Assembly (NCBI GenBank): GCA_018816245.1
Contig: JAHIVW010000004.1
Location: 1 to 64,000 of the forward strand
DNA: 64,000 nucleotides
Direction of reading: 5' to 3'
Source of the DNA: Nanobdellota archaeon
GTDB taxonomy: Archaea; Aenigmatarchaeota; Aenigmatarchaeia; QMZP01
Under the pieces are notes generated by a model. That model was not told the DNA's origin. It saw nothing but the letters and a program-made list of their open reading frames with translations, and made no database searches. Positions 1 to 64,000 of this stretch are shown here, piece after piece. Numbering within the stretch: position 1 is the first letter of the stretch; each line of letters opens with the position of its first letter. A program made the translations under genes and the position numbers.

Positions 1-422
1 AAAAAAACCAGCGCAATGCTGAACAGGCAGCCGTAGAGCCGATAATACTGCACGAGCTTCCCGACTTCCGTGTTCAGGCGCCGCTGCTTCAGTCGCCGGA
101 CCTTCTTCACGGACAGGAGACGATCGAGCAGGTCCTCTGTCTTCTGTTGTGACCGGAACCCGAGGGTGGCGAAATACCTCATTGCGCGGGAGCCCAGGTC
201 GAACACCTCCGTGGCGTTCTTCGGATCAATGAGCGCGGACGCGTCCATCGGATCGGTGCGGAAGCGGAACCGCGGCTTCGCTGTCGTCACGCGCTTCCGG
301 AAGGAGGGCGCGACGACGAAATTCCAGTAGAGGGCCATCCCGAAAAGAAGGATGAAGAGGGAGATCAGGATCTCGAAGGGGAGCAGCAGGAGGGAGACGA
401 GACCTGCTTCTAGCACGGCCAT
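1..422 (-). CDS. Partial membrane protein, C-terminus beyond window edge
   Basis: An open frame on the minus strand starts at ATG 422 and runs off the left edge without a stop (about 140 codons seen). It begins MAVLEAGLVSLLLLPFEILI, and the first 37 or so residues form one long hydrophobic segment. A basic, polar region follows (VTTAKPRFRFRTDP, then VKKVRRLKQRRL). This reads as an N-terminally anchored membrane protein with a cytoplasmic basic domain. Codon use is GC-rich like the core genes. A small plus-strand frame over the same bases is a shadow. I recognise no family. Confidence 0.6.
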   Translation of the reverse strand, partial: MAVLEAGLVSLLLLPFEILISLFILLFGMALYWNFVVAPSFRKRVTTAKPRFRFRTDPMDASALIDPKNATEVFDLGSRAMRYFATLGFRSQQKTEDLLDRLLSVKKVRRLKQRRLNTEVGKLVQYYRLYGCLFSIALVF

Positions 423-469
423 ACTCTTTCTTGGTTCGGAAGATAAAAATGAGTTTATAGAACTGTGGC

Positions 470-2632
470 TTACTTCTTCTTGTCCTTCAGCTTCCCTGAT
501 CCCCACGCAATGACTGCGCCGAACTGCTGGCGGGACGCGAAGTTCCCCTTGTAATCTTCCCAGACGTCGTCGGGATCGTTTCCGTTTGCCACGAGCGCCC
601 GCACGTGCTCCTTCATGGCATCAGTCAGAATCGGCGGACCTTCATGTCTCGGCACAGGACGGCTGTCGTTGTTCGGCCGCATGGCGTTCCGGTAGAGCTC
701 GTCGATGAGCCCTGAGCTGATCCGCCGGTTGTCGCGAACCGCGAGTTCCACGTCGTCCCAGAACGCGTACCAGCGGGTCGGGTTGCCGTTCGGGTTGACC
801 CTGTCCCGGATGCCGCTCTCGTGGAACGCCTTCCGAAGCGTCCCCTGCCGGCGGTAGCTGAGCTCGTCAAGCACCTCCTCGCGGAAATAGTCGAGGCGGA
901 GGCGGTGGTCGTCTGGTAATCGTTTGTATTCGGCACGGGAGATGAGGTATTTGGAACCTGGGAGTGATTCGGGCTCTGCTTTCGCAGGGCGCTCCTCCTT
1001 CTGCTCTGGTTTGGTGATCCGACCGCGTGTGACGTTTGCACGGACAGCCGCTAACTTTCTTCCGTCACCCACTTGACACCGTTCTGCAATTTCTTCATTT
1101 GTCAAACCATCAAGAACGTATTTTCGAGCAAGGAAAGTCGTAAGCGGTTGCTTAAACGAAGATCCTAAATCGACCCTGTTTGCGTATCCAGCGTACTGAG
1201 GTTCCAAGAACCGAAGAAACCCCATTCTTTTTTCAAGTCGGCGAATATTCCATTCTGATTGCTTCTCAAGCTCTCTTTTTAGTACACGAGGACTGAATCT
1301 CCCGCTTGCATTCATCCGGGCAAGGTACGGTCGATCACGGGTATACCATATTCCAATATCGCTTTCGGAAAGTTCATCAAAGAAATCATTAGCGGCCGGG
1401 TTGATTTTCCGAACTTTCATGAGATCAAGAAGCATTTTCGTGTTTCTATTACTGGTGTATTTGAAAGGATTGTGGTTTGTTACAACATACCCAAACGTAT
1501 AGAGTTCGCTTAATACATGAGCCAATAACGACAATCCCCCTTTCTTGAAATAGCGGCGGGCATTCTTTTCGAGTGGAGACAGCAAAAGTGTCTGCCTGTT
1601 GCTTTGCTCGGGCGTTCCGAAATTGACTTCATCAGGACGAAGGTCTCCCGTCATCACTGCAAAGAATCTGTCGGCTGTCTCGTCGATTGCGTTAATATCA
1701 AGTAATTTACTAACGACTGTTTCCAGCTTGTTTGCAAAAATTCGCCCTTCCGTGAAGCTTGTTTCTACGGTACCTACCTTCTCTCCTGTCACATCAAAAC
1801 ATATTTTGTCTGCCCCAGGAGCATACCTATCAGCGAAAAAGATCCGGTCTCTTATGATCTTTCCCGGATCGTCGTCGTCTTCAAAGATAAACAACGGATC
1901 GTGTCTTGCAAGAAGTAAGTTCGCAACTTGATCGTACAACGCATGGCTCCTCACCTCGTCCAATCTCTCAGGTGGCAAATATCTTGCTAGTTTTCGTTGC
2001 ACTGCTGTTCCAATCTCTTCATAATCAAGTTTTCCGGGGGTCATCTGGCTTCCGACTTCGTGGATAAGACTGTCAAAAACATCCTCAATGTTAATGTCGG
2101 GCCCGAACAATTGCTGTAACGTTGCCAGGTATTCGCTTTCTGAGAGGCCCGTAACAAATCGAGACGAAAGAAACCTGTCAACATAGTCTTCTTTTTCCCC
2201 TTGATTTTCTCTGTTCCCAACAAGGTTCGTATAGACGACACCCCCATCGAGAAGGAGTCCCATTCCAAGGGTTTGAATATCAGATCGGATACCGTCGTTG
2301 ACTCTACACTCGTAATCTAACCCCGCGTACCAGAGCGGGGCATATTTTTTTACTTCTTCACCTTTGAGAAAATCTGATGTTGAACCATGAATGACCCGTA
2401 TCCCTGGATTTGCCTGCTCGACCTGACGGATTTTTCCGTAATCGCGTTCGAGGATTACCCTCCGGTCACGAGAAATGCCAAGCCGGTCAAGCAGCTGCGT
2501 TTCTTCACTATTGTCTGATGCGAGATATACCGCTGTTGCCTCTGACCGGTCCTTTGGAAGGTGCCTATCCGCAAAGCGATATATCTCTATCCGCGATTTC
2601 GCCTTTATTGGATCGTCCTCATATCGTCGCAT
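470..2632 (-). CDS. Large hypothetical protein, mosaic composition
   Basis: This 720-residue protein matches no family I can name. Around residues 45-95 an alternating hydrophobic/acidic pattern (ETQLLDRLGISRDRRVILERD, then IRVIHGSTSDFL) resembles a Rossmann or methyltransferase-like fold, but without clear catalytic motifs. Around residues 505-535 the text LTNEEIAERCQVGDGRKLAA looks like a helix-turn-helix. No signal peptide or membrane segment is seen. The part encoded from about 1080 to 2630 is clearly more AT-rich than the part from 470 to 1040, which suggests a fusion or recombination inside the gene. It diverges from the Ldh-like gene at 2731. Function unknown; a mobile-element or defence role is only a guess. 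Confidence 0.7.
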   Translation of the reverse strand: MRRYEDDPIKAKSRIEIYRFADRHLPKDRSEATAVYLASDNSEETQLLDRLGISRDRRVILERDYGKIRQVEQANPGIRVIHGSTSDFLKGEEVKKYAPLWYAGLDYECRVNDGIRSDIQTLGMGLLLDGGVVYTNLVGNRENQGEKEDYVDRFLSSRFVTGLSESEYLATLQQLFGPDINIEDVFDSLIHEVGSQMTPGKLDYEEIGTAVQRKLARYLPPERLDEVRSHALYDQVANLLLARHDPLFIFEDDDDPGKIIRDRIFFADRYAPGADKICFDVTGEKVGTVETSFTEGRIFANKLETVVSKLLDINAIDETADRFFAVMTGDLRPDEVNFGTPEQSNRQTLLLSPLEKNARRYFKKGGLSLLAHVLSELYTFGYVVTNHNPFKYTSNRNTKMLLDLMKVRKINPAANDFFDELSESDIGIWYTRDRPYLARMNASGRFSPRVLKRELEKQSEWNIRRLEKRMGFLRFLEPQYAGYANRVDLGSSFKQPLTTFLARKYVLDGLTNEEIAERCQVGDGRKLAAVRANVTRGRITKPEQKEERPAKAEPESLPGSKYLISRAEYKRLPDDHRLRLDYFREEVLDELSYRRQGTLRKAFHESGIRDRVNPNGNPTRWYAFWDDVELAVRDNRRISSGLIDELYRNAMRPNNDSRPVPRHEGPPILTDAMKEHVRALVANGNDPDDVWEDYKGNFASRQQFGAVIAWGSGKLKDKKK

Positions 2633-2682
2633 AGCGGTAGTGAAATTGATCCTTTATAAGGCTTTCCCGTGTGGAAAGGGTG

Positions 2683-2697
2683 TATCACAGTGTTATA
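2683..2697. promoter_or_regulatory. Imperfect palindrome of the TATAACA-N-TGTTATA type
   Basis: The bases TATCACAGTGTTATA form a near-palindrome (7+1+7, one mismatched pair). It matches the sites at 18003, 42339 and 56697. It lies in the divergent gap between the gene at 2632 and the dehydrogenase start at 2731, directly upstream of a TATA-like CGTTTAAG at 2701. Probably a transcription-factor operator. Confidence 0.45.
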
Positions 2698-2730
2698 CAA
2701 ATCGTTTAAGCCTTGTTGTTAATTCTCGTT

Positions 2731-3676
2731 ATGATTTTGAAAATCGATACGATTCGTACAACACTTGAAGAGATTTTAGTAAAGAAAGGTGTCCCCGCAG
2801 AAGAAGCAACTATCATCGCAGACGAGTATTTGCAAGGCGAATTGTTAGGCAAGATATCCCACGGCCTCCAGGCCTTCCCCTCGCTCGTGAAGAAGCTCGG
2901 CACGCTCCCGAAGAAGTGGGTTGTCGAGAAAGAGACCGAGGCCATGGCGCTGATCGAGGGCAACGGCTACTTCGGGCAGGTCATCGGGAAGGAGGCGGTT
3001 CGCCTGGCGTGCGCGAAAGCAAAGCAGCAGGGCATTGGCTTTGTGGCGATCAAGAACATGAAAACGTGGCTACGGCCGCGGACGCCGGCGCGGTGGATTG
3101 CCGAGGAAGGGTGTGTTGGGATTGTTTTGAACAACGGTGGGAACCCATGGTGGCGCCGTTCGGTGGCGTGACCCGTTGTTCGGGACCAACCCGATCGGGA
3201 TCGGGCTGCCGACGGAGCCGGTGATTGACTTCGATTTCGCGACCTCGAAGCGGACGTGGGGGGAAGTCCGCGTGGCTGCGGCGCTGGGGACGGACGTGCC
3301 GAAGGAGGCGTTCCTGAAGAAGGACGGGTCGTTTGCAACGAAGCCGGACGAGGCGTACTCTGCGGTGCCGTTCGGGGGCTACAAAGGATCGGCGATCTGC
3401 CTGCTGGTGGAGATCCTGACCGGGGCACTGGTGGGGATAGCGAAGGATGCGGTCGGTGACTACCGGACGACGCTGCGGGGGGCGGTGGTGATCGCGATTG
3501 ATGCTTCTGTTTTTACGAGTGGGTTTGGTGCGGCTGTTTCATCTTTATTGGAAGACGTGAGGAAGGAGGCAAGGGTGCCGGGGGAGCGGTCTGAAAAGAA
3601 GAGGAAGGAATTGGTAGAGAAAGGGGAAGTTGAGGTTGATGAGGGAATTTGGAAGGAGATTGAGGAAATATCTTAA
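2731..3676 (+). pseudogene. Ldh/YlbC-family dehydrogenase, multiply frameshifted
   Basis: The conceptual product belongs to the malate/L-lactate/ureidoglycolate dehydrogenase (Ldh_2) family of NAD(P)-dependent oxidoreductases. Family landmarks appear in order but in different frames: ISHGLQAFPSLVKKL and VGFVAIKNMK-like text (frame from 2731), NVATAADAG (shifted), AEEGCVGIVLNNGG (first frame again), PMVAPFGG (shifted), then RDPLFGTNPIGIGLP to the stop at 3676. At least four single-base shifts fall between about 3060 and 3170, while the 5' and 3' parts stay open. Total length (about 315 codons) is near the family's usual 330-350. It is either a recent pseudogene or an assembly error. Confidence 0.7.
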
Positions 3677-3696
3677 GATAAGAGATAATGATCTGT

Positions 3697-3981
3697 ATGG
3701 CAAGAAGCGTCATCACAATCACATGTCCTTTCTGTAATCACACAAAGATAGAAGCATACCATCATGCTCCTGTAAAAAGATATGTTGGTGGACCGTATGG
3801 CGGTGGGAAAAATATGGTTTTCGTATCTGAAGATAAGCTTATCATAGCATCCGATTGTCCGAATTGTGGAAAGTCAAGCAGTGATATCGAAAAGAAAATG
3901 AATGAAAAAAAGAAAGAGCCACACGAAGAACGCCTTAAAAGAATACGAGATTCAGGATTACCAACAAATATTGAATCATAA
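3697..3981 (+). CDS. Small zinc-ribbon protein
   Basis: This 94-residue protein (97 if the upstream ATG at 3688 is used) has two CPxC knuckles, CPFC near residue 10 and CPNC near residue 58. Together they make a probable treble-clef or ribbon zinc site. The C-terminal third is a charged helix (KKMNEKKKEPHEERLKRIRD). It is AT-rich like the neighbouring restriction-modification genes. It may bind nucleic acid; no family assigned. Confidence 0.6.
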   Translation: MARSVITITCPFCNHTKIEAYHHAPVKRYVGGPYGGGKNMVFVSEDKLIIASDCPNCGKSSSDIEKKMNEKKKEPHEERLKRIRDSGLPTNIES

Positions 3982-4021
3982 TGATCGATGTTGGAAAAGG
4001 TCTGATAAGAGATCGAGAAGA

Positions 4022-4828
4022 TCAGATTATTACAGTAGATTTCTTATAGAGCATTGGCAAGCAATTTTGTCGCAATCTGAATTTTGTTCCATGATTATGT
4101 CCAGTTCGGGAATCAAAATCGACAAGAATGTTGCCATGTTCCAACGCTTTCAGAAAACACTCAAAATCGAATCCTTGCAACATCATAATTCTCGAATACT
4201 TGTAGAATTCCTTTTCTCCTTCTTTTTTCACCTCTGCCTGGACATAGAAGGCATTCAATAACTTCGTGCCTGCTTTATATTCCAAATCACTGAATCCCCA
4301 GTAAGGTTGCGGATTCAACTCACCAAGACCTACATTCCTTTTGACAGACTCAAGCCAGTCTTTATGTTTTGGAGCAACGCTTTTCGAATCGAAAGAAATC
4401 AGAATTTTCTTCTTTTGTCTATCGATAACAACTTTGAAGCCACGTTCACTCCGTGCTCCACCATAAATTGTTTGTCTAAAGCTTTTTTCATTCTTAGGAT
4501 ATTTCTTTCCTGCCTCTCGATGGGGCCAACCATATTTTGGAAGAAATATTTTCGGTACAAAACACATTGCTCGAGGGGATGGTTCTATATGAAAAAGTGT
4601 TGTTAGGGATGAAGAGTTGAGGCGTTGCGATTTTAGTTCCCATTCGGCTGCATTCGGCATGGGAAGGTTATTCTCTTCTATACCAAGCAGATCTTCTAAC
4701 GTGTTTCCGATTCCCCCAGAATTGCCGTGACGGGCGTTCGGGATAAATCCCATTCTTGAGATTTCCTTCAATCTCTCTATCAACGATTCTTTTGTATATA
4801 TAACAGGTTTCTTTTCCATATTCACCAT
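4022..4828 (-). CDS. MvaI/BcnI-family type II restriction endonuclease
   Basis: This 268-residue protein has hallmarks of the MvaI/BcnI restriction endonuclease family, which acts on CCWGG- or CCSGG-type sites as a monomer. GIGNTLEDLLGI near residues 40-51 supplies the first acidic residue. AEWELKSQR near 61-69 supplies the E-x-K catalytic pair. TGHNHGTKFR near 242-251 is the family's DNA-contacting C-terminal motif. The start overlaps the stop region of the upstream methyltransferase (4822-4828), so the two form a restriction-modification operon. The exact recognition site cannot be read from sequence. Base composition is lower in GC than the core genes, consistent with transfer. Confidence 0.85.
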   Translation of the reverse strand: MVNMEKKPVIYTKESLIERLKEISRMGFIPNARHGNSGGIGNTLEDLLGIEENNLPMPNAAEWELKSQRLNSSSLTTLFHIEPSPRAMCFVPKIFLPKYGWPHREAGKKYPKNEKSFRQTIYGGARSERGFKVVIDRQKKKILISFDSKSVAPKHKDWLESVKRNVGLGELNPQPYWGFSDLEYKAGTKLLNAFYVQAEVKKEGEKEFYKYSRIMMLQGFDFECFLKALEHGNILVDFDSRTGHNHGTKFRLRQNCLPMLYKKSTVII

Positions 4829-5577
4829 AATTTTGTTCTAGTTCTGTGTTCTTTTATTCGCTCTTCGGCCATCTTACAGTATTCGGGAGAGATCTCTATC
4901 CCAATATAATTTCGATTAAAGTTAATTGCAGAGATGGCCGTCGTTCCCGAACCCATAAAAGGATCTAGAATAGTTTTAGCGTCTGTGGAATCTATAATTC
5001 TTGATATGAGATCAACAGGAAATGCAGCTGGATGTTTGTTTCTCATTTCTTGTGTAAATTCCCACACATCGCCATGTTTATTCGCCTTGTCCGACAAACG
5101 GAACTTTGGCTTTGCAATGAGGTAAATGACCTCATAGGTTGGGAGGAAGTAGCCTGGATTGAAGTTAAGACCTCCTTTTCTTCTCCAAATAATGATTTGC
5201 CTTACAGGAAATCCCTTGAGAATATCTTGCCGATCTTGTAATAGACCACCCTGAACTCTCCATTTGTGATTATAGAAAATGGCACCATCTTCTGGTATGA
5301 TTCGCATCATCTCTTTTAAACATCTTCTTTGCCACTTAACATATTCATTGTGTGGCATGCAGTCATCGTGGTGGGTATACCCATTCTGAAGGGCGGCATT
5401 CTCCCACTTACCTCCCCGACCATCTTTCATCCCATTTCCAGTCGAATTCTTTAGATTATAGGGGGGAGAGGTAATCACAAGATCGACTGCTTTGTCCGGT
5501 ATCTGCCTCATAACATTGACTGCGTCTCCACAGACGATCTTATTCATGAAGTCTTTCGGAAAAGTGAATTTTTTCAT
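4822..5577 (-). CDS. Site-specific DNA methyltransferase, beta class (probably N4-cytosine)
   Basis: This 251-residue SAM-dependent methyltransferase has the permuted beta order. The catalytic motif TSPPYNL (near residue 37) comes first and the SAM-binding motif DPFMGSGTTA (near residue 207) comes last, followed by FNRNYIGIEI. SPPY rather than DPPY favours N4-cytosine methylation, which fits the modification partners of MvaI/BcnI enzymes. It should protect host sites from the endonuclease encoded directly downstream with a 7-nt overlap. N6-adenine specificity is not excluded. Confidence 0.88.
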   Translation of the reverse strand: MKKFTFPKDFMNKIVCGDAVNVMRQIPDKAVDLVITSPPYNLKNSTGNGMKDGRGGKWENAALQNGYTHHDDCMPHNEYVKWQRRCLKEMMRIIPEDGAIFYNHKWRVQGGLLQDRQDILKGFPVRQIIIWRRKGGLNFNPGYFLPTYEVIYLIAKPKFRLSDKANKHGDVWEFTQEMRNKHPAAFPVDLISRIIDSTDAKTILDPFMGSGTTAISAINFNRNYIGIEISPEYCKMAEERIKEHRTRTKLW

Positions 5578-5612
5578 ATTCTCTCGATTTTATGATTTTG
5601 ATGATTAAATTT

Positions 5613-5650
5613 GTTCTCTAAGAGGGTGGGACCGAGGCCCACAAGAGAAC
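5613..5650. other. Long inverted repeat / hairpin in intergenic region
   Basis: GTTCTCT (5613-5619) can pair with AGAGAAC (5644-5650), and inside it GTGGG (5626-5630) can pair with CCCAC (5638-5642). This gives a two-tier stem with an ACCGAGG loop. It sits between the divergent methyltransferase (start 5577) and the gene at 5837. It could be an operator for control of the restriction system, a terminator or a small structured RNA. The rest of 5578-5836 holds AT-rich promoter-like sequence only. Confidence 0.4.
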
Positions 5651-5788
5651 GGCATGACCTTTTTATCTCTTGATTTTACGCCGTATAGGCCTCTTTCCCT
5701 AGTACTAGAGATGGAGTAAGTAGGAAAATATTCGAGGTTGATTATTTGAAAGGTAAGTTGTTCTTGTGGAAATTGAATTTATCAATAA

Positions 5789-5801
5789 ATAACGTTGTTA
5801 T
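5789..5801. promoter_or_regulatory. Palindrome-like site ATAACGTTGTTAT
   Basis: One base differs from the ATAACATTGTTAT core seen at 18003-18017. It lies 36 nt upstream of the start at 5837, close to a TATA-like TCTTTAACAC at about 5808. Likely a further member of the same operator family. Confidence 0.4.
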
Positions 5802-5836
5802 ACAACCTCTTTAACACTTTCTCTCCTTGATTCATC

Positions 5837-6301
5837 ATGAAGATCGAAGCCCTCGTCTCCCGCGCCAAGGCAGCCCAGGCCGCCGGCGACCCATGGCACT
5901 TCCACCTCCTCTTCCCCGGCTGCAAGCTGAATAACTCAAAGGACCACGTCTTCGTCCTGGAGCTCGCGGGCGAGACCCTGGAGTCCCGCTCGGCCGAGCC
6001 GCAGACCGCTGCCGGCGAGGAGCTCGTGCAGCTCCAGTTCGGGAAGAAGATCCTGCGTCCCCCCGCGGCACCGACCGCGAACCCGGCGGTCGCGGCCATG
6101 CTGCAGGAGATCGGGGAGCTCGGGGCCGGGAACCTGCGGGCGTGGCACCACCACGTGCTGCTGCCGGGCTGCGCGTTCAATCCGCATCCCGGGACGTGGA
6201 CGGTGCTGTTCGAGGGGAAGACGGTCCGGGAGGCGGTGTTCGACGAGGAGCCGCGGGAGGAGTTGGCGAGGCTGGAGACGGTGTATTATGGGAAGAATTG
6301 A
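5837..6301 (+). CDS. Hypothetical protein with two copies of a W-H-x-H-x-L-x-P-G-C repeat
   Basis: This 154-residue soluble protein has an internal duplication. PWHFHLLFPGCKLN near residues 19-32 and AWHHHVLLPGCAFN near residues 102-115 are each followed by a TWTVLFEG/HVFVLELAG strand and an acidic helix. The His and Cys residues repeat at matching positions, so a metal site or reactive thiol is plausible. It is strikingly GC-rich next to AT-rich neighbours. I recall similar single-copy proteins in archaeal genomes, but no function is known to me. Confidence 0.7.
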   Translation: MKIEALVSRAKAAQAAGDPWHFHLLFPGCKLNNSKDHVFVLELAGETLESRSAEPQTAAGEELVQLQFGKKILRPPAAPTANPAVAAMLQEIGELGAGNLRAWHHHVLLPGCAFNPHPGTWTVLFEGKTVREAVFDEEPREELARLETVYYGKN

Positions 6302-6317
6302 TAAAAAAGCATCACAT

Positions 6318-7256
6318 ATGTTTCGCTGCACTATCTGCTCCCAGAATCATCGAAAGAATAGTAGAATCGGTTTATCCCATAGAACCTTCTTTAATAGAGA
6401 AGGTCGTGATAACAGAAGGCAATATAAACTTATTCTCACCGCAATTTTCATTATTATTGTTGTCGGTTTGATTTTTACTTGGGCCCTACCCCACTATAAT
6501 GAATTAGAAAGAATCGAGAGCCTGATCGATCCTCCACGCAAAAACTATACATTCGTGATACGAATTAATCCACTTGACAACATAACACTATACGATCCTA
6601 TTGTCTTTTATGATATTGGCAAATCGGAGGGTTATATTGAAGGGAGAGCGAAAATTCAAAATGAAACTCACTCGATTGCTATTTTTTATCCCGAAGAGCT
6701 CGATGTTATCAACCATAGTATTATCGATGAGGCAAACGGCTTTGTTTTGATAGAGAACCAAGATTACGTGATTAGCGATCGAAAGCCTTACAATTCAAGA
6801 ACAAATCTAGACGGACTTAGGGTAGAGTTCCTTGGGAAAAATAAAGATGAGGTTAAGTTTCATTTTGAAATAAAAAATGAGCTTATCCCCAATGGTCCCT
6901 TTACTCTTAGATTAGACGTTGAAAGAGTGTATTTCGGGACCAATGTTTTTTTTGATTCGCACATCGAAAACCCAGCTTTTCTTCTGAGTTTAGGAGATTA
7001 CGATTGTAGAGCTTTATGTGTTGATCCAACAACAAATCTACAAGGTCATCTACTAAAAAGCGGCTTAGAAACACTTATTTATCTAGAACCAACAAAAGAG
7101 AACACTAATATCTTTTGGGCAACACTTAATACAAAGAACGCCAAAGCCGAAAAGGATAGAAATGATTTGGCCAATTTGTTTGTAGCTATTGCCATAGGCC
7201 TCATCATGCTGTTAATAGAGCTTTTTTACCAACTTGGTCTACAAATTATAGATTGA
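6318..7256 (+). CDS. Hypothetical two-pass membrane protein
   Basis: From ATG 6318 the product is 312 residues (322 if the in-frame ATG 6288, inside the previous gene, is used). It opens with MFRCTICSQNH, a possible half zinc knuckle. A membrane helix follows near residues 39-57 (LILTAIFIIIVVGLIFTWA), then a large, probably extracytoplasmic beta-rich domain with several N-x-T/S sites, and a second helix near the C-terminus (LFVAIAIGLIMLLIELFY). The gene is AT-rich, in sharp contrast with the GC-rich gene before it. No family recognised. Confidence 0.65.
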   Translation: MFRCTICSQNHRKNSRIGLSHRTFFNREGRDNRRQYKLILTAIFIIIVVGLIFTWALPHYNELERIESLIDPPRKNYTFVIRINPLDNITLYDPIVFYDIGKSEGYIEGRAKIQNETHSIAIFYPEELDVINHSIIDEANGFVLIENQDYVISDRKPYNSRTNLDGLRVEFLGKNKDEVKFHFEIKNELIPNGPFTLRLDVERVYFGTNVFFDSHIENPAFLLSLGDYDCRALCVDPTTNLQGHLLKSGLETLIYLEPTKENTNIFWATLNTKNAKAEKDRNDLANLFVAIAIGLIMLLIELFYQLGLQIID

Positions 7257-7375
7257 AAAAGAACTGAGATAGGAATATTTCATATTTAACTAAAGATTGA
7301 GGTATTCTCTTATCTTGTCGGCTTGAATTGTTGCTTCAAAGGATAATATCTTGTTCGCTAACATACCAAGATAAG

Positions 7376-8017
7376 CTATTTTTTCGCAAGTTCTTCTAGT
7401 TTGTATTTCTTTTTTCCGTATTTACAATATACGTATTTGTCATCATCTAGCGTTCTGAATTTCATGTGTGCAAAAGAACTTCTGATGTCAGGGTCTAGAT
7501 CTCCGAGAACGTTCTTAAAATCAGGATCGTGCCTAAAGAAAACATCAAGACAGGATTTCGTACTCTCGTTAATTCTTTTCTCTGATGTTGTCGCTTTCCG
7601 TTTTTTTTCATGATGCTGATTTATTTTGATTGCAGAATACCTTAGATATTCGCATATAACCTCATACGTCCATTGATATAAAGTACCACAAAGATATATT
7701 TTAGATTTTCTTGTTATGTTGTCTGAATTGATTAGGGGCAGAACCATCTCAGATCCGGTTTTAGAAAGAAAATCCATACTATATAGTATTTGCTCTTTCT
7801 CTTTAGTTGCACGGAGTTCGAAATCAGAATGTGTCAGGATTCCATTGTTGATGAGTTTTTTAAAAAGCTTCTCATATTTTTCAAGGATTTCCATGAGATG
7901 GGGATCGTCTTTGAATTTAACTCCTTGTAAACACTCTGTCTCTAGAAGATGATTAAATCTTTCGACTACTGACTCTCTTACTTCTAGTTCCTTTTTCCAA
8001 TCTATTTTCTTATTCAT
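7376..8017 (-). CDS. Hypothetical protein, charged, AT-rich
   Basis: A 213-residue, mostly helical, lysine-rich soluble protein (MNKKIDWKKELEVRESVVERFNHLLE). A basic stretch HHEKKRKATTSEKR lies near residue 140 and DLDPDIRSSFAHMKFRTLDDD near 175-195. The R-x-x-x-A-H pattern vaguely recalls HEPN-like or abortive-infection proteins, but this is not enough for an assignment. It lies just beyond the 3' end of the 23S gene in the AT-rich accessory block. Confidence 0.6.
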   Translation of the reverse strand: MNKKIDWKKELEVRESVVERFNHLLETECLQGVKFKDDPHLMEILEKYEKLFKKLINNGILTHSDFELRATKEKEQILYSMDFLSKTGSEMVLPLINSDNITRKSKIYLCGTLYQWTYEVICEYLRYSAIKINQHHEKKRKATTSEKRINESTKSCLDVFFRHDPDFKNVLGDLDPDIRSSFAHMKFRTLDDDKYVYCKYGKKKYKLEELAKK

Positions 8018-9035
8018 GATTCATTGTTATAAATGAATACGACGGTGGGCTGCCCCTTTAACCAAAGGACTGTCAGGTTTTCGGTGATCGTGAGCTGAAT
8101 GCCTCGTTGCCTTGGCACGTACACCCCGATTCCGTCAACCCGGTCGTCTACCGGACCTTCCGGCCCGCGCCGACTGTTGCCAGCCAGTCTGGGCCATGGG
8201 AGTCTCGTTTCTGGGGGGACTTCGCGCTTAGATGCGTTCAGCGCTTATTTCGTATGGCGTAGCTACTCGGCAGTGCATTACAACCGATACACCAGAGGCC
8301 ACGACGCCCTGTTCCTTTCGTACTGGAGGCATCTTCCCATCAGACTCCCGACACCCACAATAGATATAGACGGTACTGGCTCGCACCGTACTTAACCCAG
8401 CTAACGTGGCTCTTTAAACAGTGAACACCTGTACCCTTGGCTGCTGCTGCACAGCCAGGAAGAGCCGAGCCGACGGCGGAGAAGCAACGTATGAGGTCAA
8501 TACGAACTTTCACCCACCACGACTCCATTATCCCCGTGGTAGCTTTTCTGCCAGATCGGGCGCCCAATGAATGACGCACCGAGGATCGCTAGGCCGCGCT
8601 TTCGCGTTCGCGTTTCTCGTTGTTCGAAACACGATCAGGCCACCTTTTGCCCTTGCACTCGCCTCCCGATTTCTGACCGGGATGAGGTGACTTTGGGGCA
8701 CCTCCGATGTCCTGCCGGAGGTGTACCGCCCCAGCCAAACTGCCCATCTGAAGCTGTTTCCCGAAGGATAAGCAGCACAGAAACAGCCGGGTGGTGTTAC
8801 ATTGGCGCCTTCACAGCTCCTGACGAAGCTGCTGCATCGCTCCCACCTACGCTATTCGGCCATTTCAGTACCACAACAACAGACTGCAGTAAAGTTCAAC
8901 GGGGTCTTCTCGTCCCATTGCGGGTCTTCGGATTATGCACCGGACTCTTAAGTTCACAAGGTGCCAGCCTGGGACAGTAGGGATCTCGTTCATCCGTTCA
9001 TGCAGGTCGTTAATTAAACGACAAGAGATTACGCT

Positions 9036-9716
9036 CACATCTGTTACTTTGGAGGACCACGATCGCTCGTGGCGGACTGCCATTTCTGACAGCCTCCGCA
9101 CATCGCTGTGCGGGTCGGACTATATCATCACCCGCAGTCGGGTGTCTGGCGTGTAGTCTCTGAGGATTTTAGATACCGAGGCAGTGTTTTCGTGTTCATT
9201 TGTGCTGCCAGTTCTGCAATTGTTGTGATCCCAGATCTCGTCAGATGTTGGCGCTTGTTCATCAAATCAATGATTTCTGAGAACAGTTCAAAGTCATGCC
9301 GCTTCTTGGTTTGGAGCGGATGGGAATTGAAGAACGCAACGAGCTTGTTGCAGTTTTCCAGTCCCCGGACTCGGAACTCTTTTCGGTCGCCATGATTTGT
9401 CTTGATGCCTCCAAAACCGAAATACGATCGGATCCGGTGCAGAATTTGGACATCACGCTCATGCTGCACCACGCGAAACTCCGGGAGGACTTGCCATCCC
9501 AATGTCGCGGGGATCCGGTTGATTCCGACATGGAAGCACCCTTCGCCATCAACGAAACCTGAAATCCATTCGGCATCTAATCTTTCCTGCTGATTGTCCG
9601 CACCCATCACATTGTCACTGAAATCAGATCGGAAATACTCGGGGTTGATTTCGAGTAGTGTGGGATTCTCGGATATTCCAGCATATAGCCAGATTTTACT
9701 AAGGCAACAACTGTTC
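9036..9716 (-). other. Group I intron in 23S (CUUAAGGU|AGCG site) with LAGLIDADG ORF
   Basis: The 5' exon ends ...CTTAAGGT at 9717 and the 3' exon resumes AGCGTAAT at 9035, restoring the universal 23S text. Group I marks are present. The 5' exon AAGGU pairs with GCCUU in the intron and puts a U-G pair at the splice site (P1). The last intron base is G (9036). P7 strands are GACTA (9158-9154) and TAGTC (9122-9118). TGCGGACAATCAGCAGG (P4-P6 area) lies at about 9604-9588. Length is 681 nt. The 3' end carries three hairpins (P9 region). Confidence 0.88.
9128..9607 (-). CDS. LAGLIDADG homing endonuclease, single motif (I-CreI-like)
   Basis: From ATG 9607 (MGADNQQERLDAEWISGFVDGEGCF) the product is 159 residues. 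One LAGLIDADG motif, WISGFVDGEGCF near residues 14-25, implies a homodimer of the I-CreI type; the final acidic residues of the motif would bind the catalytic metals. A GTG farther upstream (9718) only extends into ribozyme and exon sequence and is rejected. The start overlaps the P4-P6 segment. The last codons overlap the P7-P3-P8 core, with the stop at 9130-9128 just before the P7 3' strand. It should cut intron-less 23S genes at the insertion site to spread the group I intron. Confidence 0.88.
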   Translation of the reverse strand: MGADNQQERLDAEWISGFVDGEGCFHVGINRIPATLGWQVLPEFRVVQHERDVQILHRIRSYFGFGGIKTNHGDRKEFRVRGLENCNKLVAFFNSHPLQTKKRHDFELFSEIIDLMNKRQHLTRSGITTIAELAAQMNTKTLPRYLKSSETTRQTPDCG

Positions 9717-10359
9717 ACCTTAAGACGGTCAGAGTATGCGGTTTGCAGGGCTTGATTGATTTCAAAAGCAATGCAATTCGTTTCTTCTTGTCCGGATGCT
9801 CTGGTTGAATGAGTTCAGAAAACTTCCGGATCCGGTTCACCGAATAAATGAAGAACCGGTATTCGGGTTTCTTGTTCACGGGCCGTGAAAGCGGCCCGCT
9901 CATGGCACTACATTCGATACCAAAACGTTCCAGAGCGTTTCTCACTTCTGTCAGAAGCTGATCAGATCCATTTTGATGGAACCCGATCTGGGGAGGGATC
10001 CTCCGCTTGCGCTGGCCGAGAAGATATTTCTCGACATGCGGGCAGGATCCTTCCGTATCCCAGAAGCCGCGAATGAATGCTATCTGCAATCGCGGTTCCG
10101 TGGGAAGCGTGTTCATGGTTTGCTCGAGCGTCTTATACAGTTTTTTGTTGCCGAACTTGAGATAGAAACAGGTTTTCCAGGGCCCACGAATTGGTGTTGT
10201 AATATCGAGTGATTCCAATCGCGGAAGAATGGACTTCTCAAGCCATTCTCTATTCTTCTGGTAAAACTGAATGTCATATCCCGTTCGCGTTGTTCGTTTG
10301 ACGAGACACCCGTCATGAACTGCTCCTGACAAATAAGCAAGATCTTCGGTGAGGTTCAT
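9715..10359 (-). CDS. LAGLIDADG homing endonuclease, two motifs (I-DmoI-like)
   Basis: From ATG 10359 (MNLTEDLAYLSGAVHDG), preceded by GGTG as a possible ribosome site, the product is 214 residues. Two LAGLIDADG motifs, LAYLSGAVHDGCL near residue 7 and IAFIRGFWDTEGSC near residue 94, make it a monomeric double-motif enzyme, as is usual for archaeal rRNA BHB introns. The reading frame does not stop inside its own intron. It runs through the 3' splice site and the 19-nt exon, and its TGA (9717-9715) is made of the last exon base plus the first two bases of the group I intron. Confidence 0.88.
   Translation of the reverse strand: MNLTEDLAYLSGAVHDGCLVKRTTRTGYDIQFYQKNREWLEKSILPRLESLDITTPIRGPWKTCFYLKFGNKKLYKTLEQTMNTLPTEPRLQIAFIRGFWDTEGSCPHVEKYLLGQRKRRIPPQIGFHQNGSDQLLTEVRNALERFGIECSAMSGPLSRPVNKKPEYRFFIYSVNRIRKFSELIQPEHPDKKKRIALLLKSIKPCKPHTLTVLR
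9717..9735 (-). other. 19-nt 23S exon between two introns
   Basis: On the minus strand the exon reads ACTCTGACCGTCTTAAGGT. It matches the helix 69-71 text of archaeal 23S (ACTATGACCCTCTTAAGGT). It is bounded by the BHB intron (9736-10457) upstream and the group I intron (9036-9716) downstream. Confidence 0.85.
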
Positions 10360-10457
10360 AATCACCTTTGATGAGCAGAGTGATTTAATCTTGCGGGAGG
10401 AGTGTGCCGGTTATGCCACAAGATAAATGTCTGCCCCGATGAAGAACCCACGCAAAT
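9736..10457 (-). other. Archaeal bulge-helix-bulge intron in 23S with LAGLIDADG ORF
   Basis: The junctions form a textbook hBHBh'. A 4-bp central helix GCGG (exon 1, 10463-10460) pairs with CCGC (intron end). The 3-nt bulges are TAA and ATA, and the inner helix is TTTG with CAAA. Cutting after the second base of each bulge gives mature GGCGGTA|ACTCTGACC, matching normal 23S. Length is 722 nt. Splicing would be by the tRNA endonuclease and RtcB ligase, not by the RNA itself. Confidence 0.88.
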
Positions 10458-12431
10458 TACCGCCGGCGTTTACCAGGGCTTCACCCAGTTGAAACCAGGC
10501 TTAACACACTGGCACTGGCCAGGACTCAGCGGCTATACGAGCCCTTTCGGGTTTGCAGCCACCTACGTTTTTGTTAAACAGTCGTATCCCTCGAGTCACT
10601 GCGACCTGCCCAGCCTCAATTGAATGAGGGGGGCAGGCATCCTTTATACCAAAGATACAGGACTAATTTGCCGAATTCCCTAGGCTGACGTTTCCTTACG
10701 CGCCTTTGCCTTCTCAGCAAGGGGCACCAGAGACGGATCTTGGTACGGACAAGAACAATCCATGCACGACCCATTTTCAGGGGATCCGGGAATTGCGCAA
10801 ATTCCTCACGAAACCACTCACACCTTCCCCCGGGTCTCACCATTACGGTGCTCACCGGGCTTCGATGCTTCGCCACCTCACGATGGTTGCGCTATCCAGA
10901 ACCGTCTGAGTCATGCCTTGCGTTGCCGCGTGTATGTTCTCGGTACAGGAATATTAACCTGTTTCCCTTTCCCGTGTTTCCTGTTAGGAACACAGTTAGG
11001 ACCGACTAACCCTCAGTCGATGATCGTTGCTGAGGAACCCTAGCCCTTTAGGCGGCGTCGATTCTCACGACGCTTCGCTGTTACTATCAGCAGGATTCTT
11101 ATCGCCACTGGATCCCGTTGCCCTTACGGACAGCGTTCGACTCCAGCGGCGCACCTCTCTACCTCATGCCTTTCGGCGAGTTGGGTATCGGTGACCAGTT
11201 TAGTCCCGTCCATTATCAGGACCGACAACCTCGGTGGGTAAGCTGTTACGCACTTTTTAAAGGGTGGCTGCTTCTAAGCCAACCTTCCCACTGTCTGAGG
11301 TTGCCGACACCTTTTCTCACTGAACTGGTACTTAGGGACCTTAACCCAACGCAGGTTTTTTTACCCTTCGGAAAACGAGCTTACCCCGTTCCCGCACTCC
11401 CGCTTTCTTCGACGGACACAGATTCGGAGTTTGACAAAGTAACTGGATCTTTCGATCCTTGGTTGCCTGATCAGTATCTCTACCCCGTATCCAGTCTCCA
11501 GCGAGGCTGAGCTAACGCACATTTCGAGAGGAACCAGCTATTACCGGACTCGATTGGCTTTTTACCCCTAGCCCCAGGTGACCCGAATGATTTGAATCTC
11601 AATATCGGTAGCGAGCCTCCATCCCCCTTTCGAAGGATTTCACTCTCCCAAGGGCTAGATCGACCGGTTTCGGGTATGGCACCCGTGACTTGCCGCACGT
11701 GAGTACGGACCTGCCTCGCAAGCTGCGCAGGCTTCGCTTTCGCTTCGGCTTCTGTTCTTAACCTCGCCACGGACACCAACTCCCTGCCGCGTGTTTCAAA
11801 ACGGACGTACGGATCCGGAACATTGCTATTCGTAAAACTTCATAGCAACTTACACAGACCCGTACCACCTATGACGCACTGGTTTGAGGATTTTTTCATT
11901 GCCTGATAAGGCTACTTTTCAGCTTTCCCTCGCGGTACTCGTTCACTATCGGACTCAACAGATATTTAGCATTGGGAGTTCTTGCCTCCCGCATTCCGGC
12001 AGAATTTCCAACCTGCCGTACTCTGGATCCTGGGTAGCACCTGTCTTTCCTTCGCATACGAGGCTTTCACTCTCTTTGGCAGTCTTTTCCAAAACACTTC
12101 TGCTCAGAAAGCGAAGGTGAACCCCAGTCCAAACCCCACATCCCTATTATATTTCTATAACAGGTTCGGTTTGTGCTCTTCCCTTTTCGATCGCCTTTAC
12201 TCAGGGAATCACGATTGTTTTCTTCTCCTGCGGGTACTAAGATGTTTCAATTCCCCGCGTCCCTCATCCCATATGGGATCTGTGCTACATGCACACAGAG
12301 GTCTGATTCGGGAATCCCAGGTTCGAAGCCCGCATGCGGCTCCCCTGGGCATATCGCAGCTTGCCACGCCCTTCATCAGTTGTCGAGCCAAGCCATCCAC
12401 CAGTACGCGTAAACGTCCTATGCTTAGAGTC

Positions 12432-12443
12432 GGGACAACCCAC
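12432..12443 (-). other. 23S pre-rRNA processing stem (5' strand; partner at 8045-8056)
   Basis: On the minus strand GTGGGTTGTCCC at 12443-12432 pairs with GGGGCAGCCCAC at 8056-8045 over 12 bp, allowing two G-U pairs. The sequences flank the 23S gene and fit the archaeal pre-rRNA processing stem that is cut at a bulge-helix-bulge. Confidence 0.7.
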
Positions 12444-12619
12444 CTATGTCGTCATCTGAAGAACCTGTGGCTCGCTTGGTGTTCACGCAGTCATCGCTTG
12501 CGCTCTGCATATTGACCTTCGCACATCGCCGTTCTTCTCGGGTCCCTCTCATGATGGTTCCATCATGACAGTTCATATCAGTATCACATTCTCTGTGATC
12601 ATAATTGGCAGACCCACAG

Positions 12620-12719
12620 TGGACTGTGTGGGAAATTCACACTGGACCGGAGTCGCAGTGTTTTGAACCCACGGCCTCCCGCTTGCAAAGCGGGCGTTCT
12701 ACCACTGAACTAACAGCCC
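12620..12719 (-). tRNA. tRNA-Ala(UGC) with a 28-nt intron in the T-loop
   Basis: The acceptor strands GGGCTGT (12719-12713) and ACAGTCC plus A73 (12627-12620) pair. The anticodon stem-loop CCCGC-TTTGCAA-GCGGG carries TGC. The T-stem GTGGG/CCCAC is split in its loop by an intron at 12661-12634. Removing it gives the loop TTCAAAT. The spacer position between 16S and 23S is the usual archaeal site for tRNA-Ala. No encoded CCA. Confidence 0.92.
12634..12661 (-). other. BHB intron in tRNA-Ala T-loop (about position 59/60)
   Basis: The structure is GTGGG-TTCA-AA|A-CACTG ... CAGTG-TGAA-TT|T-CCCAC. This gives a 4-bp central helix TTCA/TGAA, 3-nt bulges AAA and TTT, an inner CACTG/CAGTG stem, and the T-stem as outer helix. 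Cutting after the second bulge base gives a 28-nt intron. Confidence 0.85.
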
Positions 12720-12724
12720 AAAAC

Positions 12725-12754
12725 ACGGTTCTTTTTTGGTGTCTTATGGAGAAT
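12725..12754 (-). other. 16S pre-rRNA processing stem (3' strand; partner at 14651-14681)
   Basis: AAAGAACCGTG (12735-12725) pairs with CACGGTTCTTT (14681-14671) over 11 bp. TTCTCCATAAGA (12754-12743) pairs with TCTTGTGGAGAA (14662-14651) over 12 bp with one G-U. The internal loop between the two helices fits a bulge-helix-bulge maturation site flanking 16S. Confidence 0.75.
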
Positions 12755-12797
12755 AAGGAGGTGATCCAGCCGCACGTTCCCGTACGGCTACCTTGTT

Positions 12798-13072
12798 CAT
12801 GTTGTTCCCTATATCGCTATAAGGCATGGACTATATCACCATCCTGCATCAAATGCAGGAGCCCGGCGTGTAGTCTCTGAGGGGTCCGTACCACGACGCA
12901 GGTGTTGCCTGCGTCCAATGACGGACTTCCCTGCTGATTGTCCGCACCTGCACATTGTCACCGAGATCAGATATACTCAGGGTTGATCTCTGGTAGTGCA
13001 GGATACTCGGAGTTTCCAGCATATAGCCAGGTTTTTCCTGTAACCTTACGGTTTCAGGGTCGCAACTCGTTT
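12798..13072 (-). other. Group I intron in 16S, no ORF, inside the 1492 primer site
   Basis: The 5' exon AAGTCGT ends at 13073 and the 3' exon AACAAGG starts at 12797, rejoining the universal AAGTCGTAACAAGG. P1 is exon GUCGU with intron GCGAC, giving a U-G pair at the cut. The last intron base is G. P7 strands are GACTA (12875-12871) and TAGTC (12833-12829). Only 275 nt long, with no reading frame. Two blocks (about 12929-13043 and 12820-12885) are nearly the same as the matching blocks of the 23S group I intron. Confidence 0.88.
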
Positions 13073-13647
13073 ACGACTTAGCCCACCTCACAAATCCGTG
13101 GCTCGATCCTGGCAAGAACCAGGAGCTCACCAAAGATCCACTCGGTTGGCTTGACGGGCAGTGTGTGCAAGGAGCAGGAACATATTCGCCGCTGGATAGT
13201 GACAAGCGACTACTAGGGATTTCGGCTTCATGAGGGTGGGTTACAACCCTCAATCCGGACTGAGATTGGGTTTCGAGGATTGGCTTCCCCTTTCGGGGTC
13301 GCATCCCATTGTCCCAACCATTGTATGCCGCGTGTATCCCAGTGGATTAAGGCCATACGGACCTGCCGTCGACCGCACCTTCCTCTGTTTTGTCAACAGC
13401 GGTCTCCGATGAGTGCGCCATCCGAAGATGGGTAGCAACATCGGACGCGGGTCTTGTTCGTTACCTGACTTAACAGGACAGCTCACGCCACGAACTGACG
13501 ACGGCCATGCAGCTCCGCTCAGCGCGTCTGGTAAGCCCTTCAGACTGACCTTCATTCTGCTGTCGCCACTGGTAAGGTTGCTGGCGTTGAATCCAATTAA
13601 ACCGCAGCATCCACCCCTTGTGTGCTCCCCCGCCAATTCCCTTAAGT

Positions 13648-13822
<175 letters not shown>

Positions 13823-14840
13823 CCGCTTAATGGTTTCCCTCAGACTCTGGCATTCCACGTGAGAATGCCAATGTCGAGCGGGCATCGTTTACAGCTAGGA
13901 CTACGGGGGTATCTAATCCCCTTTGCTCCCCTAGCTTTCGTCCCTCACCGTCGGATCTGTCCTAGTGAAGCGCCTTCGCCACAGGTGGTCCAAACAGGAT
14001 TATAGGATTTTACCCCTACCCCGTCCATACCCTTCACCTCTTCCAGTCCCAAGACATGCCGTATCTCTCACCAGCTCCACAGTTAGCTGTGGAATTTCAT
14101 GAAAGACGCGCATGCCCGGCTACGAACACTTTAAACCCAATAAAAATGGTGACCACTTGGGGCGCGGGTATTACCGCGGCGGCTGGCACCCGTCTTACCC
14201 ACCCCTTATTCGCCGAGCGGTCTAGACTCGACAAAAGTATCCTCCAAAGGAGAATACACTCCAAGTCTCTCCGTCACACTTGCGTGCATTGCGAAAGTTT
14301 CGCGCTTGCTGCGCCCCGTAGGGCCTGGATTATTGTCTCAGAATCCATCTCCGGGCTTCCTCTCTCAAGGCCCGTACCCGTTATCGGCTTGCGAGGACGT
14401 TAGACTCGCAACAACCATGATGGGCCGCCGTCTCATCCTGCATTCAGAAAGGATGCATTCCAGCATTCCTCTCCTATCAGCGTTAGCCCCACGTTAGCGG
14501 GATTATAACTGGCTGCAGGGTAGATTAACGACGTATTACTGAGCTTTGCGCCCTGGTTTTACCCAGGACTAGCATAGCTTAGTCAAACTCGGAAAGCAGT
14601 CACCTCCGGCGGGATCAACCGGAATGAAAAATTGGCGGTTCCTCTTCATCTTCTCCACAAGATTTCACACAAAGAACCGTGCTATGGGTCTGCCTCAAAC
14701 AATATCATTTGATACTGCTCTCATGATGCGTCGATCCAACGGTCTCAGCTTCGTCGCATCACGAAGCTCTCGCCGTTCGCGCGATGTTTGTCAGATCGTC
14801 GCCGAATACAGACAAGCAGACCTTCTATAAGGGGGTCGAG

Positions 14841-14850
14841 TTTAAATAGA
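14841..14850 (-). promoter_or_regulatory. rRNA operon promoter (TATA box)
   Basis: On the minus strand TCTATTTAAA is the best TATA-like element upstream of 16S, putting the start of transcription near 14815. The 14626-14815 leader contains the 5' half of the 16S processing stem and otherwise no gene that I can see. Confidence 0.5.
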
Positions 14851-14952
14851 TTACCGAAACCAGTGTCCGGGTATGATGTTCTTATCAGAGAACGACAGCA
14901 GCCGAACTGTTTTCCAAACCTATTTTAACCAAAAAGGGACATAGAAAGAAGG

Positions 14953-15696
14953 GTGTCCACAACAACACCCTGGCTGCGGGACGGCATGATCCTGCTGCTG
15001 ACTTCTGAAGGCCCAGGGATGTACATTGACCTCGATCCCATGACCGGGTACCGGGGTCTCCGTGACTACCTTCTGGCGGCAGAGGATGGAGGGAAGCGGC
15101 TCCTGACTTCAAGTGAATGGATGAAGGCAGCGAACCATCGGCTCTACTCGTCGGTTCCGGGAAGCGAGTATTTTGCCTTGCTCACCAACGAGGTGCACCT
15201 CGAGGATCGGTTGCTGTGGCGAGGGAGCGACACCGTCCCCGGGGAAGCCACGGCAAGCGTGGTGACAAGGCGCTGTCATTTTGCGGACAGCGTGACATCG
15301 GTGATGCTGGATGACCAAGGACTGGTTCGTGATGAATACTTCCACCAGCTGGCGTATACCCCGCACCGGGGAGAAATTGCCAGCATTGATTCGACGACCG
15401 GGCTGGCACCGTTCGTTGTGACAAACGGAAGGCGATATGATGATGTTATTGGAGAAGAACCAACACATATCTTCTTCCATGCACAACAGCGATCCCCCTA
15501 CGGGTTTCATGAAGAACCAACAGACAAGCAACATGTCGTTGTTCGTGGACGTCATTCACATGGCGGAGATCTTGAGCGCGCCGGACCTTGGCAAATCGAT
15601 TTTATCGATCCAAGATCAGTTCAGGTCGCGCGCGCCTGCCGGGATGAGACGCCCGAGGAATACCAGGAACGGCTTGCCTGGATGGCGAAACAGTAG
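14953..15696 (+). CDS. Hypothetical soluble protein
   Basis: A 247-residue protein from GTG 14953; a TATA-like TATTTTAACC at 14921 predicts transcription starting next to this GTG, so a leaderless start is plausible. ATG 14986 (MILLLTSEGPGMYIDLDP) is the alternative. It is rich in acidic and aromatic residues, with several H-rich stretches (HIFFHAQQRSPYGFH near 175-190 and VVVRGRHSHGGD near 197-208). There is no signal peptide, membrane helix or known motif. Function unknown. Confidence 0.6.
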   Translation: MSTTTPWLRDGMILLLTSEGPGMYIDLDPMTGYRGLRDYLLAAEDGGKRLLTSSEWMKAANHRLYSSVPGSEYFALLTNEVHLEDRLLWRGSDTVPGEATASVVTRRCHFADSVTSVMLDDQGLVRDEYFHQLAYTPHRGEIASIDSTTGLAPFVVTNGRRYDDVIGEEPTHIFFHAQQRSPYGFHEEPTDKQHVVVRGRHSHGGDLERAGPWQIDFIDPRSVQVARACRDETPEEYQERLAWMAKQ

Positions 15697-16482
15697 CTAC
15701 TGCAAAAATGCGAACGGCACCGTCACTTCGACATAGCCGCCAAGGATGACCAGAAGCACGGCTGCGGCGAACAGCAAACTAAAGTCCCGGTAGATCAGGC
15801 TTTTGTAGCGTTTGGTGAGCGGCTTGCTCAGGATCGATCCGGCAACAGCAGCCAAAAGATAGGCAAGGATTTCCAGAATGGTGTGGGGTAGGTACAGCCA
15901 TGGGTAGGCAAACAAGGGGATCCCGCCCCAGATGAAGGCGTTCAGGATGCTTCCGTACACGATCCCGGCGATGCTGGCGTTGTAGTTCAGAACAAAGATC
16001 GAGCCGGTCCCGTACACAAAAGAAAGCAGGATGAGGACAACGATGATGGTCAGGTTGTTGGAGATGATCTGGTAGAAGAGCGACCAGTTCGTGGCAAACG
16101 CGCCGGCAACACTTGACGCAAGGGGGGCGCCGATGATGTCCAGCTGGCTCTTGAACGCGATTTGTAGGGTTTTCGGGTTCAACACCCCGAACAGGATTGT
16201 ATATGCAAAGGCCATACCGAAGAACAGGAACGAGTAGAACTTCACGGCACCGTTCTCCTTGCTGAAGACGCTGCGGTAACGCGATTTCTCCAGGTTCAGG
16301 ATCTTCATGGCATAGGGAACCATGAGCATGGACGACAGTCCTATCATGGCAACGCTCATCCCGGTGACAAAGATCAGAAACGAGGTGATGAAACCGACGA
16401 GAACAAAGATGAACCCTATGAACATGGCAACATCCGGTTGGTTCTTCAATTGGGTTGCCGCGATCATCCGTTCCAGAACCAT
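15697..16482 (-). CDS. SpoIIM/DUF95-family membrane protein
   Basis: This 261-residue integral membrane protein has about six hydrophobic helices. It shows the SpoIIM (stage II sporulation M, DUF95) pattern: an N-x-x-I/T helix start (NNLTIIVVLILLSFVYGTGSIFVLNYNASIAGIVYGSIL) and a long C-terminal helix pair. Despite the name the family is common in archaea, where its role is unknown, perhaps membrane remodelling or transport. It is divergent from psmA, with start codons 75 nt apart. Confidence 0.7.
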   Translation of the reverse strand: MVLERMIAATQLKNQPDVAMFIGFIFVLVGFITSFLIFVTGMSVAMIGLSSMLMVPYAMKILNLEKSRYRSVFSKENGAVKFYSFLFFGMAFAYTILFGVLNPKTLQIAFKSQLDIIGAPLASSVAGAFATNWSLFYQIISNNLTIIVVLILLSFVYGTGSIFVLNYNASIAGIVYGSILNAFIWGGIPLFAYPWLYLPHTILEILAYLLAAVAGSILSKPLTKRYKSLIYRDFSLLFAAAVLLVILGGYVEVTVPFAFLQ

Positions 16483-16520
16483 ACTATTTACTATAGAAGA
16501 AAGGGGGATTAAAAGGAGGC

Positions 16521-16530
16521 CCTTTAAATA
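16521..16530 (+). promoter_or_regulatory. TATA box of psmA operon
   Basis: CCTTTAAATA lies 28-37 nt upstream of the psmA ATG at 16558, giving a very short or absent leader. Confidence 0.55.
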
Positions 16531-16557
16531 GCCTCACCACTATACTAGACTACTTCT

Positions 16558-17265
16558 ATGGCTCAGCCAATGCCTCCCAGTTATATGGCCTATGATCGGG
16601 CCATTGTGGTGTTCTCTCCAGACGGGAGAATCCTGCAAGTGGAATACGCCCGCCAAATGGTCAAGAATGGGTCAACCGCACTCGGGGTCCTCTATAAGGA
16701 TGGGGTAGTCCTCGGAACCGTGCGGAACATGGTCCCGCTGGCGGTGACCCCGTCGTACAAGAAGCTGTACGAGATTGATAATCACATTGCTGCGGTGTCC
16801 AGCGGATCACTGGCAGACGCCCGGGAACTGATCGGGATTGTCCGGGTGAAGGCGCAGATCCACCAGGTCACGTACAATGAGCCGATTACAACCCGTTCTG
16901 TTGTGACCGCAATGAGCGACCGCATGCACCTGGTTACACAGTATGCTGGCGTTCGGCCATATGGCATCGGGATGCTGGTTGGCGGCGTTGATGAGGACGG
17001 GCCAGCACTCTTTGAAACCGAACCGTCAGGCACCATGATCGAGTGGAAGGCGCAGGCGATTGGCCGGGGCGCTGAGAAGGCAAGTAAGGTCCTGGAGAAG
17101 GACTACAAGGACGGGATGGACGAGAAACAGGCGCTTGCCCTGCTGCTCAAGGCACTGAAGGCAGGGGAAAAGGACGTCACCAAGGACAGTACAGATGTCC
17201 TGATCATCACTAAAAAGAAAACCAGGAAAATCGCCGCCCCCGAAGAACTCGCCAAGCTACTTTAA
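16558..17265 (+). CDS. psmA: Proteasome subunit alpha
   Basis: This 235-residue alpha subunit of the 20S proteasome forms the outer rings and the gate through which substrates enter. The N-terminal YDRAIVVFSPDGRILQVEYA (residues 12-31) is the alpha-type signature, including the gating YDR. The conserved TRSVVTAMSDRMHLVTQYAGVRPYGIGMLVGGVDE core follows, and LLKALKAGEKD near the end is typical. No beta subunit is in the window. It heads the conserved archaeal superoperon with SBDS and the exosome genes; SBDS starts 22 nt downstream. Confidence 0.97.
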   Translation: MAQPMPPSYMAYDRAIVVFSPDGRILQVEYARQMVKNGSTALGVLYKDGVVLGTVRNMVPLAVTPSYKKLYEIDNHIAAVSSGSLADARELIGIVRVKAQIHQVTYNEPITTRSVVTAMSDRMHLVTQYAGVRPYGIGMLVGGVDEDGPALFETEPSGTMIEWKAQAIGRGAEKASKVLEKDYKDGMDEKQALALLLKALKAGEKDVTKDSTDVLIITKKKTRKIAAPEELAKLL

Positions 17266-17286
17266 TCTTCATTCGAGAATTCTATC

Positions 17287-17988
17287 ATGGTCTCCGTTGA
17301 CAAGGCAGTGATCGCGCGGTTGTCGCGCGGGAAGCACGTGTTTGAGATTCTTGTTGACAGTGACAAGGCGCTCGAATTCAAGAAAGGAAAACCAGTTTCT
17401 GTTGACAACATTCTTGCAGTGAATACTGTATTCAAGGATTCAAAAAAGGGGGAGCGCGCAGGATCCAAGGAATTGGAAGACATGTTCGGAACCACGGATG
17501 TTGTTGTCATTGCAACAAAGATTATCAAGGACGGGGACTTGCAACTGACAACTGACCAGCGGCGCAAGATGGTGGAAGAGAAACGGACGCAGATTATTAC
17601 ATTGATTGCAAAACAGGCTGTGAATCCGAAGACGCAGATCCCGCATCCGCCGCAGCGGATTAGTAATGCAATGGATGAGGCGCATGTTCATGTTGACCCG
17701 TTCAAGTCAGCGGAAGACCAGATGCAGGGCGTGCTGGAAAAGATTCGCGCGATCATCCCGCTTTCCATGGAGAAGGTTGAGGTGGCGTTGAAGATTCCAA
17801 TCACTGCAGCAGGGAGAGCAAGCGCGTACTTGCGGCAGGTCGGGACGATCAAGAGTGAGGAATGGAAAGAAGCCTACTACGCCATGGTCGAGATCCCTGC
17901 GGGCATGCAAGCGGAAATTTATGGGAAACTGAACGACATGACCGGGGGACAGGTTGAAAGTAGAGTTGTGAAGACCATCAAGGTGTGA
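17287..17988 (+). CDS. sdo1: Ribosome maturation protein SBDS
   Basis: This 233-residue archaeal SBDS (Sdo1) has the usual three-domain length. The N-terminal FYSH domain includes RGKHVFEILVDSDKALEFKKG (residues 14-34). A helical middle domain follows (LTTDQRRKMVEEKRTQIITLIAKQAVNPKTQIPHPPQRI), then a ferredoxin-like C-terminal domain (MEKVEVALKIPITAAGRASAYLRQVG). It helps recycle anti-association factor aIF6 from the large subunit. Its place between the proteasome and exosome genes is the conserved archaeal order. Confidence 0.96.
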   Translation: MVSVDKAVIARLSRGKHVFEILVDSDKALEFKKGKPVSVDNILAVNTVFKDSKKGERAGSKELEDMFGTTDVVVIATKIIKDGDLQLTTDQRRKMVEEKRTQIITLIAKQAVNPKTQIPHPPQRISNAMDEAHVHVDPFKSAEDQMQGVLEKIRAIIPLSMEKVEVALKIPITAAGRASAYLRQVGTIKSEEWKEAYYAMVEIPAGMQAEIYGKLNDMTGGQVESRVVKTIKV

Positions 17989-18002
17989 ATTTCTTGGCGG
18001 TG

Positions 18003-18017
18003 TATAACATTGTTATA
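18003..18017. promoter_or_regulatory. Perfect palindrome TATAACATTGTTATA upstream of exosome operon
   Basis: A perfect 7+1+7 palindrome, 13 nt upstream of the TATA element TTTATAA (18031). Similar sites occur at 42339, 56697, 5789 and 2683. It is placed where an archaeal activator or a BRE-occluding repressor would bind. Confidence 0.6.
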
Positions 18018-18030
18018 TAATGGGAGAAGA

Positions 18031-18037
18031 TTTATAA
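18031..18037 (+). promoter_or_regulatory. TATA box of rrp4 operon
   Basis: TTTATAA would place transcription start near 18056, leaving an untranslated leader of about 110 nt before rrp4. That is long for an archaeon. The leader holds no convincing ORF. Confidence 0.5.
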
Positions 18038-18164
18038 GCCCTTCTCACTACTATTCCCTCCAGAATGGCGTGAAAAAGACTACACCGACCACCCCGTTCA
18101 TAAACCGTACAAGTGCGACGCGTCCACGTTACTATTCTTGGACCGTGCGCACGAGGAGACTATC

Positions 18165-18884
18165 ATGGCAGAATTGCTGAAAAAGGAACGTGACTTCGTT
18201 CTGCCCGGAGACGAGCTCGTGAAGAGCATGGATTACCTTCCGGGAAAGAACGCGTATCGTGAAGGCGATTCCGTGTACGCAAAGCGGCTCGGCATCGTTT
18301 CTTTAAGCAACCGTGTTGTCTCCGTGATCCCCCTGAACAGCGGCTACATGCCCAAGGCAGGGGACATGGTGATTGGCACAGTTGAAGAAATCCAGTCAAA
18401 CGGCTGGATCGTGGACATCAAGGCGCCCTACAGCGCATACTTGCCCCTGTCCGGTGTCCGTGAATTCATTGACACCAGCAAGATAGCATTGTCCACAGTC
18501 TACGACATTGGCGACTTACTCTACGCAAAGGTGAACATGGCCAATTCTGGCTCTGTCCACTTGTCAATGCAAGATCCCCGGAGCCGCAAGTTCCGTGGCG
18601 GTCGTATTGTGAAAATCAACCCTGCAAAGGTGCCGCGGCTGATTGGAAAAATGGGATCCATGATCACCCTGATCAAAGACCGCACTGGCTGCCGCATCAG
18701 CGTTGGTCAGAACGGCCTGGTCTGGGTTGATGGCGAACGCGACGACGTCGCAGCGCAAGCTGTTGACATGATCGAGCGGGATTCTTTTCATGAAGGCCTG
18801 ACAGACCGCGTTGCTGCATTAGTCGGCGGCGGCCCGGTACCAAAACAAGGAGACAACTATGACAAAACTCAAACGAAAGGATAA
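18165..18884 (+). CDS. rrp4: Exosome cap subunit Rrp4
   Basis: The 239-residue product starts MAELLKKERDFVLPGDEL. The frame extends upstream to 18138, but this ATG gives the family's normal N-terminus. Domains in order: an N-terminal VLPGDEL segment; an S1 domain (PKAGDMVIGTVEEIQSNGWIVDIKAPYSAYLPLSG, near 62-98); and a KH domain (VPRLIGKMGSMITLIKDRTGCRISVGQNGLVWVDG, near 153-187) with the GxxG-type loop IGKMGS. It forms the RNA-binding cap on the Rrp41-Rrp42 ring. The end overlaps rrp41 by 26 nt. Confidence 0.95.
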   Translation: MAELLKKERDFVLPGDELVKSMDYLPGKNAYREGDSVYAKRLGIVSLSNRVVSVIPLNSGYMPKAGDMVIGTVEEIQSNGWIVDIKAPYSAYLPLSGVREFIDTSKIALSTVYDIGDLLYAKVNMANSGSVHLSMQDPRSRKFRGGRIVKINPAKVPRLIGKMGSMITLIKDRTGCRISVGQNGLVWVDGERDDVAAQAVDMIERDSFHEGLTDRVAALVGGGPVPKQGDNYDKTQTKG

Positions 18885-19560
18885 TCGAAAGGCTGATGTC
18901 ATTCGGCCAATTTCCATTCAGGTTGGCGTGATCCCCAACGCAAACGGATCGGCAATGGTTTCCATTGGTCGCACCACCGCAATCGCTGCGGTGTACGGCC
19001 CCCGGGAGCTGCATCCCCGACGGTTGCAAATTGCAAACAAGGGTGTGCTCCGGACCATCTACTCGATGCTTCCCTTCTCTGTGGATGAACGCATCCGGCC
19101 TGGTCCATCCCGGCGCTCTTCGGAAATCTGCAAGGTGACCCGCCAGGCACTCGAGCCGGCACTCTATCTTGAGGAATTTCCCAAGGCAACCATTGATGTA
19201 TATATCAACATCCTCCAGGCAGACGCAGGAACGCGCACGGCCGGCATCAACGCAGCAAGTGCTGCCCTCGCTGATGCGGGCATTCCCATGCGCGACCTTG
19301 TTGGTTCCATGGCAGCCGGAAAGATCGGCGATGACATCGTCCTTGATCTTGAAGGCAAGGAAGAGGAAGAAACTGACTGCGACCTGCCGGTTGCGTACAT
19401 GCCCAACAGTAAGAAGATCACCCTCTTACAGTTCGACGGTGACATGCCGCCAGCTGACGTCAAGAAAGTGGTCAAGCTCGCGATCAAAGGATGTGAGATC
19501 ATGTATGAAAAACAAAAGGAGGCGCTCCGCGACAAATGGGTCGGAGCGCAGAAAAAGTGA
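18859..19560 (+). CDS. rrp41: Exosome catalytic subunit Rrp41
   Basis: This 233-residue RNase PH-fold protein is the phosphorolytic 3'-5' exoribonuclease subunit. PFSVDERIRPGPSRRSSEICKVTRQALEPAL (near 73-103) carries the RNA-binding arginines and the ring-interface helix. DVYINILQADAGTRTAGINAASAALADAGIPMRDLV (near 114-149) has the phosphate-binding and catalytic D-x-G-T-R region. It pairs with Rrp42, encoded 5 nt downstream, in a hexameric ring. Confidence 0.96.
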   Translation: MTKLKRKDNRKADVIRPISIQVGVIPNANGSAMVSIGRTTAIAAVYGPRELHPRRLQIANKGVLRTIYSMLPFSVDERIRPGPSRRSSEICKVTRQALEPALYLEEFPKATIDVYINILQADAGTRTAGINAASAALADAGIPMRDLVGSMAAGKIGDDIVLDLEGKEEEETDCDLPVAYMPNSKKITLLQFDGDMPPADVKKVVKLAIKGCEIMYEKQKEALRDKWVGAQKK

Positions 19561-19565
19561 TTCCT

Positions 19566-20348
19566 ATGACAGTCCAACACAGCTATATTACAAAGCTGCT
19601 TGCCACCGGGAAACGGGCGGACGGCCGAACGGTTGACCAGTTCCGCACGGTTACCATCACTCCTGGTGTTGCTGCAAAAGCAGAAGGCACAGCCCGTGTC
19701 TGGCTCGGAAAAACAGATGTTGTTGCCGGTGTAAAAATGAGCATTGGCATGCCGTTTTCCGACAAACCAAATGACGGTGTGCTTATCGTCGGCGCGGAAT
19801 GCTCCCCGATTGCAAGTGAAAATTTCGAATCTGGTCCTCCAGATGAAAACTCCATCGAGCTCGCCCGGGTTGTTGACCGCGGGATTCGCGAGTCAAAGGC
19901 AATCGACACAGAGAAGCTCTGCATTACCCCAGGTGAAAAGGTCTGGATGGTGAATCTCGACCTGCACATCTTCAACCATGACGGGAATCTCATCGATGCC
20001 TGTTCGCTTGCAGCCATGGCAGCATTGCAGACTGCAAAGCTTCCCAAGTACGATCCCAAGACCGAAACCCTCGACACCATGACGCACACGGATCCACTTC
20101 CGGTGAAGCGTGTTCCTCTCGCTGTCTCGGTTGCGAAGATCGGCAAAGACCTTATTGTTGATCCAACAGCTGACGAAGAAGCGGTTATGGACGGCCGCTT
20201 GACAATGACAACAACAGAGGACGGCAACATCTGTGCTATGCAGAAGGGCACAGCTCCGTTCATGTTCGAGGAAATCGAACAGGCCTTTGATATTACCAAA
20301 AAGAAAGGTGACGAGCTCCGCAAGGCGCTCGCCGCCGCACTCAAATAA
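19566..20348 (+). CDS. rrp42: Exosome non-catalytic ring subunit Rrp42
   Basis: This 260-residue product starts at ATG 19566 (MTVQHSYITKLLATGKRADGRTVDQFR), 5 nt after rrp41; earlier in-frame codons lie inside rrp41. RNase PH fold: GKRADGRTVDQFR, ENFESGPPDENSIELARVVDRGIRES and VNLDLHIFNHDGNLIDACSLAAMAAL are family text. As in other archaeal Rrp42 proteins, the catalytic residues of Rrp41 are absent and the protein contributes to RNA binding in the ring. Confidence 0.95.
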   Translation: MTVQHSYITKLLATGKRADGRTVDQFRTVTITPGVAAKAEGTARVWLGKTDVVAGVKMSIGMPFSDKPNDGVLIVGAECSPIASENFESGPPDENSIELARVVDRGIRESKAIDTEKLCITPGEKVWMVNLDLHIFNHDGNLIDACSLAAMAALQTAKLPKYDPKTETLDTMTHTDPLPVKRVPLAVSVAKIGKDLIVDPTADEEAVMDGRLTMTTTEDGNICAMQKGTAPFMFEEIEQAFDITKKKGDELRKALAAALK

Positions 20349-20371
20349 TATAAAGAGGAGAGCGCAAGCAG

Positions 20372-20593
20372 ATGGGTATGGGACGCACGAAGAAAGTCGG
20401 CGTTGCCGGCACCTACGGCAGCCGCTACGGGAAGACCATGCGTGACCGCATCAAGCGGGTCCACGCCGTACGCCATGCACCGCACCGCTGCTCCCGATGT
20501 CTCAAGCAGCGGATCGTCCGCGATGCACCGGGTATCTGGCGCTGCACGGTTTGCTCCCTCAAGTTCGCCGGCAAGGCGCACACCCCATCGTGA
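20372..20593 (+). CDS. rpl37ae: Ribosomal protein L37Ae (eL43)
   Basis: This 73-residue zinc-ribbon ribosomal protein has VGVAGTYGSRYGKTMRDRIKRV, then CSRCLKQRIVRDAPGIWRCTVCSLKFAGKAHTPS; the CxxC...CxxC ribbon is near residues 40-60. A purine-rich GAGGAGAG precedes the start. Usual position after rrp42. Confidence 0.95.
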   Translation: MGMGRTKKVGVAGTYGSRYGKTMRDRIKRVHAVRHAPHRCSRCLKQRIVRDAPGIWRCTVCSLKFAGKAHTPS

Positions 20594-20598
20594 TTTGA

Positions 20599-20736
20599 AT
20601 GTACAAATGCATGTCCTGCGGAAAGGAAATCGAGACCAGACTCGATGAAGCGCGCAAGGTGCAGTGTCCGTACTGCGGCTACCGCATCCTGGAAGTGACG
20701 CGCCCGCCCATCGTAAAGCGCGTCCAAAGTGATTGA
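20599..20736 (+). CDS. rpoP: DNA-directed RNA polymerase subunit P (Rpo12)
   Basis: A 45-residue protein, MYKCMSCGKEIETRLDEARK..., with CMSC and CPYC zinc knuckles and the family ending YRILEVTRPPIVKRVQSD. This is the archaeal counterpart of eukaryotic Rpb12, a small zinc-binding assembly subunit of RNA polymerase. It lies 5 nt after L37Ae, and its TGA overlaps the prefoldin ATG by one base. Confidence 0.95.
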   Translation: MYKCMSCGKEIETRLDEARKVQCPYCGYRILEVTRPPIVKRVQSD

Positions 20737-21095
20737 TGATGAACGAAGAACAAGTCATGCAGCAAGCACAGATCTACCAGCAACAGATCCGGAATATTGC
20801 CTCGCAGAAGGAAACAATCAATTTCCAGCTCGCGGAAATCAAGAACGCAAAAGAGGAGCTTGAGAAAACAAGCGACGATGTATTCAAGATTTCCGGGCCG
20901 ATTTTGATCCGCACCACCAAAACAGAGGCAACGAAGGATTTGAACGAGAAGGAAGAGTTGTTCTCTGTCCGCCTGAAAAGTCTTGAAACAAGCGAAAAGA
21001 AGTTGCTGGACAAGATGGAAGAACTTCGAAACGAACTTACCAAAACCGAGAAAAAAACAGACAAGAAAAAGGTGTACATCGATTCCAAGAAGTGA
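20736..21095 (+). CDS. pfdB: Prefoldin subunit beta
   Basis: A 119-residue protein (ATG 20736, overlapping the rpoP stop; ATG 20739 also possible) with N- and C-terminal coiled coils around a short beta hairpin (DDVFKISGPILIRTTKTEATKDLNEK). It forms the beta4-alpha2 prefoldin jellyfish that passes unfolded chains to the thermosome. The conserved position behind RpoP supports the call. Confidence 0.93.
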   Translation: MMNEEQVMQQAQIYQQQIRNIASQKETINFQLAEIKNAKEELEKTSDDVFKISGPILIRTTKTEATKDLNEKEELFSVRLKSLETSEKKLLDKMEELRNELTKTEKKTDKKKVYIDSKK

Positions 21096-21175
21096 TTTCC
21101 ACCTTCGTAACGTATTTATAGCAGACTGTGAAGTATATCACAACGTTTTAGCGCAACGATGTGAGGGGGGAGTTT

Positions 21176-21436
21176 ATGGAGAGGGGAGTTGTCACTGAAC
21201 TGCTGCGCGACATCTTGGAAGATCACGGTGTCCCGCGAAATATAAAATCATCAATTGAAGAAACGCTGAAGATTCTCGACAGTCCTGCAACCTATCAGGA
21301 AAAGATTGCAACAATCGTTGGCATCCTCGATGAAGCATCAGGCAATCCGAACATTTCTCCGTACACCCGGACGAATATCTGGAACGTTGTCTCGTTCTTG
21401 GAAGGCGAGAAAAGCCTTGCCATCGGAAACCGCTAA
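21176..21436 (+). CDS. UPF0147 family protein
   Basis: From ATG 21176 (MERGVVTELLRDILEDHGVPRNIKSSIEETL) the product is 86 residues, helical and acidic, with the family's VPRNIKSSIEETLKIL and SPYTRTNIWNVVSFLE-like text. A strong purine run GAGGGGGG 6 nt upstream decides this start over the GTG at 21161. Function unknown; the family is widespread in archaea and often near informational genes. Its stop abuts the convergent L15e stop. Confidence 0.88.
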   Translation: MERGVVTELLRDILEDHGVPRNIKSSIEETLKILDSPATYQEKIATIVGILDEASGNPNISPYTRTNIWNVVSFLEGEKSLAIGNR

Positions 21437-21964
21437 CTACAACCGGTTTTGCCGGCGGCTCGGTCGTGTGTGTTCAGAACCTGTGCCGCGCTTGTGCAAG
21501 CCGCGAGACTTTCTGCCAGCACTGGTTATGCCACGGAACGCACGGCCCCGCTGTTTTGTAATCCATGCCCGTTCTTGATCGCGCAGCACTGCAGGATGTG
21601 CACGGTCAGCGAGAATGATTTCATACCACGTCACCACGCCATCGTCACCGACCCAGTACGAATTCATGACTTCCATGTTCCTGAATTTCCGGGCTGCCTT
21701 TTCCTCTGCCATCTGTTGTTTGCTTTTGTCGGTTGGATAGAACATGCCCGTTCGTTTTGGACGCCGCCCATGGCGGATCTTGGGCCGTTTCGACACGCCC
21801 TTTTTCACACGAACGCGGGCAACCGCAAATCCTTGTTTTGCTTTGTAGCCAAGGGTGTGTGCCCGCTGCCGCTGTGTCGGGTGTTCAACCCGTGCTACCA
21901 CGGCTTCCCGCCGCCAAGACGCGTACAGCGCCTGTCGGCTACTGACCTGTTTTGCAACATCCAT
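21437..21964 (-). CDS. rpl15e: Ribosomal protein L15e (eL15)
   Basis: This 175-residue basic protein has the family run EHPTQRQRAHTLGYKAKQGFAVARVRVKKG. HGRRPKRTGMFYPTDKSKQQMAEEKAARKFRNMEVMNSYWVGDDG and RGRAFRGITSAGRKSRGL follow. A large-subunit protein that lines rRNA near the exit side. Convergent with the UPF0147 gene, with no gap. Confidence 0.96.
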   Translation of the reverse strand: MDVAKQVSSRQALYASWRREAVVARVEHPTQRQRAHTLGYKAKQGFAVARVRVKKGVSKRPKIRHGRRPKRTGMFYPTDKSKQQMAEEKAARKFRNMEVMNSYWVGDDGVVTWYEIILADRAHPAVLRDQERAWITKQRGRAFRGITSAGRKSRGLHKRGTGSEHTRPSRRQNRL

Positions 21965-22018
21965 GGGACTTTTATGGGAACATCAAGGCTTATAAATCTG
22001 CACGCACGGGTATGATGT

Positions 22019-22273
22019 ATGGGAGCAGGAAAAATTGTTCTCGGGATTCTTCTGGTCCTCGTTGGTCTCGGACTCTTTGTTGATTCTGTCTACCCGCTTA
22101 CGGGTGACGGACCGATCCTCGGTATTACCTGGCTCACCAACTTTCTCGTCGTGCTTACCGGCGTGATCCCCATCTTCCTAATCCTGATCGGTCTGTTCCT
22201 TGCCTGGATCCAGTTTGACGAATCAAAGTCGCAGCACGAGATGGCTGAGATCAAGAAGTCAGAAAAGAAGTAA
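22019..22273 (+). CDS. Small two-helix membrane protein
   Basis: An 84-residue protein with two hydrophobic helices (KIVLGILLVLVGLGLFVDSVYPL near residues 5-27 and FLVVLTGVIPIFLILIGLFLAWIQF near 42-66) and a charged C-terminal tail. TATA-like CTTATAAATC about 28 nt upstream implies a leaderless mRNA. No family beyond generic small archaeal membrane proteins. Confidence 0.7.
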   Translation: MGAGKIVLGILLVLVGLGLFVDSVYPLTGDGPILGITWLTNFLVVLTGVIPIFLILIGLFLAWIQFDESKSQHEMAEIKKSEKK

Positions 22274-22283
22274 ATCTTTGTAT

Positions 22284-23072
22284 TTACTTTGCTTGTGTCC
22301 ACGCGTGTTCAAACAGCGGTTTCGCGAAGCGTCCGGCTGCATGTGGGGAACTTGCCCAGAGTGCAACGTCCTGGGTTTCGTGAACATTTTTGTCATCGGT
22401 GAGAGCAACAAGCATCTGCTCGTCGTCGATAATTGCAAACCGACCGAGCGGTTCATCAATGTTTCGGATGTCTGCAATAGAAGCGAATTCACCAGCACCG
22501 TTCTTGAGTGGTGCCATGATGCGGATCTTCACGCCATTCTTGCTTGCTTTCTTCAGGGCGCGGAAATGGGTGTCGCGGAGCTCCTGCAGTCCGCGGTCAG
22601 AGGTCATAATCGCGATCTTGGATTTGGCGTCCTTGAATGCGGAGTTGAGCTGCCGGTTGATGATGTGGCGGCCCTTCAGGGTTCCGGTCATTTCCGTTGG
22701 TTCAACGAGACTGAGCCCTTGCTTGTAAATGCTCTCCAGTTCCTGGAGAATAAGAGAACCAGCAAGCAGTTTGTCGATGCGCTCGACCATATGGTCATGC
22801 TTCCGGCGGAGTGATTCCTTGGTGCGTTCCAGGCCTTCGCTTGGTTTGTGCACAACATACCGGATTGGCTTGGCTGGCTGAATCATAACAAACCCCTTTT
22901 CTGCAAGGGACTCGAGCACGTCGTAGCTGCGGCTCCGGGGAACACTGGCAATCTCAGAGACCTCTGCGGCTGTTGCCACGCCTTTTGCGAGGAGGGCAAC
23001 AAAGATCTTGCGTTCGTAAAGGTTCAGGCCAATGCTCTTCAGGGCATCTAAAACTTCGGTTGATGCAACCAT
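22284..23072 (-). CDS. TrmB-family transcriptional regulator
   Basis: From ATG 23072 (MVASTEVLDALKSIGLNLYERKIF) the product is 262 residues; upstream in-frame codons fall in the promoter. The N-terminal winged helix-turn-helix (LNLYERKIFVALLAKGVATAAEVSEIASVPRSRSYDVLESLAEKGFVMI) is the TrmB DNA-binding domain. A coiled linker and a C-terminal PLD-like ligand-binding half follow (SKIAIMTSDRGLQELRDTHFRALKKASKNGVKIRIMAP). Probably a local or metabolic regulator; ligand unknown. Divergent from the primase. Confidence 0.88.
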   Translation of the reverse strand: MVASTEVLDALKSIGLNLYERKIFVALLAKGVATAAEVSEIASVPRSRSYDVLESLAEKGFVMIQPAKPIRYVVHKPSEGLERTKESLRRKHDHMVERIDKLLAGSLILQELESIYKQGLSLVEPTEMTGTLKGRHIINRQLNSAFKDAKSKIAIMTSDRGLQELRDTHFRALKKASKNGVKIRIMAPLKNGAGEFASIADIRNIDEPLGRFAIIDDEQMLVALTDDKNVHETQDVALWASSPHAAGRFAKPLFEHAWTQAK

Positions 23073-23235
23073 ATCGTCACCATTTTCGATCCTTGCTTTA
23101 TATACCTTTTTCACGCCTACCAAGTGGCGTTTTCTGATGTAGGGACGATAGCTTTATAAAGGTTTTCTCTTGTCCCTTTGGGGTAGTTATTATACAAAAT
23201 ACCTTGTTTTTATGTCTTCTCAGGTATAGGCCATC

Positions 23236-24489
23236 ATGAATCTGAGGGTCGTGCGTTCCTGGTACCAGCGAGAAGACGTCCAGGAGGCGCTCCTTGCCCT
23301 CGCCAAGGATCGTGAGGTGGTCGGTGTCTATGCGACAGGGTCCTTCTCCAAGCGTCCAGGGACCCTCATTCACCTCAAGGACATCCTTGCCCTCGTGAAC
23401 ACCGGGGTTGTCGAGTTCCATTGTTCACTCGAGCACTGGCGGGACCCCTCCTCGATCACAGCTGGGGACTATGCAGAGCAGCGGACTGGATTTGATATTG
23501 TCCTGGATATTGACGTCGATCAGTTCGAGGTCGGACGGACAGCAGCCGTGGTCCTCATGAGGAAGCTCCGTTCTCTCGGTTTGAAGGGCGTTTCAGCCAA
23601 GTTTTCCGGGAACACGGGATTTCATATCGGCATCCCCTGGAAATCCATGCCACACGAGATCAATTTCAAGCCCACGAAGGATCAATTCCCGGGTGTAGGC
23701 AGAGCCATGGGCGCCTATCTCAAAGAACAGATCAGAGACGACCTCGCGGTGGCGCTCAAGAAGCTCATTCCTGATGTCACGGATCCCTTCACGCACGTGG
23801 AGATTGACCCGGTGCTGATTTCCCCTCGCCACCTCTTCCGAATGCCCTATTCACTCCACAAGACCACCGGACTTGTATCTGTTCCTGTCCCGCTTGACGA
23901 ACTTGCTGTCTTTACACCTGATCAAGCTGCTCCAGACAAGATCACGAAGATTCGCCGCTTCCTTGACCAGGGCAGACCAGGCGAAGCAGAAACCTTGGTT
24001 GCCGAGGCCTTGGACACGGCACCGAAAGCTCCTTCACACCAGCGGCCCCGCCAGACTACGAAGCGGGTCGTTCCCAAAGAAGACTTCCCACCATGCGTCC
24101 AAACCATCCTGGACGGCCTTGACGACGGCCGCAACCGGTCCATGTTCGTGCTCGTCAACTTCCTCGCGCAATGCAACTGGAAGGCAGACCAGATCGAAGC
24201 ACTCATCCTCGAATGGAACGCGAAGAACACCCCGCCGCTCCCGGAAAGCAGTGTCCGGAACTACCTTCGGACAAAGCTCCGGCAGCTCGAGCTCCATGGC
24301 CCCAAACCACCGCCCAACTGCACCCAGGAAGGCTACTATGTCAGCATGGGGGTATGTTTCCCGGACAAGCTGTGCGTGAGTCGCGAGTCCCTCAAGAACC
24401 CGCTGAACTATCCGCTGAAAAAATATGGGCGCGAGCAGCCCAAGAAGAAGGATCCCAAGAAAGGGCTCATCATCAAGTGGTCAGATTAA
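23236..24489 (+). CDS. priSL: DNA primase, single-chain PriS-PriL type
   Basis: A 417-residue primase. The catalytic PriS-like part carries the metal-binding D91-I-D93-V-D95, the SGNTGFH motif (124-130) and HLFRMPYSLHKTTG (199-212). The C-terminal part resembles the PriL Fe-S domain: C287 (FPPC), C362, C374 and C380 are placed to hold a 4Fe-4S cluster. Ordinary archaea encode PriS and PriL separately; a compact fusion is known from Nanoarchaeum equitans and relatives. It is followed by GINS with a 23-nt gap, a replication operon. Confidence 0.88.
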   Translation: MNLRVVRSWYQREDVQEALLALAKDREVVGVYATGSFSKRPGTLIHLKDILALVNTGVVEFHCSLEHWRDPSSITAGDYAEQRTGFDIVLDIDVDQFEVGRTAAVVLMRKLRSLGLKGVSAKFSGNTGFHIGIPWKSMPHEINFKPTKDQFPGVGRAMGAYLKEQIRDDLAVALKKLIPDVTDPFTHVEIDPVLISPRHLFRMPYSLHKTTGLVSVPVPLDELAVFTPDQAAPDKITKIRRFLDQGRPGEAETLVAEALDTAPKAPSHQRPRQTTKRVVPKEDFPPCVQTILDGLDDGRNRSMFVLVNFLAQCNWKADQIEALILEWNAKNTPPLPESSVRNYLRTKLRQLELHGPKPPPNCTQEGYYVSMGVCFPDKLCVSRESLKNPLNYPLKKYGREQPKKKDPKKGLIIKWSD

Positions 24490-24512
24490 TAGTTCAGGAT
24501 TAAGTGATCAGT

Positions 24513-25058
24513 ATGTTGACCTACGAATCCTTGCGAACCTTTTTGGAAAACGAGAAACGAACAAACAAACTCGCTGAACTTCCTGAAGACTTCTTTGCCC
24601 AAGCGCACGCCTATCTCGAACAGAAGGCAAAACTGAAGGAAGGGACCGAGGATGTATGGGAAGCGGAGTCTGCGCGTCGTGCACTGTCTGACTTGCTCGA
24701 CATCCGCGAACACAAGATTCTGACACTCGCGCTTTTTGCGGTCCGTAGCGGGGTCCAGCCAGGATCGCTCACACCATCAGAAAAAGATTTCTTCACCCAA
24801 ATCGTGTCAGAGTTGAAGGCCTTTCGAAACAGGAGAAAGGAAGATCTCGAAGGACCAAGCGAACCACTCACCCTGATTTCATTCACCGAGGATGTTCCTG
24901 AGTTTGTTGCACTGAATCTCAAGACCTATGGGCCGTTCAAAACAGGAGACGTGGCAACCATTCCCCAGCCACAGGCTGAGCTCCTGCAAAAGCAGGGGAA
25001 AGCGCGCCCGATTGCGCATAGGCATTTAAATGCTCCCCAGCAAAGGGAAGTCCTATGA
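24513..25058 (+). CDS. Replication factor GINS
   Basis: A 181-residue protein from ATG 24513 (MLTYESLRTFLENEKRTNKLAELP). The helical A domain comes first. A small C-terminal B domain follows (EFVALNLKTYGPFKTGDVATIPQPQAELLQKQGKA), as in Gins51/Sld5-type archaeal GINS. It would bridge MCM and the GAN/Cdc45-like nuclease at the fork. The last bases overlap the L44e start (ATGA). Confidence 0.85.
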   Translation: MLTYESLRTFLENEKRTNKLAELPEDFFAQAHAYLEQKAKLKEGTEDVWEAESARRALSDLLDIREHKILTLALFAVRSGVQPGSLTPSEKDFFTQIVSELKAFRNRRKEDLEGPSEPLTLISFTEDVPEFVALNLKTYGPFKTGDVATIPQPQAELLQKQGKARPIAHRHLNAPQQREVL

Positions 25059-25342
25059 AATACCCCAAGTCCCTGACAACACTGTGCCCGACCTGCAAGA
25101 AACATACTGTTCATACCGTGAAGCAGGCCAGCAAGAAGACCCGAGGGAAGGCACGGACGAACTCTCAAGCCAACCGGCGCAAGAACCGCCTGAAGCGCGG
25201 CTACGGTGGCCACGGAAAGTATTCCAAACCGGCCGTGAGTAAGAAGCCAACCCAGAAGCTCGATCTCAGGTTCGCGTGCAAGGACTGCGGGAAGAAGCAC
25301 ACCCGGAAAGGGTTCCGTGTGAAAAAATTCGAGTTGACGTAA
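25055..25342 (+). CDS. rpl44e: Ribosomal protein L44e (eL42)
   Basis: A 95-residue zinc protein: YPKSLTTLCPTCKKHTVHTVKQ and RFACKDCGKKHTRKGFRVKKFEL supply the CxxC pairs, with a basic middle (RKNRLKRGYGGHGKYSKPA). It sits near the ribosomal E site. Start overlaps GINS; S27e follows after 2 nt, the common archaeal order. Confidence 0.96.
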   Translation: MKYPKSLTTLCPTCKKHTVHTVKQASKKTRGKARTNSQANRRKNRLKRGYGGHGKYSKPAVSKKPTQKLDLRFACKDCGKKHTRKGFRVKKFELT

Positions 25343-25344
25343 CT

Positions 25345-25509
25345 ATGCCAGGAAAATTCATTAGAGTCAAGTGCAAGTGTAAGAACGAACAAGTTATCTT
25401 TGAGAAGGCAACAACAACGGTCCGGTGCCTGGTCTGCCAGGAACCATTGGTGAAAGTGACCGGAGGAAAGGCAGACATCCTTGTTGCTGTCGCCGGGACA
25501 GCGAAGTAA
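25345..25509 (+). CDS. rps27e: Ribosomal protein S27e (eS27)
   Basis: A 54-residue protein, MPGKFIRVKCKCKNEQVIFEKATTTVRCLVCQEPLVKVTGGKA, with a C-x-C/CxxC zinc ribbon. Short, as usual in archaea. Co-transcribed with L44e and aIF2-alpha (2-nt gaps). Confidence 0.95.
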   Translation: MPGKFIRVKCKCKNEQVIFEKATTTVRCLVCQEPLVKVTGGKADILVAVAGTAK

Positions 25510-25511
25510 AT

Positions 25512-26270
25512 ATGAAAAAACAGGGCCTCCCGAAAAAGTATGATGTCGTGATCTGCAAGGTCACGAAGTTGTTCCCGAATTCCGCAACAGTCGAGATGAT
25601 CGAGTACGGAAAGTCGGGGATGGTGCATGTTTCTGAGGTCGCAAGCCGCTGGGTTCGCGACATCCGCGAGTTCTTGAAGCCGAACCAGATCGTCACATGC
25701 CGCGTCATGCGCGTCGACGGTGATCAGGTTTCTCTGTCGATCAAGCGTGTGCACAAGGAAGAAGCAGCCTCAACAATGAACGCGTACAACCGCGAGAAGA
25801 AGGCGGAGAAATGGCTGGAGCTTGCCGCACAGAAGCAAAAGAAGACACTCGAACAGGCATACAAAGAAGTTGGCGACATGCTCATTGAGGAGTTCGGAAG
25901 CTTATTCAAGGCATTCGATGTTGCTGCAAAGAAGCAGGAATTGTTGAAACAAAAGGGGATTACAAAAATGTGGATTGAACCAATCACTGAGATTGCAAAG
26001 AAGTCGATCGCAGACAAGACGTTCACGTTCAAGGCAAACCTTAATATCTCGGTCATCAGGCCGGATGGGATCGATGTGATTCAGAAGGCACTCGGGTCGC
26101 TTGACAAGACGTTGTCTGTGAAGTACATCGCCGCGCCGAAGTATGTTCTCTCAATCACCGGGAAGAACCCGAAGGAATTGGAAAAGAAACTCCACGAGGC
26201 AACAGAGACTGTTGAGAAACAGGTGAGAGCAGCGAAAGGGGAGTTTGCTGCTGAATTCGTCAAGAATTAA
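25512..26270 (+). CDS. Translation initiation factor aIF2 subunit alpha
   Basis: A 252-residue protein from ATG 25512. The N-terminal S1 domain (YDVVICKVTKLFPNSATVEMIEYGKSGMVHVSEVASRWVRDIREFLKPNQIVTCRVMRVD) comes first. A helical domain follows, then the C-terminal alpha-beta domain that binds aIF2-gamma. It is part of the heterotrimer that delivers initiator tRNA. Standard archaeal order L44e-S27e-aIF2a; the usual following nop10 gene is not seen here and SRP54 comes next. Confidence 0.95.
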   Translation: MKKQGLPKKYDVVICKVTKLFPNSATVEMIEYGKSGMVHVSEVASRWVRDIREFLKPNQIVTCRVMRVDGDQVSLSIKRVHKEEAASTMNAYNREKKAEKWLELAAQKQKKTLEQAYKEVGDMLIEEFGSLFKAFDVAAKKQELLKQKGITKMWIEPITEIAKKSIADKTFTFKANLNISVIRPDGIDVIQKALGSLDKTLSVKYIAAPKYVLSITGKNPKELEKKLHEATETVEKQVRAAKGEFAAEFVKN

Positions 26271-26325
26271 CCATCTTAAAATCAATTCTGACATTCCTTT
26301 TAAACCTCACCCGGAAAGAAATCCC

Positions 26326-27651
26326 ATGGTCCTCGAAGGACTCGGTTCAAGCTTGAAGGGTGCGTTCAAACGCGCTGCAGGCATCAGCACACTCGATAAA
26401 GAGACTGTTGATGCGATCGTGCGGGACATCCAGCGGGCACTGCTAACAGCAGACGTTGATGTCTCGATGGTGTCCGAGCTCTCGGAAATTGTTCGCAAGC
26501 GTGTTCTGACCGAGAAGCTGCTTGAAGGAATGACCCCGAAGGAGCATTTTGTCACGATCCTGTACGATGAGCTGGTTAGGTTCCTCGGTGCCGAGCCCGG
26601 AGAGATCCCGCTCCAGAAGCAGCGGATTCTCGTCGTCGGATTGTTTGGATCGGGGAAGACCACAACCATCGGCAAGCTCGCAAAATACTTCAAGACACGC
26701 GGCTTGACGGTTGGCACTGTCGCCTGCGACACCTTCCGGCCAGCGGCAAAAGAACAGTTGGCACAAATCTCGAAACAGATTGGCGTTCCTATTTACAAAG
26801 AAGGGAATGAGCCGCACGACATTGCCAAGCAGGCACTGAAGAAAGCAAAGGAAGATGTTCTGATTTTCGATTCTGCTGGCCGTGACGCGCTCGACAAAGA
26901 GCTCGCAAAGGAATTGACCGACCTCGCCAAGGAAGTGAAGGCAAACCAAGTGTTGCTCGTCCTTCCCGCGGAAATTGGCCAGGCTGCGAAGAAACAGGCA
27001 ACTGAGTTCCACAAGCTGGCAGGCATCACGGGTATTATTATCAGCAAGATGGACGGAACCGCCAAAGGCGGTGGCGCGCTCGCTGCTGCTGCGGTTTCTG
27101 GCGCGAAAGTCGTCTTCCTGGGAACCGGCGAAAAGCTTGACAATCTCGACATGTACGATCCAAAACGATTTGTCGGACGGTTGATTGGTTATGGTGATGT
27201 GCAAGGATTGCTTGAAAAAGCGAAGCACGCTGGCATCTCCGAAGCGTCTGCGAAGAAGTTCGTGGAAGGGGACATCACGTTGGAAAGCTTCTACGAGCAG
27301 ATCGCCTCAATGAAGAAGATGGGACCCTTAAAGAAAATTTTGGAAATGGTTCCTGGGATGTCCAGCATGAAACTCCCCGGCGGTATGCTCGATATTCAAG
27401 AAGAAAAGATGACGAAGTGGAAGTATATTATTGATTCAATGACACAAGCAGAGAAGGATGATCCAAGCGTGCTCAAGGGTTCACGAATTGCTCGGATCGC
27501 GAAAGGATCAGGAACAACCGAAACCGATGTGAAAGATCTCCTGAAATCCTTCAATCAAATGAAGAAGATGATGAAGATGATCGGTGGTGAAAAGGGAATG
27601 AAGCGCGGCCGCATGCAGCAGATGATGCGGCAGATGGGAATGAAGTTGTGA
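26326..27651 (+). CDS. srp54: Signal recognition particle protein SRP54
   Basis: A 441-residue GTPase from ATG 26326 (MVLEGLGSSLKGAFKRAAG); a TATA-like TTTTAAAC lies about 27 nt upstream. Domains: N four-helix; G with P-loop GLFGSGKTTT, DTFRPAAKEQL, DSAGRD and SKMDGTAKGGG; M with methionine-rich KKMMKMIGGEKGMKRGRMQQMMRQMGM. Two small departures from consensus: F in place of Q in GLQGSGKTT, and S in place of T in DTAGR. It binds signal peptides and 7S RNA and docks to FtsY. Confidence 0.96.
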   Translation: MVLEGLGSSLKGAFKRAAGISTLDKETVDAIVRDIQRALLTADVDVSMVSELSEIVRKRVLTEKLLEGMTPKEHFVTILYDELVRFLGAEPGEIPLQKQRILVVGLFGSGKTTTIGKLAKYFKTRGLTVGTVACDTFRPAAKEQLAQISKQIGVPIYKEGNEPHDIAKQALKKAKEDVLIFDSAGRDALDKELAKELTDLAKEVKANQVLLVLPAEIGQAAKKQATEFHKLAGITGIIISKMDGTAKGGGALAAAAVSGAKVVFLGTGEKLDNLDMYDPKRFVGRLIGYGDVQGLLEKAKHAGISEASAKKFVEGDITLESFYEQIASMKKMGPLKKILEMVPGMSSMKLPGGMLDIQEEKMTKWKYIIDSMTQAEKDDPSVLKGSRIARIAKGSGTTETDVKDLLKSFNQMKKMMKMIGGEKGMKRGRMQQMMRQMGMKL

Positions 27652-27656
27652 TGTGT

Positions 27657-27773
27657 ATGGCGAAATTCAAGTGTCAAGCATGCGGTTGGGAAGGCAAACC
27701 GTTGTTCATGGAACCGGCAACACGGATGTGCAAGGAATGCCGGTCGATTGATATCAAGAAAGTGAAGGAGTAA
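27657..27773 (+). CDS. Small zinc-ribbon protein downstream of SRP54
   Basis: A 38-residue product, MAKFKCQACGWEGKPLFMEPATRMCKECRSIDIKKVKE, with CQAC and CKEC knuckles spaced to hold one zinc. It begins 5 nt after the SRP54 stop (an alternative ATG overlaps that stop), so it is probably translated from the same mRNA. Function unknown; perhaps an RNA-binding mini-protein. Confidence 0.7.
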   Translation: MAKFKCQACGWEGKPLFMEPATRMCKECRSIDIKKVKE

Positions 27774-27786
27774 AGAGGACAGAGCC

Positions 27787-28278
27787 TCATCGCATGTTCT
27801 TCTTCACGATGTTGATGAAGGCCAGCGGCTGCTGCGGTGTGATGAAGAAGTGTTTCTTTTGTTTTGTGGTAATGAGCACGCCGTCCTCGAAGTTACCCAT
27901 GGCAACCCAGGTCCTGCCAATACCGGGGAGATGATACAACCCGCCGAGGAAACTCGCACCGAACAACCGGAAGCCGAACGGGGTGGGTGTTTTCTGAACC
28001 GACGTGATTGTTTTTAAAGGAACCACGTTCGTGTTGAATATCCCGCGGATGAACAGGGTATCCCGGGTGACTGTAAACGTCATATTCGATGCCCGGTACA
28101 AGATGAAGATGATCAGCAGCATGACCGCGACATACACACCCACAAAGAGGGTGGTTGCAAAAACGTTCATGGCAGCGACGAGGGGAACACCGACCATGAG
28201 GATACCTAAGAAGATCAGAAGTCCTCCGTATAGTCCAATGATCCACCGTGAAAACCAGGGAGTAAATGTGTTTTTCAT
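27787..28278 (-). CDS. Membrane-anchored PH-like (DUF304-type) protein
   Basis: A 163-residue protein with two membrane helices near residues 12-35 and 42-62. A cytoplasmic bacterial-PH/DUF304-like domain follows: FTVTRDTLFIRGIFNTNVVPLKTITSVQKTPTPFGFRLFGASFLGG ... GVLITTKQKKHFFITPQQPLAFI. The pattern strand-xRGxFxxxxxPLxxIxxVQ is typical of this fold. It forms a pair with the membrane-bound regulator immediately upstream (1-nt gap). Confidence 0.72.
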   Translation of the reverse strand: MKNTFTPWFSRWIIGLYGGLLIFLGILMVGVPLVAAMNVFATTLFVGVYVAVMLLIIFILYRASNMTFTVTRDTLFIRGIFNTNVVPLKTITSVQKTPTPFGFRLFGASFLGGLYHLPGIGRTWVAMGNFEDGVLITTKQKKHFFITPQQPLAFINIVKKNMR

Positions 28279-28279
28279 C

Positions 28280-28798
28280 TCAAAACAATCCTTCCCGAAC
28301 CTCTTTTGTAAACCGGATCATATTCGTTTTTCCATAATCCTCTTTTTCCAAAACCCCGCGTTCAATGAGCCGCTTGATGATCCGGTGCGATCGCACCTTA
28401 CTCAGACCGGGCAATCGGGTAATTTCAGCCTGCAGAACCTTGCCGTTATTTTCAATCAGGCGGTTGATGACAATTCGTTCATCCTTGTTGAAGAACCGGA
28501 GGAGGATCTCTGTATTTTTTTTGAGCAAGCTTTCTTTCACGGTGATCCGCTGGGACATGAAATAGAAGGTTCCTGCTCCTGCCATGACTCCGAAGCCAAC
28601 GAGCAGGGGAATCAACTCCGTGAGGAACACGACCTGCTCCTCATGGGGACAATCCTCCCCGCAACTGGTCATTTCGAGAGCGAGCGATGCGTCGCGGAAG
28701 ATGTTCGACGCAGCGAAGGCGAATATCAGAAGTCCTACGATAACAAGAATGCCAGCCAGAAACTTTCGGTTTTCTTTCATGCATTCCTTTTCGTTCAC
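28280..28798 (-). CDS. Membrane-anchored winged-helix regulator
   Basis: A 172-residue protein. Two N-terminal helices (FLAGILVIVGLLIFAFAAS and LTELIPLLVGFGVMAGAGTFYFM) bracket a short loop containing CGEDCPHEE, a possible metal- or redox-sensing Cys-x3-Cys-x-His. The C-terminal winged helix (FFNKDERIVINRLIENNGKVLQAEITRLPGLSKVRSHRIIKRLIERGVLEKEDYG) should bind DNA. Such one-component membrane regulators are common in archaea. It likely responds to an envelope signal and may control the PH-like gene or the divergent exported cluster. Confidence 0.75.
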   Translation of the reverse strand: MNEKECMKENRKFLAGILVIVGLLIFAFAASNIFRDASLALEMTSCGEDCPHEEQVVFLTELIPLLVGFGVMAGAGTFYFMSQRITVKESLLKKNTEILLRFFNKDERIVINRLIENNGKVLQAEITRLPGLSKVRSHRIIKRLIERGVLEKEDYGKTNMIRFTKEVREGLF

Positions 28799-28909
28799 CT
28801 CTTTAAAAGGGTGGTTTCAAGGACCGGTTCATGATGGCTCTTATGCTACTGGTTTCAGGGTTTCATAAAAGCATATGTATGGTTTCACCCATGAATTCAA
28901 GCGATCAAT

Positions 28910-29515
28910 ATGAAATCCATTGTACTCGGGTTCCTCGTGGCAACGGTCGCCCTCATGGGGGGAGCGCTTGCCTGTGGCGAGAAGGACATCCAGTTTGTTG
29001 CTTCCTTGGAAGACAGTCAATACGTGATGGAGAAGTCATCCTGCACGGAGCTGTACTTCCCCAGCAACGGAGAATCCTTCCTGCTGGAAGAAGCCGATGT
29101 GCTCGTTACTGATCACCAAGCAAAACACATCCTTGAGTATTACCTCAGGGAAACGTATGGACCAGATGCGGCGATCACGGAGGGAGAAACAGAAGTGCCT
29201 GGCCATGAAGATCACCATCACGGCCACGGAAACCCGCAGCTCTCCCATGGTCACTACGCGTGGTCATTCAATGTCGTCGTGCCAGGGATGATGGACGGAA
29301 AGGCATTCCCGCTTTTTGTTGACATGCAAAGCGGGGATGTGTACGGCATCGGTTGTGGGTTCGGTGCAGGTGATGTCGTGTTCCATCCTGACCTGGCCGA
29401 CTATCCTGATGATGATCAGTCAGATGAAGCATACCACATGGACGATCAAGAAGAACTGCATGCGGCATGGGACCTTTCAACAATGTGGGGGTTCCTGACC
29501 CAGTTTTGGAGGTAA
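28910..29515 (+). CDS. Exported His-rich protein
   Basis: A 201-residue protein with a signal peptide (MKSIVLGFLVATVALMGGALACGE). Cleavage is likely before or near Cys22, so a lipoprotein-like anchor is possible. A metal-binding-looking EDHHHGHGNPQLSHGHYAW lies near residues 99-117, and an acidic DYPDDDQSDEAYHMDDQEE stretch near 163-181. It may bind transition metals outside the membrane. It starts the run of Cys/His-rich exported proteins to 30944. No family known to me. Confidence 0.72.
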   Translation: MKSIVLGFLVATVALMGGALACGEKDIQFVASLEDSQYVMEKSSCTELYFPSNGESFLLEEADVLVTDHQAKHILEYYLRETYGPDAAITEGETEVPGHEDHHHGHGNPQLSHGHYAWSFNVVVPGMMDGKAFPLFVDMQSGDVYGIGCGFGAGDVVFHPDLADYPDDDQSDEAYHMDDQEELHAAWDLSTMWGFLTQFWR

Positions 29516-29520
29516 TGTGA

Positions 29521-30192
29521 ATGAAGTATAGTGTTGGTGTCCAGTATGCGCTGCTGATAATTGCGGCAACGCTTATCGTATTCAATCAAGTTAGCCTGGC
29601 AACCCTGCACCCAGGACAGATGGTCACCGCGGCACCGGCAACAGATAAAACGAGTTTTGCCTATGCAGCGAGCGGTGATCCCGTCCAGGACGCGATTGAC
29701 GCTGTCTTGTTTACCGGATCGCCCGCCTGGAGCGATGGAAGCATTTCGTACGACGATATCGAGGGAAGCCTCGAAATCCTTGGGAACCTCGATCGGACAA
29801 TCCCCCTTGAATCACTTCCGGCGGATCTCAAAGAACGGTACATCGCCATTGGATCAAAGATTTCGTGTGAATATTGTTGCACAGCACCTTCGGTGATCTT
29901 CCCGGACGGGAATCCGGCGTGCGGCTGCTCGCATTCCTTTGCGTTGCGGGGGATTGCAAAGTACCTGCTCACCCAGTACGGCGATTCCTATACGGATGAG
30001 GAGGTCCTGTTTGAAATGACCGTCTGGAAGAACCTCTTCTTCCCGAAGAACACCGTTGAAAAGGCCGCGGCGCTGATTGCAAACAGGATGGATATCACGC
30101 CTGACGCACTGAACGATCACACCCTGTTGGAAAAGATTCAGGCCGGTGATCTCGGCTCGATTGGTGCTCCGGGCATGGTAGGAGGCTGTTGA
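29521..30192 (+). CDS. Exported Cys-rich protein ending in MVGGC
   Basis: A 223-residue protein with an N-terminal hydrophobic anchor (VQYALLIIAATLIVFNQVSL). The core SCEYCCTAPSV ... GNPACGCSHSFALRGIAKYLLTQYG ... WKNLFFP resembles an uncharacterised archaeal family with CxxCC and CxCxHS motifs, probably a metal or Fe-S site. The last residues are GAPGMVGGC. The next protein (30228-30440) ends in the same MVGGC. Placed 5 nt after the His-rich protein. Role unknown. Confidence 0.75.
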   Translation: MKYSVGVQYALLIIAATLIVFNQVSLATLHPGQMVTAAPATDKTSFAYAASGDPVQDAIDAVLFTGSPAWSDGSISYDDIEGSLEILGNLDRTIPLESLPADLKERYIAIGSKISCEYCCTAPSVIFPDGNPACGCSHSFALRGIAKYLLTQYGDSYTDEEVLFEMTVWKNLFFPKNTVEKAAALIANRMDITPDALNDHTLLEKIQAGDLGSIGAPGMVGGC

Positions 30193-30227
30193 TTTATATG
30201 TCTCAGCGTAAATCAAGGAGGAATACT

Positions 30228-30440
30228 ATGAAGGATGCCATCATCATCGTGGCGCTGCTCGCCCTTATTGTTTTCTCGGGCGTACAGGCCATGGAGATTG
30301 CAACCGTGAGAGGAAGTGAACAACATGCACTTGCAGACACCGCGCCTGACCCCACTCCACCAACCAAAACAAGCGATGCCGGTGCCTACAACCTTCCCAG
30401 CAATCTCGAAAACCTTAATGACATGGTCGGCGGCTGCTAA
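30228..30440 (+). CDS. Small exported protein ending in MVGGC
   Basis: A 70-residue protein from ATG 30228, chosen over upstream codons because AAGGAGG sits 7 nt before it. The N-terminal helix MKDAIIIVALLALIVFSGVQA is a signal or anchor. A short, Pro/Thr-rich spacer (DPTPPTKTSD) leads to NLENLNDMVGGC. There is no folded domain. It looks like a carrier for the C-terminal motif. Confidence 0.7.
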   Translation: MKDAIIIVALLALIVFSGVQAMEIATVRGSEQHALADTAPDPTPPTKTSDAGAYNLPSNLENLNDMVGGC

Positions 30441-30449
30441 GGTACCTTT

Positions 30450-30944
30450 ATGATTTGCATTATTTCTCTTGTTGTTTTTTCAGTACTAGGACTGTTCTCA
30501 GCAAAGTACCGGTCCCTTGCCCGGATGGCGTTTAGCTGCGTCACCCGACGCCTGACGTTCCGCCCGTGTGAAATGGCATTTGACCAGAAGGTCCGGATGA
30601 AGCTCGTGGCAAAGCTGTCGGGAAGGTCTATGCCCCTCGCACGCTTTGTGAACAAGCGCTTCCAGATCCTCTCCTGGATCTTTACGGTCCTCCTGTTCGT
30701 AAGCCTCGCGTTCACCTCCTACAGTCTGTACAACCTTGCGGTATATGGATCCTGCGACCCCCACTCGGATATCTGCTACCTCAACCCGGCAACCTATCTC
30801 ACGGGTGGCGTCCCTGATTGCGGCTCCCAGCACTGTACTGAGGAAGGGTGTGACTGCGGCCCCCAAGACACGAACTGCACCCAGGAGAATAACTACACGG
30901 CCTGCGAGGGGAATTGCGACTGTAACGAGACGATTTGCGGCTAG
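30450..30944 (+). CDS. Membrane protein with Cys-rich tail
   Basis: A 164-residue protein. The N-terminal helix MICIISLVVFSVLGLFSAKYR is followed by a basic cytoplasmic segment with FSCVTRRLTFRPCEMAFDQKVRMKLVAKL. A second helix (ILSWIFTVLLFVSLAFTSYSLYNLAVYG) leads to an outside tail with at least a dozen cysteines (CDPHSDIC, CGSQHCTEEGCDCGPQDTNC, CEGNCDCNETICG). I recall similar proteins in DPANN genomes, where they are uncharacterised. A redox or metal role is inferred from the cysteines and from the neighbours. Confidence 0.75.
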   Translation: MICIISLVVFSVLGLFSAKYRSLARMAFSCVTRRLTFRPCEMAFDQKVRMKLVAKLSGRSMPLARFVNKRFQILSWIFTVLLFVSLAFTSYSLYNLAVYGSCDPHSDICYLNPATYLTGGVPDCGSQHCTEEGCDCGPQDTNCTQENNYTACEGNCDCNETICG

Positions 30945-31187
30945 TGGCCCGCCGGCAGGCTCCGGCATTTAAATCCGTAATCCAAGAAATCCATACGGTA
31001 AAAAGACAAGCTCGTCGCCTTGAAGGTGGGTGAGTATCGTGGACAAAAGGAAAAAACAGCGAGAAAAAAGTGAGTAACTGACAACACGATCCTGATTCTT
31101 TTTTCACTTTTCTTTCTTTTTCATGCGCCGATTCTGCAAAAGGAATGTCGTGGTTATTTACTTGATTAATAATTGTTAAACGTCTTG

Positions 31188-31925
31188 TTATATTCTCTTA
31201 ACTTTCTTTGATATTTTCCATAGTAGATTGAACTGCTTTCTGTATGATTCTGCAAGGTTCTCATTCTCTATCGTTATCGCGTAATTTGGGTTTCCCCATA
31301 TGATTATCGCTAATTTTCGATTGTAAACGTAAATGGGCGTTGTATTGAATGCCTCTTCTAAGATCCAACGATATTCTGTTTGGGGACCCTTGACAAAGTA
31401 GGTATCCCCTTCTTTTAGCAAAACCTTTTCTCTGCATTTCATTTTCTTGAGTTTTTTGAGATGTTGATCCAGAGCTGTTTTATCCTCTTCTATGAATTTT
31501 CTTTCATCGACGCCTGTAATAAGAACTTCGCCCGGCTTCTTCTGGAATTCGTTTATTATATCCCTATAGATTGTTTTGACAATTCCTTTTCCTTTAAATA
31601 CCTCTACAAAAGTATCTTCCCTGGGCAATTTTGTCAAATTGACCAGTTCAGGGAGTATTGATTTGAATTTCTCTTCTTTCTCTTTAAGTATTCCTAAGAT
31701 TTTCTCAGGATATATGCCTTGGAAATATTTCTTGTTGTTTTTGGTTACAAAACTGACGAAGCCTTTCTCAAGCAGCCTGTCCAAAGCATCATAGACAGCC
31801 TGTCTGTGCAGCCCTGAGCGCTCGGAAATTTCGTTGACAGATATCGACCCTTTCCTAAGAAGTGTGAGGTATACTTCCATTTCGTTGTTTGTAAGACCCA
31901 ACTCCTTTAAAATTTCCTTGTTCAT
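31188..31925 (-). CDS. TrmB-family transcriptional regulator (AT-rich)
   Basis: A 245-residue protein. The winged helix MNKEILKELGLTNNEMEVYLTLLRKGSISVNEISERSGLHRQAVYDALDRLLEKGFVSF is classic TrmB. The rest is a ligand-binding half (EVFKGKGIVKTIYRDIINEF ... LAIIIWGNPNYAITIENENLAESYRKQFNLLWK). AT-rich and lysine-rich unlike the core genes, like its divergent neighbour at 32011, so the pair may have arrived together. The 243-nt gap 30945-31187 shows no gene. Confidence 0.87.
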   Translation of the reverse strand: MNKEILKELGLTNNEMEVYLTLLRKGSISVNEISERSGLHRQAVYDALDRLLEKGFVSFVTKNNKKYFQGIYPEKILGILKEKEEKFKSILPELVNLTKLPREDTFVEVFKGKGIVKTIYRDIINEFQKKPGEVLITGVDERKFIEEDKTALDQHLKKLKKMKCREKVLLKEGDTYFVKGPQTEYRWILEEAFNTTPIYVYNRKLAIIIWGNPNYAITIENENLAESYRKQFNLLWKISKKVKRI

Positions 31926-32010
31926 ATCACGATATTTCCTTTTTAAAGTTAAATATTAGTAAAATACTTTACTACAAAGAATTAAATAGTAAGTTTCTGA
32001 GCAATTAAGC

Positions 32011-33135
32011 ATGAGGAGAACAAAGAGAGAAATAGTAGAAGAATTACTAATAAAGAAATTCGAATCCGTTAGACCTATGAATCCTGAAGAAACCGAGGTA
32101 ATAGAATCATTTAAGGATGGAAGCTTCGGGGTAAGCACACTGGCTTTCTCGTTGTATTCGAATGGACACAATCTTAGAGGTAAAAATTCTAAATGTCCAT
32201 ATGGTTTGATCTTTGAAGACGGAAAAAGATTATTTTCAATCGGTTATTATAGAAAAGAGACGGACACCGAAGAAGATGACGGATATTTGTTCATCGTTGC
32301 TCCCCGCGGGAAAGGTGTGATTGAGAAAATCGATTCCTTTACGGATGCCATTCTAGCTGATAAAAATATCCCGTCGAAGGGTGTTTATGTCCGTTTTTTG
32401 TGTTTGAATCAGTATCTGAGATTACTTCTCAGAGGTTTCTTACCTCCCAAGGAAAGTCCATGGCATCCTGAAGCACAGGAAGAGGATGAAACCTACAATA
32501 ACGCTGTTATTAACATAGAGAGAATTATTACAACAAGCGAGTCAGGTGATCTGAAAATTAACTTGATTTCTAACCTTAACAGGAGATCACGGAAAAGAGT
32601 GCGTCTTGATTACAACAGGTTCGACAATTTTCTAGCAAGATCGGGGTTGGAGTTTACATTAAAAGAATACTCAGAGGATGATTTCAATAGCGCTTTAAGC
32701 ATAATTAAGAATCATTTCGAGATTCTAAAGAAGAAGGATAAAGGGATTGGTTCGACTCCTGAAGATTATCTCAACATTGTTAATCTTTGCTCTATGACAG
32801 GCATAACGGCGTATATAGGCTATCTTGGAAAACAGCCCGTCTCGTTGTTTGTTGGCGAACTTCTAAACAATGAAAGGTTAGGTCTGTATGCCTCATTCAC
32901 ATTAAGAGATCCGGATTTCGTTTTAAAAAACCTGAAAGAGCGATCTAACATCTCCGGCTTCACTGCAATGCCCTTGTATGCTTACCTTATGTTTTTCAAA
33001 GAAGTAAGAACAAAAGGCATCAAAGAAGTACATTTGGGAGGTTCAGAACACCCTGATCTTAATCGGTTCAAGAGGCAACTTGGTGCTAAAAAAGAATCGA
33101 GTTATTGGGTTGTAAAATTGAAAATTGATTCTTGA
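32011..33135 (+). CDS. Putative GNAT/FemAB-like acyltransferase
   Basis: A 374-residue, AT-rich gene divergent from the TrmB regulator. The C-terminal half (GITAYIGYLGKQPVSLFVGELLNNERLGLYASFTLRD, then KGIKEVHLGGSEHPDLNRFKRQLGAKKESSYWVVKL) follows the pattern of GNAT-fold peptidyl/lipid transferases of the FemAB or DUF2156 kind. There a G-G-S/N strand precedes a helix with K-x-x-L/F-G. No membrane segment. The substrate is unknown; assignment is by pattern only. Confidence 0.5.
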   Translation: MRRTKREIVEELLIKKFESVRPMNPEETEVIESFKDGSFGVSTLAFSLYSNGHNLRGKNSKCPYGLIFEDGKRLFSIGYYRKETDTEEDDGYLFIVAPRGKGVIEKIDSFTDAILADKNIPSKGVYVRFLCLNQYLRLLLRGFLPPKESPWHPEAQEEDETYNNAVINIERIITTSESGDLKINLISNLNRRSRKRVRLDYNRFDNFLARSGLEFTLKEYSEDDFNSALSIIKNHFEILKKKDKGIGSTPEDYLNIVNLCSMTGITAYIGYLGKQPVSLFVGELLNNERLGLYASFTLRDPDFVLKNLKERSNISGFTAMPLYAYLMFFKEVRTKGIKEVHLGGSEHPDLNRFKRQLGAKKESSYWVVKLKIDS

Positions 33136-33162
33136 TTGTGCATAACCGGTTTATAAACCCTA

Positions 33163-33233
33163 TGCGCCGACCGGGAATCGAACCCGGGTTACAGCCTTGG
33201 CAAGGCCGCGTACTACCGCTATACTACCGGCGC
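33163..33233 (-). tRNA. tRNA-Gly(GCC)
   Basis: A 71-nt cloverleaf. Acceptor GCGCCGG/TCGGCGC with A73; anticodon loop CTTGCCAAG with GCC; T-arm CCGGGTTCGATTCCCGG. No intron and no encoded CCA. Confidence 0.93.
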
Positions 33234-33342
33234 GTGCACTCTGATAGGATCCGTGACCTTTTAAACCCTCAGAGAATCTTCCCTCGTGGGTTAAGCGTTA
33301 AGTTTATATTTGAATAATCAAATAGCGAGCTTGGTGATCGCA

Positions 33343-33996
33343 ATGAAACATATTATCGTCGCTCCTTTTGGTAATCAGATTGAGGATCTGTTCGTAGCAA
33401 TCCGAGAGTTTCCTACTGAACGCGTCATCCTCATGACGCCGGAGAAGTACCAAAACGATGTGCAGAAGGTGGTGGATGACCTGAAGCGGTTCAAGATCCC
33501 CGCGGATGTCATGAAAATCAAAGGAGATTCCTGGGAAGGAATGTTCAAAGCGATCAGCCAAGTCAAGGAGCGTGTTGGAAGGGAAATCCTGGTGCATGTC
33601 TCGACCGGCGACCGGCTCACCCAATGTGCAGCAACATCAGCGGCATTCGTAAACGGTGTGAAAGCCTTTTCAGTCATTGGTGACAGCGTCATGATGCTGC
33701 CGGTGTTGAAGTTCAACTACTACAAATTACTGACTGACAAGAAGCTTTCCATCCTGAACGTGCTTGGACACCAACAGGATTGCTGTGGTTCACTTGAAGA
33801 GTTGAGTAAGCGCACAAAAATGAGTCTGCCGTTAATCTCCTACCATATCAACGGAAGCCAGCGATCAGAAGGACTCAAAACCATGGGATTGGTCGAAACA
33901 GAAGAAAAGAACGGACGAATTGCGATCAAACTCAGTGTCCTTGGCCGACTCTTGATGGAAGGCTACATCGAACAACCTATTTTGGAACACAAGTAA
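33343..33996 (+). CDS. CARF-like domain plus winged-helix regulator
   Basis: A 217-residue protein from ATG 33343 (MKHIIVAPFGNQIEDLFVAIREF). The N-terminal Rossmann-like half has HVSTGDRLTQCAATSAAFVNGVKAFSV, the hallmark of CARF/DUF6293-type ligand-binding domains. The C-terminal half is a winged helix (LSILNVLGHQQDCCGSLEELSKRTKMSLPLISYHINGSQRSEGLKTMGLVETEEKNGRIAIKLSVLGRLL). Relatives include Csa3, but no CRISPR array or cas gene is in this window, so a nucleotide-responsive regulator of other genes is likely. Its 3' end overlaps the convergent lipoprotein gene by 20 nt. Confidence 0.75.
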   Translation: MKHIIVAPFGNQIEDLFVAIREFPTERVILMTPEKYQNDVQKVVDDLKRFKIPADVMKIKGDSWEGMFKAISQVKERVGREILVHVSTGDRLTQCAATSAAFVNGVKAFSVIGDSVMMLPVLKFNYYKLLTDKKLSILNVLGHQQDCCGSLEELSKRTKMSLPLISYHINGSQRSEGLKTMGLVETEEKNGRIAIKLSVLGRLLMEGYIEQPILEHK

Positions 33997-34408
33997 GCAT
34001 TTGTTCGCAGCCGCAGTTATCGGGGTCAGTGGGAACAAGATCGCCATCAAGGCAATAGTCAGGATGCGGTGGGGCAACAAACGGGCACGGTGTTGGACAG
34101 CCGTATGTTTCTTTGGAAACCCACTGACACAAACTGTTCACGCACGTACACACCGTGTCACTCTGAACAGACAAATTATCACAGACGCCGATGATACGCT
34201 CCTCCTTGTTGGTACAGGTTTCGAAGCCGCATCCCTGGACAGAACAGTCCGCCGAGGTTTCACACTCACCGAGTGTTTGGGGGAGCTCGTACCGGTCGAA
34301 ATGCTCGTCTCCCATATAGATGCTCACAAGTGAATTGGTCTGGCCAATCTGCGTGCATCCCGCAACCAAGACGATGATTGTCAGCGCGAGGAGGAGGTGT
34401 GTATGCAT
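33977..34408 (-). CDS. Cys-rich lipoprotein
   Basis: A 143-residue protein with a lipoprotein signal peptide ending in VAGC (MHTHLLLALTIIVLVAGCTQ). The mature part has about a dozen cysteines. CETSADCSVQGCGFETCTNKEE ... CDNL ... CTCVNSLCQW matches the eight-cysteine-cluster type domain seen in archaeal exported proteins. It probably forms disulfides outside the cell. Divergent from aIF5A. Confidence 0.75.
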   Translation of the reverse strand: MHTHLLLALTIIVLVAGCTQIGQTNSLVSIYMGDEHFDRYELPQTLGECETSADCSVQGCGFETCTNKEERIIGVCDNLSVQSDTVCTCVNSLCQWVSKETYGCPTPCPFVAPPHPDYCLDGDLVPTDPDNCGCEQMLTCVPK

Positions 34409-34453
34409 GGTTCTTATTTAAACGCAAAGTCCTAAAAAAGTTTACTGTTTCCC

Positions 34454-34849
34454 ATGGCCGTCAAACCAACACCCATTAAAGATCTCAAGAACGGTTCCTA
34501 CGTCATGGTCGATGGCGAGCCCTGCAAAGTCACGGACATGACGAAATCCAAGCCCGGGAAGCACGGCTCCACGAAGGCCCGGGTCGAGGTTATGGGGATC
34601 TTCGACAACAAACGCCGCTACATCCTCAAGCCAACGTCTGCCATGATTGATGTGCCTATTATTGATAAAAAGAAGGCCCAAGTAATCTCTGTCGAAGGCG
34701 ACATCGTCCAGCTTATGGATCTCGAGGACTACAGCACCTTTGAAACTACTGTTCCTGATGAATTCAAGGGGAAGATCGACACTGGAATGGAAGTCGAGTA
34801 CTGGCGACTCGAGAACCGAACACTTATCAAGGCGTACAAGAACGCTTAG
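34454..34849 (+). CDS. Translation factor aIF5A
   Basis: A 131-residue protein with the SH3-like N-domain carrying SKPGKHGSTKARVE near residues 32-45; the Lys of GKHG is the site of (deoxy)hypusine. The OB-fold C-domain ends WRLENRTLIKAYKNA. It helps peptide-bond formation at difficult sequences. A TATA-like TTATTTAAAC lies about 35 nt upstream. Its stop overlaps the nop5 stop by 4 nt (convergent). Confidence 0.96.
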   Translation: MAVKPTPIKDLKNGSYVMVDGEPCKVTDMTKSKPGKHGSTKARVEVMGIFDNKRRYILKPTSAMIDVPIIDKKKAQVISVEGDIVQLMDLEDYSTFETTVPDEFKGKIDTGMEVEYWRLENRTLIKAYKNA

Positions 34850-35919
34850 ATTGCCTTCAGTGATTTCTGAAAGTCTTTCTTGAGTTCTTCAGTCTTGTCC
34901 ACTTTTGAAAAATAGTCAACGCGTGAAGCAATCGAGAGTTTCGCTGCAATCAGTCGCGCGACTTTCCCGCGTTTTTCTTGCGGTGCGTTCTGGACAGCAG
35001 AATGCGCGAACAGCGCCCCATATTTTGGTGACTTGCCCTCGCCTTTGAGGTGGCGGAACAGCGCCTTTTCCGCACCCAGCAATTGAACCGTTGAGGATGG
35101 CAACCGAGATATCTTTTCCAAGCCGCCAGCAAGCAATACCAATCGTGCAGCAAGAATGGGTTCAGCGATCGCACACATGTTAGGAATCACGTCCCTTGCG
35201 GTTTCGTCAATGTATATTCCAAGTTCCTTCCGCGCGTACGCAAGTTGCATGATCGACTTTGAAAGGGTTTTGATGATTGCAATATCATGTGGTGCGAACG
35301 GCATGCCAGCACTTTTGGTAACAGCCTTGCGCAATTCCTTAACATCAATCTCCTTTCGGTCGCCGTACATGGCGACAATCTCGACATACTTGTCGTTCGA
35401 TTTGATGGACCGATCCATCTCGGGGAAGTGGAGACCGTACCATTCGCGAAGATGCTCGGTGAGCGCATTGATTGACCGGTCGAGTTCGTCTGCAGACGCA
35501 ACAGCCTGCATCAGGATGCGGTCACGCTTCTCTACTTTGAGTTGTTCTTTGGTTTTTAGGATCTGGATCTTGGAGAGGATCGCGTTCAGATCAGCCTGCG
35601 AGGAAGCCCACTTGAACTGGATTGCGAGTTTTCGATACTGTGTCTTCAGCATGCGTGTGCCAATGTGGTCTGGTTTTACCACAATGGAGATGCCTTCGAT
35701 GCCGGGCATGGGGCGCTCGCACATCACTTCAAGCAGATTGTGTATCTTCAGTTTTGCGATGATCGAGGTCTCTTCGTCTGTTACCTTACCAGCCTCGATC
35801 GTATTCAGCCGTTCGACGATCTGCTCGGGCTTCTTGGGGAACAGGGCATACTCGATGACCTTCCCGTCGCTATCAAAAGCAACAGCTCCTATGAGGTTAG
35901 TAGCGAGGTAGGCACGCAT
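34846..35919 (-). CDS. nop5: C/D box sRNP core protein Nop5 (Nop56/58)
   Basis: From ATG 35919 (MRAYLATNLIGAVAFDSDGKVIEY) the product is 357 residues; codons farther upstream would overlap the promoter. Order: an N-terminal fibrillarin-binding domain, a coiled coil (near 125-230), then the NOP domain (IPNMCAIAEPILAARLVLLAGGLEKISRLPSSTVQLLGAEKALFRHLKGEGKSPKYGALFAHSAVQ). It scaffolds archaeal 2'-O-methylation sRNPs with L7Ae and fibrillarin. The usual fibrillarin neighbour is absent here. Confidence 0.95.
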   Translation of the reverse strand: MRAYLATNLIGAVAFDSDGKVIEYALFPKKPEQIVERLNTIEAGKVTDEETSIIAKLKIHNLLEVMCERPMPGIEGISIVVKPDHIGTRMLKTQYRKLAIQFKWASSQADLNAILSKIQILKTKEQLKVEKRDRILMQAVASADELDRSINALTEHLREWYGLHFPEMDRSIKSNDKYVEIVAMYGDRKEIDVKELRKAVTKSAGMPFAPHDIAIIKTLSKSIMQLAYARKELGIYIDETARDVIPNMCAIAEPILAARLVLLAGGLEKISRLPSSTVQLLGAEKALFRHLKGEGKSPKYGALFAHSAVQNAPQEKRGKVARLIAAKLSIASRVDYFSKVDKTEELKKDFQKSLKAI

Positions 35920-35992
35920 ACCGTATTCCTTTTGCCAAGGGTTTATAAGGGCTATTGGAAGTGTTTCCCGGAGTAAAAAGAAAAAGGGTTGG

Positions 35993-36223
35993 TCACTTCT
36001 CCTCGGTTGCGAACAGCTTGGCGAGGATGATCGTGACCACCACAACGACCACGGTCACGACAAAAGCCGCGATCGTCAACCCGATTGCACTTTCAGAACT
36101 TTCGTAGAGGGGCTTCAGCCAGGCGGTGATGGCGTCCTTCCACACCAGCGCAGCGACAAAGCCCAGTGCTGCAGTCATGAGAGTCAGGGTTTGCTTTTTG
36201 ATTTCCTTGAGGACATCTTTCAT
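35993..36223 (-). CDS. Small membrane protein, DUF5654-like
   Basis: A 76-residue protein with two helices (TLMTAALGFVAALVWKDAITAWL and IGLTIAAFVVTVVVVVVTIILAKLF). The conserved ALVWKDAI and the terminal KLF match the DUF5654 family of archaeal membrane proteins. Function unknown. It ends just before tRNA-Leu in the same orientation. Confidence 0.7.
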   Translation of the reverse strand: MKDVLKEIKKQTLTLMTAALGFVAALVWKDAITAWLKPLYESSESAIGLTIAAFVVTVVVVVVTIILAKLFATEEK

Positions 36224-36226
36224 GGA

Positions 36227-36310
36227 TGCAGGGGGCCGGATTCGAACCGACGAAGACGCTAAGCCACTGGGCCCTAAACCCAGCCCCGTTGACCGCTTGG
36301 GTACCCCTGC
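36227..36310 (-). tRNA. tRNA-Leu(UAG)
   Basis: An 84-nt class II tRNA with a long variable arm. Acceptor GCAGGGG/CCCCTGC; anticodon stem CTGGG-TTTAGGG-CCCAG gives UAG; T-arm GGTTCGAATCC. No intron. Confidence 0.93.
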
Positions 36311-36361
36311 ATGAAGAACTCTTCTGGAAACAGCGTTAAATCCGTATAACGAATTCGTCTA

Positions 36362-36445
36362 TGCGGGAGGCCGGATTCGAACCGACGAAGGCGCTAAGCC
36401 ATACGGCCCTGAACCGTACCCCTTTGACCGCTCGGGAACTCCCGC
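36362..36445 (-). tRNA. tRNA-Leu(CAG)
   Basis: An 84-nt class II tRNA, very similar to the one at 36227. Acceptor GCGGGAG/CTCCCGC; anticodon loop TTCAGGG between TACGG and CCGTA gives CAG. The long variable arm is nearly identical to its neighbour, suggesting a tandem duplication with anticodon change. Confidence 0.93.
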
Positions 36446-36485
36446 AGGATGAGTGATTAAAGAGGGTGCGATATAAATAACACTT

Positions 36486-37946
36486 ATGAAAAGGGTGCTC
36501 GTTTTTCTTGTGATTATTGCAAGCTTTCTGTTTGTCCCGTCGGCCTCGGCAACGGTCCTCTACAATGCTACGGTCTCAGGAACTGACGTCCTGGTTGACG
36601 CAACAATCGAACTCTATACAAGCGAACCCGGGAACAAGGTGAACTACTGGCAGACTGAACTCTCGCTCCCTGAAAAGAGCAAGATCATTTCGCTTGCTGA
36701 TAGCCAGGGAGTAATCAATGACTATACATATGCCAACAGCCTTCTCATGATCACGACGAACAAGGGGGCCGCGCGCGAGAAAGAAGTGCTCGATCTCGTG
36801 TTCCGGATTCCCTCGGTGGTCACCACCGAGTTCCCGCCACTCTCAAGTATGAAACTGAACTTTTCCGGGTTTGCGGACGTGAATCCGGAGAAGCCGGATG
36901 AACAGACGTTCGTCGAAATCAGGACGCCGATCCGGCTTGTCTTTGCAGACGCGTCCTACGGCTTTGTGACGCAGAGCACGGAGAAGATTGCCCAATTTTC
37001 CGGTTCAGGAGCGGTCGGGGTAACCGTCTGGTTCGGCAGCGGCGGAACGGAGTACGAGCACTACCTTGTTTTTGGGAATGGTGACGCGGCGGCGGCGGAT
37101 GCTGATTTTTCCTTGCTTGAAACAACACTGGGGATCAGGCTGCCTGGCGTCAAGTATCCGGTCATCGCCTTGAGTGAAGAAAATTACAATAGAAAGGTGA
37201 ATCCATGGAGTGTCGGCCAATACCGGAACGGGATTCTCTTCATTCGGGAAAACCAGAGTACTACCCCGACCGGAACCGCGACCCTGCTCCACGAAACCGT
37301 CCATGCCGTGAACGGGCGGTTGCTCCGCTTCGTGCCAGGAGGGGTGGCATGGTTTGACGAAGGCGTTGCCCAGTATGTGGAGTTCCTGGAGAAACAGAAG
37401 CTCGGCGTTCACCAAGCACAACTCTTTGGGGAGAAAGTTACTTGGGCAGCGGGAAATCTTGTCTACACCCTCGCTCCCCGCGGCAAACCGAATGAGTTAT
37501 GGTCCTATTACCAGCTCAACGAAGATATCATGAACAAGTGGACGCCGGAAACCCCGGCAACGCGGACCTTCGGCTACGCACTTTCAGAGCTTGTCATCAG
37601 AGAGTCGGTTCTCAGGAACGGACCAATGATTCTGACAAATCTCTACACCTCACTCCCGGAAGGGGAAATGAGCAGTGCTGTTGCGACCACTTATTTGCTG
37701 AGCAAACTGAACACAGACCTGCGGCCCTGCGACGCTGACACAATCGATGCAATGAAATCGTGTCTCGCAGCGGTCAATGCGATGGCTGCGCCGCTCCCCG
37801 GCGACACCCCGGAAACCATTGATTCAGGATCGATTGTCCTGCCAGACATTACGCCACCGGAGATCGATCTCAGTTTCTTGGAGACGCTTGTTGAATGGTT
37901 CCGGCAGGCAGGGGACTGGCTGCGCGGCCTCTTTGAGATTGCCTAG
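36486..37946 (+). CDS. Exported gluzincin metallopeptidase
   Basis: A 486-residue protein with a cleavable signal peptide (MKRVLVFLVIIASFLFVPSASA). An N-terminal beta-rich domain (to about 160) precedes the peptidase part, which has HETVH near residue 270 and WFDEGVAQYVE about 20 residues later. This is the HExxH + E arrangement of gluzincins (M1/MA-like). A C-terminal amphipathic helix pair (FLETLVEWFRQAGDWLRGLFEIA) may touch the membrane. Likely degrades extracellular protein; substrate unknown. Confidence 0.8.
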   Translation: MKRVLVFLVIIASFLFVPSASATVLYNATVSGTDVLVDATIELYTSEPGNKVNYWQTELSLPEKSKIISLADSQGVINDYTYANSLLMITTNKGAAREKEVLDLVFRIPSVVTTEFPPLSSMKLNFSGFADVNPEKPDEQTFVEIRTPIRLVFADASYGFVTQSTEKIAQFSGSGAVGVTVWFGSGGTEYEHYLVFGNGDAAAADADFSLLETTLGIRLPGVKYPVIALSEENYNRKVNPWSVGQYRNGILFIRENQSTTPTGTATLLHETVHAVNGRLLRFVPGGVAWFDEGVAQYVEFLEKQKLGVHQAQLFGEKVTWAAGNLVYTLAPRGKPNELWSYYQLNEDIMNKWTPETPATRTFGYALSELVIRESVLRNGPMILTNLYTSLPEGEMSSAVATTYLLSKLNTDLRPCDADTIDAMKSCLAAVNAMAAPLPGDTPETIDSGSIVLPDITPPEIDLSFLETLVEWFRQAGDWLRGLFEIA

Positions 37947-38389
37947 AGAAACGTTACTTCATCAGTTCCAAAGCGGTGTTCGCAGAACCGGCAGATGAAG
38001 GTATTGTCATTGTAGGTGAAGACAGTTTTCATGAATGGTTCAACATGGGTAATGCAGTTGAGATTCGGACAGGTGATGATGTTTTCAACAAGCCGGGGAA
38101 TGGTGATCCGCCGCTTTTCCGCGACCTCGAAGTTCTCGATCCGGTTCACGGTTGCGTTCGGCGCGATTAGGGCGATCCGGTTGAAATCCACATTTGAGAA
38201 CTCAGCGCCGACAATCTTGAGGAAGTCTTTCCGTTCGATCTTCTTGCTGGGAACATTGCGACCGGTATAGACTTCGTAATTCGATTTATACAAGTCAAGG
38301 AGTCGCAGAATGAACCGGCTCTTGCCGGCAGGAAGATGATCGATGACGTAGCCCTGCTTGATTTTCTGGACCGTATGGTTCTTGGTCAT
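37943..38389 (-). CDS. pyrI: Aspartate carbamoyltransferase regulatory chain
   Basis: A 148-residue protein. The allosteric domain (QGYVIDHLPAGKSRFILRLLDLY ... RIALIAPNATVNRIENFEVAEKRRITIP) is followed by the zinc domain with four cysteines (CPNLNC ... CRFCEHRFG). It binds PyrB, encoded upstream with a 4-nt ATGA overlap, and mediates nucleotide feedback. Its stop overlaps the end of the convergent peptidase gene. Confidence 0.96.
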   Translation of the reverse strand: MTKNHTVQKIKQGYVIDHLPAGKSRFILRLLDLYKSNYEVYTGRNVPSKKIERKDFLKIVGAEFSNVDFNRIALIAPNATVNRIENFEVAEKRRITIPRLVENIITCPNLNCITHVEPFMKTVFTYNDNTFICRFCEHRFGTDEVTFL

Positions 38390-39312
38390 GCAATCACCGC
38401 GTTCAGGATGGCCTGCCGCACCGGCATGCCGTCTGCTGCCTGGATGAAGTAGCCTGCATACGGCAGCGCGTCAATGCGGGTATCGATTTCATCGACCCGC
38501 GGCAGCGGGTGAAGGATTTGGAGTGTTGGTTTGATCTTTGCGAGGAGTTTGCGGTTCAGCACATACGAGCCTTTGACCTTTGCGTATTCGTTGATGTCCG
38601 GGAACCGTTCCTTCTGGACCCGGGTCATGTAAATAACATCAGGGTTTGCTGCCTTGATTGCCTCTTCCAAATCCGTGTGTTCGTGTACTTGCTTCTTGAG
38701 AAAGATAGGCGGCATGCGGAGGGATTCGGGCGATGCCACATGGATCGTGCAGTCGTAACAGTACAGCGCTTGAATGAGTGAGTGCGCAGCACGGCCATAC
38801 TTCAGGTCCCCGACAAGGAGCACGGAGAGCCCGTCGATTGTGTTGTGTCTCTTCCGGATGGCGTAGGTGTCCATCATGCTCTGCGTCGGATGTTGGTTCT
38901 TGCCGTCGCCTGCGTTGATGACCGGGATGCTCGCAACATCTGCTGCGAGCTGCGCAGCGCCATCCCGCGGATGGCGCATGACAATGACGTCGCTTCCGTA
39001 GCCTTCAAACATCTTGATCGTGTCATGGAGGCTTTCGCCTTTTGTTTCTGAGGTCGATGTCCCGCTGGAGAACCCGACCGTCGCTGCACCAAGTGTTTTG
39101 GCAGCAACGGTGAAGGAAGCGCGGGTACGGGTGCTCGGTTCGAAGAAGAGGAGTGCGACAAGTTTTCCTTTCAAAAGTTCTTGTCGTTTCTTGTGATCGA
39201 GGTTGCAGAGCTTGTCGGTCTCGTTGTGAATGAAGTCAAGCACTTTTCGTGAGAAGGAGGATGCGGAAAGGATATCACTCCCCGCGAGAGTCATGATTGG
39301 ATACTTGAGCAA
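38386..39312 (-). CDS. pyrB: Aspartate carbamoyltransferase catalytic chain
   Basis: A 308-residue enzyme of pyrimidine synthesis. FFEPSTRTRASF near residues 56-67 binds carbamoyl phosphate; GDGKNQHPTQSMMD near 134-147 and HPLPRVDEID near 264-273 complete the site. Normal length. MTLAGSD at 39294 is an alternative start. With pyrI it forms a two-gene operon; CTP synthase for the same pathway lies at 42405. Confidence 0.96.
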   Translation of the reverse strand: MLKYPIMTLAGSDILSASSFSRKVLDFIHNETDKLCNLDHKKRQELLKGKLVALLFFEPSTRTRASFTVAAKTLGAATVGFSSGTSTSETKGESLHDTIKMFEGYGSDVIVMRHPRDGAAQLAADVASIPVINAGDGKNQHPTQSMMDTYAIRKRHNTIDGLSVLLVGDLKYGRAAHSLIQALYCYDCTIHVASPESLRMPPIFLKKQVHEHTDLEEAIKAANPDVIYMTRVQKERFPDINEYAKVKGSYVLNRKLLAKIKPTLQILHPLPRVDEIDTRIDALPYAGYFIQAADGMPVRQAILNAVIA

Positions 39313-39329
39313 AAGAAATAAAAAGAGAA

Positions 39330-39456
39330 CGCTCCCGCCGGGATTCGAACCCGGGTCGAGGGGTACTTTCGCACGATTCTGTCATAGACCCGAAAGCCTC
39401 AACGTTTTCGAACAGTGCTCGAAAACCCCTAATCCTTACCGCTAGACGACGGGAGC
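39330..39456 (-). tRNA. tRNA-Glu(UUC) with intron
   Basis: Acceptor GCTCCCG/CGGGAGC, D-arm GTCTAGCGGTAAGGAT, anticodon stem AGGGG/CCCCT with TTC, T-arm CCGGGTTCGAATCCCGG. An insertion of about 55 nt (39365-39419) sits directly after the anticodon (canonical 37/38), with the intron end GAAA able to pair with TTTC as a BHB. Mature length 72 nt; the exact cut may shift by one base. Confidence 0.9.
39365..39419 (-). other. Canonical 37/38 intron of tRNA-Glu
   Basis: About 55 nt between TTTTCG and ACCCCT. The exon bases TTTC pair with GAAA at the intron end, with bulges GAG and GTA and an inner CAC/GTG. The BHB is slightly irregular. Confidence 0.7.
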
Positions 39457-39457
39457 A

Positions 39458-39530
39458 TGAGCCCGGCCGGACTCGAACCGGCGATCTCCTGCACGTCAAG
39501 CAGGCGTCTTAGCCGCTGGACTACGGGCTC
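39458..39530 (-). tRNA. tRNA-Val(GAC)
   Basis: A 73-nt cloverleaf. Acceptor GAGCCCG/CGGGCTC with A73; anticodon stem CCTGC-TTGACGT-GCAGG gives GAC; T-arm GCCGGTTCGAGTCCGGC. One base separates it from tRNA-Glu. Confidence 0.93.
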
Positions 39531-39557
39531 GGTCGTTCAATTAAGGGGACGGAGCTT

Positions 39558-39732
39558 TTAAACATCTTCGCGGGCGAACTCGAGGACATGGAGCCGGAAG
39601 CCGAGCTTCTTATAGAGGGAATGGTCTATCCAACAGCCCTGCCAAAACACTGTCGACGTATTCCCCGTCCTGCATCCACATGACGCCCTCGTTGTTCAAG
39701 ATGCAGATTAAGATGAAGAACCGATTCGTTGC
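39558..39732 (-). pseudogene. Possible GNAT acetyltransferase remnants
   Basis: On the minus strand one frame reads EGVMWMQDGEYVDSVLAGLLDRPFPL and stop, which looks like the C-terminus of a RimJ-type GNAT. A second frame then reads HSLYKKLGFRLHVLEFAREDV and stop, which looks like another GNAT segment (LYKKLGF). No intact domain remains. It is the only content of the gap between tRNA-Val and the gene at 39733. Confidence 0.35.
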
Positions 39733-40137
39733 TCACGTGTCTCCGGCGCCTGTGGACTCGCTCGATACGCGTCGCGCTACCTTGGCAAGGTAGTCTCGCA
39801 CTGAAGTGAGTCTAACCCTTGTTACTGGGTACCCTGCTGTATCCAAGGCTGTAGCAACGACATCAAGAAGTTCTGTCATGGCATGATATTCTGTCAGCCA
39901 GAGAAGATCGTTTGTCATGTGAGGATGTTCCGGCGGCTCTCGAAGAAGCAGCCCAATAGCCGATCGAAAGAGTCGCTGTTCGTCCTCGTCAAGGGTTGTA
40001 TAGCGTTGTGAGAGGAAGTCAGGTTCAATGTAGCCAATACGGGGATCAAGAGCTCCTATTGGGGGTGTTTCGTAAAGACTGATGATCTCGTCCCGGTAGC
40101 GTAAGATTCTTGGATCGAGATCGTCTTCAGATAGCAT
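39733..40137 (-). CDS. Hypothetical protein
   Basis: A 134-residue acidic, helical protein (MLSEDDLDPRILRYRDEIISLYETPPIGALDPRIGYIEPDFLSQRY). A TATA-like element (TATAAAATTATAT) about 25 nt upstream suggests a leaderless transcript. There is no membrane segment or known motif. It lies just outside the tRNA-fragment-flanked segment. Confidence 0.5.
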   Translation of the reverse strand: MLSEDDLDPRILRYRDEIISLYETPPIGALDPRIGYIEPDFLSQRYTTLDEDEQRLFRSAIGLLLREPPEHPHMTNDLLWLTEYHAMTELLDVVATALDTAGYPVTRVRLTSVRDYLAKVARRVSSESTGAGDT

Positions 40138-40174
40138 ATTATTTGTTTGAGATATAATTTTATATTCAAAGCGA

Positions 40175-40196
40175 TGGACCCACCAGGAGTCGAACC
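40175..40196 (+). repeat. att-like duplicate of the tRNA-Val(CAC) 3' end
   Basis: These 22 bases match 40698-40719 (the acceptor and T-arm 3' half of tRNA-Val(CAC)) with a single mismatch, in the same orientation, and no tRNA follows. The pair forms direct repeats around the toxin-antitoxin genes, as left by integration at a tRNA 3' end. Confidence 0.65.
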
Positions 40197-40267
40197 GAAT
40201 GCCTTATAGCGGATCATGGCCCTCCTCTCGGAATAGCATTATAAAGGCTCTTTCCCTATCTTTTCCT

Positions 40268-40447
40268 ATGGAATCACAAGCCCTTCTTGGAAAGGAAGAG
40301 ATGAAAGTCATCGGTCAGACGAAGAACCTTCTTGAGGAGCTCCTTGAGACCATGGACATCCTGGCCGATGACGAGATGATGAGCCAGCTCCGCGAGTCCG
40401 AGAAGGACGCGAAGGCCGGTAGGGTGTATGACCTCGGCACGATATGA
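40268..40447 (+). CDS. Antitoxin of RelBE-type module
   Basis: A 59-residue acidic protein (MESQALLGKEEMKVIGQTKNLLEELLETMDILADDEMMSQLRESEKDAKAGRVYDLGTI) from ATG 40268. A TATA-like TTATAAAGG lies about 28 nt upstream. The helix plus C-terminal tail ending in a short strand is typical of archaeal RelB-like antitoxins. It overlaps the toxin gene by 20 nt. Confidence 0.75.
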   Translation: MESQALLGKEEMKVIGQTKNLLEELLETMDILADDEMMSQLRESEKDAKAGRVYDLGTI

Positions 40448-40697
40448 GGTCCTCGTTACGCGAAGGTTTCAGAAGAGTTTCAAGACCTTAGATCATGAGA
40501 CACAATCTCGGATCAAGAAAACGCTTCCGTCACTTGCAAGCGACCCGTCTCTCGGGAAGCCGCTGCATGGACCGCTGAAACTGAAAAGGAGCCTTCGCGT
40601 CGGAAAATACCGCGTCGTCTATGAAGTTGACGAGAAGAGAAAGGTAGTCACGCTTTTCGGTGTCGGCCCTCGAAAAGGAATCTACGACAACATTTAA
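40428..40697 (+). CDS. RelE/ParE-family toxin
   Basis: An 89-residue protein: ARYEVLVTRRFQKSFKTLDHETQSRIKKTLPSLASDPSLGKPLHGPLKLKRSLRVGKYRVVYEVDEKRKVVTLFGVGPRKGIYD. The RelE fold is evident: two N-terminal helices, then LRVGKYRVVYEV strands and the basic C-terminal HR/RKxIYD tail. Such toxins are ribosome-dependent mRNA endonucleases. The stop lies at the boundary of tRNA-Val, so the module fills the space between the att-like repeats. Confidence 0.85.
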   Translation: MTSARYEVLVTRRFQKSFKTLDHETQSRIKKTLPSLASDPSLGKPLHGPLKLKRSLRVGKYRVVYEVDEKRKVVTLFGVGPRKGIYDNI

Positions 40698-40769
40698 TGG
40701 GCCCACCAGGAGTCGAACCTGGCCCTGCACCGTGTGAGGGTGCCGTCCTAGCCGATAGACGATGGGCCC
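40698..40769 (-). tRNA. tRNA-Val(CAC)
   Basis: A 72-nt cloverleaf. Acceptor GGGCCCA/TGGGCCC with A73; anticodon stem GCACC-CTCACAC-GGTGC gives CAC; T-arm CCAGGTTCGACTCCTGG. Its 3' 22 bases are duplicated at 40175-40196. Confidence 0.92.
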
Positions 40770-40833
40770 GCTGGACGTTATCTGGAACCATGGGTATTAA
40801 TGTGTTCATAAAATCTGGAGCAAGGTGTTTAGT

Positions 40834-41508
40834 ATGGCGTCGCAAACCCTGCTCCCGAACGGCCAGGTCACAGTCATTGCAGATTCCCGGGAACAGCAGT
40901 CAGATGTGATTCGCAACTTGCGGCAGTTTGATCTCCAGGTCCAGCAGCAGGTGCTCCAGGTCGGCGACTATCTGTGTTCAGACCGAGTCGGGATCGAACG
41001 GAAACGCGTCCAAGACTTCCTCGCATCCATGACGGACATGCGACTGTTTGAACAACTTGAAAAAATGGTGGCAACCTTTGACCGGCCGTTGTTGCTGATT
41101 GAGGGAAATGCTGATTCCTTGTTCCTGCAGGACGGGATTCATGAGAATGCCATTCGCGGTGCCCTTGCTTCCATTGCAATTGACTATAAGGTCCCGATCA
41201 TCTGGACGCGCAACTCCATGGAGACCGCGGCGCAGATCTACTGGATCGCGCACCGGGAACAGCGGGGAGAGAAACGACCCATGCGGATCCGGGTCACGAA
41301 GAAGGCGGACGATCTTCCGGCGCAACAGGAGTTCCTGCTGGCCGGGTTGCCGAGTGTTTCAACAACATTGGCGAAACGGTTGCTTGACCACTTCGGGACG
41401 CCGCAGGCAGTGTTCCACGCAACGATTGAGCAGTTGTGTGAAGTCGATAAAATCGGGAAGAAGAAAGCGACAAAGATTCGAGAGTTGTTAGAAAAAAATT
41501 ACGCCTGA
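40834..41508 (+). CDS. xpf: XPF/ERCC4-type structure-specific nuclease
   Basis: A 224-residue short archaeal XPF from ATG 40834. The nuclease domain has ADSRE (16-20), GDYLCSDRVGIERKRVQDF with the E-R-K-x3-D signature (55-61), and LFEQLEKMVATFDRPLLLIEG. The C-terminal tandem helix-hairpin-helix (LLAGLPSVSTTLAKRLLDHFGTPQAVFHATIEQLCEVDKIGKKKATKIRELL) binds branched DNA. No helicase domain is attached; a Hef-type helicase is encoded separately at 44083. It cuts 3'-flap and fork structures, usually with PCNA. Confidence 0.93.
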   Translation: MASQTLLPNGQVTVIADSREQQSDVIRNLRQFDLQVQQQVLQVGDYLCSDRVGIERKRVQDFLASMTDMRLFEQLEKMVATFDRPLLLIEGNADSLFLQDGIHENAIRGALASIAIDYKVPIIWTRNSMETAAQIYWIAHREQRGEKRPMRIRVTKKADDLPAQQEFLLAGLPSVSTTLAKRLLDHFGTPQAVFHATIEQLCEVDKIGKKKATKIRELLEKNYA

Positions 41509-42278
41509 ACCGGTTTCAGCGTGATTCCTACTTGTTTTGCTTGTCCTTCAGTATACGGAAGAACACGGAATGGCGTGTTTCGGTGTTCTGTGCTTCCAAG
41601 AAGTGAGAAGTGCATGAGGAATGGATCGGGTTCGCCAGTGTCGCCGTGATGGTTTGCTTTACTCTTGTACATGGCTTCGTCTGCAAGTGTGATTAAATCG
41701 CGAGTTCCTTCAACACCCTGTGGCACAACAGCAATGCCAATGCTCATTCCACCCTCTGGTTCAGCTTTCTTGAAACGACGAGTGGCACGATCACCAATGA
41801 TCGCCATGCCATACACATCATTCGGTGAGATAATCAATCCCTCATCACCACCGATACGGCCTACTCGGCCGTTTTCTTGAATGGAATCAAGTGAATGGTT
41901 GAGCGCGAAGTATGCGTCGGTCCCGTCGCGAATCGCGAGTGTTCGGTAAAGTGATTGAAAAGCCTGATTGAGTAATTCGTCTCCACCATCATGACCGCGA
42001 GGACCATCATTCACCTGCTTCAGGCCGTCAATGTCAAGGAAGGCAACACCAACAGGATAGTGATTGCCGGCCTTAGTTCGATTGTACATGTCTCGATCAA
42101 AGGCTTCCTCAATCGCATCACGGCTGAGGACGCCGGTGTTCCGATCAAGGGCGAGTCGTTGATCGCGCTGTTGGATCTCGAGGAGGGCGTCCTGGTATCG
42201 ATGAAAAAGCTCGTCGTAGGACAGGTAAGCTGCCCCCTCTAAATCACGGATCCATCGATCCGGATAGCGCTGATTCAT
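41499..42278 (-). CDS. GGDEF-domain protein
   Basis: A 259-residue soluble protein. A short coiled region (near 20-42) is followed by a GGDEF fold: LDRNTGVLSRDAIEEAFDRDM, LDIDGLKQVND (metal-binding DID at 82-84), GHDGGDELL and the signature RIGGDEGLI (GGDEG at 143-147; the last residue departs from GGDEF/GGEEF). GMSIGIAVVP and ADEAMYKSK close the domain. No sensor or EAL domain. It may make cyclic dinucleotides or bind nucleotides; rare in archaea. Convergent with xpf, overlapping by 10 nt. Confidence 0.85.
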   Translation of the reverse strand: MNQRYPDRWIRDLEGAAYLSYDELFHRYQDALLEIQQRDQRLALDRNTGVLSRDAIEEAFDRDMYNRTKAGNHYPVGVAFLDIDGLKQVNDGPRGHDGGDELLNQAFQSLYRTLAIRDGTDAYFALNHSLDSIQENGRVGRIGGDEGLIISPNDVYGMAIIGDRATRRFKKAEPEGGMSIGIAVVPQGVEGTRDLITLADEAMYKSKANHHGDTGEPDPFLMHFSLLGSTEHRNTPFRVLPYTEGQAKQVGITLKPVQA

Positions 42279-42338
42279 AGGAATCCTTCGTAGATTGGAC
42301 TTCCTCTTTATAAAGGTTTACACGACTTGTTAGTGGTA

Positions 42339-42353
42339 TATAACAATGTTATA
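42339..42353. promoter_or_regulatory. Perfect palindrome TATAACAATGTTATA upstream of pyrG
   Basis: Same 7+1+7 palindrome as at 18003, reverse-complement centre. It lies 52 nt upstream of the pyrG start and about 20 nt upstream of a TATA-like CTTATATTCC (about 42375). Confidence 0.6.
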
Positions 42354-42404
42354 CATTACACCGTTATCCCTCTCACTTATATTCCACAGTTCGCCTTATA
42401 GAGA

Positions 42405-44048
42405 ATGCTGAACCACCGGCATGGCAATGGCTGCCGGTTCATCGTCGTCACCGGCGGCGTGATTTCTGGCCTTGGAAAAGGGGTTACTACCGCCTCTATC
42501 GCAGCACTCCTCCAAGCTCAGGGTTACAAGGTCACTTCGATCAAGATTGACCCCTACATCAACGTGGATGCAGGGACCATGCGTCCCACAGAGCACGGCG
42601 AGGTCTACGTCACCTATGACGGGGGCGAGACCGACCAGGATCTTGGCACCTACGAGCGCTTCCTTGGAGTTCCTATGTCTAAGGAGAACAGCATCACCAC
42701 CGGCCAGGTCTACCAGACCGTCATCGCCAAGGAGCGGAACCTCGAGTACGACGGCAAATGCGTCGAAGTGATTCCGCACATTCCGCAGGAAGTCGAGCGA
42801 CGCGTCAAGGAAGTCGCCAAGAACACCAAGGCTGACTTCGTCATGATTGAAGTTGGCGGCACGAGCGGCGACTACCAGAACGTTTTGTTTTTGGACGCCT
42901 TCCGTCGCATGCACTTGGCAGGCGATCCGGTAGCATTCGTCCACGTCGTCTACCTTCCGATTCCCGGGAACCTCGGAGAGATGAAGACCAAGCCGGCGCA
43001 GCTGTCTGTGCGCATGCTGTATGAGGTCGGCGTAACACCGGATTTCATTGTCACCCGGTCATCAAAGCCGCTTGACGCCCCCCGACGGGAAAAGATCGGA
43101 ACGTTCTGTAATGTTGCTCCAACACGCGTCATCTCAAATCCGGATTTACCAACAACCTACCAAGTTCCTGACCACCTCGAAGAGCAAGGCATGACAAAGG
43201 AACTGCTTACCTTGTTCGACTTACCTTACAAACCAAACAGACTCGCTGCGTGGAAAACCTTGGTCAAGAAAATTTCCAACGCCAAGAAACCAGCACGCAT
43301 CGGAATTGTCGGAAAGTACTTCGACATCGGTGACTTCACACTTGAAGATTCCTACATTTCCGTGATCGAAGCAATCAAGACTGCCTGCTGGCACAACGGC
43401 GCGAAGCCGGAGATTGTGTGGATCAACGCAAAGGACTTTGAAAAAGATCCTAAGAAATTAAACAGCCTTGACAACCTCAATGGAGTGATTGTTCCCGGTG
43501 GCTTCGGCGGCAGCGGTGTTGAAGGGAAGATCGCAGCCATCCAGTACTGCCGCGAACACAAGATTCCTTATCTCGGCTTGTGTTACGGATTGCAGATGGC
43601 TGTGATCGAGTTTGCCCGGCACGTTGCCGGGCTGGTTGGTGCAAACACAACGGAGATTAATCCGAAAACAAAACATCCGGTCATTATCATTCTTCCAGAA
43701 CAGGCAAAGAACGTCAAGGCCAAGCATTACGGAGCGACCATGCGACTCGGGAACTGGACTGCGACTTTGAAACCGAACACGAAGGTGTGGCAACTGTACG
43801 GAAAAAAGACCCAGGTTGTTGAGCGCCACCGGCACCGATACGAAGTGAACCCCGACTATATTTCACAGCTCGAACAAGCAGGACTGGTATTTTCTGGCGC
43901 CTCCCCTGACCGGAAGCTCATGGAATACGTTGAGCTTCCTGACCACCCGTTCTTCGTGGCAACGCAGGCCCACCCTGAATTCACCAGCCGCGCCCTAGAA
44001 CCGAACCCGCTTTTCAACGGGTTCGTGAAGGCGTGCCTCAGCAAGTAA
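42405..44048 (+). CDS. pyrG: CTP synthase
   Basis: A 547-residue enzyme converting UTP to CTP. The amidoligase domain has VTGGVISGLGKGVTTAS (P-loop near residues 15-31), IKIDPYINVDAGTMRPTEHGEVYVTYDGGETDQDLGTYERF and GGTSGDYQN. The glutaminase domain has LGLCYGLQMAVIEFAR with the nucleophile Cys, and HPEFTSR with the catalytic His and Glu. Full length. It serves pyrimidine synthesis together with pyrBI. The N-terminus (MLNHRHGNGCRF) is a few residues longer than usual. Confidence 0.97.
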   Translation: MLNHRHGNGCRFIVVTGGVISGLGKGVTTASIAALLQAQGYKVTSIKIDPYINVDAGTMRPTEHGEVYVTYDGGETDQDLGTYERFLGVPMSKENSITTGQVYQTVIAKERNLEYDGKCVEVIPHIPQEVERRVKEVAKNTKADFVMIEVGGTSGDYQNVLFLDAFRRMHLAGDPVAFVHVVYLPIPGNLGEMKTKPAQLSVRMLYEVGVTPDFIVTRSSKPLDAPRREKIGTFCNVAPTRVISNPDLPTTYQVPDHLEEQGMTKELLTLFDLPYKPNRLAAWKTLVKKISNAKKPARIGIVGKYFDIGDFTLEDSYISVIEAIKTACWHNGAKPEIVWINAKDFEKDPKKLNSLDNLNGVIVPGGFGGSGVEGKIAAIQYCREHKIPYLGLCYGLQMAVIEFARHVAGLVGANTTEINPKTKHPVIIILPEQAKNVKAKHYGATMRLGNWTATLKPNTKVWQLYGKKTQVVERHRHRYEVNPDYISQLEQAGLVFSGASPDRKLMEYVELPDHPFFVATQAHPEFTSRALEPNPLFNGFVKACLSK

Positions 44049-44082
44049 CGCTTTCATGCTCTCAGAGCAAGGAACAGGTACG

Positions 44083-45612
44083 ATGAAGACGATCTCGCAT
44101 CCGTTGTTGAAGCCGGACACGCTCCAGCAGCGGGCATACCAGGAGACGATTGCCAAAGAGGCGACCAACAAGAACATGCTAGTGGTCTTGCCAACAGGAT
44201 TGGGGAAGACACCGATCTCCGTACTTGTTGCCGCTGACCGGTTGGAAACATTCCCAAATGGCAAGATTCTCATGCTCGCCCCAACGCGACCGTTGGCAGC
44301 GCAAAGTTTCGCGTCGTTCAAAAAATTCTTCGACCTTCCCGAGAAGAAGTTCTGTTTGGTTACTGGTACGGTTGCTCCCCAAAATCGGGAAGGCTTCTAC
44401 AAGACGCGGCAATTGATCTTCGCAACACCACAAACCATCGAGAACGACCTCAAGAACAAGCTCATCACCCTTGAAAACGTTGTCCTCATTATTTTTGATG
44501 AAGCACACCATTCCATCGGGAACTACGCCTATCCATTTGTTGCCAAGGCATATCTTGATCAGGCACAGCATCCGCGCATCCTTGGGTTGACCGCGAGCCC
44601 GGGGAGTACGAAAGAGAAGATCAACGAGATCCGGAAAACACTCCACATCGAGACCGTCGAGATCCGAACAGAAAAGGATGAAGACGTTGCACCCTATGTT
44701 CATGAAAAGGACATCACGTGGATCCACGTCACGCTTCCGGAACGCTTTGAGAAAATAAAATCCTACTTAGTGGAAGCATACAACAAACGACTGACACAAC
44801 TCAAGGGACTTGGCTACACCAAACCGTTGCGCATGATCGGGAAGAAGGATCTCTTGGAACTGCAAACCGCGTTCCAGAAACGAATCAGGAACAATCAGCA
44901 GGCTGCGTTTTACGGTGTTCGGCTCACCTCCGAGGCAATCAAGATCGAACACGCGCTCGCGTTGATTGAAACCCAGGGAGCTCATATCCTGCAAGTGTAC
45001 TTCAAGAAACTCCACAGTGACACCTCAAAGGCAGCACAGGTGCTACTGAAAGACCGGAACGTCCAACATGCGATCATGTTAACAGACGATCTCGTCCGCT
45101 CTGGTGCCCGCCACCCGAAGATTGCCAAACTTCTTGGATTGATCTCCATGGAACTGGAACAGGAAACTGATCCCCGGATTATTGTCTTTGCAAACTACCG
45201 CACGACCGTCAAGGAAATCGTAAACGCGCTCCAAAGTGTTCCCAATGCCCGGCCGGTCGAGTTCGTCGGCCAGAAAGAAGGACTTTCCCAGAAGGAACAG
45301 CTGAAACGGCTCCAAGACTTCAGCGATGGCGTCTATAATATATTGGTAGGAACAAGCATCAGCGAGGAAGGGCTTGATATTGCCGAGGCAGACCTCGCAA
45401 TATTCTACGAGCCAGTTGCCAGTCCGTTGCGGGCGATCCAGAGGAGGGGACGGGTCGGCCGCGCCAGCGTCGGAACCGTGATCGTCCTCATCACGAAGAA
45501 AACACGGGACGAGGGGTTCTACTGGTCATCGGTCAAGAAGGAAGCGAATATGAAGAAAACCCTCTACGACATCCAAGCTGGGCAGCGGGATATGAACGAC
45601 TACGAGACTTGA
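44083..45612 (+). CDS. Hef/FANCM-type superfamily 2 helicase, without nuclease domain
   Basis: From ATG 44083 (MKTISHPLLKPDTLQQRAYQETIAKEA) the product is 509 residues. SF2 motifs: Q-like LQQRAYQ, Walker A LPTGLGKT (36-43), APTRPLAAQ, DEAHHSIGNYAY (motif II), LTASPGS, IIVFANYRTT, VGTSISEEGLDI and QRRGRVGR. These match the helicase half of archaeal Hef. There is no C-terminal ERCC4 nuclease here; that activity is on the separate gene at 40834. It likely remodels stalled replication forks. Confidence 0.9.
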   Translation: MKTISHPLLKPDTLQQRAYQETIAKEATNKNMLVVLPTGLGKTPISVLVAADRLETFPNGKILMLAPTRPLAAQSFASFKKFFDLPEKKFCLVTGTVAPQNREGFYKTRQLIFATPQTIENDLKNKLITLENVVLIIFDEAHHSIGNYAYPFVAKAYLDQAQHPRILGLTASPGSTKEKINEIRKTLHIETVEIRTEKDEDVAPYVHEKDITWIHVTLPERFEKIKSYLVEAYNKRLTQLKGLGYTKPLRMIGKKDLLELQTAFQKRIRNNQQAAFYGVRLTSEAIKIEHALALIETQGAHILQVYFKKLHSDTSKAAQVLLKDRNVQHAIMLTDDLVRSGARHPKIAKLLGLISMELEQETDPRIIVFANYRTTVKEIVNALQSVPNARPVEFVGQKEGLSQKEQLKRLQDFSDGVYNILVGTSISEEGLDIAEADLAIFYEPVASPLRAIQRRGRVGRASVGTVIVLITKKTRDEGFYWSSVKKEANMKKTLYDIQAGQRDMNDYET

Positions 45613-45650
45613 GGGTACCTTTAAAAATGTTCCCGGCTTCTATAGAGGGT

Positions 45651-46871
45651 ATGACCTACGACGTCGTTGTGGTTGGGGGCGGCCCAGCAGGCTCACTGAC
45701 CTCCATGTTCCTCAAGCGTGCTGGTAAACATGTTCTCCTGATTGATAAAGCGACATTTCCCCGTGACAAGATCTGTGGCGATGCCCAGGGACGCAAGCTC
45801 GCGGCATCCCTGAAGGACCTCGGCATCTACGAGGACTATACCAAGCTCCCAAACGTAGCGATCTGGGGCATCCGGATGTCCTCACCAAACGGTACACAGA
45901 TCGACATGGACCTGATCGATCGGCAGACAGGCACCCCAGGTTATGTCACCCGGCGCCAAGACCTTGACAACTACCTCTTCCAGACTGCCAAAGAAAAGTT
46001 CCATGTTGAAACCAAGGAAGGAGTCGCGATCACGGACATTCTGTTCGATGACAACGGCGCAATCACGGAATTGCAGTGCCAGAACGTTGAGACCAAAGAA
46101 ACATTCTCACTCGCCGCAAAACTTTATGTTGGTGCAGACGGCGCGAACAGTATCTTTGCCCAGAAACTCGATCTAAGCGTTCCGCCTGAACACTTTATTG
46201 TCGGGCTCCGCGCGTACTACAAGAACGTGGAGGGGCTTAGCGACAAGATCGAGATCCACTTGCTCAAGAATCTGGTTCCCGGCTACTTCTGGATCTTCCC
46301 GCTGCCGAACAAGGAAGCGAACGTCGGCCTTGGTATGATCATCAAGGACAAGAAGGAGAAAGGAATCAACCTTGTCCAAGAATTGAAAGATTCGGTTGCC
46401 AAAGATCCGCTCTTCGTTGAACGGTTCAAGGAAGCGGAGCTTGATGGCGAAATCAAGGCCTGGAGCCTTCCGCTTTCTTCACACCACCGCAAGAACTACG
46501 GCCCGAACTATGTTTTGGTTGGTGACGCCGCATCATTGATTGATCCGTTGAGTGGCGAAGGGGTTGGCACATCTTCTATTTCCGCCAGACACGCCTCGAA
46601 GGTCCTTGTCGAAGCGCTTGACAAGAACGAGATTACCGAAGGATTTCTCAAGAACTACGACAAGAACCTCTGGGACGAGATCGGGAAGGAAGTCAAGGCT
46701 GACTACCGCATCCAGCGGCTTGGTGCCAAGTTCCCCTTCTTGTTAAACCGCCTGATGGAAAAGGCTTCCAAGAATCCAGAGTTCCGCAAGAAGTTCGAAC
46801 AACTGCTTCCCTACGCAGAAGGCAAGGACAAGATCGGGAAGTGGAGCTTCATTGCACAACTGTTCAAGTGA
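45651..46871 (+). CDS. Geranylgeranyl reductase family protein
   Basis: A 406-residue FAD enzyme from ATG 45651, probably leaderless (TTTAAAAA about 30 nt upstream). YDVVVVGGGPAGSLTSMFLKRAGKHVLLIDKATFPRDKICGDAQGRKL holds the dinucleotide site and the family's K-x-C-G-D. YVLVGDAASLIDPLSGEGVGTSSISARHASKVL is the second FAD motif. Such enzymes saturate the isoprenoid chains of archaeal lipids. An exact substrate (digeranylgeranylglycerophospholipid or other) is inferred. Confidence 0.88.
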   Translation: MTYDVVVVGGGPAGSLTSMFLKRAGKHVLLIDKATFPRDKICGDAQGRKLAASLKDLGIYEDYTKLPNVAIWGIRMSSPNGTQIDMDLIDRQTGTPGYVTRRQDLDNYLFQTAKEKFHVETKEGVAITDILFDDNGAITELQCQNVETKETFSLAAKLYVGADGANSIFAQKLDLSVPPEHFIVGLRAYYKNVEGLSDKIEIHLLKNLVPGYFWIFPLPNKEANVGLGMIIKDKKEKGINLVQELKDSVAKDPLFVERFKEAELDGEIKAWSLPLSSHHRKNYGPNYVLVGDAASLIDPLSGEGVGTSSISARHASKVLVEALDKNEITEGFLKNYDKNLWDEIGKEVKADYRIQRLGAKFPFLLNRLMEKASKNPEFRKKFEQLLPYAEGKDKIGKWSFIAQLFK

Positions 46872-46875
46872 TTGT

Positions 46876-47817
46876 ATGGTCCAAAAGCTTGCCCTCGACT
46901 TTGTTCGGACAACTGAGGCAGCGGCAATGAGCGCTGCTTGGTGGGTTGGCAAAGGTAATAAGAAAGCAGCTGACCAGGCTGCCACTGAGGCCATGCGCAA
47001 GGCGTTCAACCAGATCGACATTGACGGGACGGTCGTGATCGGCGAAGGGGAACGCGACGAAGCGCCAATGCTGTTTATCGGCGAAAAGGTCGGTACCGGA
47101 AACGGGCCGAAGGTCGACATTGCCGTCGACCCGTTGGAGTGCACGAACTTTACCGCTCGGGGAGAACCGAATTCCATTGCGGTGTTTGCGGCTGCGCCAA
47201 GCGGGACGTTACTGCACGCGCCGGACGGGTACATGCAACAGATCGGGGTTGGCCAGGACTGCGTCGGAACGATTGACCTTGACGCTTCACCTGAAGAGAA
47301 CATCACGGCTGTTGCCCGGTGCCTCGGGAAGGACGTGAAGAACGTGTCCGTGATTATGCTTGAACGCGATTACAATGCCGCTCTTCTTGAAGGGGTGCGG
47401 AAGACAGGCTGCAAGATTATGCTCGTCCGGGACGGGACGGTCTGGGGCGCCATTGCGTCGGCAATGAAGGGAACTGGGATCGACCTTTTCCTTGGCAGCG
47501 GTGCTGCTCCTGAAGGGGTGATCAGCGCCGTGGCATTGAAGTGCCTCGAGGGGGAGTTCCAGGGCAGGCTCTGGTTCAAGAGTGACGAGCAGAAGGTGCG
47601 GGCCGGGAAGATGGGGATCACTGATCTTCAGAAGAAGTACACCATGAACGAGCTGGTCCGCACGGACAACGCTCTCTTCATCGCGACCGGGGTGACTGCG
47701 GGACCGTTCCTCAACGGGGTCGAGCTTGGGAAGAATTCAGCGCGGACCCATTCGGTTGTCATGAACGCGCAGACGAAGTCGATCCGGTACATTGACGCGC
47801 GGCATACGTTTGCGTAA
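46876..47817 (+). CDS. glpX: Fructose-1,6-bisphosphatase class II (GlpX)
   Basis: A 313-residue enzyme from ATG 46876, 4 nt after the reductase. GlpX landmarks: ALDFVRTTEAAAMSAAWWVGKGNKKAADQAATEAMR, VVIGEGERDEAPMLFIGEKVG, KVDIAVDPLECTNFTARGEPNSIAV, GSGAAPEGVISAVALKCL and LVRTDNALFIATGVTAGPFL. The metal-site loop normally reads DP-[IL]-[DE]-G-T; here Gly is Cys (VDPLECT). It should hydrolyse fructose-1,6-bisphosphate in gluconeogenesis. Most archaea use the FBPase/aldolase enzyme instead, so this looks bacterial in origin. Confidence 0.9.
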   Translation: MVQKLALDFVRTTEAAAMSAAWWVGKGNKKAADQAATEAMRKAFNQIDIDGTVVIGEGERDEAPMLFIGEKVGTGNGPKVDIAVDPLECTNFTARGEPNSIAVFAAAPSGTLLHAPDGYMQQIGVGQDCVGTIDLDASPEENITAVARCLGKDVKNVSVIMLERDYNAALLEGVRKTGCKIMLVRDGTVWGAIASAMKGTGIDLFLGSGAAPEGVISAVALKCLEGEFQGRLWFKSDEQKVRAGKMGITDLQKKYTMNELVRTDNALFIATGVTAGPFLNGVELGKNSARTHSVVMNAQTKSIRYIDARHTFA

Positions 47818-47850
47818 GTACTCTAAACATATATACTCCACCAGCGAAAT

Positions 47851-47860
47851 CTTTATAAAC
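47851..47860 (+). promoter_or_regulatory. TATA box of tfb
   Basis: CTTTATAAAC lies 58-67 nt upstream of the TFB start, preceded by purine-rich GCGAAA as a possible BRE. Predicted start of transcription near 47885. Confidence 0.5.
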
Positions 47861-47917
47861 AAAAACGTGATACTATAAGAAATTTGTTTTCAGGAGTTAT
47901 ACCACCAAAAGGTAACT

Positions 47918-48844
47918 ATGCATCGGTCTCAAGACGCTCGGGTTTGTCCGGAATGTGGCAGTGATCGCGTTGTCTTTGACTCGAGTCGGAGCGAGTCACT
48001 CTGTGCACGGTGTGGTTCTGTCCTGAAAGAATCAATGATCGATACAACCCAGGAATGGCGTGCATTTGACGACGACCAGCGATCCAAGCGTGTCCGAACT
48101 GGAGCCGTTCTCACCCCCACCAAGCATGACCAAGGGATTACCACAGAGATCGGGAAAGGAAAGGGCGAGCTCTTCAAGGTCTCAAGTAAGAAGCGTGCCC
48201 AGTACTACCGGCTCACGAAGTGGCACAAGCGCCTGATCAAGAGTCGTGACCGCAACCTGTCGTTCGCACTCTCTGAGCTCCAGCGGCTCATTTCCTACCT
48301 GCATTTGTCGCGGGCCATTCACGAGAAGGTGGCTAGGCTCTATCAACAGGCCGTGAACAAGGGACTGGTTCGTGGCCGATCCACGGAATCCATTATCAAT
48401 GCTCTTCTTTATACCACTTGCCGCGAGGAAGGTGCTCCCCGGACGCTTGACGAGATTTCCAAGGCATCCGGCATCAACAAGAAGGACATTGGCAAGACCT
48501 ACCGGTACATTGCCCGGAAGCTCAAGATTCGCATCCTCCCAGCAAAGGCACAGGATTATGTTCCTCGATTCGGTTCGCTCTTGAACCTCTCCGAGCGCGT
48601 CCAGGTGAAGGCAGTTGAAATCCTCGATGACGCTGCCAAGCACGACGTCACCAGCGGGAAAGGCCCGATCGGCGTCGCTGCCGCTGCTTTGTACATTGCA
48701 GCGGTGCTCGTCGGTGAAAAGCGAACACAACGGGAAGTGGCTGACATGATTGGTGTCACTGAAGTCACGATCCGAAACCGCTACAAGGAAATGGTCGAGG
48801 CCCTCGGCATCAAGGACGAAGTCGAGGAAAAGGAAAAAGAGTAG
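47918..48844 (+). CDS. tfb: Transcription initiation factor TFB
   Basis: A 308-residue general factor. The N-terminal zinc ribbon (VCPECGSDRVVFDSSRSESLCARCG) comes first, then the B-reader/linker EWRAFDDDQRSKRVRTGAVLTPTKHDQG. Two cyclin folds follow (LSFALSELQRLISYLHLSRAIHEKVARLYQQAVNKGLVRGRSTESIINALLYTTCREEGAPRTLDEIS and ERVQVKAVEILDDAAKHDVTSGKGPIGVAAAALYIAAVLVGEKRTQREVADMIGVTEVTIRNRYKEM). It recruits RNA polymerase to TBP-bound promoters. Only one copy in the window. Confidence 0.97.
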   Translation: MHRSQDARVCPECGSDRVVFDSSRSESLCARCGSVLKESMIDTTQEWRAFDDDQRSKRVRTGAVLTPTKHDQGITTEIGKGKGELFKVSSKKRAQYYRLTKWHKRLIKSRDRNLSFALSELQRLISYLHLSRAIHEKVARLYQQAVNKGLVRGRSTESIINALLYTTCREEGAPRTLDEISKASGINKKDIGKTYRYIARKLKIRILPAKAQDYVPRFGSLLNLSERVQVKAVEILDDAAKHDVTSGKGPIGVAAAALYIAAVLVGEKRTQREVADMIGVTEVTIRNRYKEMVEALGIKDEVEEKEKE

Positions 48845-48875
48845 CTTATTTGCCCGGGCCCGATAAACAAGATGT

Positions 48876-49457
48876 ATGGGGCGTGCGATCTTCTTCCTGG
48901 CACTCATGTTCTCACTTTCGATCACGGTCACAACAGCAGCATCTCCGAACAACCTCCTCGAAATCACACTTACCCAAAACACAACCGCAGGAACCGTCAC
49001 GCTGCCGAATGAAGGGACCAAGCTTCCGACGCAACACAGCAACAAAACCGGAATCGGAGACACTTATCTCGTCCACACCGTTGGAAATTCGGTTGCTGCG
49101 CTCGTCTTCTCGCAGACGAATCCCCATTCCATTGTCTACAACCAGACGACCGGCCAGGTGACCCTGCAACTCCGGCAGAACCTCACTCCTTCCCAAGCAT
49201 TTCTCGTCTTTACCAAAGGTGATGAAAGAACGGTTCTTGATCATCTCACGGACATTACCTCGAGTACCTTCTTGACGAAACCCATGCCGTCATTCGCCTT
49301 CGCGACCAACAAGTATGCGGTCCGCTTCATCATGAACATCTCTGGGGTCAATCTGACAACACCGCTGCTCTTGAAAAAAGGGATCCAGACCATCGAGATT
49401 GCAAACGATCAGGGTTCGGTGAACGGGACGGTCAATATCGCAATTACCCGCCCGTAG
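48876..49457 (+). CDS. Exported protein related to the C-terminus of the adjacent giant protein
   Basis: A 193-residue protein with a signal peptide (MGRAIFFLALMFSLSITVTTAA). A beta-rich domain carries several N-x-T/S sites: LVFSQTNPHSIVYNQTTGQVTLQL, AFLVFTKGDERTVLDHLTDITSSTFLTKPMPSFAFATNKYAVRFIMNISGVNL. The same strand order and key words (LVFSERNP, FLAFTKGSW, DFLTKISPSFSFTLGTKYVVRMIL) form the last 170 residues of the 1470-residue neighbour. It is probably a surface domain shared by duplication. 35 nt separate the two genes. Confidence 0.75.
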   Translation: MGRAIFFLALMFSLSITVTTAASPNNLLEITLTQNTTAGTVTLPNEGTKLPTQHSNKTGIGDTYLVHTVGNSVAALVFSQTNPHSIVYNQTTGQVTLQLRQNLTPSQAFLVFTKGDERTVLDHLTDITSSTFLTKPMPSFAFATNKYAVRFIMNISGVNLTTPLLLKKGIQTIEIANDQGSVNGTVNIAITRP

Positions 49458-49492
49458 AAACCCTCTTAATGGTAGCAGACGAATAAGAGGGT

Positions 49493-52400
49493 ATGGGGGT
49501 GCGCCGACTCGTCATTTTCGCTGTGCTACTGGTGAGTGTGATCTCGGTCGTGTTTTTTCTTAGTGGCCCTGCTCCACCGAAGGAAGAAGGAGTCATTCTC
49601 ATCACTGACGCAGGGACACTGTTCAAGAATCCTGACGGGACGTATACCGCACAGCTCCTTGCTTCCCCTCCCCGGCCGCACCTCGAAACCATGATTACCG
49701 AAGATGAGGAAAGCTACACAATCCGGATTGGGAAAACCTGTGCCACATTTCTGAGAAAAGGAACGCAAATCATTGCGCTCACGATCGGGGAGCAATACTT
49801 ATCACTCGGCGGAGTCAACATCACTGAAATGCCAATCACCAAAGGAAACAAGGTTACTTATCCGAATCTCTTCCCGGGTGTGGATGCTGTCTACGAAACC
49901 TTTCCGAACAAAATCAAAGAGTCGCTCGTGATCAAAGAACCTCCTTCCGAACCACTTGATCTGTCGTTCCTTGTTGAGGTTCCGGAAGCAACTCCTTCCG
50001 AACAGGAACATGGCGACGTTGTGTTCCTTGGGAACGACGGTACTCCTGTCGTTACTCTTTTTGCACCTGTTCGCACTGACGCTGACGGGAATACAGTCTC
50101 CGGATCCCTCCGTGTGCTTCAAGAAGGTGGAGCATACCGAATCGTCATGGACGGGGTCACCGGTGGGCTCGGGACAGCGGCATATCCTGTTGTTATTGAC
50201 CCAACCCTCGGCGGGCAGAGCAATGGGACTGACAGCAGTGGAACCATTCTTCTGCAAGATGGGTATGTCAGTCAGTCGACCTGGGTCCGGACAAACGCAA
50301 CAACAGAGGTTCGTGTTGGGCACAGCACGCAGGCCGTGAATGCGTTCTTTGACTTCGATACTGACATGATTCCAAACACGGCATACATCCTCCAAGTGAA
50401 CCTTTCTCTCTATATCTATGCCATTAACGGGGACGGGAACTACCTGACAGTGTTTCCCCTCCAGACATATAGCGCCTTATATGCGGACACTGCTACCGGG
50501 AATGAAGCATTATATACGGACGCCGAAAACGGGACTGTTTTCCTGAATCAATATACCGGCTACCCGAGCGCCGGGAACTGGGATTACATTATTCTGAATA
50601 AAAACGCCTCAACCTATGTCCAGGACAACTTGTCCAGCAATTTCTTTTCCATTGGCATCACGGGAAACCAAAGCTCAGGGGTCAACCTTTGGCTCAATGC
50701 TTCGGAAAGTACGAACGTCCCGTCGGTGAATATCACCTATACGCTCCCGCCTGAGCTCACGATCAATGAACCGGCAAACGCGACTGTATACAATCTTTCT
50801 GAATCCGTGTTGTTCAACTTGACTCCGACAGATGATAACACGTACCTGAACATCACGATATATGCGGATAATACGACGCCAGGGGGCGAGGATTACATTG
50901 CCCGGTTTACAAATATCGTGAATAATACTAATATTCTCTTCAATTGGTCGACGCCGTTGACAGCGAATGACAGTAGCACGATCTTTCTGTACCATTTTGA
51001 CAATCGGACGGTGTACGGAGAGACGCATAATGAAGAGACCAAGAGCGGCTCTATCATCTACGATTTCACCAACCACGGCCTGAACGGGACCGGACAGATG
51101 CTCACGTTCAATGATAGTGGGGGGATGTTCGGTGGGGCATTCCTGTACAACGCCACAACCGGTGCATCAGCACCTCGCATTCAAATTGGCGGTGCAAGTG
51201 GTCCTGAAGCTCAACTCGATTTCGAACAAAATGAAAACTTTACTATCATGGTGTGGGTGAAGCTGTCTGGTTCCCAGGGGGTGGATGGTAACTTCTATGG
51301 GAGATTCAATGTTGGCGGAAGCCAGGGGTATGCCTTCGGATATGATGACGTGACCGGGAAGTTATTGTGTTCCACCGTACTTGTGACCAACTATACTGTC
51401 GTGGATGCTACAACCTCCATCAACGACAGTCAATGGCACCTTGTCGCCTGCACCCGGAACATCAGCGGCTCGGGGGCGATCATCCGCATCTATATTGACG
51501 GTATTCTTGATGGTGAGAACACGAGCGCGACCATGGCGAATGTGTCATCGGACGGGCAAGGTTATATCGGAACCTTGGGTGTCGGGGGCACCTTCCTCTA
51601 TTCCGGGAATGGAAGCATTGACGAAGTCTCCCTCTGGAACAGGACGCTATCACAAAAAGAAATTCTCTTCCGCTATAGGCTCCAGCCAGACCTCTATCGG
51701 TGGGAGGCGAATGTCAGTGATAGTGGGGGAACAGTCTCATCAGGAGCCTATTGGTTTATTGTTGATCAAGCACCAAATGTAACATTGGTTTTCCCGGAAA
51801 ATACGTCCGTCCAAGGATCGAATACCTCGATCTATCTCAATTTCACAGTCTATGATGACGATGGTCAGAACCTTACGGTGGAGGTCTTCGGGACGAACGG
51901 GACGGTCCCCAGCAGAGAATATCTTCTTTACCGAGGAGTGAATGTCACACCAAATTCGAGCATCCTCGTGAACTATAGTGCCCCGGTAACTGTGGGCCAT
52001 ATCAATTGGACTGTCTTGCTGTTCCATCTTGACAATCAATCAGCATTTGGTGAACGTAGCTCGCTTGTTTATGATTTCAGTGGGAAAGGGCATAATGGAG
52101 CTACAAGCTTGTCAGTCAATGCGACAGGCGGGCGTTTCGGAGGGTCATTCGACTTCGTCTCGGTGAACAATACGATTAATGTGAGTGACGAAAATCTTCT
52201 AGACATCCCTAATGGTAAGAATTTCACGTATGCTGCTTGGATCCGAGCCAATACGATTGATGTTAATTCATATATATTCTATAAGGTAAGAGTAGGGGAA
52301 GCGCCGGGTCTTGGCTATAGTTTATATCTCCAAAAGACGTCCTACACGCCTATTTGCACGATAACCACCGACAATGGCGTTTTGGGGACAACCTATAGTG

Positions 52401-53905
52401 CAACAGGAACGCAGGCATTGAATGACAGTGCTTGGCACTTTGTCGCGTGCGTTATTGATGGAACGAATGGAAACATCTCTGTTTATATAGATGGCCTTCT
52501 GAACGCCTACACACTGGGGGTGGCCGGAAGTGCCAATAATGGGGTGAAACTGTTTATTGGAGGAACGTACCCGGCGGTCGGGTTTGCCGGCTCTGCGACG
52601 TTCTTCAATGGATCGATTGATGAGATTTCAATCTGGAACAGAACGCTTTCAGAAGCAGAGCTCCGGCCGCTCTTCAGACTCATTCCAACGACCTATTACG
52701 TCAATGTCACGGTTGCTGATGGGTTGCGATTCTTTAACACGACCTGGCAATTCAGGATCAATAGTATTCCGGAGATCCTGAACCTCTCGATTACGAGTGA
52801 TACGATAAACAACGAATCTTCGGGGAACCTCACTGGAAATTTCACGTATGTTGACCAAGATGGGGATTCTCAGGTCTTGAACGAGACAAAATGGTTCCAG
52901 AACGATCAGACTGTTCCTAGCCTTGATAATCAAACCTATGTTCAGGCTACTAACTTGACGAAGAATGATTCCTGGATCTTTTCAGTCCGTGTGTATGATG
53001 GCGGGAACTGGAGTGCCTGGACGAATTACACCATCAACATTACAAACGCTCCCCCAACAACGGGTCCAGCTATCGTGTTCAATTCGAACCTCCAGGTAAC
53101 CAGTGTTGTCCTCCAAGGGGAACGGATCTTCATCAGATCAAATGTCACCGACATGGATGGTGTCGGAAATATATCATCCGTGACTATCAGCATTTGGGAT
53201 CAGGATGGGGATCCGCTTGTTTCGAATCAAGCCATGAACGTAAATAGCACACTGTCTTCCACGACTCGGACGTATCAATATACCTATGATGTTTCTGGAA
53301 CGGCCGTATCCGGTGTGTATCCAATAATGGTTGTTGCCTCTGATGGAGAAGCGGCAATTTTAAATACAGGATTCTTTGCAATCGCAACAGAGGGGATGAA
53401 ATTGATTGTCACAATCACCCTCAATAATACGGACAATACTGTGTTGTTCCCCGGCTATCCACCAACAATTGCCAGTGGATTAACAAGTAAGAGTGATTTC
53501 ACCCCAGATCATTTCTTTGTAGCAAGCAATGATTCCCGGACTGTGACAGGCCTTGTCTTCTCGGAGCGCAATCCGTGGGTCTTGGTCTATCTCCAGGGAA
53601 CAGAAAATCACTCCCTAGTGTTATCTGCTGCGTTGAGAAATTCTCAGTATTTTCTTGCCTTCACGAAAGGGTCGTGGATCAACATCGAGAAACGAATGCC
53701 GTTGATTGAAACTGGGGATTTCCTGACGAAGATCTCGCCCTCGTTTTCCTTTACCCTTGGGACAAAGTATGTTGTCAGGATGATCCTGAAGTATCTTGAC
53801 ATCAATCTCGTGAACTCCCTTGCCGCGAAACGAGGTCAGCATAACATCATTATCGAGAGCCTGCGAAACGACACGGCGAAGGCACTCAAGGTGACCCGGG
53901 GATAG
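49493..53905 (+). CDS. Giant cell-surface protein with two LamG-like domains
   Basis: A 1470-residue protein with an N-terminal membrane anchor or signal (LVIFAVLLVSVISVVFFLSG). After a beta-rich head (to about 250) come alternating Ig-like segments (PPELTINEPANATVYNLSESVLFNLTPTDDN and APNVTLVFPENTSVQGSNTSIYLNFTVYDDDGQNL) and two concanavalin-like LamG domains (NFTIMVWVKLSG ... GSIDEVSLWNRTLSQKEI and NFTYAAWIRANTI ... GSIDEISIWNRTLSEAEL). The C-terminal domain is shared with the gene at 48876. Dozens of N-x-T/S sequons suggest heavy glycosylation. Likely an adhesin for surface or host contact. Confidence 0.82.
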   Translation: MGVRRLVIFAVLLVSVISVVFFLSGPAPPKEEGVILITDAGTLFKNPDGTYTAQLLASPPRPHLETMITEDEESYTIRIGKTCATFLRKGTQIIALTIGEQYLSLGGVNITEMPITKGNKVTYPNLFPGVDAVYETFPNKIKESLVIKEPPSEPLDLSFLVEVPEATPSEQEHGDVVFLGNDGTPVVTLFAPVRTDADGNTVSGSLRVLQEGGAYRIVMDGVTGGLGTAAYPVVIDPTLGGQSNGTDSSGTILLQDGYVSQSTWVRTNATTEVRVGHSTQAVNAFFDFDTDMIPNTAYILQVNLSLYIYAINGDGNYLTVFPLQTYSALYADTATGNEALYTDAENGTVFLNQYTGYPSAGNWDYIILNKNASTYVQDNLSSNFFSIGITGNQSSGVNLWLNASESTNVPSVNITYTLPPELTINEPANATVYNLSESVLFNLTPTDDNTYLNITIYADNTTPGGEDYIARFTNIVNNTNILFNWSTPLTANDSSTIFLYHFDNRTVYGETHNEETKSGSIIYDFTNHGLNGTGQMLTFNDSGGMFGGAFLYNATTGASAPRIQIGGASGPEAQLDFEQNENFTIMVWVKLSGSQGVDGNFYGRFNVGGSQGYAFGYDDVTGKLLCSTVLVTNYTVVDATTSINDSQWHLVACTRNISGSGAIIRIYIDGILDGENTSATMANVSSDGQGYIGTLGVGGTFLYSGNGSIDEVSLWNRTLSQKEILFRYRLQPDLYRWEANVSDSGGTVSSGAYWFIVDQAPNVTLVFPENTSVQGSNTSIYLNFTVYDDDGQNLTVEVFGTNGTVPSREYLLYRGVNVTPNSSILVNYSAPVTVGHINWTVLLFHLDNQSAFGERSSLVYDFSGKGHNGATSLSVNATGGRFGGSFDFVSVNNTINVSDENLLDIPNGKNFTYAAWIRANTIDVNSYIFYKVRVGEAPGLGYSLYLQKTSYTPICTITTDNGVLGTTYSATGTQALNDSAWHFVACVIDGTNGNISVYIDGLLNAYTLGVAGSANNGVKLFIGGTYPAVGFAGSATFFNGSIDEISIWNRTLSEAELRPLFRLIPTTYYVNVTVADGLRFFNTTWQFRINSIPEILNLSITSDTINNESSGNLTGNFTYVDQDGDSQVLNETKWFQNDQTVPSLDNQTYVQATNLTKNDSWIFSVRVYDGGNWSAWTNYTINITNAPPTTGPAIVFNSNLQVTSVVLQGERIFIRSNVTDMDGVGNISSVTISIWDQDGDPLVSNQAMNVNSTLSSTTRTYQYTYDVSGTAVSGVYPIMVVASDGEAAILNTGFFAIATEGMKLIVTITLNNTDNTVLFPGYPPTIASGLTSKSDFTPDHFFVASNDSRTVTGLVFSERNPWVLVYLQGTENHSLVLSAALRNSQYFLAFTKGSWINIEKRMPLIETGDFLTKISPSFSFTLGTKYVVRMILKYLDINLVNSLAAKRGQHNIIIESLRNDTAKALKVTRG

Positions 53906-53936
53906 GTTTTAAAGTTCAGTGGTTCAGTGATGGAAC

Positions 53937-54356
53937 ATGAAACGTGTCCTTGCAGCAGGAACATTTAATCTCCTTCACCCGGGTCATGTGCAGTTCCTTG
54001 AAACAGCTAAAGGACTCGGAGATGAGCTTGTTGTGATTGTTGCAACCGATGCAACAGCAATAAAGGGAAAGGGGTATGTCCTCCTCCCTGCTGCATCTCG
54101 TGTTGCCCTCGTGCGGGCGCTACGATGTGTTGATCGTGCACGAATAGGGAATGAAGGCGATGTGCTTGCGATTCTTGAGGAAGAACGTCCTGCTGTTGTC
54201 GCCCTTGGATTTGATCAACCCTTCACAGAAGACGTGATTACGCGGCGCGCTACGGCAATCGGATTTCCCTGTAAGGTTGTCCGGCTCCCGAAATTCGGAA
54301 ACTGGAGTACGCGCTCAATGATGAATAACAAGAGAAAAAGAAAGAAAGGAAAATGA
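53937..54356 (+). CDS. ribL: Cytidylyltransferase-family nucleotidyltransferase (RibL-like FAD synthase)
   Basis: A 139-residue protein. GTFNLLHPGHVQFLETAKGLGDELVVIVATD holds the HxGH nucleotide-binding motif (HPGH near residues 14-17). VALGFDQPF and NWSTRSMM (the S-T-R of the second motif) complete the site. Length and text fit archaeal RibL, which adenylylates FMN to FAD. Glycerol-phosphate cytidylyltransferase is the main alternative. Confidence 0.8.
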   Translation: MKRVLAAGTFNLLHPGHVQFLETAKGLGDELVVIVATDATAIKGKGYVLLPAASRVALVRALRCVDRARIGNEGDVLAILEEERPAVVALGFDQPFTEDVITRRATAIGFPCKVVRLPKFGNWSTRSMMNNKRKRKKGK

Positions 54357-54358
54357 GG

Positions 54359-54442
54359 TTACTCTTCCTCATCTTCGTCACCATCAAGGAACTCGTCTTC
54401 GTCACTCGTCTCTTCATCTTCGTCGCCGAATAGGGTTCTCAT
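54359..54442 (-). CDS. Hyperacidic 27-residue mini-protein
   Basis: ATG 54442 to TAA 54359 encodes MRTLFGDEDEETSDEDEFLD followed by GDEDEEE. GGAGGTG (54454-54448) sits at ideal spacing upstream, a much stronger ribosome site than most genes here have. 16 of 27 residues are Asp or Glu. It lies 65 nt downstream of the membrane protein at 54508 in the same direction. The function is unknown; nucleic-acid mimicry or metal buffering are guesses. Confidence 0.6.
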   Translation of the reverse strand: MRTLFGDEDEETSDEDEFLDGDEDEEE

Positions 54443-54507
54443 GGTCACACCTCCATTTCCAGTGTAACAACGATGCGCTTCTATTGCACAACAACTATAT
54501 AAACATT

Positions 54508-55518
54508 TCAGGAACCGCTGAAGCACTCACAGAAGGTTCCGTCAAGCGCGCTACACAGAAGGGTGCCCCCGTTTTCCTGAATAACCCCGATACCGAACGT
54601 TTTTTCATCATACTTGATCGCCTTGAGCAGGATGACGGTGTTCCCGGTTGCAGTTTCTATGGCCTGGCGGTCGTTCTCGTTGTCCCAGTCCGGCAACGCT
54701 GTCAGATCAATCACGCCCATCATTGTTGAACCACTGAACAGGATGGGGATTGAAACACACCCCTCGGGGAGATTCGAAGAGTCAAATGGGAGATCTGTCA
54801 ACCCGAGATCTGCGAGCGTCTCTCCGGTTTGGCTTGGGAAGCCCTGGAAGTTCGCGATCGACAGTACAAGAAACACGAGCAAGACGATAAAGCCAGCAAG
54901 GTGAATGGGTTTGGTGAGGAAGTTCGCAAATTTGTTTTGGAACCGGTTGATCGCCGTTACCTGGCCACCCATCGCATCAACAACAGCAAACCTTGTTTCC
55001 TGGCCAGCTTCCATGAGAACTTCATAGATGTCGTCAATTCGTTCCGCGTGCCGTGCCTTGAATGATGGGAGCACCTGTTCTGCAACATGTTTTGCCTGCG
55101 CTGCGTCAATTGGTTTGAGAATCTTTCGGAGTTCGAGGGCATGACGCAGCTGAGCAACTTCTTGTTCAAGGCGCGAAAGCCGGTCAAATCCAGGGAGATT
55201 GTGAGTGATCATGACGAGTGAGATCGTGAGGATGGCAACCGCAAGCAGACTGTACAGGATACTGCTGACCATGGAGGCGATGAACGACGGAAGGAACGAG
55301 AAGAGGGTGACACCAAAGATGGTAGTGAGCGCCGCACCACCCATCATCGCCAGCACACCGAAGACGAAGACGAAGACAAGCCGAACAAGACCGCGCAAAG
55401 CTTTGATACCGCTCGTCACCAGACCACCGTAGAAGAAGATCAGGATAAGTGTAATTGCAAAGTCAACTGCTTGCAAAATGTCGGGAAGTGCTCCGAGTAA
55501 TCCGAAGGGATCGGCCAT
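54508..55518 (-). CDS. Multi-pass membrane protein with coiled-coil loop
   Basis: A 336-residue protein. Three N-terminal helices (FAITLILIFFYGGLVTSG, LVFVFVFGVLAMMGGAALTTIFG, ILYSLLAVAILTISLVMI) precede a cytoplasmic helical region with a coiled coil (FDRLSRLEQEVAQLRHALELRKIL). Another helix follows (LAGFIVLLVFLVLSIANF), then an outside C-terminal domain ending LLCSALDGTFCECFSGS. The late cysteines may pair outside. No family recognised. Divergent from thrC. Confidence 0.7.
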   Translation of the reverse strand: MADPFGLLGALPDILQAVDFAITLILIFFYGGLVTSGIKALRGLVRLVFVFVFGVLAMMGGAALTTIFGVTLFSFLPSFIASMVSSILYSLLAVAILTISLVMITHNLPGFDRLSRLEQEVAQLRHALELRKILKPIDAAQAKHVAEQVLPSFKARHAERIDDIYEVLMEAGQETRFAVVDAMGGQVTAINRFQNKFANFLTKPIHLAGFIVLLVFLVLSIANFQGFPSQTGETLADLGLTDLPFDSSNLPEGCVSIPILFSGSTMMGVIDLTALPDWDNENDRQAIETATGNTVILLKAIKYDEKTFGIGVIQENGGTLLCSALDGTFCECFSGS

Positions 55519-55554
55519 ACAAGTGCTTATTTGGTTCGCTACCCATTAAAGAGC

Positions 55555-56685
55555 ATGCGGTTTGTGTGTGTGGCATGCAATCGAACGTTCTCCGGGAGAA
55601 CACTTCCCTATCGGTGTTCCTGTGGTGGGCCGCTTGACTGTGAGAACACTGTGAAGCAGGTACGACTTTCAGGAGCATTTCGGCACGCCCGGTATATGCC
55701 ATTGTTGCCTGTTCGGAAGCTTGTGACCTTGGGTGAAGGGGGAACGCCGCTGCTCCGCTTGGAGCGGCTTGAGAAGGCGTTTCAGTTGCCGTTCAAGTTG
55801 TACGCGAAAAACGAGGCCGTGAATCCAACAGGATCGTTCAAGGATCGCGGGAGTTCTGTTGAAGTTGCGGCAGCAGTTACCCATCATGCAAAGCGTGCGG
55901 CTGTTGCCTCGACTGGGAACATGGGAGCATCACTCGCGGCATATTCCGGAAAGGCGGGAATCCCGTTGACCGTGTACACCCCAAAGGACGCAGCACCAAC
56001 GAAACTGGAGCAGATCCTTGCCTATGGTGCACATGTTGTTCGTGTCCGACAGGTGTACAGTGAGGTGATTGCTGGAGTTGAAGCGTTGTGCAAAGAGAAG
56101 AAGGTATACTTGTTGGGTGATTACGTCTTCCGGCGGGAAGGAACCAAGACCGTTGGTTGTGAAATCGCTGAGCAACTCGGCCGGGCACCGGATACGGTTG
56201 TTGTGCCGATTGGTAATGGACTGCTCTTTTCTGGTGTGTGGAAGGCGTTCACGGAATTCAAGAAGCTCAAATGGATTCGAAATCTCCCGCGCATGGTTGG
56301 CGTCCAGGCAACTGGCTGCAAACCTGTAGTGAATGCGTTGCGATCAGGCCGATGGAACCGTGTGGAACGGCCGAAGACCGTTGCCATGGCGATTGAATGT
56401 GACCTTCCCATGGACGGGTTGTTGGTCTTGCAGGCAATCCGGGCATCACGGGGAACGGCCTTGTCTGTTGGTGACCGGGAGATTCTCCGGGCAGTTGATC
56501 TGCTTGCACAGCATGAGGGATTGTTTGCTGAGCCAGCAGGAGCTGCTGCGCTCGCGGGGATCTTGAAGGATCCGTCACAGTACCGGCGGGGAAGCACGGT
56601 CGTGTGCGTGGTGAGTGGCCATGGATTGAAAGCGCCGCATCATGATCCTCATCATCGGATGACGGAACGGGCAACAGTGCTATGA
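55555..56685 (+). CDS. thrC: Threonine synthase
   Basis: A 376-residue PLP enzyme. The short N-terminal zinc-like knuckle (CVACNRTFSGRTLPYRCSCGG) is typical of archaeal ThrC. PTGSFKDRGSSVEV holds the PLP lysine, STGNMGASLAAYSGKAG the phosphate loop, and VVPIGNGLLFSGVWKAF the glycine-rich cofactor site. It converts O-phosphohomoserine to threonine. No other threonine-pathway gene is in the window. Confidence 0.92.
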   Translation: MRFVCVACNRTFSGRTLPYRCSCGGPLDCENTVKQVRLSGAFRHARYMPLLPVRKLVTLGEGGTPLLRLERLEKAFQLPFKLYAKNEAVNPTGSFKDRGSSVEVAAAVTHHAKRAAVASTGNMGASLAAYSGKAGIPLTVYTPKDAAPTKLEQILAYGAHVVRVRQVYSEVIAGVEALCKEKKVYLLGDYVFRREGTKTVGCEIAEQLGRAPDTVVVPIGNGLLFSGVWKAFTEFKKLKWIRNLPRMVGVQATGCKPVVNALRSGRWNRVERPKTVAMAIECDLPMDGLLVLQAIRASRGTALSVGDREILRAVDLLAQHEGLFAEPAGAAALAGILKDPSQYRRGSTVVCVVSGHGLKAPHHDPHHRMTERATVL

Positions 56686-56696
56686 TTTCCTGAAGA

Positions 56697-56709
56697 ATAA
56701 CAATGTTAT
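56697..56709. promoter_or_regulatory. Palindrome ATAACAATGTTAT upstream of S15
   Basis: Perfect 13-nt palindrome with the same core as at 18003 and 42339, 17 nt upstream of the TATA element TTTAAATA (56727-56734) of rps15. Confidence 0.58.
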
Positions 56710-56726
56710 ATCAGAATCTGTCAACG

Positions 56727-56734
56727 TTTAAATA
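56727..56734 (+). promoter_or_regulatory. TATA box of rps15
   Basis: TTTAAATA 25-32 nt before the ATG at 56759; the transcript should be leaderless or nearly so. Confidence 0.5.
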
Positions 56735-56758
56735 GCCTCTCCTTTCATAGATGTGCCT

Positions 56759-57208
56759 ATGGCACGGATGTACGCCCGGAAGCGAGGGAAAGCAAAGAGC
56801 CGCAAACCCATGAAGAAGGTCGCTCCATGGGTCTCCTACAACCCTGCGGAGATCGAGGAGATCGTGGTCAAGCTCGCGAATCAGGGCAAGCAACCTGCCA
56901 AGATCGGCTTGCTCCTTCGGGACCAGTACGGCATCCCCACCACGCGGATCAATAAAACAAAACTCACAACGATCCTCAAGAAACACAAGCTCCAGCAGGA
57001 GGTCCCGGACGATTTGTTCAACCTTATGAAGAAAGCCGTGCTCCTCCACAGCCACATGGCGAAGAACAAGCGCGACTACACCAGCTACCGTGGCTTGGAG
57101 CTGACTGAATCCAAGATTCGCCGGTTGGGGAAGTATTACATCAAGCAGAAGGTCCTTCCGACAACCTGGAAGTACTCTATTGACCGCGCGCGGCTGCTTG
57201 TGAAGTAG
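56759..57208 (+). CDS. rps15: Ribosomal protein S15 (uS15)
   Basis: A 149-residue archaeal-type S15 with the N-terminal extension MARMYARKRGKAKSRKPMKKVAPWVSYNPAEIEEIVVKLANQGKQPAKIGLLLRDQYGIP and the core LHSHMAKNKRDYTSYRGLELTESKIRRLGKYYIKQ. It binds 16S helices 20-22. ATG 56759 is preferred to the GTG at 56753. Its stop directly abuts the convergent PINA gene. Confidence 0.96.
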   Translation: MARMYARKRGKAKSRKPMKKVAPWVSYNPAEIEEIVVKLANQGKQPAKIGLLLRDQYGIPTTRINKTKLTTILKKHKLQQEVPDDLFNLMKKAVLLHSHMAKNKRDYTSYRGLELTESKIRRLGKYYIKQKVLPTTWKYSIDRARLLVK

Positions 57209-59026
57209 TTACGCCAGCACACGCAGTTTCTTGCTCGCCAGCGCCCGCAGCACACGCTTCCCTGTTTCCGACTTCTTCCTGATTGCGATTTGGCCATCAC
57301 CGCCGACGAGCGGCGAGAAGATGTAGTCGTCCTTGTGGTAGACATCAATCATCCGGCCGCTGTACTCATTGTCGACCAGGATCGAGATGTACGCGCCTGA
57401 CTCGCGAACTTCGAACTCAATCGGCGCCTTTAGCGTGGGGTTCTTCGGCTCGACAGAAATATGAATGCCCAGCCGCTTCTCGAGTGCCTGGATCGTGCTG
57501 CCCTTTGTCCCGACAACCCGGCCGATCCGATCGTTCGCGACGCGCACGATCGCGTTATGATCGTCAAGCACCTCGACTTCAGCATTCCGGTCGTACTGCT
57601 CGAGTTCTTCAGCGATCCGTTCTGCAGCAAGTGCTTGGACACCACTCTTCTTTTTCTCTTTCCCGACAGGAACCATGACATTCTCCTCACCAAACGTGTA
57701 GATCTCATACTCCAGTGTATTTGACTCCATGTCACGGACTTCCACAACCGGCCGTGCCAGATCTGCTTCTGTCATCCCGCTCGGCACTTTCACTAAGAAG
57801 TTCAGAATATACACTTTTGTGACCTTCCCCCCGTCAATGTAAATAATTGTATCAATCACGTGGGGAATAATCCCAAGTTCGATTCTCCCGATAAACCGCT
57901 GCACTGCTGACACAGGATCAGTTGCATGAATCACGCCGATCATCCCGACACCCGCGAGTCGCAAATCAGCGAACACACGGAAGTCGTGTGTTCGGCGAAT
58001 TTCATCAAATATGGTGTAATCCGGACGGACCAACAATAGGATATCTGCTGTCTTCTCCCAATTCCCCTCCAGCGGTCCGTACTGCGTAATATCTTTCCCG
58101 ACCTGCAAGTCGCGCGGATGTTCAAATGTTTTCACGATCTTTCCATGCGACGCAAGTTCCTCGGCGACTGCGGTGGCAAAGCTTGATTTCCCAGCACCTG
58201 GTGAACCGGCGATTAGGGTCCCCTGTGCAACGTCTCCAATTCGCTTCCGGAGTTCCGGTGTAAGGTGGTAATCAGCAAGACTCGGTTTTGCAATTGGCCG
58301 CACCACAGTCAACTCCAGTGCCTCGGACAGTGGCTGGCGCGTCACCACGACGCGGAAGTCTCCCAGTTGAATCACCATGGCGCCGCCCCTTTCCATCTCA
58401 ATGAAGGAATCATCGTCTGCCCGCGCCTTGGCACCGATCTCGTTAATAATCGCCTTCAGGTTACCTTCTTCCATGGGCGTCTTCGAGAGTTGGACAAGTT
58501 CGACTGCTCCTGGTTTTCCCCGCTTCGCCATCGGTGGTACTCCGACTTTCAAGTGGACGGACTGGGTGTCCTTGGTAAAGAAGTCCTCGAGTTTGATCTT
58601 CTCGGGAATGATCTGCGGTATATGGTCGACCGCGACACCTTCTGCCTGAGCGACCAGCGCCTGAATATAATCAGCAGTGACCAACGTCGCGTTCTCCTTT
58701 GCTGCCACATCCCGGATGATAGCATCAATCCTTCCTTTCTTTGCAAGTTGGATTTCTTCCAGTGTCGGTCGGACGCCAACAAACTCAACAGAGATGTCAT
58801 GTTCCACTCCAAGCGCCCGAATCTTCTTTATCTCCTCCAGACCTGCTACGCCGATCCCCCGATGTCGGGATGCCTGGGACTGCAACTCGTCCACGACTGC
58901 TTTCGGGATAATAATCCGGGCGTGTTTCAACTTTCCTGACTCAATATCTCGGGAGAGTGCTCCCCGAATCAACACTGAGGTATCTGGAACAATTTTCGTC
59001 AATGTGCTAGGTGGTTTGTGGTTCAT
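57209..59026 (-). CDS. PIN domain-ATPase-KH protein (PINA)
   Basis: A 605-residue protein. The N-terminal PIN domain has PDTSVLIRGAL (D near 15) and DAIIRDVAAKENATLVTADYIQA with conserved acidic residues. The central ATPase of the VirB11/PilT kind has Walker A AGSPGAGKSSFATAVAEEL (near 273), PDYTIFDEIRRTHDF (Walker B-like) and GMIGVIHATDP. The C-terminal KH domain has RVANDRIGRVVGTKGSTIQALEKRLGIHISVE. This is the archaeal PINA family, linked in Sulfolobus to Holliday-junction processing. Divergent from tbp. Confidence 0.9.
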   Translation of the reverse strand: MNHKPPSTLTKIVPDTSVLIRGALSRDIESGKLKHARIIIPKAVVDELQSQASRHRGIGVAGLEEIKKIRALGVEHDISVEFVGVRPTLEEIQLAKKGRIDAIIRDVAAKENATLVTADYIQALVAQAEGVAVDHIPQIIPEKIKLEDFFTKDTQSVHLKVGVPPMAKRGKPGAVELVQLSKTPMEEGNLKAIINEIGAKARADDDSFIEMERGGAMVIQLGDFRVVVTRQPLSEALELTVVRPIAKPSLADYHLTPELRKRIGDVAQGTLIAGSPGAGKSSFATAVAEELASHGKIVKTFEHPRDLQVGKDITQYGPLEGNWEKTADILLLVRPDYTIFDEIRRTHDFRVFADLRLAGVGMIGVIHATDPVSAVQRFIGRIELGIIPHVIDTIIYIDGGKVTKVYILNFLVKVPSGMTEADLARPVVEVRDMESNTLEYEIYTFGEENVMVPVGKEKKKSGVQALAAERIAEELEQYDRNAEVEVLDDHNAIVRVANDRIGRVVGTKGSTIQALEKRLGIHISVEPKNPTLKAPIEFEVRESGAYISILVDNEYSGRMIDVYHKDDYIFSPLVGGDGQIAIRKKSETGKRVLRALASKKLRVLA

Positions 59027-59050
59027 AGAATCAAGCAGGGTTTCCTATCC

Positions 59051-59080
59051 TATTTAAATACATAGCAGACAGTATATAAA
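59051..59080. promoter_or_regulatory. Divergent PINA / tbp promoters
   Basis: TATTTAAATA (59051-59060) lies 25-34 nt before the PINA start at 59026. GTATATAAAA (from 59072) lies about 20 nt before the tbp start at 59092. Both predict essentially leaderless mRNAs. Confidence 0.5.
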
Positions 59081-59091
59081 AGGGGTTTTAA

Positions 59092-59709
59092 ATGGCGGGG
59101 TTTTCAGTCAAAGTTGAAAATGTTGTCGCCTTCGTCGCGCTTGGAAAGCCGATCGCACTGACAAAACTTGTGAACAACATTGAAAACGCGGAATACGAGC
59201 CAGAGCAGTTTCCTGGGCTAGTGTACCGAACAACAGAGCCACGGGCAGCGGCGCTGATCTTCTCATCTGGAAAAATCGTCTGCACTGGCGCCAAATCCAT
59301 TGAAAAGGCCCATGAAGCCATCAAGAAAGTCGTGGCCAAGATCCGGGAAGCGGGTATCGATGTCCCTACAAAGTACAATGTGAAGGTTGAAAACATTGTC
59401 GCATCATCGAAGATTGATGCAAAACTGAACCTTGAAGAAATTACGTTTTCATTGGAAAACGCGGAATACGAGCCAGAGCAGTTTCCTGGGCTTGTCTATC
59501 GGATTTCAGAGCCGCGGGTCGCATTCCTCCTGTTCTCGAGCGGGAAGATCATCTGCACCGGTGCGCACACCATCGACGATATCCACACGGCACTCGCAAA
59601 ACTGAAAAAGCGACTCGAAGATATCGGTGTTCGAGTGAAACCATCGTCACCGAGTGATGCAGCAACACCGACACCGAAGACAAAGCCAAAACCAGCGTCA
59701 GAAAAATAG
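59092..59709 (+). CDS. tbp: TATA-binding protein
   Basis: A 205-residue protein built of two direct repeats: VKVENVVAFVALGKPIALTKLVNNIENAEYEPEQFPGLVYRTTEPRAAALIFSSGKIVCTGAKS and VKVENIVASSKIDAKLNLEEITFSLENAEYEPEQFPGLVYRISEPRVAFLLFSSGKIICTGAHT. The half-repeats share a long stretch that is also nearly identical in DNA (about 59190-59222 and 59460-59492). The C-terminal tail (SSPSDAATPTPKTKPKPASEK) is a flexible Pro/Lys extension. It nucleates the pre-initiation complex with TFB. Confidence 0.97.
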   Translation: MAGFSVKVENVVAFVALGKPIALTKLVNNIENAEYEPEQFPGLVYRTTEPRAAALIFSSGKIVCTGAKSIEKAHEAIKKVVAKIREAGIDVPTKYNVKVENIVASSKIDAKLNLEEITFSLENAEYEPEQFPGLVYRISEPRVAFLLFSSGKIICTGAHTIDDIHTALAKLKKRLEDIGVRVKPSSPSDAATPTPKTKPKPASEK

Positions 59710-59721
59710 TCACTGAGTAAA

Positions 59722-60108
59722 CTACTTTTTCTCAATCAGTACCGCGTTAATCACGGCATCCCGTGCAGGAGAATTTGTCACACGTGCGAGTCCTGCTTCG
59801 GTCTTGATGATCGTCTGTTTCGTAATCACATTCCGTCGCGCATAGTTCGGGTTCGACGGATTCTCTTCAACGTTGAGGATCTTGCTCATCACCGTCTTCC
59901 CTGTCTTGGGATCAGCGACGACCGCGGTCGGTGCTGCGAGCAAGATATGTCGTGAGCCAACACCCCGCTTGTCTCGGGAATAGGCTCGGCGCTCCCCGAG
60001 AACGGTCTCAAGAAACTCGTGACCACGATCCCGCTTTTTCTTCTTTCGATTGGTTGTCATCTTCTTCCCAGTCGGCCCTTTTCCCAGATCGCGTTTCCAG
60101 CGTGCCAT
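59722..60108 (-). CDS. rps8e: Ribosomal protein S8e (eS8)
   Basis: From ATG 60108 (MARWKRDLGKGPTGKKMTTNRKKKKRDRGHEF) the product is 128 residues; upstream codons are not used. KTGKTVMSKILNVEENPSNPNYARRNVITKQTIIKTEAGLARVTNSPARDAVINAVLI is family text. Basic N-terminus for 16S binding. Convergent with tbp. Confidence 0.95.
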   Translation of the reverse strand: MARWKRDLGKGPTGKKMTTNRKKKKRDRGHEFLETVLGERRAYSRDKRGVGSRHILLAAPTAVVADPKTGKTVMSKILNVEENPSNPNYARRNVITKQTIIKTEAGLARVTNSPARDAVINAVLIEKK

Positions 60109-60190
60109 AATCCTCATCCTTGTCGAATGCAAGCTTATAAATGTTCCATATCCATAAATAGATCCACAAACCGATCACAGGAAACACTTT

Positions 60191-60433
60191 ATGGAAAACG
60201 AACGTAATGGCACTGGCACAGCCCGTCCATTGGACGTTTTGGGCAACTCCCTTGAGAAGACCATCCTTGTCAAGACCAAGCATGGTGAAGACATCACCGG
60301 GCAACTCAAGGCCTTTGATTCCCATATCAACGTCTGGCTGGACGATGCCCGGGTAAATGGCGAGAAAGAGATCCGCCTCGGTACGGTACTGATTCGCGGG
60401 GACTCGATCGTTTATATATCTCCAGGCAAGTAG
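60191..60433 (+). CDS. Sm-like archaeal protein (LSm)
   Basis: An 80-residue Sm fold: Sm1 RPLDVLGNSLEKTILVKTKHGEDITGQLKAFDSHINVWLDDA and Sm2 LGTVLIRGDSIVYISPGK. It forms heptameric rings that bind U-rich RNA. Followed after 18 nt by L37e, the conserved archaeal LSm-L37e pair. Confidence 0.95.
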   Translation: MENERNGTGTARPLDVLGNSLEKTILVKTKHGEDITGQLKAFDSHINVWLDDARVNGEKEIRLGTVLIRGDSIVYISPGK

Positions 60434-60451
60434 CTGCGTAGGTGAACTGGT

Positions 60452-60637
60452 ATGGCAAAGGGAACCCCCAGTTTTGGAAAGAGGAACAAGAAGACGCACA
60501 TCATGTGCCGTCGCTGCGGTAATCGTACCTATCATGCAACCAAGAATATCTGTTCCAAGTGCGGCTTTGGAAAATCAGCGCGTTTGAAGAAAATGGCTGC
60601 ACAAACCAAATATCTCAACGGCAACCGCCGTGTTTAA
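60452..60637 (+). CDS. rpl37e: Ribosomal protein L37e (eL37)
   Basis: A 61-residue zinc protein: [47 protein letters not shown], with CRRC and CSKC knuckles and a basic tail. Standard length and partner. Confidence 0.96.
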
Positions 60638-60682
60638 TGTTCAACCTTTGTTTCATGTACTCGTGAACGGGGAGGTGTTACT

Positions 60683-61243
60683 ATGAATGAACAAGCATGT
60701 TGTCAAGAAGACTGCTGTAACGAGGTTCGCATCGGCCAGCCGGTTCCGAACCTGAAGGCAAACGCCTACCAAACAGGCGAGTTCAAGCAGATCTCACTCA
60801 GCGATTATAAAGGGAAGTGGATTGTCCTCTTCTTTTACCCTCGCGACTTCACATTCGTCTGTCCGACCGAGATCAGAAGTTTTGCAAAGCACGAAGCTGC
60901 CTTCAAAGAAAAAGGCGCGGTCGTCCTCGGTGCGTCAACAGATTCTGAACACTCACACAAAGCGTGGTTCGAACGTGATCTGCAGGAAGTGAAGTTCCCT
61001 GTCATTGCAGACACGACTCATGTCTGGTCGCGAACCCTTGGTATCCTGAAAGAGGACGAGGGACTCGCGTACCGCGGGACATTCATCATTGATCCTGAAG
61101 GAATCCTTCGGTACATCGTGATTGCTGACCTCAATGTCGGCCGGTCAGTTGAGGAAACCCTGCGAACCCTGGCTGCACTGCAAACTGGCGAACTCTGTCC
61201 AATCAATTGGAAACCTGGTGAGAAAACCCTCGGAAAAGGATAA
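60683..61243 (+). CDS. Peroxiredoxin (AhpC/Prx1 type)
   Basis: A 186-residue 2-Cys peroxiredoxin preceded by GGGGAGGTG 5 nt before the ATG. The peroxidatic Cys is in YPRDFTFVCPTEI (near residue 57), the resolving Cys in GELCPINWKPG near the C-terminus, and the YRGTFIIDPEGILRYIVIADLNVGRSVEETLR core is typical. The unusual N-terminus MNEQACCQEDCCNEV adds four cysteines that may bind metal. It reduces peroxides. No thioredoxin reductase lies nearby. Confidence 0.93.
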   Translation: MNEQACCQEDCCNEVRIGQPVPNLKANAYQTGEFKQISLSDYKGKWIVLFFYPRDFTFVCPTEIRSFAKHEAAFKEKGAVVLGASTDSEHSHKAWFERDLQEVKFPVIADTTHVWSRTLGILKEDEGLAYRGTFIIDPEGILRYIVIADLNVGRSVEETLRTLAALQTGELCPINWKPGEKTLGKG

Positions 61244-61245
61244 GG

Positions 61246-62367
61246 TTATTTTTTCCTCTCCGGCACCCTGCAGTGCTCGCACACTTCCAGAACACGCTCT
61301 TCGGCGATCACTAAAGCGGCTTCGCGAGGTGTGATTTCATCGTTGCGCATGCGCTTGAGCATCTCCTTCGTGTTTTCCGTGATTTTTTCTTCAACGAGCT
61401 TGAACATTTCCTGCTCTGTCCCTTTCTTGTACTCAACGTACGAGGAGATAACACCACCCGCATTGGCAACAAAATCAGGAACAACGAGAATATCCCGATG
61501 ATGGAGCATGGCTTCTGTCTTTGGTTTTGCAGGGATGTTCGACCCTTCGACGATGAGTTCTGCCTTGATCTTGTCGACATGTTCCTCTCGAATCAGATCA
61601 GGAATAGCAGCAGTCACTAATATCTTTGCATCCGTCAGGACGATTTCCGTGCCGGGAAGGATCTTGCAGCCTGGATAGGCAGTGACAGTTCGTTTTTCCT
61701 GCTTCACCTTTGCAAGAGTTTTGAAGTCAAGTCCGTCTTTCTTGTAGGCAACGCCCCGTGAATCAGAAACCGCAATAATTTTTGCTCCTACCTCGGCCAG
61801 AAACTTGGCAGCAAACCAGCCAACATTTCCAAATCCCTCAATCGCAACCGTACACTTTGCGAGATCCATGTTGTTGAAATCAGCAGCAACCTTGAGCGCA
61901 TGGAAAACTCCAAATCCCGTAGAGCCAAGCTCGTGAGGAAGTCCTCCCATCGCCTTCGGTTTTCCTGTGGCAGCGGTCGGGTCGCCATTTGCCTCTACAA
62001 AGGTTTTCATTTCTGTTTCCGCCATGTTCATATCTGGACCAGCGATATAGAGCGATGGATTGATTGCTTTGATTGCTTTGGCAAAGGTTGCAACAAGCTC
62101 CTGTTTCTTTTTCGGAGAGATGCTTTTGTCGTCTGCAATGATACCGCCCTTGGCTCCACCGAAAGGAAGGCCAGCAAGCGAGTTTTTCCATGTCATGGCC
62201 CGGGCCAGCTTCGCAACCTCATCGACGGTGACCGTCGGGGTCATTCTGATGCCGCCCTTGCCTGGACCAAGTGCTGTATTATCAATGACAACGAAGCCTC
62301 GCATCCCAACTTTGGGATTATAGACCTGGAAAATTTTCTCTGGGCCGACGTGATCGAATTCGACCAT
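61246..62367 (-). CDS. gdhA: Glu/Leu/Phe/Val dehydrogenase (glutamate dehydrogenase-like)
   Basis: A 373-residue enzyme, shorter than the usual 415-420 of glutamate dehydrogenases. KGGIRMTPTVTVDEVAKLARAMTWKNSLAGLPFGGAKGGI carries the substrate lysines. GPDMNMAETEMKTF and GSTGFGVFHAL follow, then the Rossmann motif VAIEGFGNVGWFAAKFLAEVGAKIIAVSDSRG and VEGSNIPAKPKTEAML. It oxidatively deaminates an amino acid with NAD(P). Substrate preference is not certain; leucine dehydrogenase-like lengths leave room. Confidence 0.88.
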   Translation of the reverse strand: MVEFDHVGPEKIFQVYNPKVGMRGFVVIDNTALGPGKGGIRMTPTVTVDEVAKLARAMTWKNSLAGLPFGGAKGGIIADDKSISPKKKQELVATFAKAIKAINPSLYIAGPDMNMAETEMKTFVEANGDPTAATGKPKAMGGLPHELGSTGFGVFHALKVAADFNNMDLAKCTVAIEGFGNVGWFAAKFLAEVGAKIIAVSDSRGVAYKKDGLDFKTLAKVKQEKRTVTAYPGCKILPGTEIVLTDAKILVTAAIPDLIREEHVDKIKAELIVEGSNIPAKPKTEAMLHHRDILVVPDFVANAGGVISSYVEYKKGTEQEMFKLVEEKITENTKEMLKRMRNDEITPREAALVIAEERVLEVCEHCRVPERKK

Positions 62368-62479
62368 GCGGGCTACTTAGATAGTTGCATATATATCTTG
62401 CATGGTAAGGTTTGACGCCTTCCTGAAGCACCTATTTAAGGTTATTCGCCGTATATTAAGTACTCATTTGGGGGAAACC

Positions 62480-62836
62480 ATGAAGCTGAAAAACATTTTT
62501 GGCTCTGACGAACTTGATATCGATGAAGTGGGTCAAAGTGAAGAATACGTCGAAGTCTCGCACATGGACGCCTCCCGTGGCGGCAGTGGCCGGCTGGCGA
62601 TCCGCGTCGAACGACTTGAAGACTTTGCTGACACTGACCGTGTTCTCAAGGCGCTCCGCCGAGGGTCTGTTGTGTTCCTGAAAATCAAGGGACTCAAAGA
62701 CAAGGACATGGGCGAGCTCAAGCGTGCCGTTGAGAAGCTCAAGAAGACTGCATTGGCAAACAACGGTGACATTGCTGGCGTTGAGAACGACTGGCTCATC
62801 ATCACACCCGAGTTCGCAATTGTTGAGCGCGAATAA
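62480..62836 (+). CDS. sepF: Cell-division protein SepF (archaeal)
   Basis: From ATG 62480 (MKLKNIFGSDELDIDEV), with GGGG a few bases upstream, the product is 118 residues. An N-terminal amphipathic start for membrane binding and an acidic linker lead to the SepF core (RLAIRVERLEDFADTDRVLKALRRGSVVFLKIKGLKDKDMGELKRAVEKLKKTALANNGDIAGVENDWLIITPEFAIVE). In archaea SepF anchors FtsZ1 at the division site. FtsZ is not in the window. Confidence 0.88.
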   Translation: MKLKNIFGSDELDIDEVGQSEEYVEVSHMDASRGGSGRLAIRVERLEDFADTDRVLKALRRGSVVFLKIKGLKDKDMGELKRAVEKLKKTALANNGDIAGVENDWLIITPEFAIVERE

Positions 62837-62845
62837 GTTCTTCGT

Positions 62846-63412
62846 TTAGAACGCGAACACACCCAGTCCTGCGAGGATCAAGGCTGCTCCCCATGCACCC
62901 TTGTTCCAAGAAAGAACTTTTTGCCCATCCAGTGGTGCGATCGGGATCAAATTGAACAGGGCAAGCCATGCGTTAATACGCGCAGCAAAGGCAAGTTCCG
63001 GGATGGTGAACAAGAAGGCGAGTGTCATAAAGACGCCGTACATGAGAAGATTAAACACAGGGCCAGCTACCCCAATCTTCCCAACTTCGTCTTTCCTGTG
63101 TTCTTTGAATATGTACGGACTCCCAAATACAACTGCACCTGGAGCTGCAAAAATAAACGCACCATTAGTAACGAATGTAAACAAGAATGCAAGTAACAAT
63201 CCTTGCGGCCATAATCGAAACGCTGCAAAATACCCGAATCGGCGTGCAACGTACCGATGACTTAATTCATGCCCGACAAACGCAACCCCGACCGCAATCA
63301 TAGAGAGGAGAAAAAAAGTTGGTTGGGTGAGCGCTTCTGGATAGGCGAACACGAAAGAGAGGACAAGGAATGCAACAAGGATGTCCCGGAGTTCACGTCT
63401 TCCGAAGCTCAT
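62846..63412 (-). CDS. Site-2-type intramembrane metalloprotease (M50)
   Basis: From ATG 63412 (MSFGRRELRDILVAFLVLSFVFAYPEA) the product is 188 residues; the longer frame upstream is out of coding context. About six membrane helices. The zinc motif GHELSHRYVARRFG lies near residues 47-60, and the second motif NLIPIAPLDGQKVLSW (the N-P-D-G-like PLDG) near 155-170. A compact S2P-like protease without PDZ domain. Divergent from the rhomboid. Confidence 0.85.
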   Translation of the reverse strand: MSFGRRELRDILVAFLVLSFVFAYPEALTQPTFFLLSMIAVGVAFVGHELSHRYVARRFGYFAAFRLWPQGLLLAFLFTFVTNGAFIFAAPGAVVFGSPYIFKEHRKDEVGKIGVAGPVFNLLMYGVFMTLAFLFTIPELAFAARINAWLALFNLIPIAPLDGQKVLSWNKGAWGAALILAGLGVFAF

Positions 63413-63475
63413 AGGGCATTCATGACCCTTTGCTTCATAAAAGTTATTTGAATCCCAAGGGAGAAGAGCGAGCCT

Positions 63476-64000
63476 ATGAGAATAACCTTCGCGATCATTG
63501 CCTTGACCTTCGTCTTGTTCATTGCCCAGAACCTGACCCCAGCAACGGTCATCTCCGTTCCGATCGTGAGCGAAGCAGCGACCGAGGTTGGGTACACTAT
63601 TCTCGTGAACGGGGAGGCAGTGCAGACAGGAACCGCCTTCTTGGAGCAAGGGAGTCAAGAACTTGCTGTTCTTGTCCCGATTGTCCCGATTACGGTTCAT
63701 ACAATAGGAATCACCCTGAATAGTGAGTCAGTGCTGATCCTCGAAGAGGAGATCTCTGCAGTCTCCCTGGTAACACACACACTTTCACTTGTCCCGTCAG
63801 AAGCACTCGGTGGAAGCCTCTGGCAGTTTCTCACCTACATGCTCATGCACGCGGACATCATGCATATTTTCTTGAACATGTTTGTCTTGTTCATCTTCGG
63901 TCCGGTTGTCGAACAAACCATCGGCCGCTACCGCTTCCTTGCGTTGTACGTTATCGCGGGCCTCGGTTCTGCAGCACTCCACCTCACGATTGTGCACGGC
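63476..64000 (+). CDS. Rhomboid-family intramembrane protease, partial
   Basis: Open from ATG 63476 to the window edge (175 codons seen). The first helix MRITFAIIALTFVLFIAQNL is followed by an inserted beta-rich outside segment of about 85 residues (VGYTILVNGEAVQTGTAFLEQGSQELAVLV). Then comes rhomboid text LWQFLTYMLMHADIMHIFLNMFVLFIFGPVVEQTIGRYRFLALYVIAGLGSAALHL, including the H-x4-H-x3-N of TM2. The catalytic GxSG and His lie beyond the edge, so activity cannot be judged. Confidence 0.85.
   Translation, partial: MRITFAIIALTFVLFIAQNLTPATVISVPIVSEAATEVGYTILVNGEAVQTGTAFLEQGSQELAVLVPIVPITVHTIGITLNSESVLILEEEISAVSLVTHTLSLVPSEALGGSLWQFLTYMLMHADIMHIFLNMFVLFIFGPVVEQTIGRYRFLALYVIAGLGSAALHLTIVHG

Follow-up and report, generated by a model that had tools for sequence, protein, structure and literature searches.

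Predicted introns of two classes on either side of a 19-nt exon in an archaeal 23S rRNA gene

Group I introns have been reported from archaeal rRNA genes at LSU1931, LSU1923 and SSU1498, some with LAGLIDADG genes (Nawrocki, Jones, Eddy 2018, PMC6125680), and a preliminary description of the locus presented here was right in saying that such introns are known, since LSU1931 and SSU1498 are both published sites. BHB and group I introns in one gene are likewise published (PMC6125680), as are pairs of group I introns around tiny exons in this region of the 23S rRNA (PMC6125680 Table 1; PMC1995217). The window, by which we mean the whole 64,000-nt stretch of DNA analysed, from a Nanobdellota archaeon, agrees with that archaeal survey in the LSU1931 and SSU1498 sites, the size range and the LAGLIDADG gene inside, as well as in host, the published hosts being mostly DPANN archaea. 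It differs in that the text and Table 1 of the survey describe no BHB/group I pair around so short an exon.

Two further systems invite comparison. The I-DmoI-type BHB rRNA introns of Desulfurococcus mobilis share with the window's intron the BHB core and a two-motif LAGLIDADG open reading frame (ORF), the latter as a weak match, whereas the window has its intron at LSU1912, a relaxed outer helix and a frame ending in the neighbouring group I intron. In Synechococcus C9 (L1917/L1931, PMC1995217) and Coxiella (PMC10136302), two introns also bracket a very short exon in the same part of the 23S rRNA, and these tandem bacterial introns have a single-motif LAGLIDADG gene at L1931, as the window does. 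Both members of the bacterial pairs are group I introns, however, and because of this their machineries can cross-react, leading to exon skipping; the two classes in the window are chemically unrelated, and by this comparison a mixed-class pair may be spared the exon skipping that occurs with two group I introns.

The rRNA operon of the window lies on the minus strand in the order 16S-tRNA-Ala-23S, within an incomplete source assembly of 886 kb in six contigs. It was compared with 156 genomes of the phylum, all from a single class. With the spliced gene aligned to E. coli 23S rRNA, the layout is as follows:

8061–12424, minus strand: 23S rRNA gene, introns included (RF02540, 2356 bits, model positions 1–2987 of 2987)
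9736–10457, minus strand: BHB intron, 722 nt, after LSU A1912 (E. coli 23S alignment; core common to seven relatives with an intron at the same site)
9717–9735, minus strand: 19-nt micro-exon ACTCTGACCGTCTTAAGGT, LSU A1913–U1931, from the 3' part of helix 69 to helix 71 (alignment to E. coli 23S)
9036–9716, minus strand: group I intron, 681 nt, after LSU U1931, with its terminal G at 9036 (RF00028 match; covariation alignment)

The BHB intron thus interrupts the gene at LSU 1912/1913 and the group I intron at LSU 1931/1932. The two insertions, their exact junctions and the tiny exon shared between them had been proposed in the preliminary description, and all three hold in this alignment. Once doubly spliced, the window's 23S rRNA has the sequence of intronless relatives, which read straight through the region. 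The locus very probably represents two independent homing introns in neighbouring sites of an insertion hot spot in 23S helices 69–71.

The pairings that define the BHB intron, and the gene it carries, are:

10460–10463, minus strand: central helix, 5' exon strand GCGG (LSU 1907–1910)
9738–9741, minus strand: central helix, intron strand CCGC, with the 3' cut after AU at 9736/9735
10452–10456, minus strand: inner helix, 5' strand UUUGC, pairing with GCAAA at 9742–9746
9742–9746, minus strand: inner helix, 3' strand GCAAA
9715–10365, minus strand: two-motif LAGLIDADG ORF, likely start ATG 10359 (PF14528, LAGLIDADG_3, 41 bits)

The predicted cut sites lie within 3-nt bulges, UA|A and AU|A. A fully paired register like this one arose in 38 of 200,000 random draws, and seven other genomes of the phylum have BHB introns at precisely this position, LSU1912 (34 to 328 nt). 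Counting the window, the 4-bp central helix is intact in all eight introns (GCGG paired with either CCGC or CCGU), and one more intron, in G139, sits one base upstream (LSU1911) with a GGCG/CGCC central helix of its own. Across these nine introns, in a common register, the inner helix pairs at 46 of 54 positions (shuffled partners scored as high in 0 of 5000 trials), and UUUGC/GCAAA covaries among the relatives. The complete 4-bp and inner helices with 3-nt bulges reported in the preliminary description are therefore present and recur in relatives, with one correction: the outer (exon) helix is poor, consisting of a G1906-C1914 pair followed by mismatches. Lacking a regular outer exon helix, the motif is filed as a relaxed rather than a strict hBHBh' form. 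Relaxed motifs, which need no outer helix, are reportedly recognised by the ARMAN-2 epsilon2 enzyme (PMC12397907).

Among the LSU1912 BHB introns only the window's copy has room for its LAGLIDADG gene (216 aa). The frame reads on through the 3' splice site and the micro-exon to a UGA stop codon, whose U is U1931 and whose GA is the start of the group I intron; in a circularised BHB intron the frame would instead pass beyond the intron end and continue for another 31 residues. I-DmoI is known in two forms, which come from precursor RNA and circular intron RNA. The window's ORF matches I-DmoI weakly (E 0.04), with both catalytic acidic positions aligned, and its other relatives are distant (30–33% identity). 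The nearest homologues of known position, at the same identity (L003/L004), are encoded just 3' of the 23S rRNA gene in G008 and G031 and not at LSU1912.

The group I intron was examined in an alignment of nine introns (the window's LSU1931 intron, seven other LSU1931 introns and the window's own 16S intron at SSU1498) against a hand-written P1–P9 structure. Its features, together with those of the 16S intron, are:

9699–9705, minus strand: internal guide GCCUUAG, forming P1 with exon UUAAGGU (9717–9723), U.G at the splice site (covariation alignment)
9688–9693, minus strand: P3 5' strand UCUGGC, 3' strand at 9145–9150 (covariation alignment)
9154–9158, minus strand: P7 5' strand GACUA, 3' strand UAGUC at 9118–9122 (covariation alignment; A-U to G-C double change in two relatives)
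9128–9610, minus strand: single-motif LAGLIDADG ORF inside P6, running into P7/P3 (PF00961, LAGLIDADG_1, 83 bits)
12798–13072, minus strand: second group I intron of the same kind, lacking a homing gene, in the 16S rRNA after U1498 (SSU1498; RF00028, 70 bits)

An Rfam search, the check proposed in the preliminary description, located the group I core of the LSU1931 intron with RF00028 (39.6 bits, E 1.5e-8), although below the curated cut-off of 50 bits; the score falls short because the homing gene splits P6. Whole-intron minimum-free-energy folds showed neither the BHB core nor the full group I core. As coding insertions dominate such folds, comparative pairing was used instead. In the nine-intron alignment 98.5% of 333 cells are paired and 13 pairs are doubly changed, a result equalled in 0 of 500 shuffles, and sliding the pairing partners lowers pairing to 35–43%. 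P3–P7 are paired at 97–100% of cells, with double changes in P3, P4, P5, P6, P7 and P9. The UUAAGGU/GCCUUAG P1 with its splice-site U.G is found in all LSU1931 introns, and the terminal G followed by the 3' exon AGCG in all nine aligned introns. Assignment to group I, first made from the P1 U-G pair, the terminal G and P7, is borne out by this covariation with eight other introns.

Each intron carries a LAGLIDADG gene of matching type, as had been supposed; Pfam assigns LAGLIDADG_3 to the BHB ORF and LAGLIDADG_1 to the group I ORF. For the latter, GTG 9718 is not the likely start: since the homologous intron in G029 has no open frame upstream, the start most likely lies near 9605–9610. Translational coupling through a 4-nt GUGA overlap between the BHB ORF stop and the group I GTG was also considered, and is rejected on account of the same closed frame. 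Compared with its G029 homologue (67% identity, dN 0.26, dS 1.5), the group I homing gene is, on these sequences, under purifying selection. Within the phylum, the nearest relative of the SSU1498 intron is the LSU1931 intron of its own genome (82% over 116 nt), closer than other LSU introns, which suggests that the group I intron spread between rRNA genes within the lineage.

In the reading we favour, two mobile introns would have homed independently into adjoining sites in 23S helices 69–71, each by means of its own LAGLIDADG endonuclease. By analogy with their families, the splicing endonuclease would cut both 3-nt bulges of the BHB intron and RtcB would ligate the exons, while the group I ribozyme would splice itself using P1 on LSU 1925–1931 and the terminal G, so that the mature rRNA would obtain a normal helix 69. 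Both introns are predicted from sequence to be spliced, and the BHB homing endonuclease, whose relatives are only distant, may be active.

Each intron also occurs separately. The 1912 BHB intron is found in the absence of the 1931 intron in four genomes (G004, G007, G009, G016) and the 1931 group I intron in the absence of the 1912 intron in two (G029, G031). In G112 and G113, sister species of one genus, both have a BHB intron at 1917 and only G113 has the group I intron. A survey of the 75 genomes of the phylum with readable sequence, in which intron classes were assigned partly by hand, placed BHB introns at 1911/1912, 1917, 1928, 1937 and 1955 and group I introns at 1923 and 1931. Both classes were present in five of the 75 (the window, G113, G114, G117 and G129) against 4.7 expected if they were independent (Fisher P = 1).

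The tight pairing had been called striking, but it is not unique, as the same phylum holds group I/BHB exons that are shorter still. A 14-nt exon separates the LSU1931 group I intron from a BHB intron in G113 and G129, and in G114 (L116) only a 6-nt exon, AGCGTA, lies between the LSU1931 group I intron and a 44-nt BHB intron downstream of it. The AGCG that opens the group I 3' exon also forms one strand of the central helix of this BHB intron; its register was taken from the near-identical intron of G041, the automatic junction being one base off. As the relatives show, mixed pairings recur through the independent insertion of many introns into this region. Introns at both 1912 and 1931 were also sought among 84,980 species. 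Only two bacterial records came back, both judged chance matches, and the result is a lower bound, since the search pattern requires a base other than A at each end of the intron and may miss the window's own genome; viral contigs scanned for the same two positions gave none. Second, divergent 23S rRNA genes with a group I intron were seen in G031 (L078, contig C42, at 1931) and G094 (L061, contig C93, at 1923), in both cases on another contig of an assembly that also has a different 23S rRNA gene; the second copy is possibly contamination or a true second operon.

Whether one intron must leave first, the micro-exon being shared, was raised in the preliminary description, according to which the order of removal may matter. 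A coupled, ordered splicing unit of this kind has in its favour the length of the micro-exon, only 19 nt, the competition of helix 69 (1906–1911 with 1919–1924) with the BHB central helix, and the 6-nt exon of G114, where the BHB central helix is built on AGCG of the group I 3' exon. In the window, however, P1 occupies LSU 1925–1931 and the BHB core 1907–1914, so that the two do not overlap, and a model RNA with both enforced folds at −31.2 kcal/mol against −32.4 kcal/mol unconstrained, within 1.2 kcal/mol. As the 19-nt exon keeps the BHB core and P1 apart, both splicing reactions could run in either order, and on this model pairing offers no reason for a forced order of removal in the window. 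Since each intron is also found alone with the same boundaries and co-occurrence equals the independent expectation, we regard an ordered unit as very unlikely. Interference between the two introns would be put to a sharper test by G114 than by the window.

The two remaining explanations concern the micro-exon and the insertions themselves. In Coxiella 23S rRNA a 34-nt exon flanked by two group I introns is reported to be skipped (PMC10136302), which offers a precedent for reading 9036–10457 as a single composite intron, or for skipping of 1913–1931, with the micro-exon lost from the mature rRNA. The micro-exon here is nevertheless identical to conserved sequence in intronless relatives and carries the helix 69 loop and 3' strand, and the introns belong to different classes with incompatible machineries, making its loss extremely improbable. 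That one or both insertions are unspliced and fragmenting, or an artefact of assembly, might be argued from the incomplete assembly and from splicing being read here off the sequence alone; yet each core is complete and shows covariation with relatives, purifying selection appears to act on the group I homing gene, and each insertion recurs at the same site in independent assemblies, so this too has only a minute chance of being correct. Two independently homed, separately spliced introns remain the preferred reading.

The splicing enzymes of the host speak partly for this reading and partly, like the poor outer helix of the BHB motif, against it. RtcB is encoded in the window's genome. The only tRNA-splicing endonuclease (EndA) homologue found in the assembly (L057, G000 contig C3, about 15523–15948) is alpha-like and keeps Tyr and His, with Ala at the catalytic Lys position (K156 of M. 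jannaschii), a change shared by paralogues in eight relatives. Relatives additionally carry an epsilon2 (ARMAN-type) enzyme with the catalytic Lys, and the splicing endonuclease of relatives aligns along its whole length with the ARMAN-2 enzyme 4fz2, whose structure is solved (E 1.8e-99); by this match the host would most likely be a micrarchaeote. The epsilon2-type endonuclease of the relatives was not found in the window's 886-kb assembly: either the assembly has missed its gene or splicing works differently in the lineage. It is highly unlikely that intron removal is mechanistically coupled around the micro-exon with the BHB cut by an EndA form lacking the catalytic lysine; if true, such lysine-less cutting would amount to a new chemistry of splicing or an arrangement of subunits not seen before.

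Within the open-licence literature searched, three findings are new: a pair of introns of different classes about a 19-nt exon, the repetition of such pairs with 14- and 6-nt exons, and the count placing BHB/group I co-occurrence at chance level. So is the recurrent LSU1912 BHB site, for which subscription journals may hold earlier reports. The 19-, 14- and 6-nt exons are natural constructs for studying how a protein-spliced and a self-spliced intron share a tiny exon during ribosome assembly, and sister species with one intron but not the other provide the controls. Close spacing is also seen within one class: in G050 (L036) and G007 (L042), BHB introns at LSU 1912, 1928 and 1937 divide a 23S rRNA stretch of about 25 nt into two exons, one about 16 nt long and the other about 9 nt.

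Follow-up and report, generated by a model that had tools for sequence, protein, structure and literature searches.

Two adjacent genes of a Nanobdellota archaeon encode exported proteins which end in the same five residues, Met-Val-Gly-Gly-Cys, and this raises the question of what the identical tail is for. Within the window, i.e. the entire 64,000-nucleotide stretch of DNA analysed, both open reading frames are present and terminate in M-V-G-G-C, as an initial annotation of this DNA had pointed out. Its description of the smaller protein as a helix, a Pro/Thr spacer and the tail likewise holds, since this protein consists of a membrane helix, a Pro/Thr/Ser linker and MVGGC. The pair comprises the following features:

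29521..30192, + strand: large MVGGC protein, 223 residues, with an N-terminal membrane helix, a helical Cys-rich ectodomain and a tail predicted to be disordered
29530..29604, + strand: residues 4-28 of the large protein, predicted to form its N-terminal membrane helix and related to the helix of the small protein
29866..29934, + strand: conserved centre C-E-Y-C-C ... C-G-C-S-H within the large protein, comprising C116, C119, C120, C134, C136 and H138, from the alignment
30175..30192, + strand: MVGGC tail codons and stop codon of the large gene
30214..30220, + strand: AAGGAGG, the ribosome-binding site for the small gene, distinct in the sequence from the GGAGG within the tail codons of the large gene
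30228..30440, + strand: small MVGGC protein, 70 residues
30234..30293, + strand: membrane helix of the small protein, ending like its family in V-Q-A-x-[QE]-I (alignment; Q at least 90% conserved)
30423..30440, + strand: MVGGC tail codons and stop codon of the small gene, including the only cysteine of the protein

Conservation of the tail

In a protein search of 100 relatives, 14 proved to encode a homologue of the large protein and, wherever the contig is readable, a small tail protein is encoded near each of these homologues, with the exception of the short variants L018 and L019 described below. An alignment-based scan of 84,980 species genomes returned 251 loci, 80 of which were kept. These stem from MAGs labelled Woese-, Aenigmat-, Pace-, Micr- or Nanoarchaeota, Diapherotrites or simply archaeon, and include one 'Bacteroidetes' MAG which may be mis-binned. 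The exact MVGGC end is present in 72 of the 80 large-protein relatives and in all 92 tailed small partners encoded at these loci.

The tail is spelled ATG GTA GGA GGC TGT TGA in the large gene and ATG GTC GGC GGC TGC TAA in the small one and, as these codons differ, it is not a DNA repeat. Across the 80 relatives the codons for V, G, G and C as well as the stop codons vary freely, third positions included; hence, selection acts on the peptide. That the tail is a nucleotide feature, either the Shine-Dalgarno GGAGG of the next gene or a repeat, which incidentally encodes VGG, can practically be dismissed. Although many large genes contain GGAGG in their tail codons, its frequency is not raised by a short distance to the next start (26/33 vs 22/35, p 0.19), and a Shine-Dalgarno origin is ruled out by the free third codon positions together with the small gene's own AAGGAGG further downstream.

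Among 156 genomes of the same class, MVGGC followed by a stop codon is found at 41 sites in 23 genomes, compared to 1 site for a reversed-pattern control, and these sites are mostly paired at distances below 1 kb. The large family is encoded in 23/23 MVGGC genomes vs 34/156 overall (Fisher 1.5e-19). In the archaeon's own genome a pattern search located MVGGC-stop solely in the two proteins of the pair; of its 16 GGNGGNTGYTRR sites only this pair represents convincing genes, three others falling into short or implausible open reading frames. A genome harbours one to five tail carriers, nearly all of them in one cassette. MVGGC is therefore a cassette-specific tail, and its reading as a general sorting signal is rejected owing to this restriction. 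Of the expectations attached to the initial annotation, the one that homologues end alike is largely borne out, while an enrichment of GGC on exported proteins in general is not observed. A literature search retrieved no relevant paper containing 'MVGGC'.

The two protein families

Residues C119, C120, C134, C136 and H138 of the large protein are invariant in an alignment of 57 sequences, and C116 is conserved in at least 90% of them. Based on this alignment, AlphaFold2 predicts (pLDDT 88) a membrane helix, a helical domain built around CxxCC...CxCxH and a disordered tail, the last residues reaching a pLDDT of only about 41-56. Profile searches with the large and small proteins, in which their window neighbours were included, gave no Pfam or NCBIfam match for either, and none of the 57 large-family members has a Pfam match at E<=5. 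Neither a PDB sequence match nor, by Foldseek, a PDB fold match at E<=0.001 was obtained for the large protein, which represents an undescribed helical family with a CxxCC...CxCxH core. A short variant of it occurs at L018, L019, L147 and L156, where the YEEMMQAHHG of the small protein is fused ahead of a reduced PCC...CxCGHH core and the chain ends in GACG or GSCSA.

The small family comprises 92 tailed members with a median length of 78 residues. In the shortest ones, 50 residues long, only the helix, a Ser/Ala/Gly linker and MVGGC are left. The terminal Cys is the only extracytoplasmic cysteine of the small protein in 92/92 tailed members. His/Met-rich motifs (GWTxNEKMNYExHGxxPAR or YEEMMARMHPDQ) are present in 33 small proteins, and in 17 a Cys-pair motif lies in the part presumed to be cytosolic.

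The earlier statement that the two proteins share no similarity apart from their tails is not quite right, as their N-terminal membrane segments turn out to be related at the family level. Both display the pattern [FV][NQ]xxQIxxL, and hhalign assigns a probability of 86% (P 5e-6) to their relationship, whereas the controls, a further two membrane families encoded at these loci, reach 9% and 3%. In addition, the GWTxxEKMxYExHG motif of the small proteins is also carried by some large ones. In view of the related helices, the sequences make it probable that the two proteins are built on one anchor-and-tail frame, with the domain of the large protein as an insertion.

Variation of the tail

Eight of the 80 large proteins lack MVGGC and end in ...NLASNKYR(G)xEN or similar. 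Their small partners end in MVGGC in five cases and in QVGSC in two (L041, L042); in the remaining one (L085) the small open reading frame is truncated. Wherever a tail-less large protein has an intact and readable neighbour, this small protein invariably ends in GGC or GSC (cassettes L040, L046, L057, L062, L069, L010, L013, L014, L147-L150, L152 and L153), from which it follows that the arm can act in trans.

Divergent cassettes exhibit the tail variants QIGGC, QVGGC, QQGGC(G), MQGGC, GVGGC, GIGGC and MVGSC. Invariance is highest for Cys, followed by Gly, while position -5 is M or Q and rarely G. Changed tails (QVGGC, QIGGC, QQGGC) tend to occur in both partners of a cassette: a Q at position -5 of the large tail is accompanied by a Q in the small tail in 4/4 cases vs 1/77 otherwise (p 3e-6; 5e-5 if lineages are counted, of which there are three independent ones since L145 and L146 belong to one genus). 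This concerted variation of the sequences suggests a single receptor common to both tails; it may also reflect gene conversion.

The tail might also be a docking or quality-control peptide read by a PDZ-like or protease domain, the Cys then having no chemical role. The hydrophobic M/Q-V/I followed by an invariant C-terminus does resemble a recognition peptide, and an M-to-Q exchange would suit a pocket. PDZ ligands, however, normally end with a hydrophobic residue, nothing PDZ-like recurs at the locus, and it is the Cys which is most invariant, being retained even where the adjacent Gly is replaced by Ser (QVGSC, MVGSC). We consider such a role very unlikely.

Cassette neighbours

The genes flanking the pair in the window are these:

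28280..28798, - strand: membrane-anchored winged-helix protein of the MarR/DUF7343 type (PF24034, E 1.8e-8) with an external C-x3-C-P-H
28910..29515, + strand: exported His-rich protein (GHEDHHHGHGN) directly upstream of the large gene, assigned to the cassette by adjacency only
30450..30944, + strand: membrane protein whose ectodomain is rich in Cys, encoded directly downstream of the small gene; tblastn matches to it lie close to the cassette in L064, L113 and L106

In 66/80 relatives the locus includes a member of the MarR/DUF7343 family, and the window protein itself has tblastn matches in 22 loci. It is the probable regulator of the cassette and possibly senses the metal or redox state outside the membrane. 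The His-rich protein, for which tblastn found no relatives in the fetched loci, is a possible member of the operon. Elsewhere in the window, at 36486-37946 (+ strand), an exported protein with HETVH...E is encoded which resembles a zinc metallopeptidase.

A conserved membrane protein with four helices (A-HCPLC, e.g. L046:10996-11529) is a neighbour in 50/80 loci and occurs in five further instances as a rhodanese fusion. An invariant HCPxC follows its signal sequence, so that His-Cys-Pro-x-Cys may form the N-terminus of the mature protein. It is predicted by AlphaFold2 with a pLDDT of 92, and a Foldseek search returned no PDB fold match at E<=0.001. DsbA is encoded in 23/80 loci, and HMA and CcdA-like proteins recur as well.

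This neighbourhood raises the question of whether the tail cysteines merely form intermolecular disulfides at the cell surface, between large and small or between two small proteins, which the CPLC-type membrane protein and DsbA-like proteins keep up, without any direct role in metal handling. One external Cys per small protein and one tail per partner would fit this arrangement, as would the DsbA and CcdA-like proteins nearby and the HCPLC that invariably follows the signal sequence in the common neighbour. Yet the five cysteines of the large core would compete with the tail, and tail-less large proteins still pair with tailed small ones. Moreover, a plain Cys would suffice for a disulfide, and M-V-G-G would not be fixed over such distances; the strong linkage to Cu-ATPases outlined below is left unaccounted for as well. 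This explanation thus appears unlikely to us.

Linkage to copper genes in relatives

Within 10 kb on either side of the 80 relatives, Pfam searches identified DUF411 in 38, the Cu-ATPase CopA in 36 and a cupredoxin in 23 cases. Among the class genomes, a Cu-ATPase above the cut-off is present in 20 of the 23 genomes with MVGGC and in 40 of the 133 without it (p 3e-7). In 17 genomes carrying the large family this ATPase is located on the same contig at a distance of 0.6-17 kb, mostly below 4 kb. DUF411 is confined to 5 class genomes, all of which are MVGGC-positive (p 5e-5). The initial annotation had recommended looking for a co-occurring enzyme gene; a conserved processing enzyme was not recognised, but Cu-ATPase and DUF411 genes are linked to the pair in relatives.

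In the archaeon's own genome, which is 88% complete, neither DUF411 nor an HMA domain is present, and none of the P-type ATPases exceeds the copper cut-off. For this reason we argue the involvement of copper from the relatives, and the cassette in this genome is reduced to a minimal set of regulator, upstream His-rich exported protein, MVGGC pair and downstream Cys-rich membrane protein.

Comparison with known systems

As the initial annotation had maintained, the tail fits no known archaeal system. Substrates of archaeosortases and exosortases carry a motif, a membrane helix and a basic end at their C-terminus, and there are many of them per genome. The proteins concerned (PGF-CTERM, PEP-CTERM, GlyGly-CTERM) resemble the MVGGC pair in that a short conserved C-terminal motif is borne by exported proteins. 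MVGGC, however, constitutes the very end of the protein in the window pair and in 164 relatives, and the one to five carriers share one locus. A lipobox (of the L-[AG]-[AG]-C type, with its Cys directly after the signal helix) is not present, the first Cys being residue 116 in the large protein and residue 70, the last one, in the small protein. Prenylation motifs of the CaaX or Rab type (CaaX, CC, CxC) are placed on cytosolic proteins, whereas GGC follows an N-terminal membrane helix; ubiquitin-like proteins and ThiS are cytosolic beta-grasp proteins ending in Gly-Gly, whereas here a Cys follows GG, the large protein is anchored in the membrane and its predicted fold is all-helical.

A dedicated signal for sorting, lipidation, ligation or cleavage may nonetheless be envisaged, read by an enzyme that would add a lipid, a cofactor or a partner protein to MVGGC or set a peptide free. 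The extreme C-terminal position, the near-invariance and the concerted variation of both tails would agree with this, as would a short G/S/A/Q-rich linker reminiscent of processed tails and the occurrence of one tail on two unrelated-looking carriers. On the other hand, no hydrophobic or basic segment follows MVGGC, and no recognisable processing enzyme is conserved beside the cassette in the 80 loci. Archaeosortase was considered as the reading enzyme and rejected, PF09721 being found in 11 of the 23 genomes with MVGGC and 85 of the 133 without it (p=0.17); the own genome encodes one member of this exosortase/archaeosortase family at C4:395005-395454, on another contig and unlinked to the cassette. 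The restriction to one cassette, the N-terminal anchors which both proteins already possess and the missing association with archaeosortase weaken the notion of a signal, which we regard as distinctly unlikely. From the initial interpretation, the selected C-terminal Cys motif on exported proteins is retained, but a general sorting or lipid-attachment signal is not; crosslinking or cofactor loading, also proposed there, is a possible function, with copper genes co-occurring in relatives.

Three systems are similar to the pair in other respects. In the mercuric reductase MerA a flexible C-terminal thiol arm takes up the soft metal and folds into the Cys site of the opposing monomer (PMC4500099). 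The resemblance to MerA concerns the manner of working only, there being no sequence relation; MerA bears two Cys on a cytosolic flavoenzyme, in contrast to one terminal Cys on membrane-tethered envelope proteins devoid of a flavin domain. DUF411/CopG is likewise a Cys-rich envelope protein of copper operons, its genes occur in the same cassettes, and it binds a Cu4 cluster through CxCC (PMC7558416). It is, however, thioredoxin-like, whereas the large MVGGC protein has a different, predicted all-helical fold and no DUF411 match. The PCYCGC family (PF13798) is exported, helical, rich in Cys and His and present at some of these loci (L072); homology to the large protein was rejected at an hhalign probability of 3%, and a viral scan for PCYCGC gave no matches.

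Proposed role of the pair

The MVGGC pair is a real and hitherto undescribed motif and module, conserved at the protein level and absent from Pfam, NCBIfam, the PDB and the searched papers. Metal/thiol trafficking is the best-supported reading of its kind. Specifically, we propose, with a probability of roughly one half, that the pair forms an envelope metal/thiol relay with a C-terminal thiol arm tethered to the membrane, the cargo most likely being Cu(I). Judging from topology, both proteins would be anchored by their N-terminal helix with the C-terminus outside. The large protein would supply the helical domain with its conserved CxxCC...CxCxH centre, and the small one would serve as a tether whose flexible linker presents a single solvent-exposed thiol, the terminal Cys of [M/Q]-[V/I]-G-G-C. 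The tail could then behave as a swinging arm in which the hydrophobic M/Q-V/I dock into a receptor pocket, G-G confer flexibility and the Cys either ligates the metal or passes it (or sulfur or a disulfide) on to a Cys centre, this being the presumed direction of transfer. The most likely candidates for the receptor would be the Cys centre of the large protein itself and a copper protein from a neighbouring gene, and the large protein's own tail may be an optional second copy of the arm.

The observations in favour of this relay are the peptide-level conservation of the motif, the exclusive pairing of the small proteins with the large family, the retention of small tails beside tail-less large proteins, the single exposed Cys, the predicted tail disorder, the concerted variation and, in relatives, the linkage to copper genes. 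Against such a copper/thiol relay stand the missing copper genes of the own genome and the eight large proteins without a tail. Specificity for copper is further called into question by the HCPLC protein, the rhodanese fusions, DsbA and CcdA-like proteins, which would suit thiol-redox or sulfane-sulfur chemistry equally well. A strict Met-Cys copper site is weakened as a candidate: since Gln or Gly can stand at position -5, Met is not an obligatory ligand.

A more far-reaching idea, which we put forward tentatively and consider somewhat doubtful, is that MVGGC acts as an address label for a single, still undiscovered receptor or enzyme by which the two tethered proteins are loaded, ligated or docked via their identical terminal cysteine. 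Tails and receptor would co-evolve in what would be a new thiol "plug" system on the DPANN surface.

Implications

The pair constitutes a conserved module of two proteins whose terminal cysteine peptide is invariant. It is spread across several DPANN phyla and offers an unusual case in which two different proteins have had their five C-terminal residues jointly fixed by selection. As such it provides a testable handle on copper or thiol handling at the surface of these reduced archaea. If the tail indeed served as an address label, it would represent a new C-terminal docking or ligation system on the DPANN surface.
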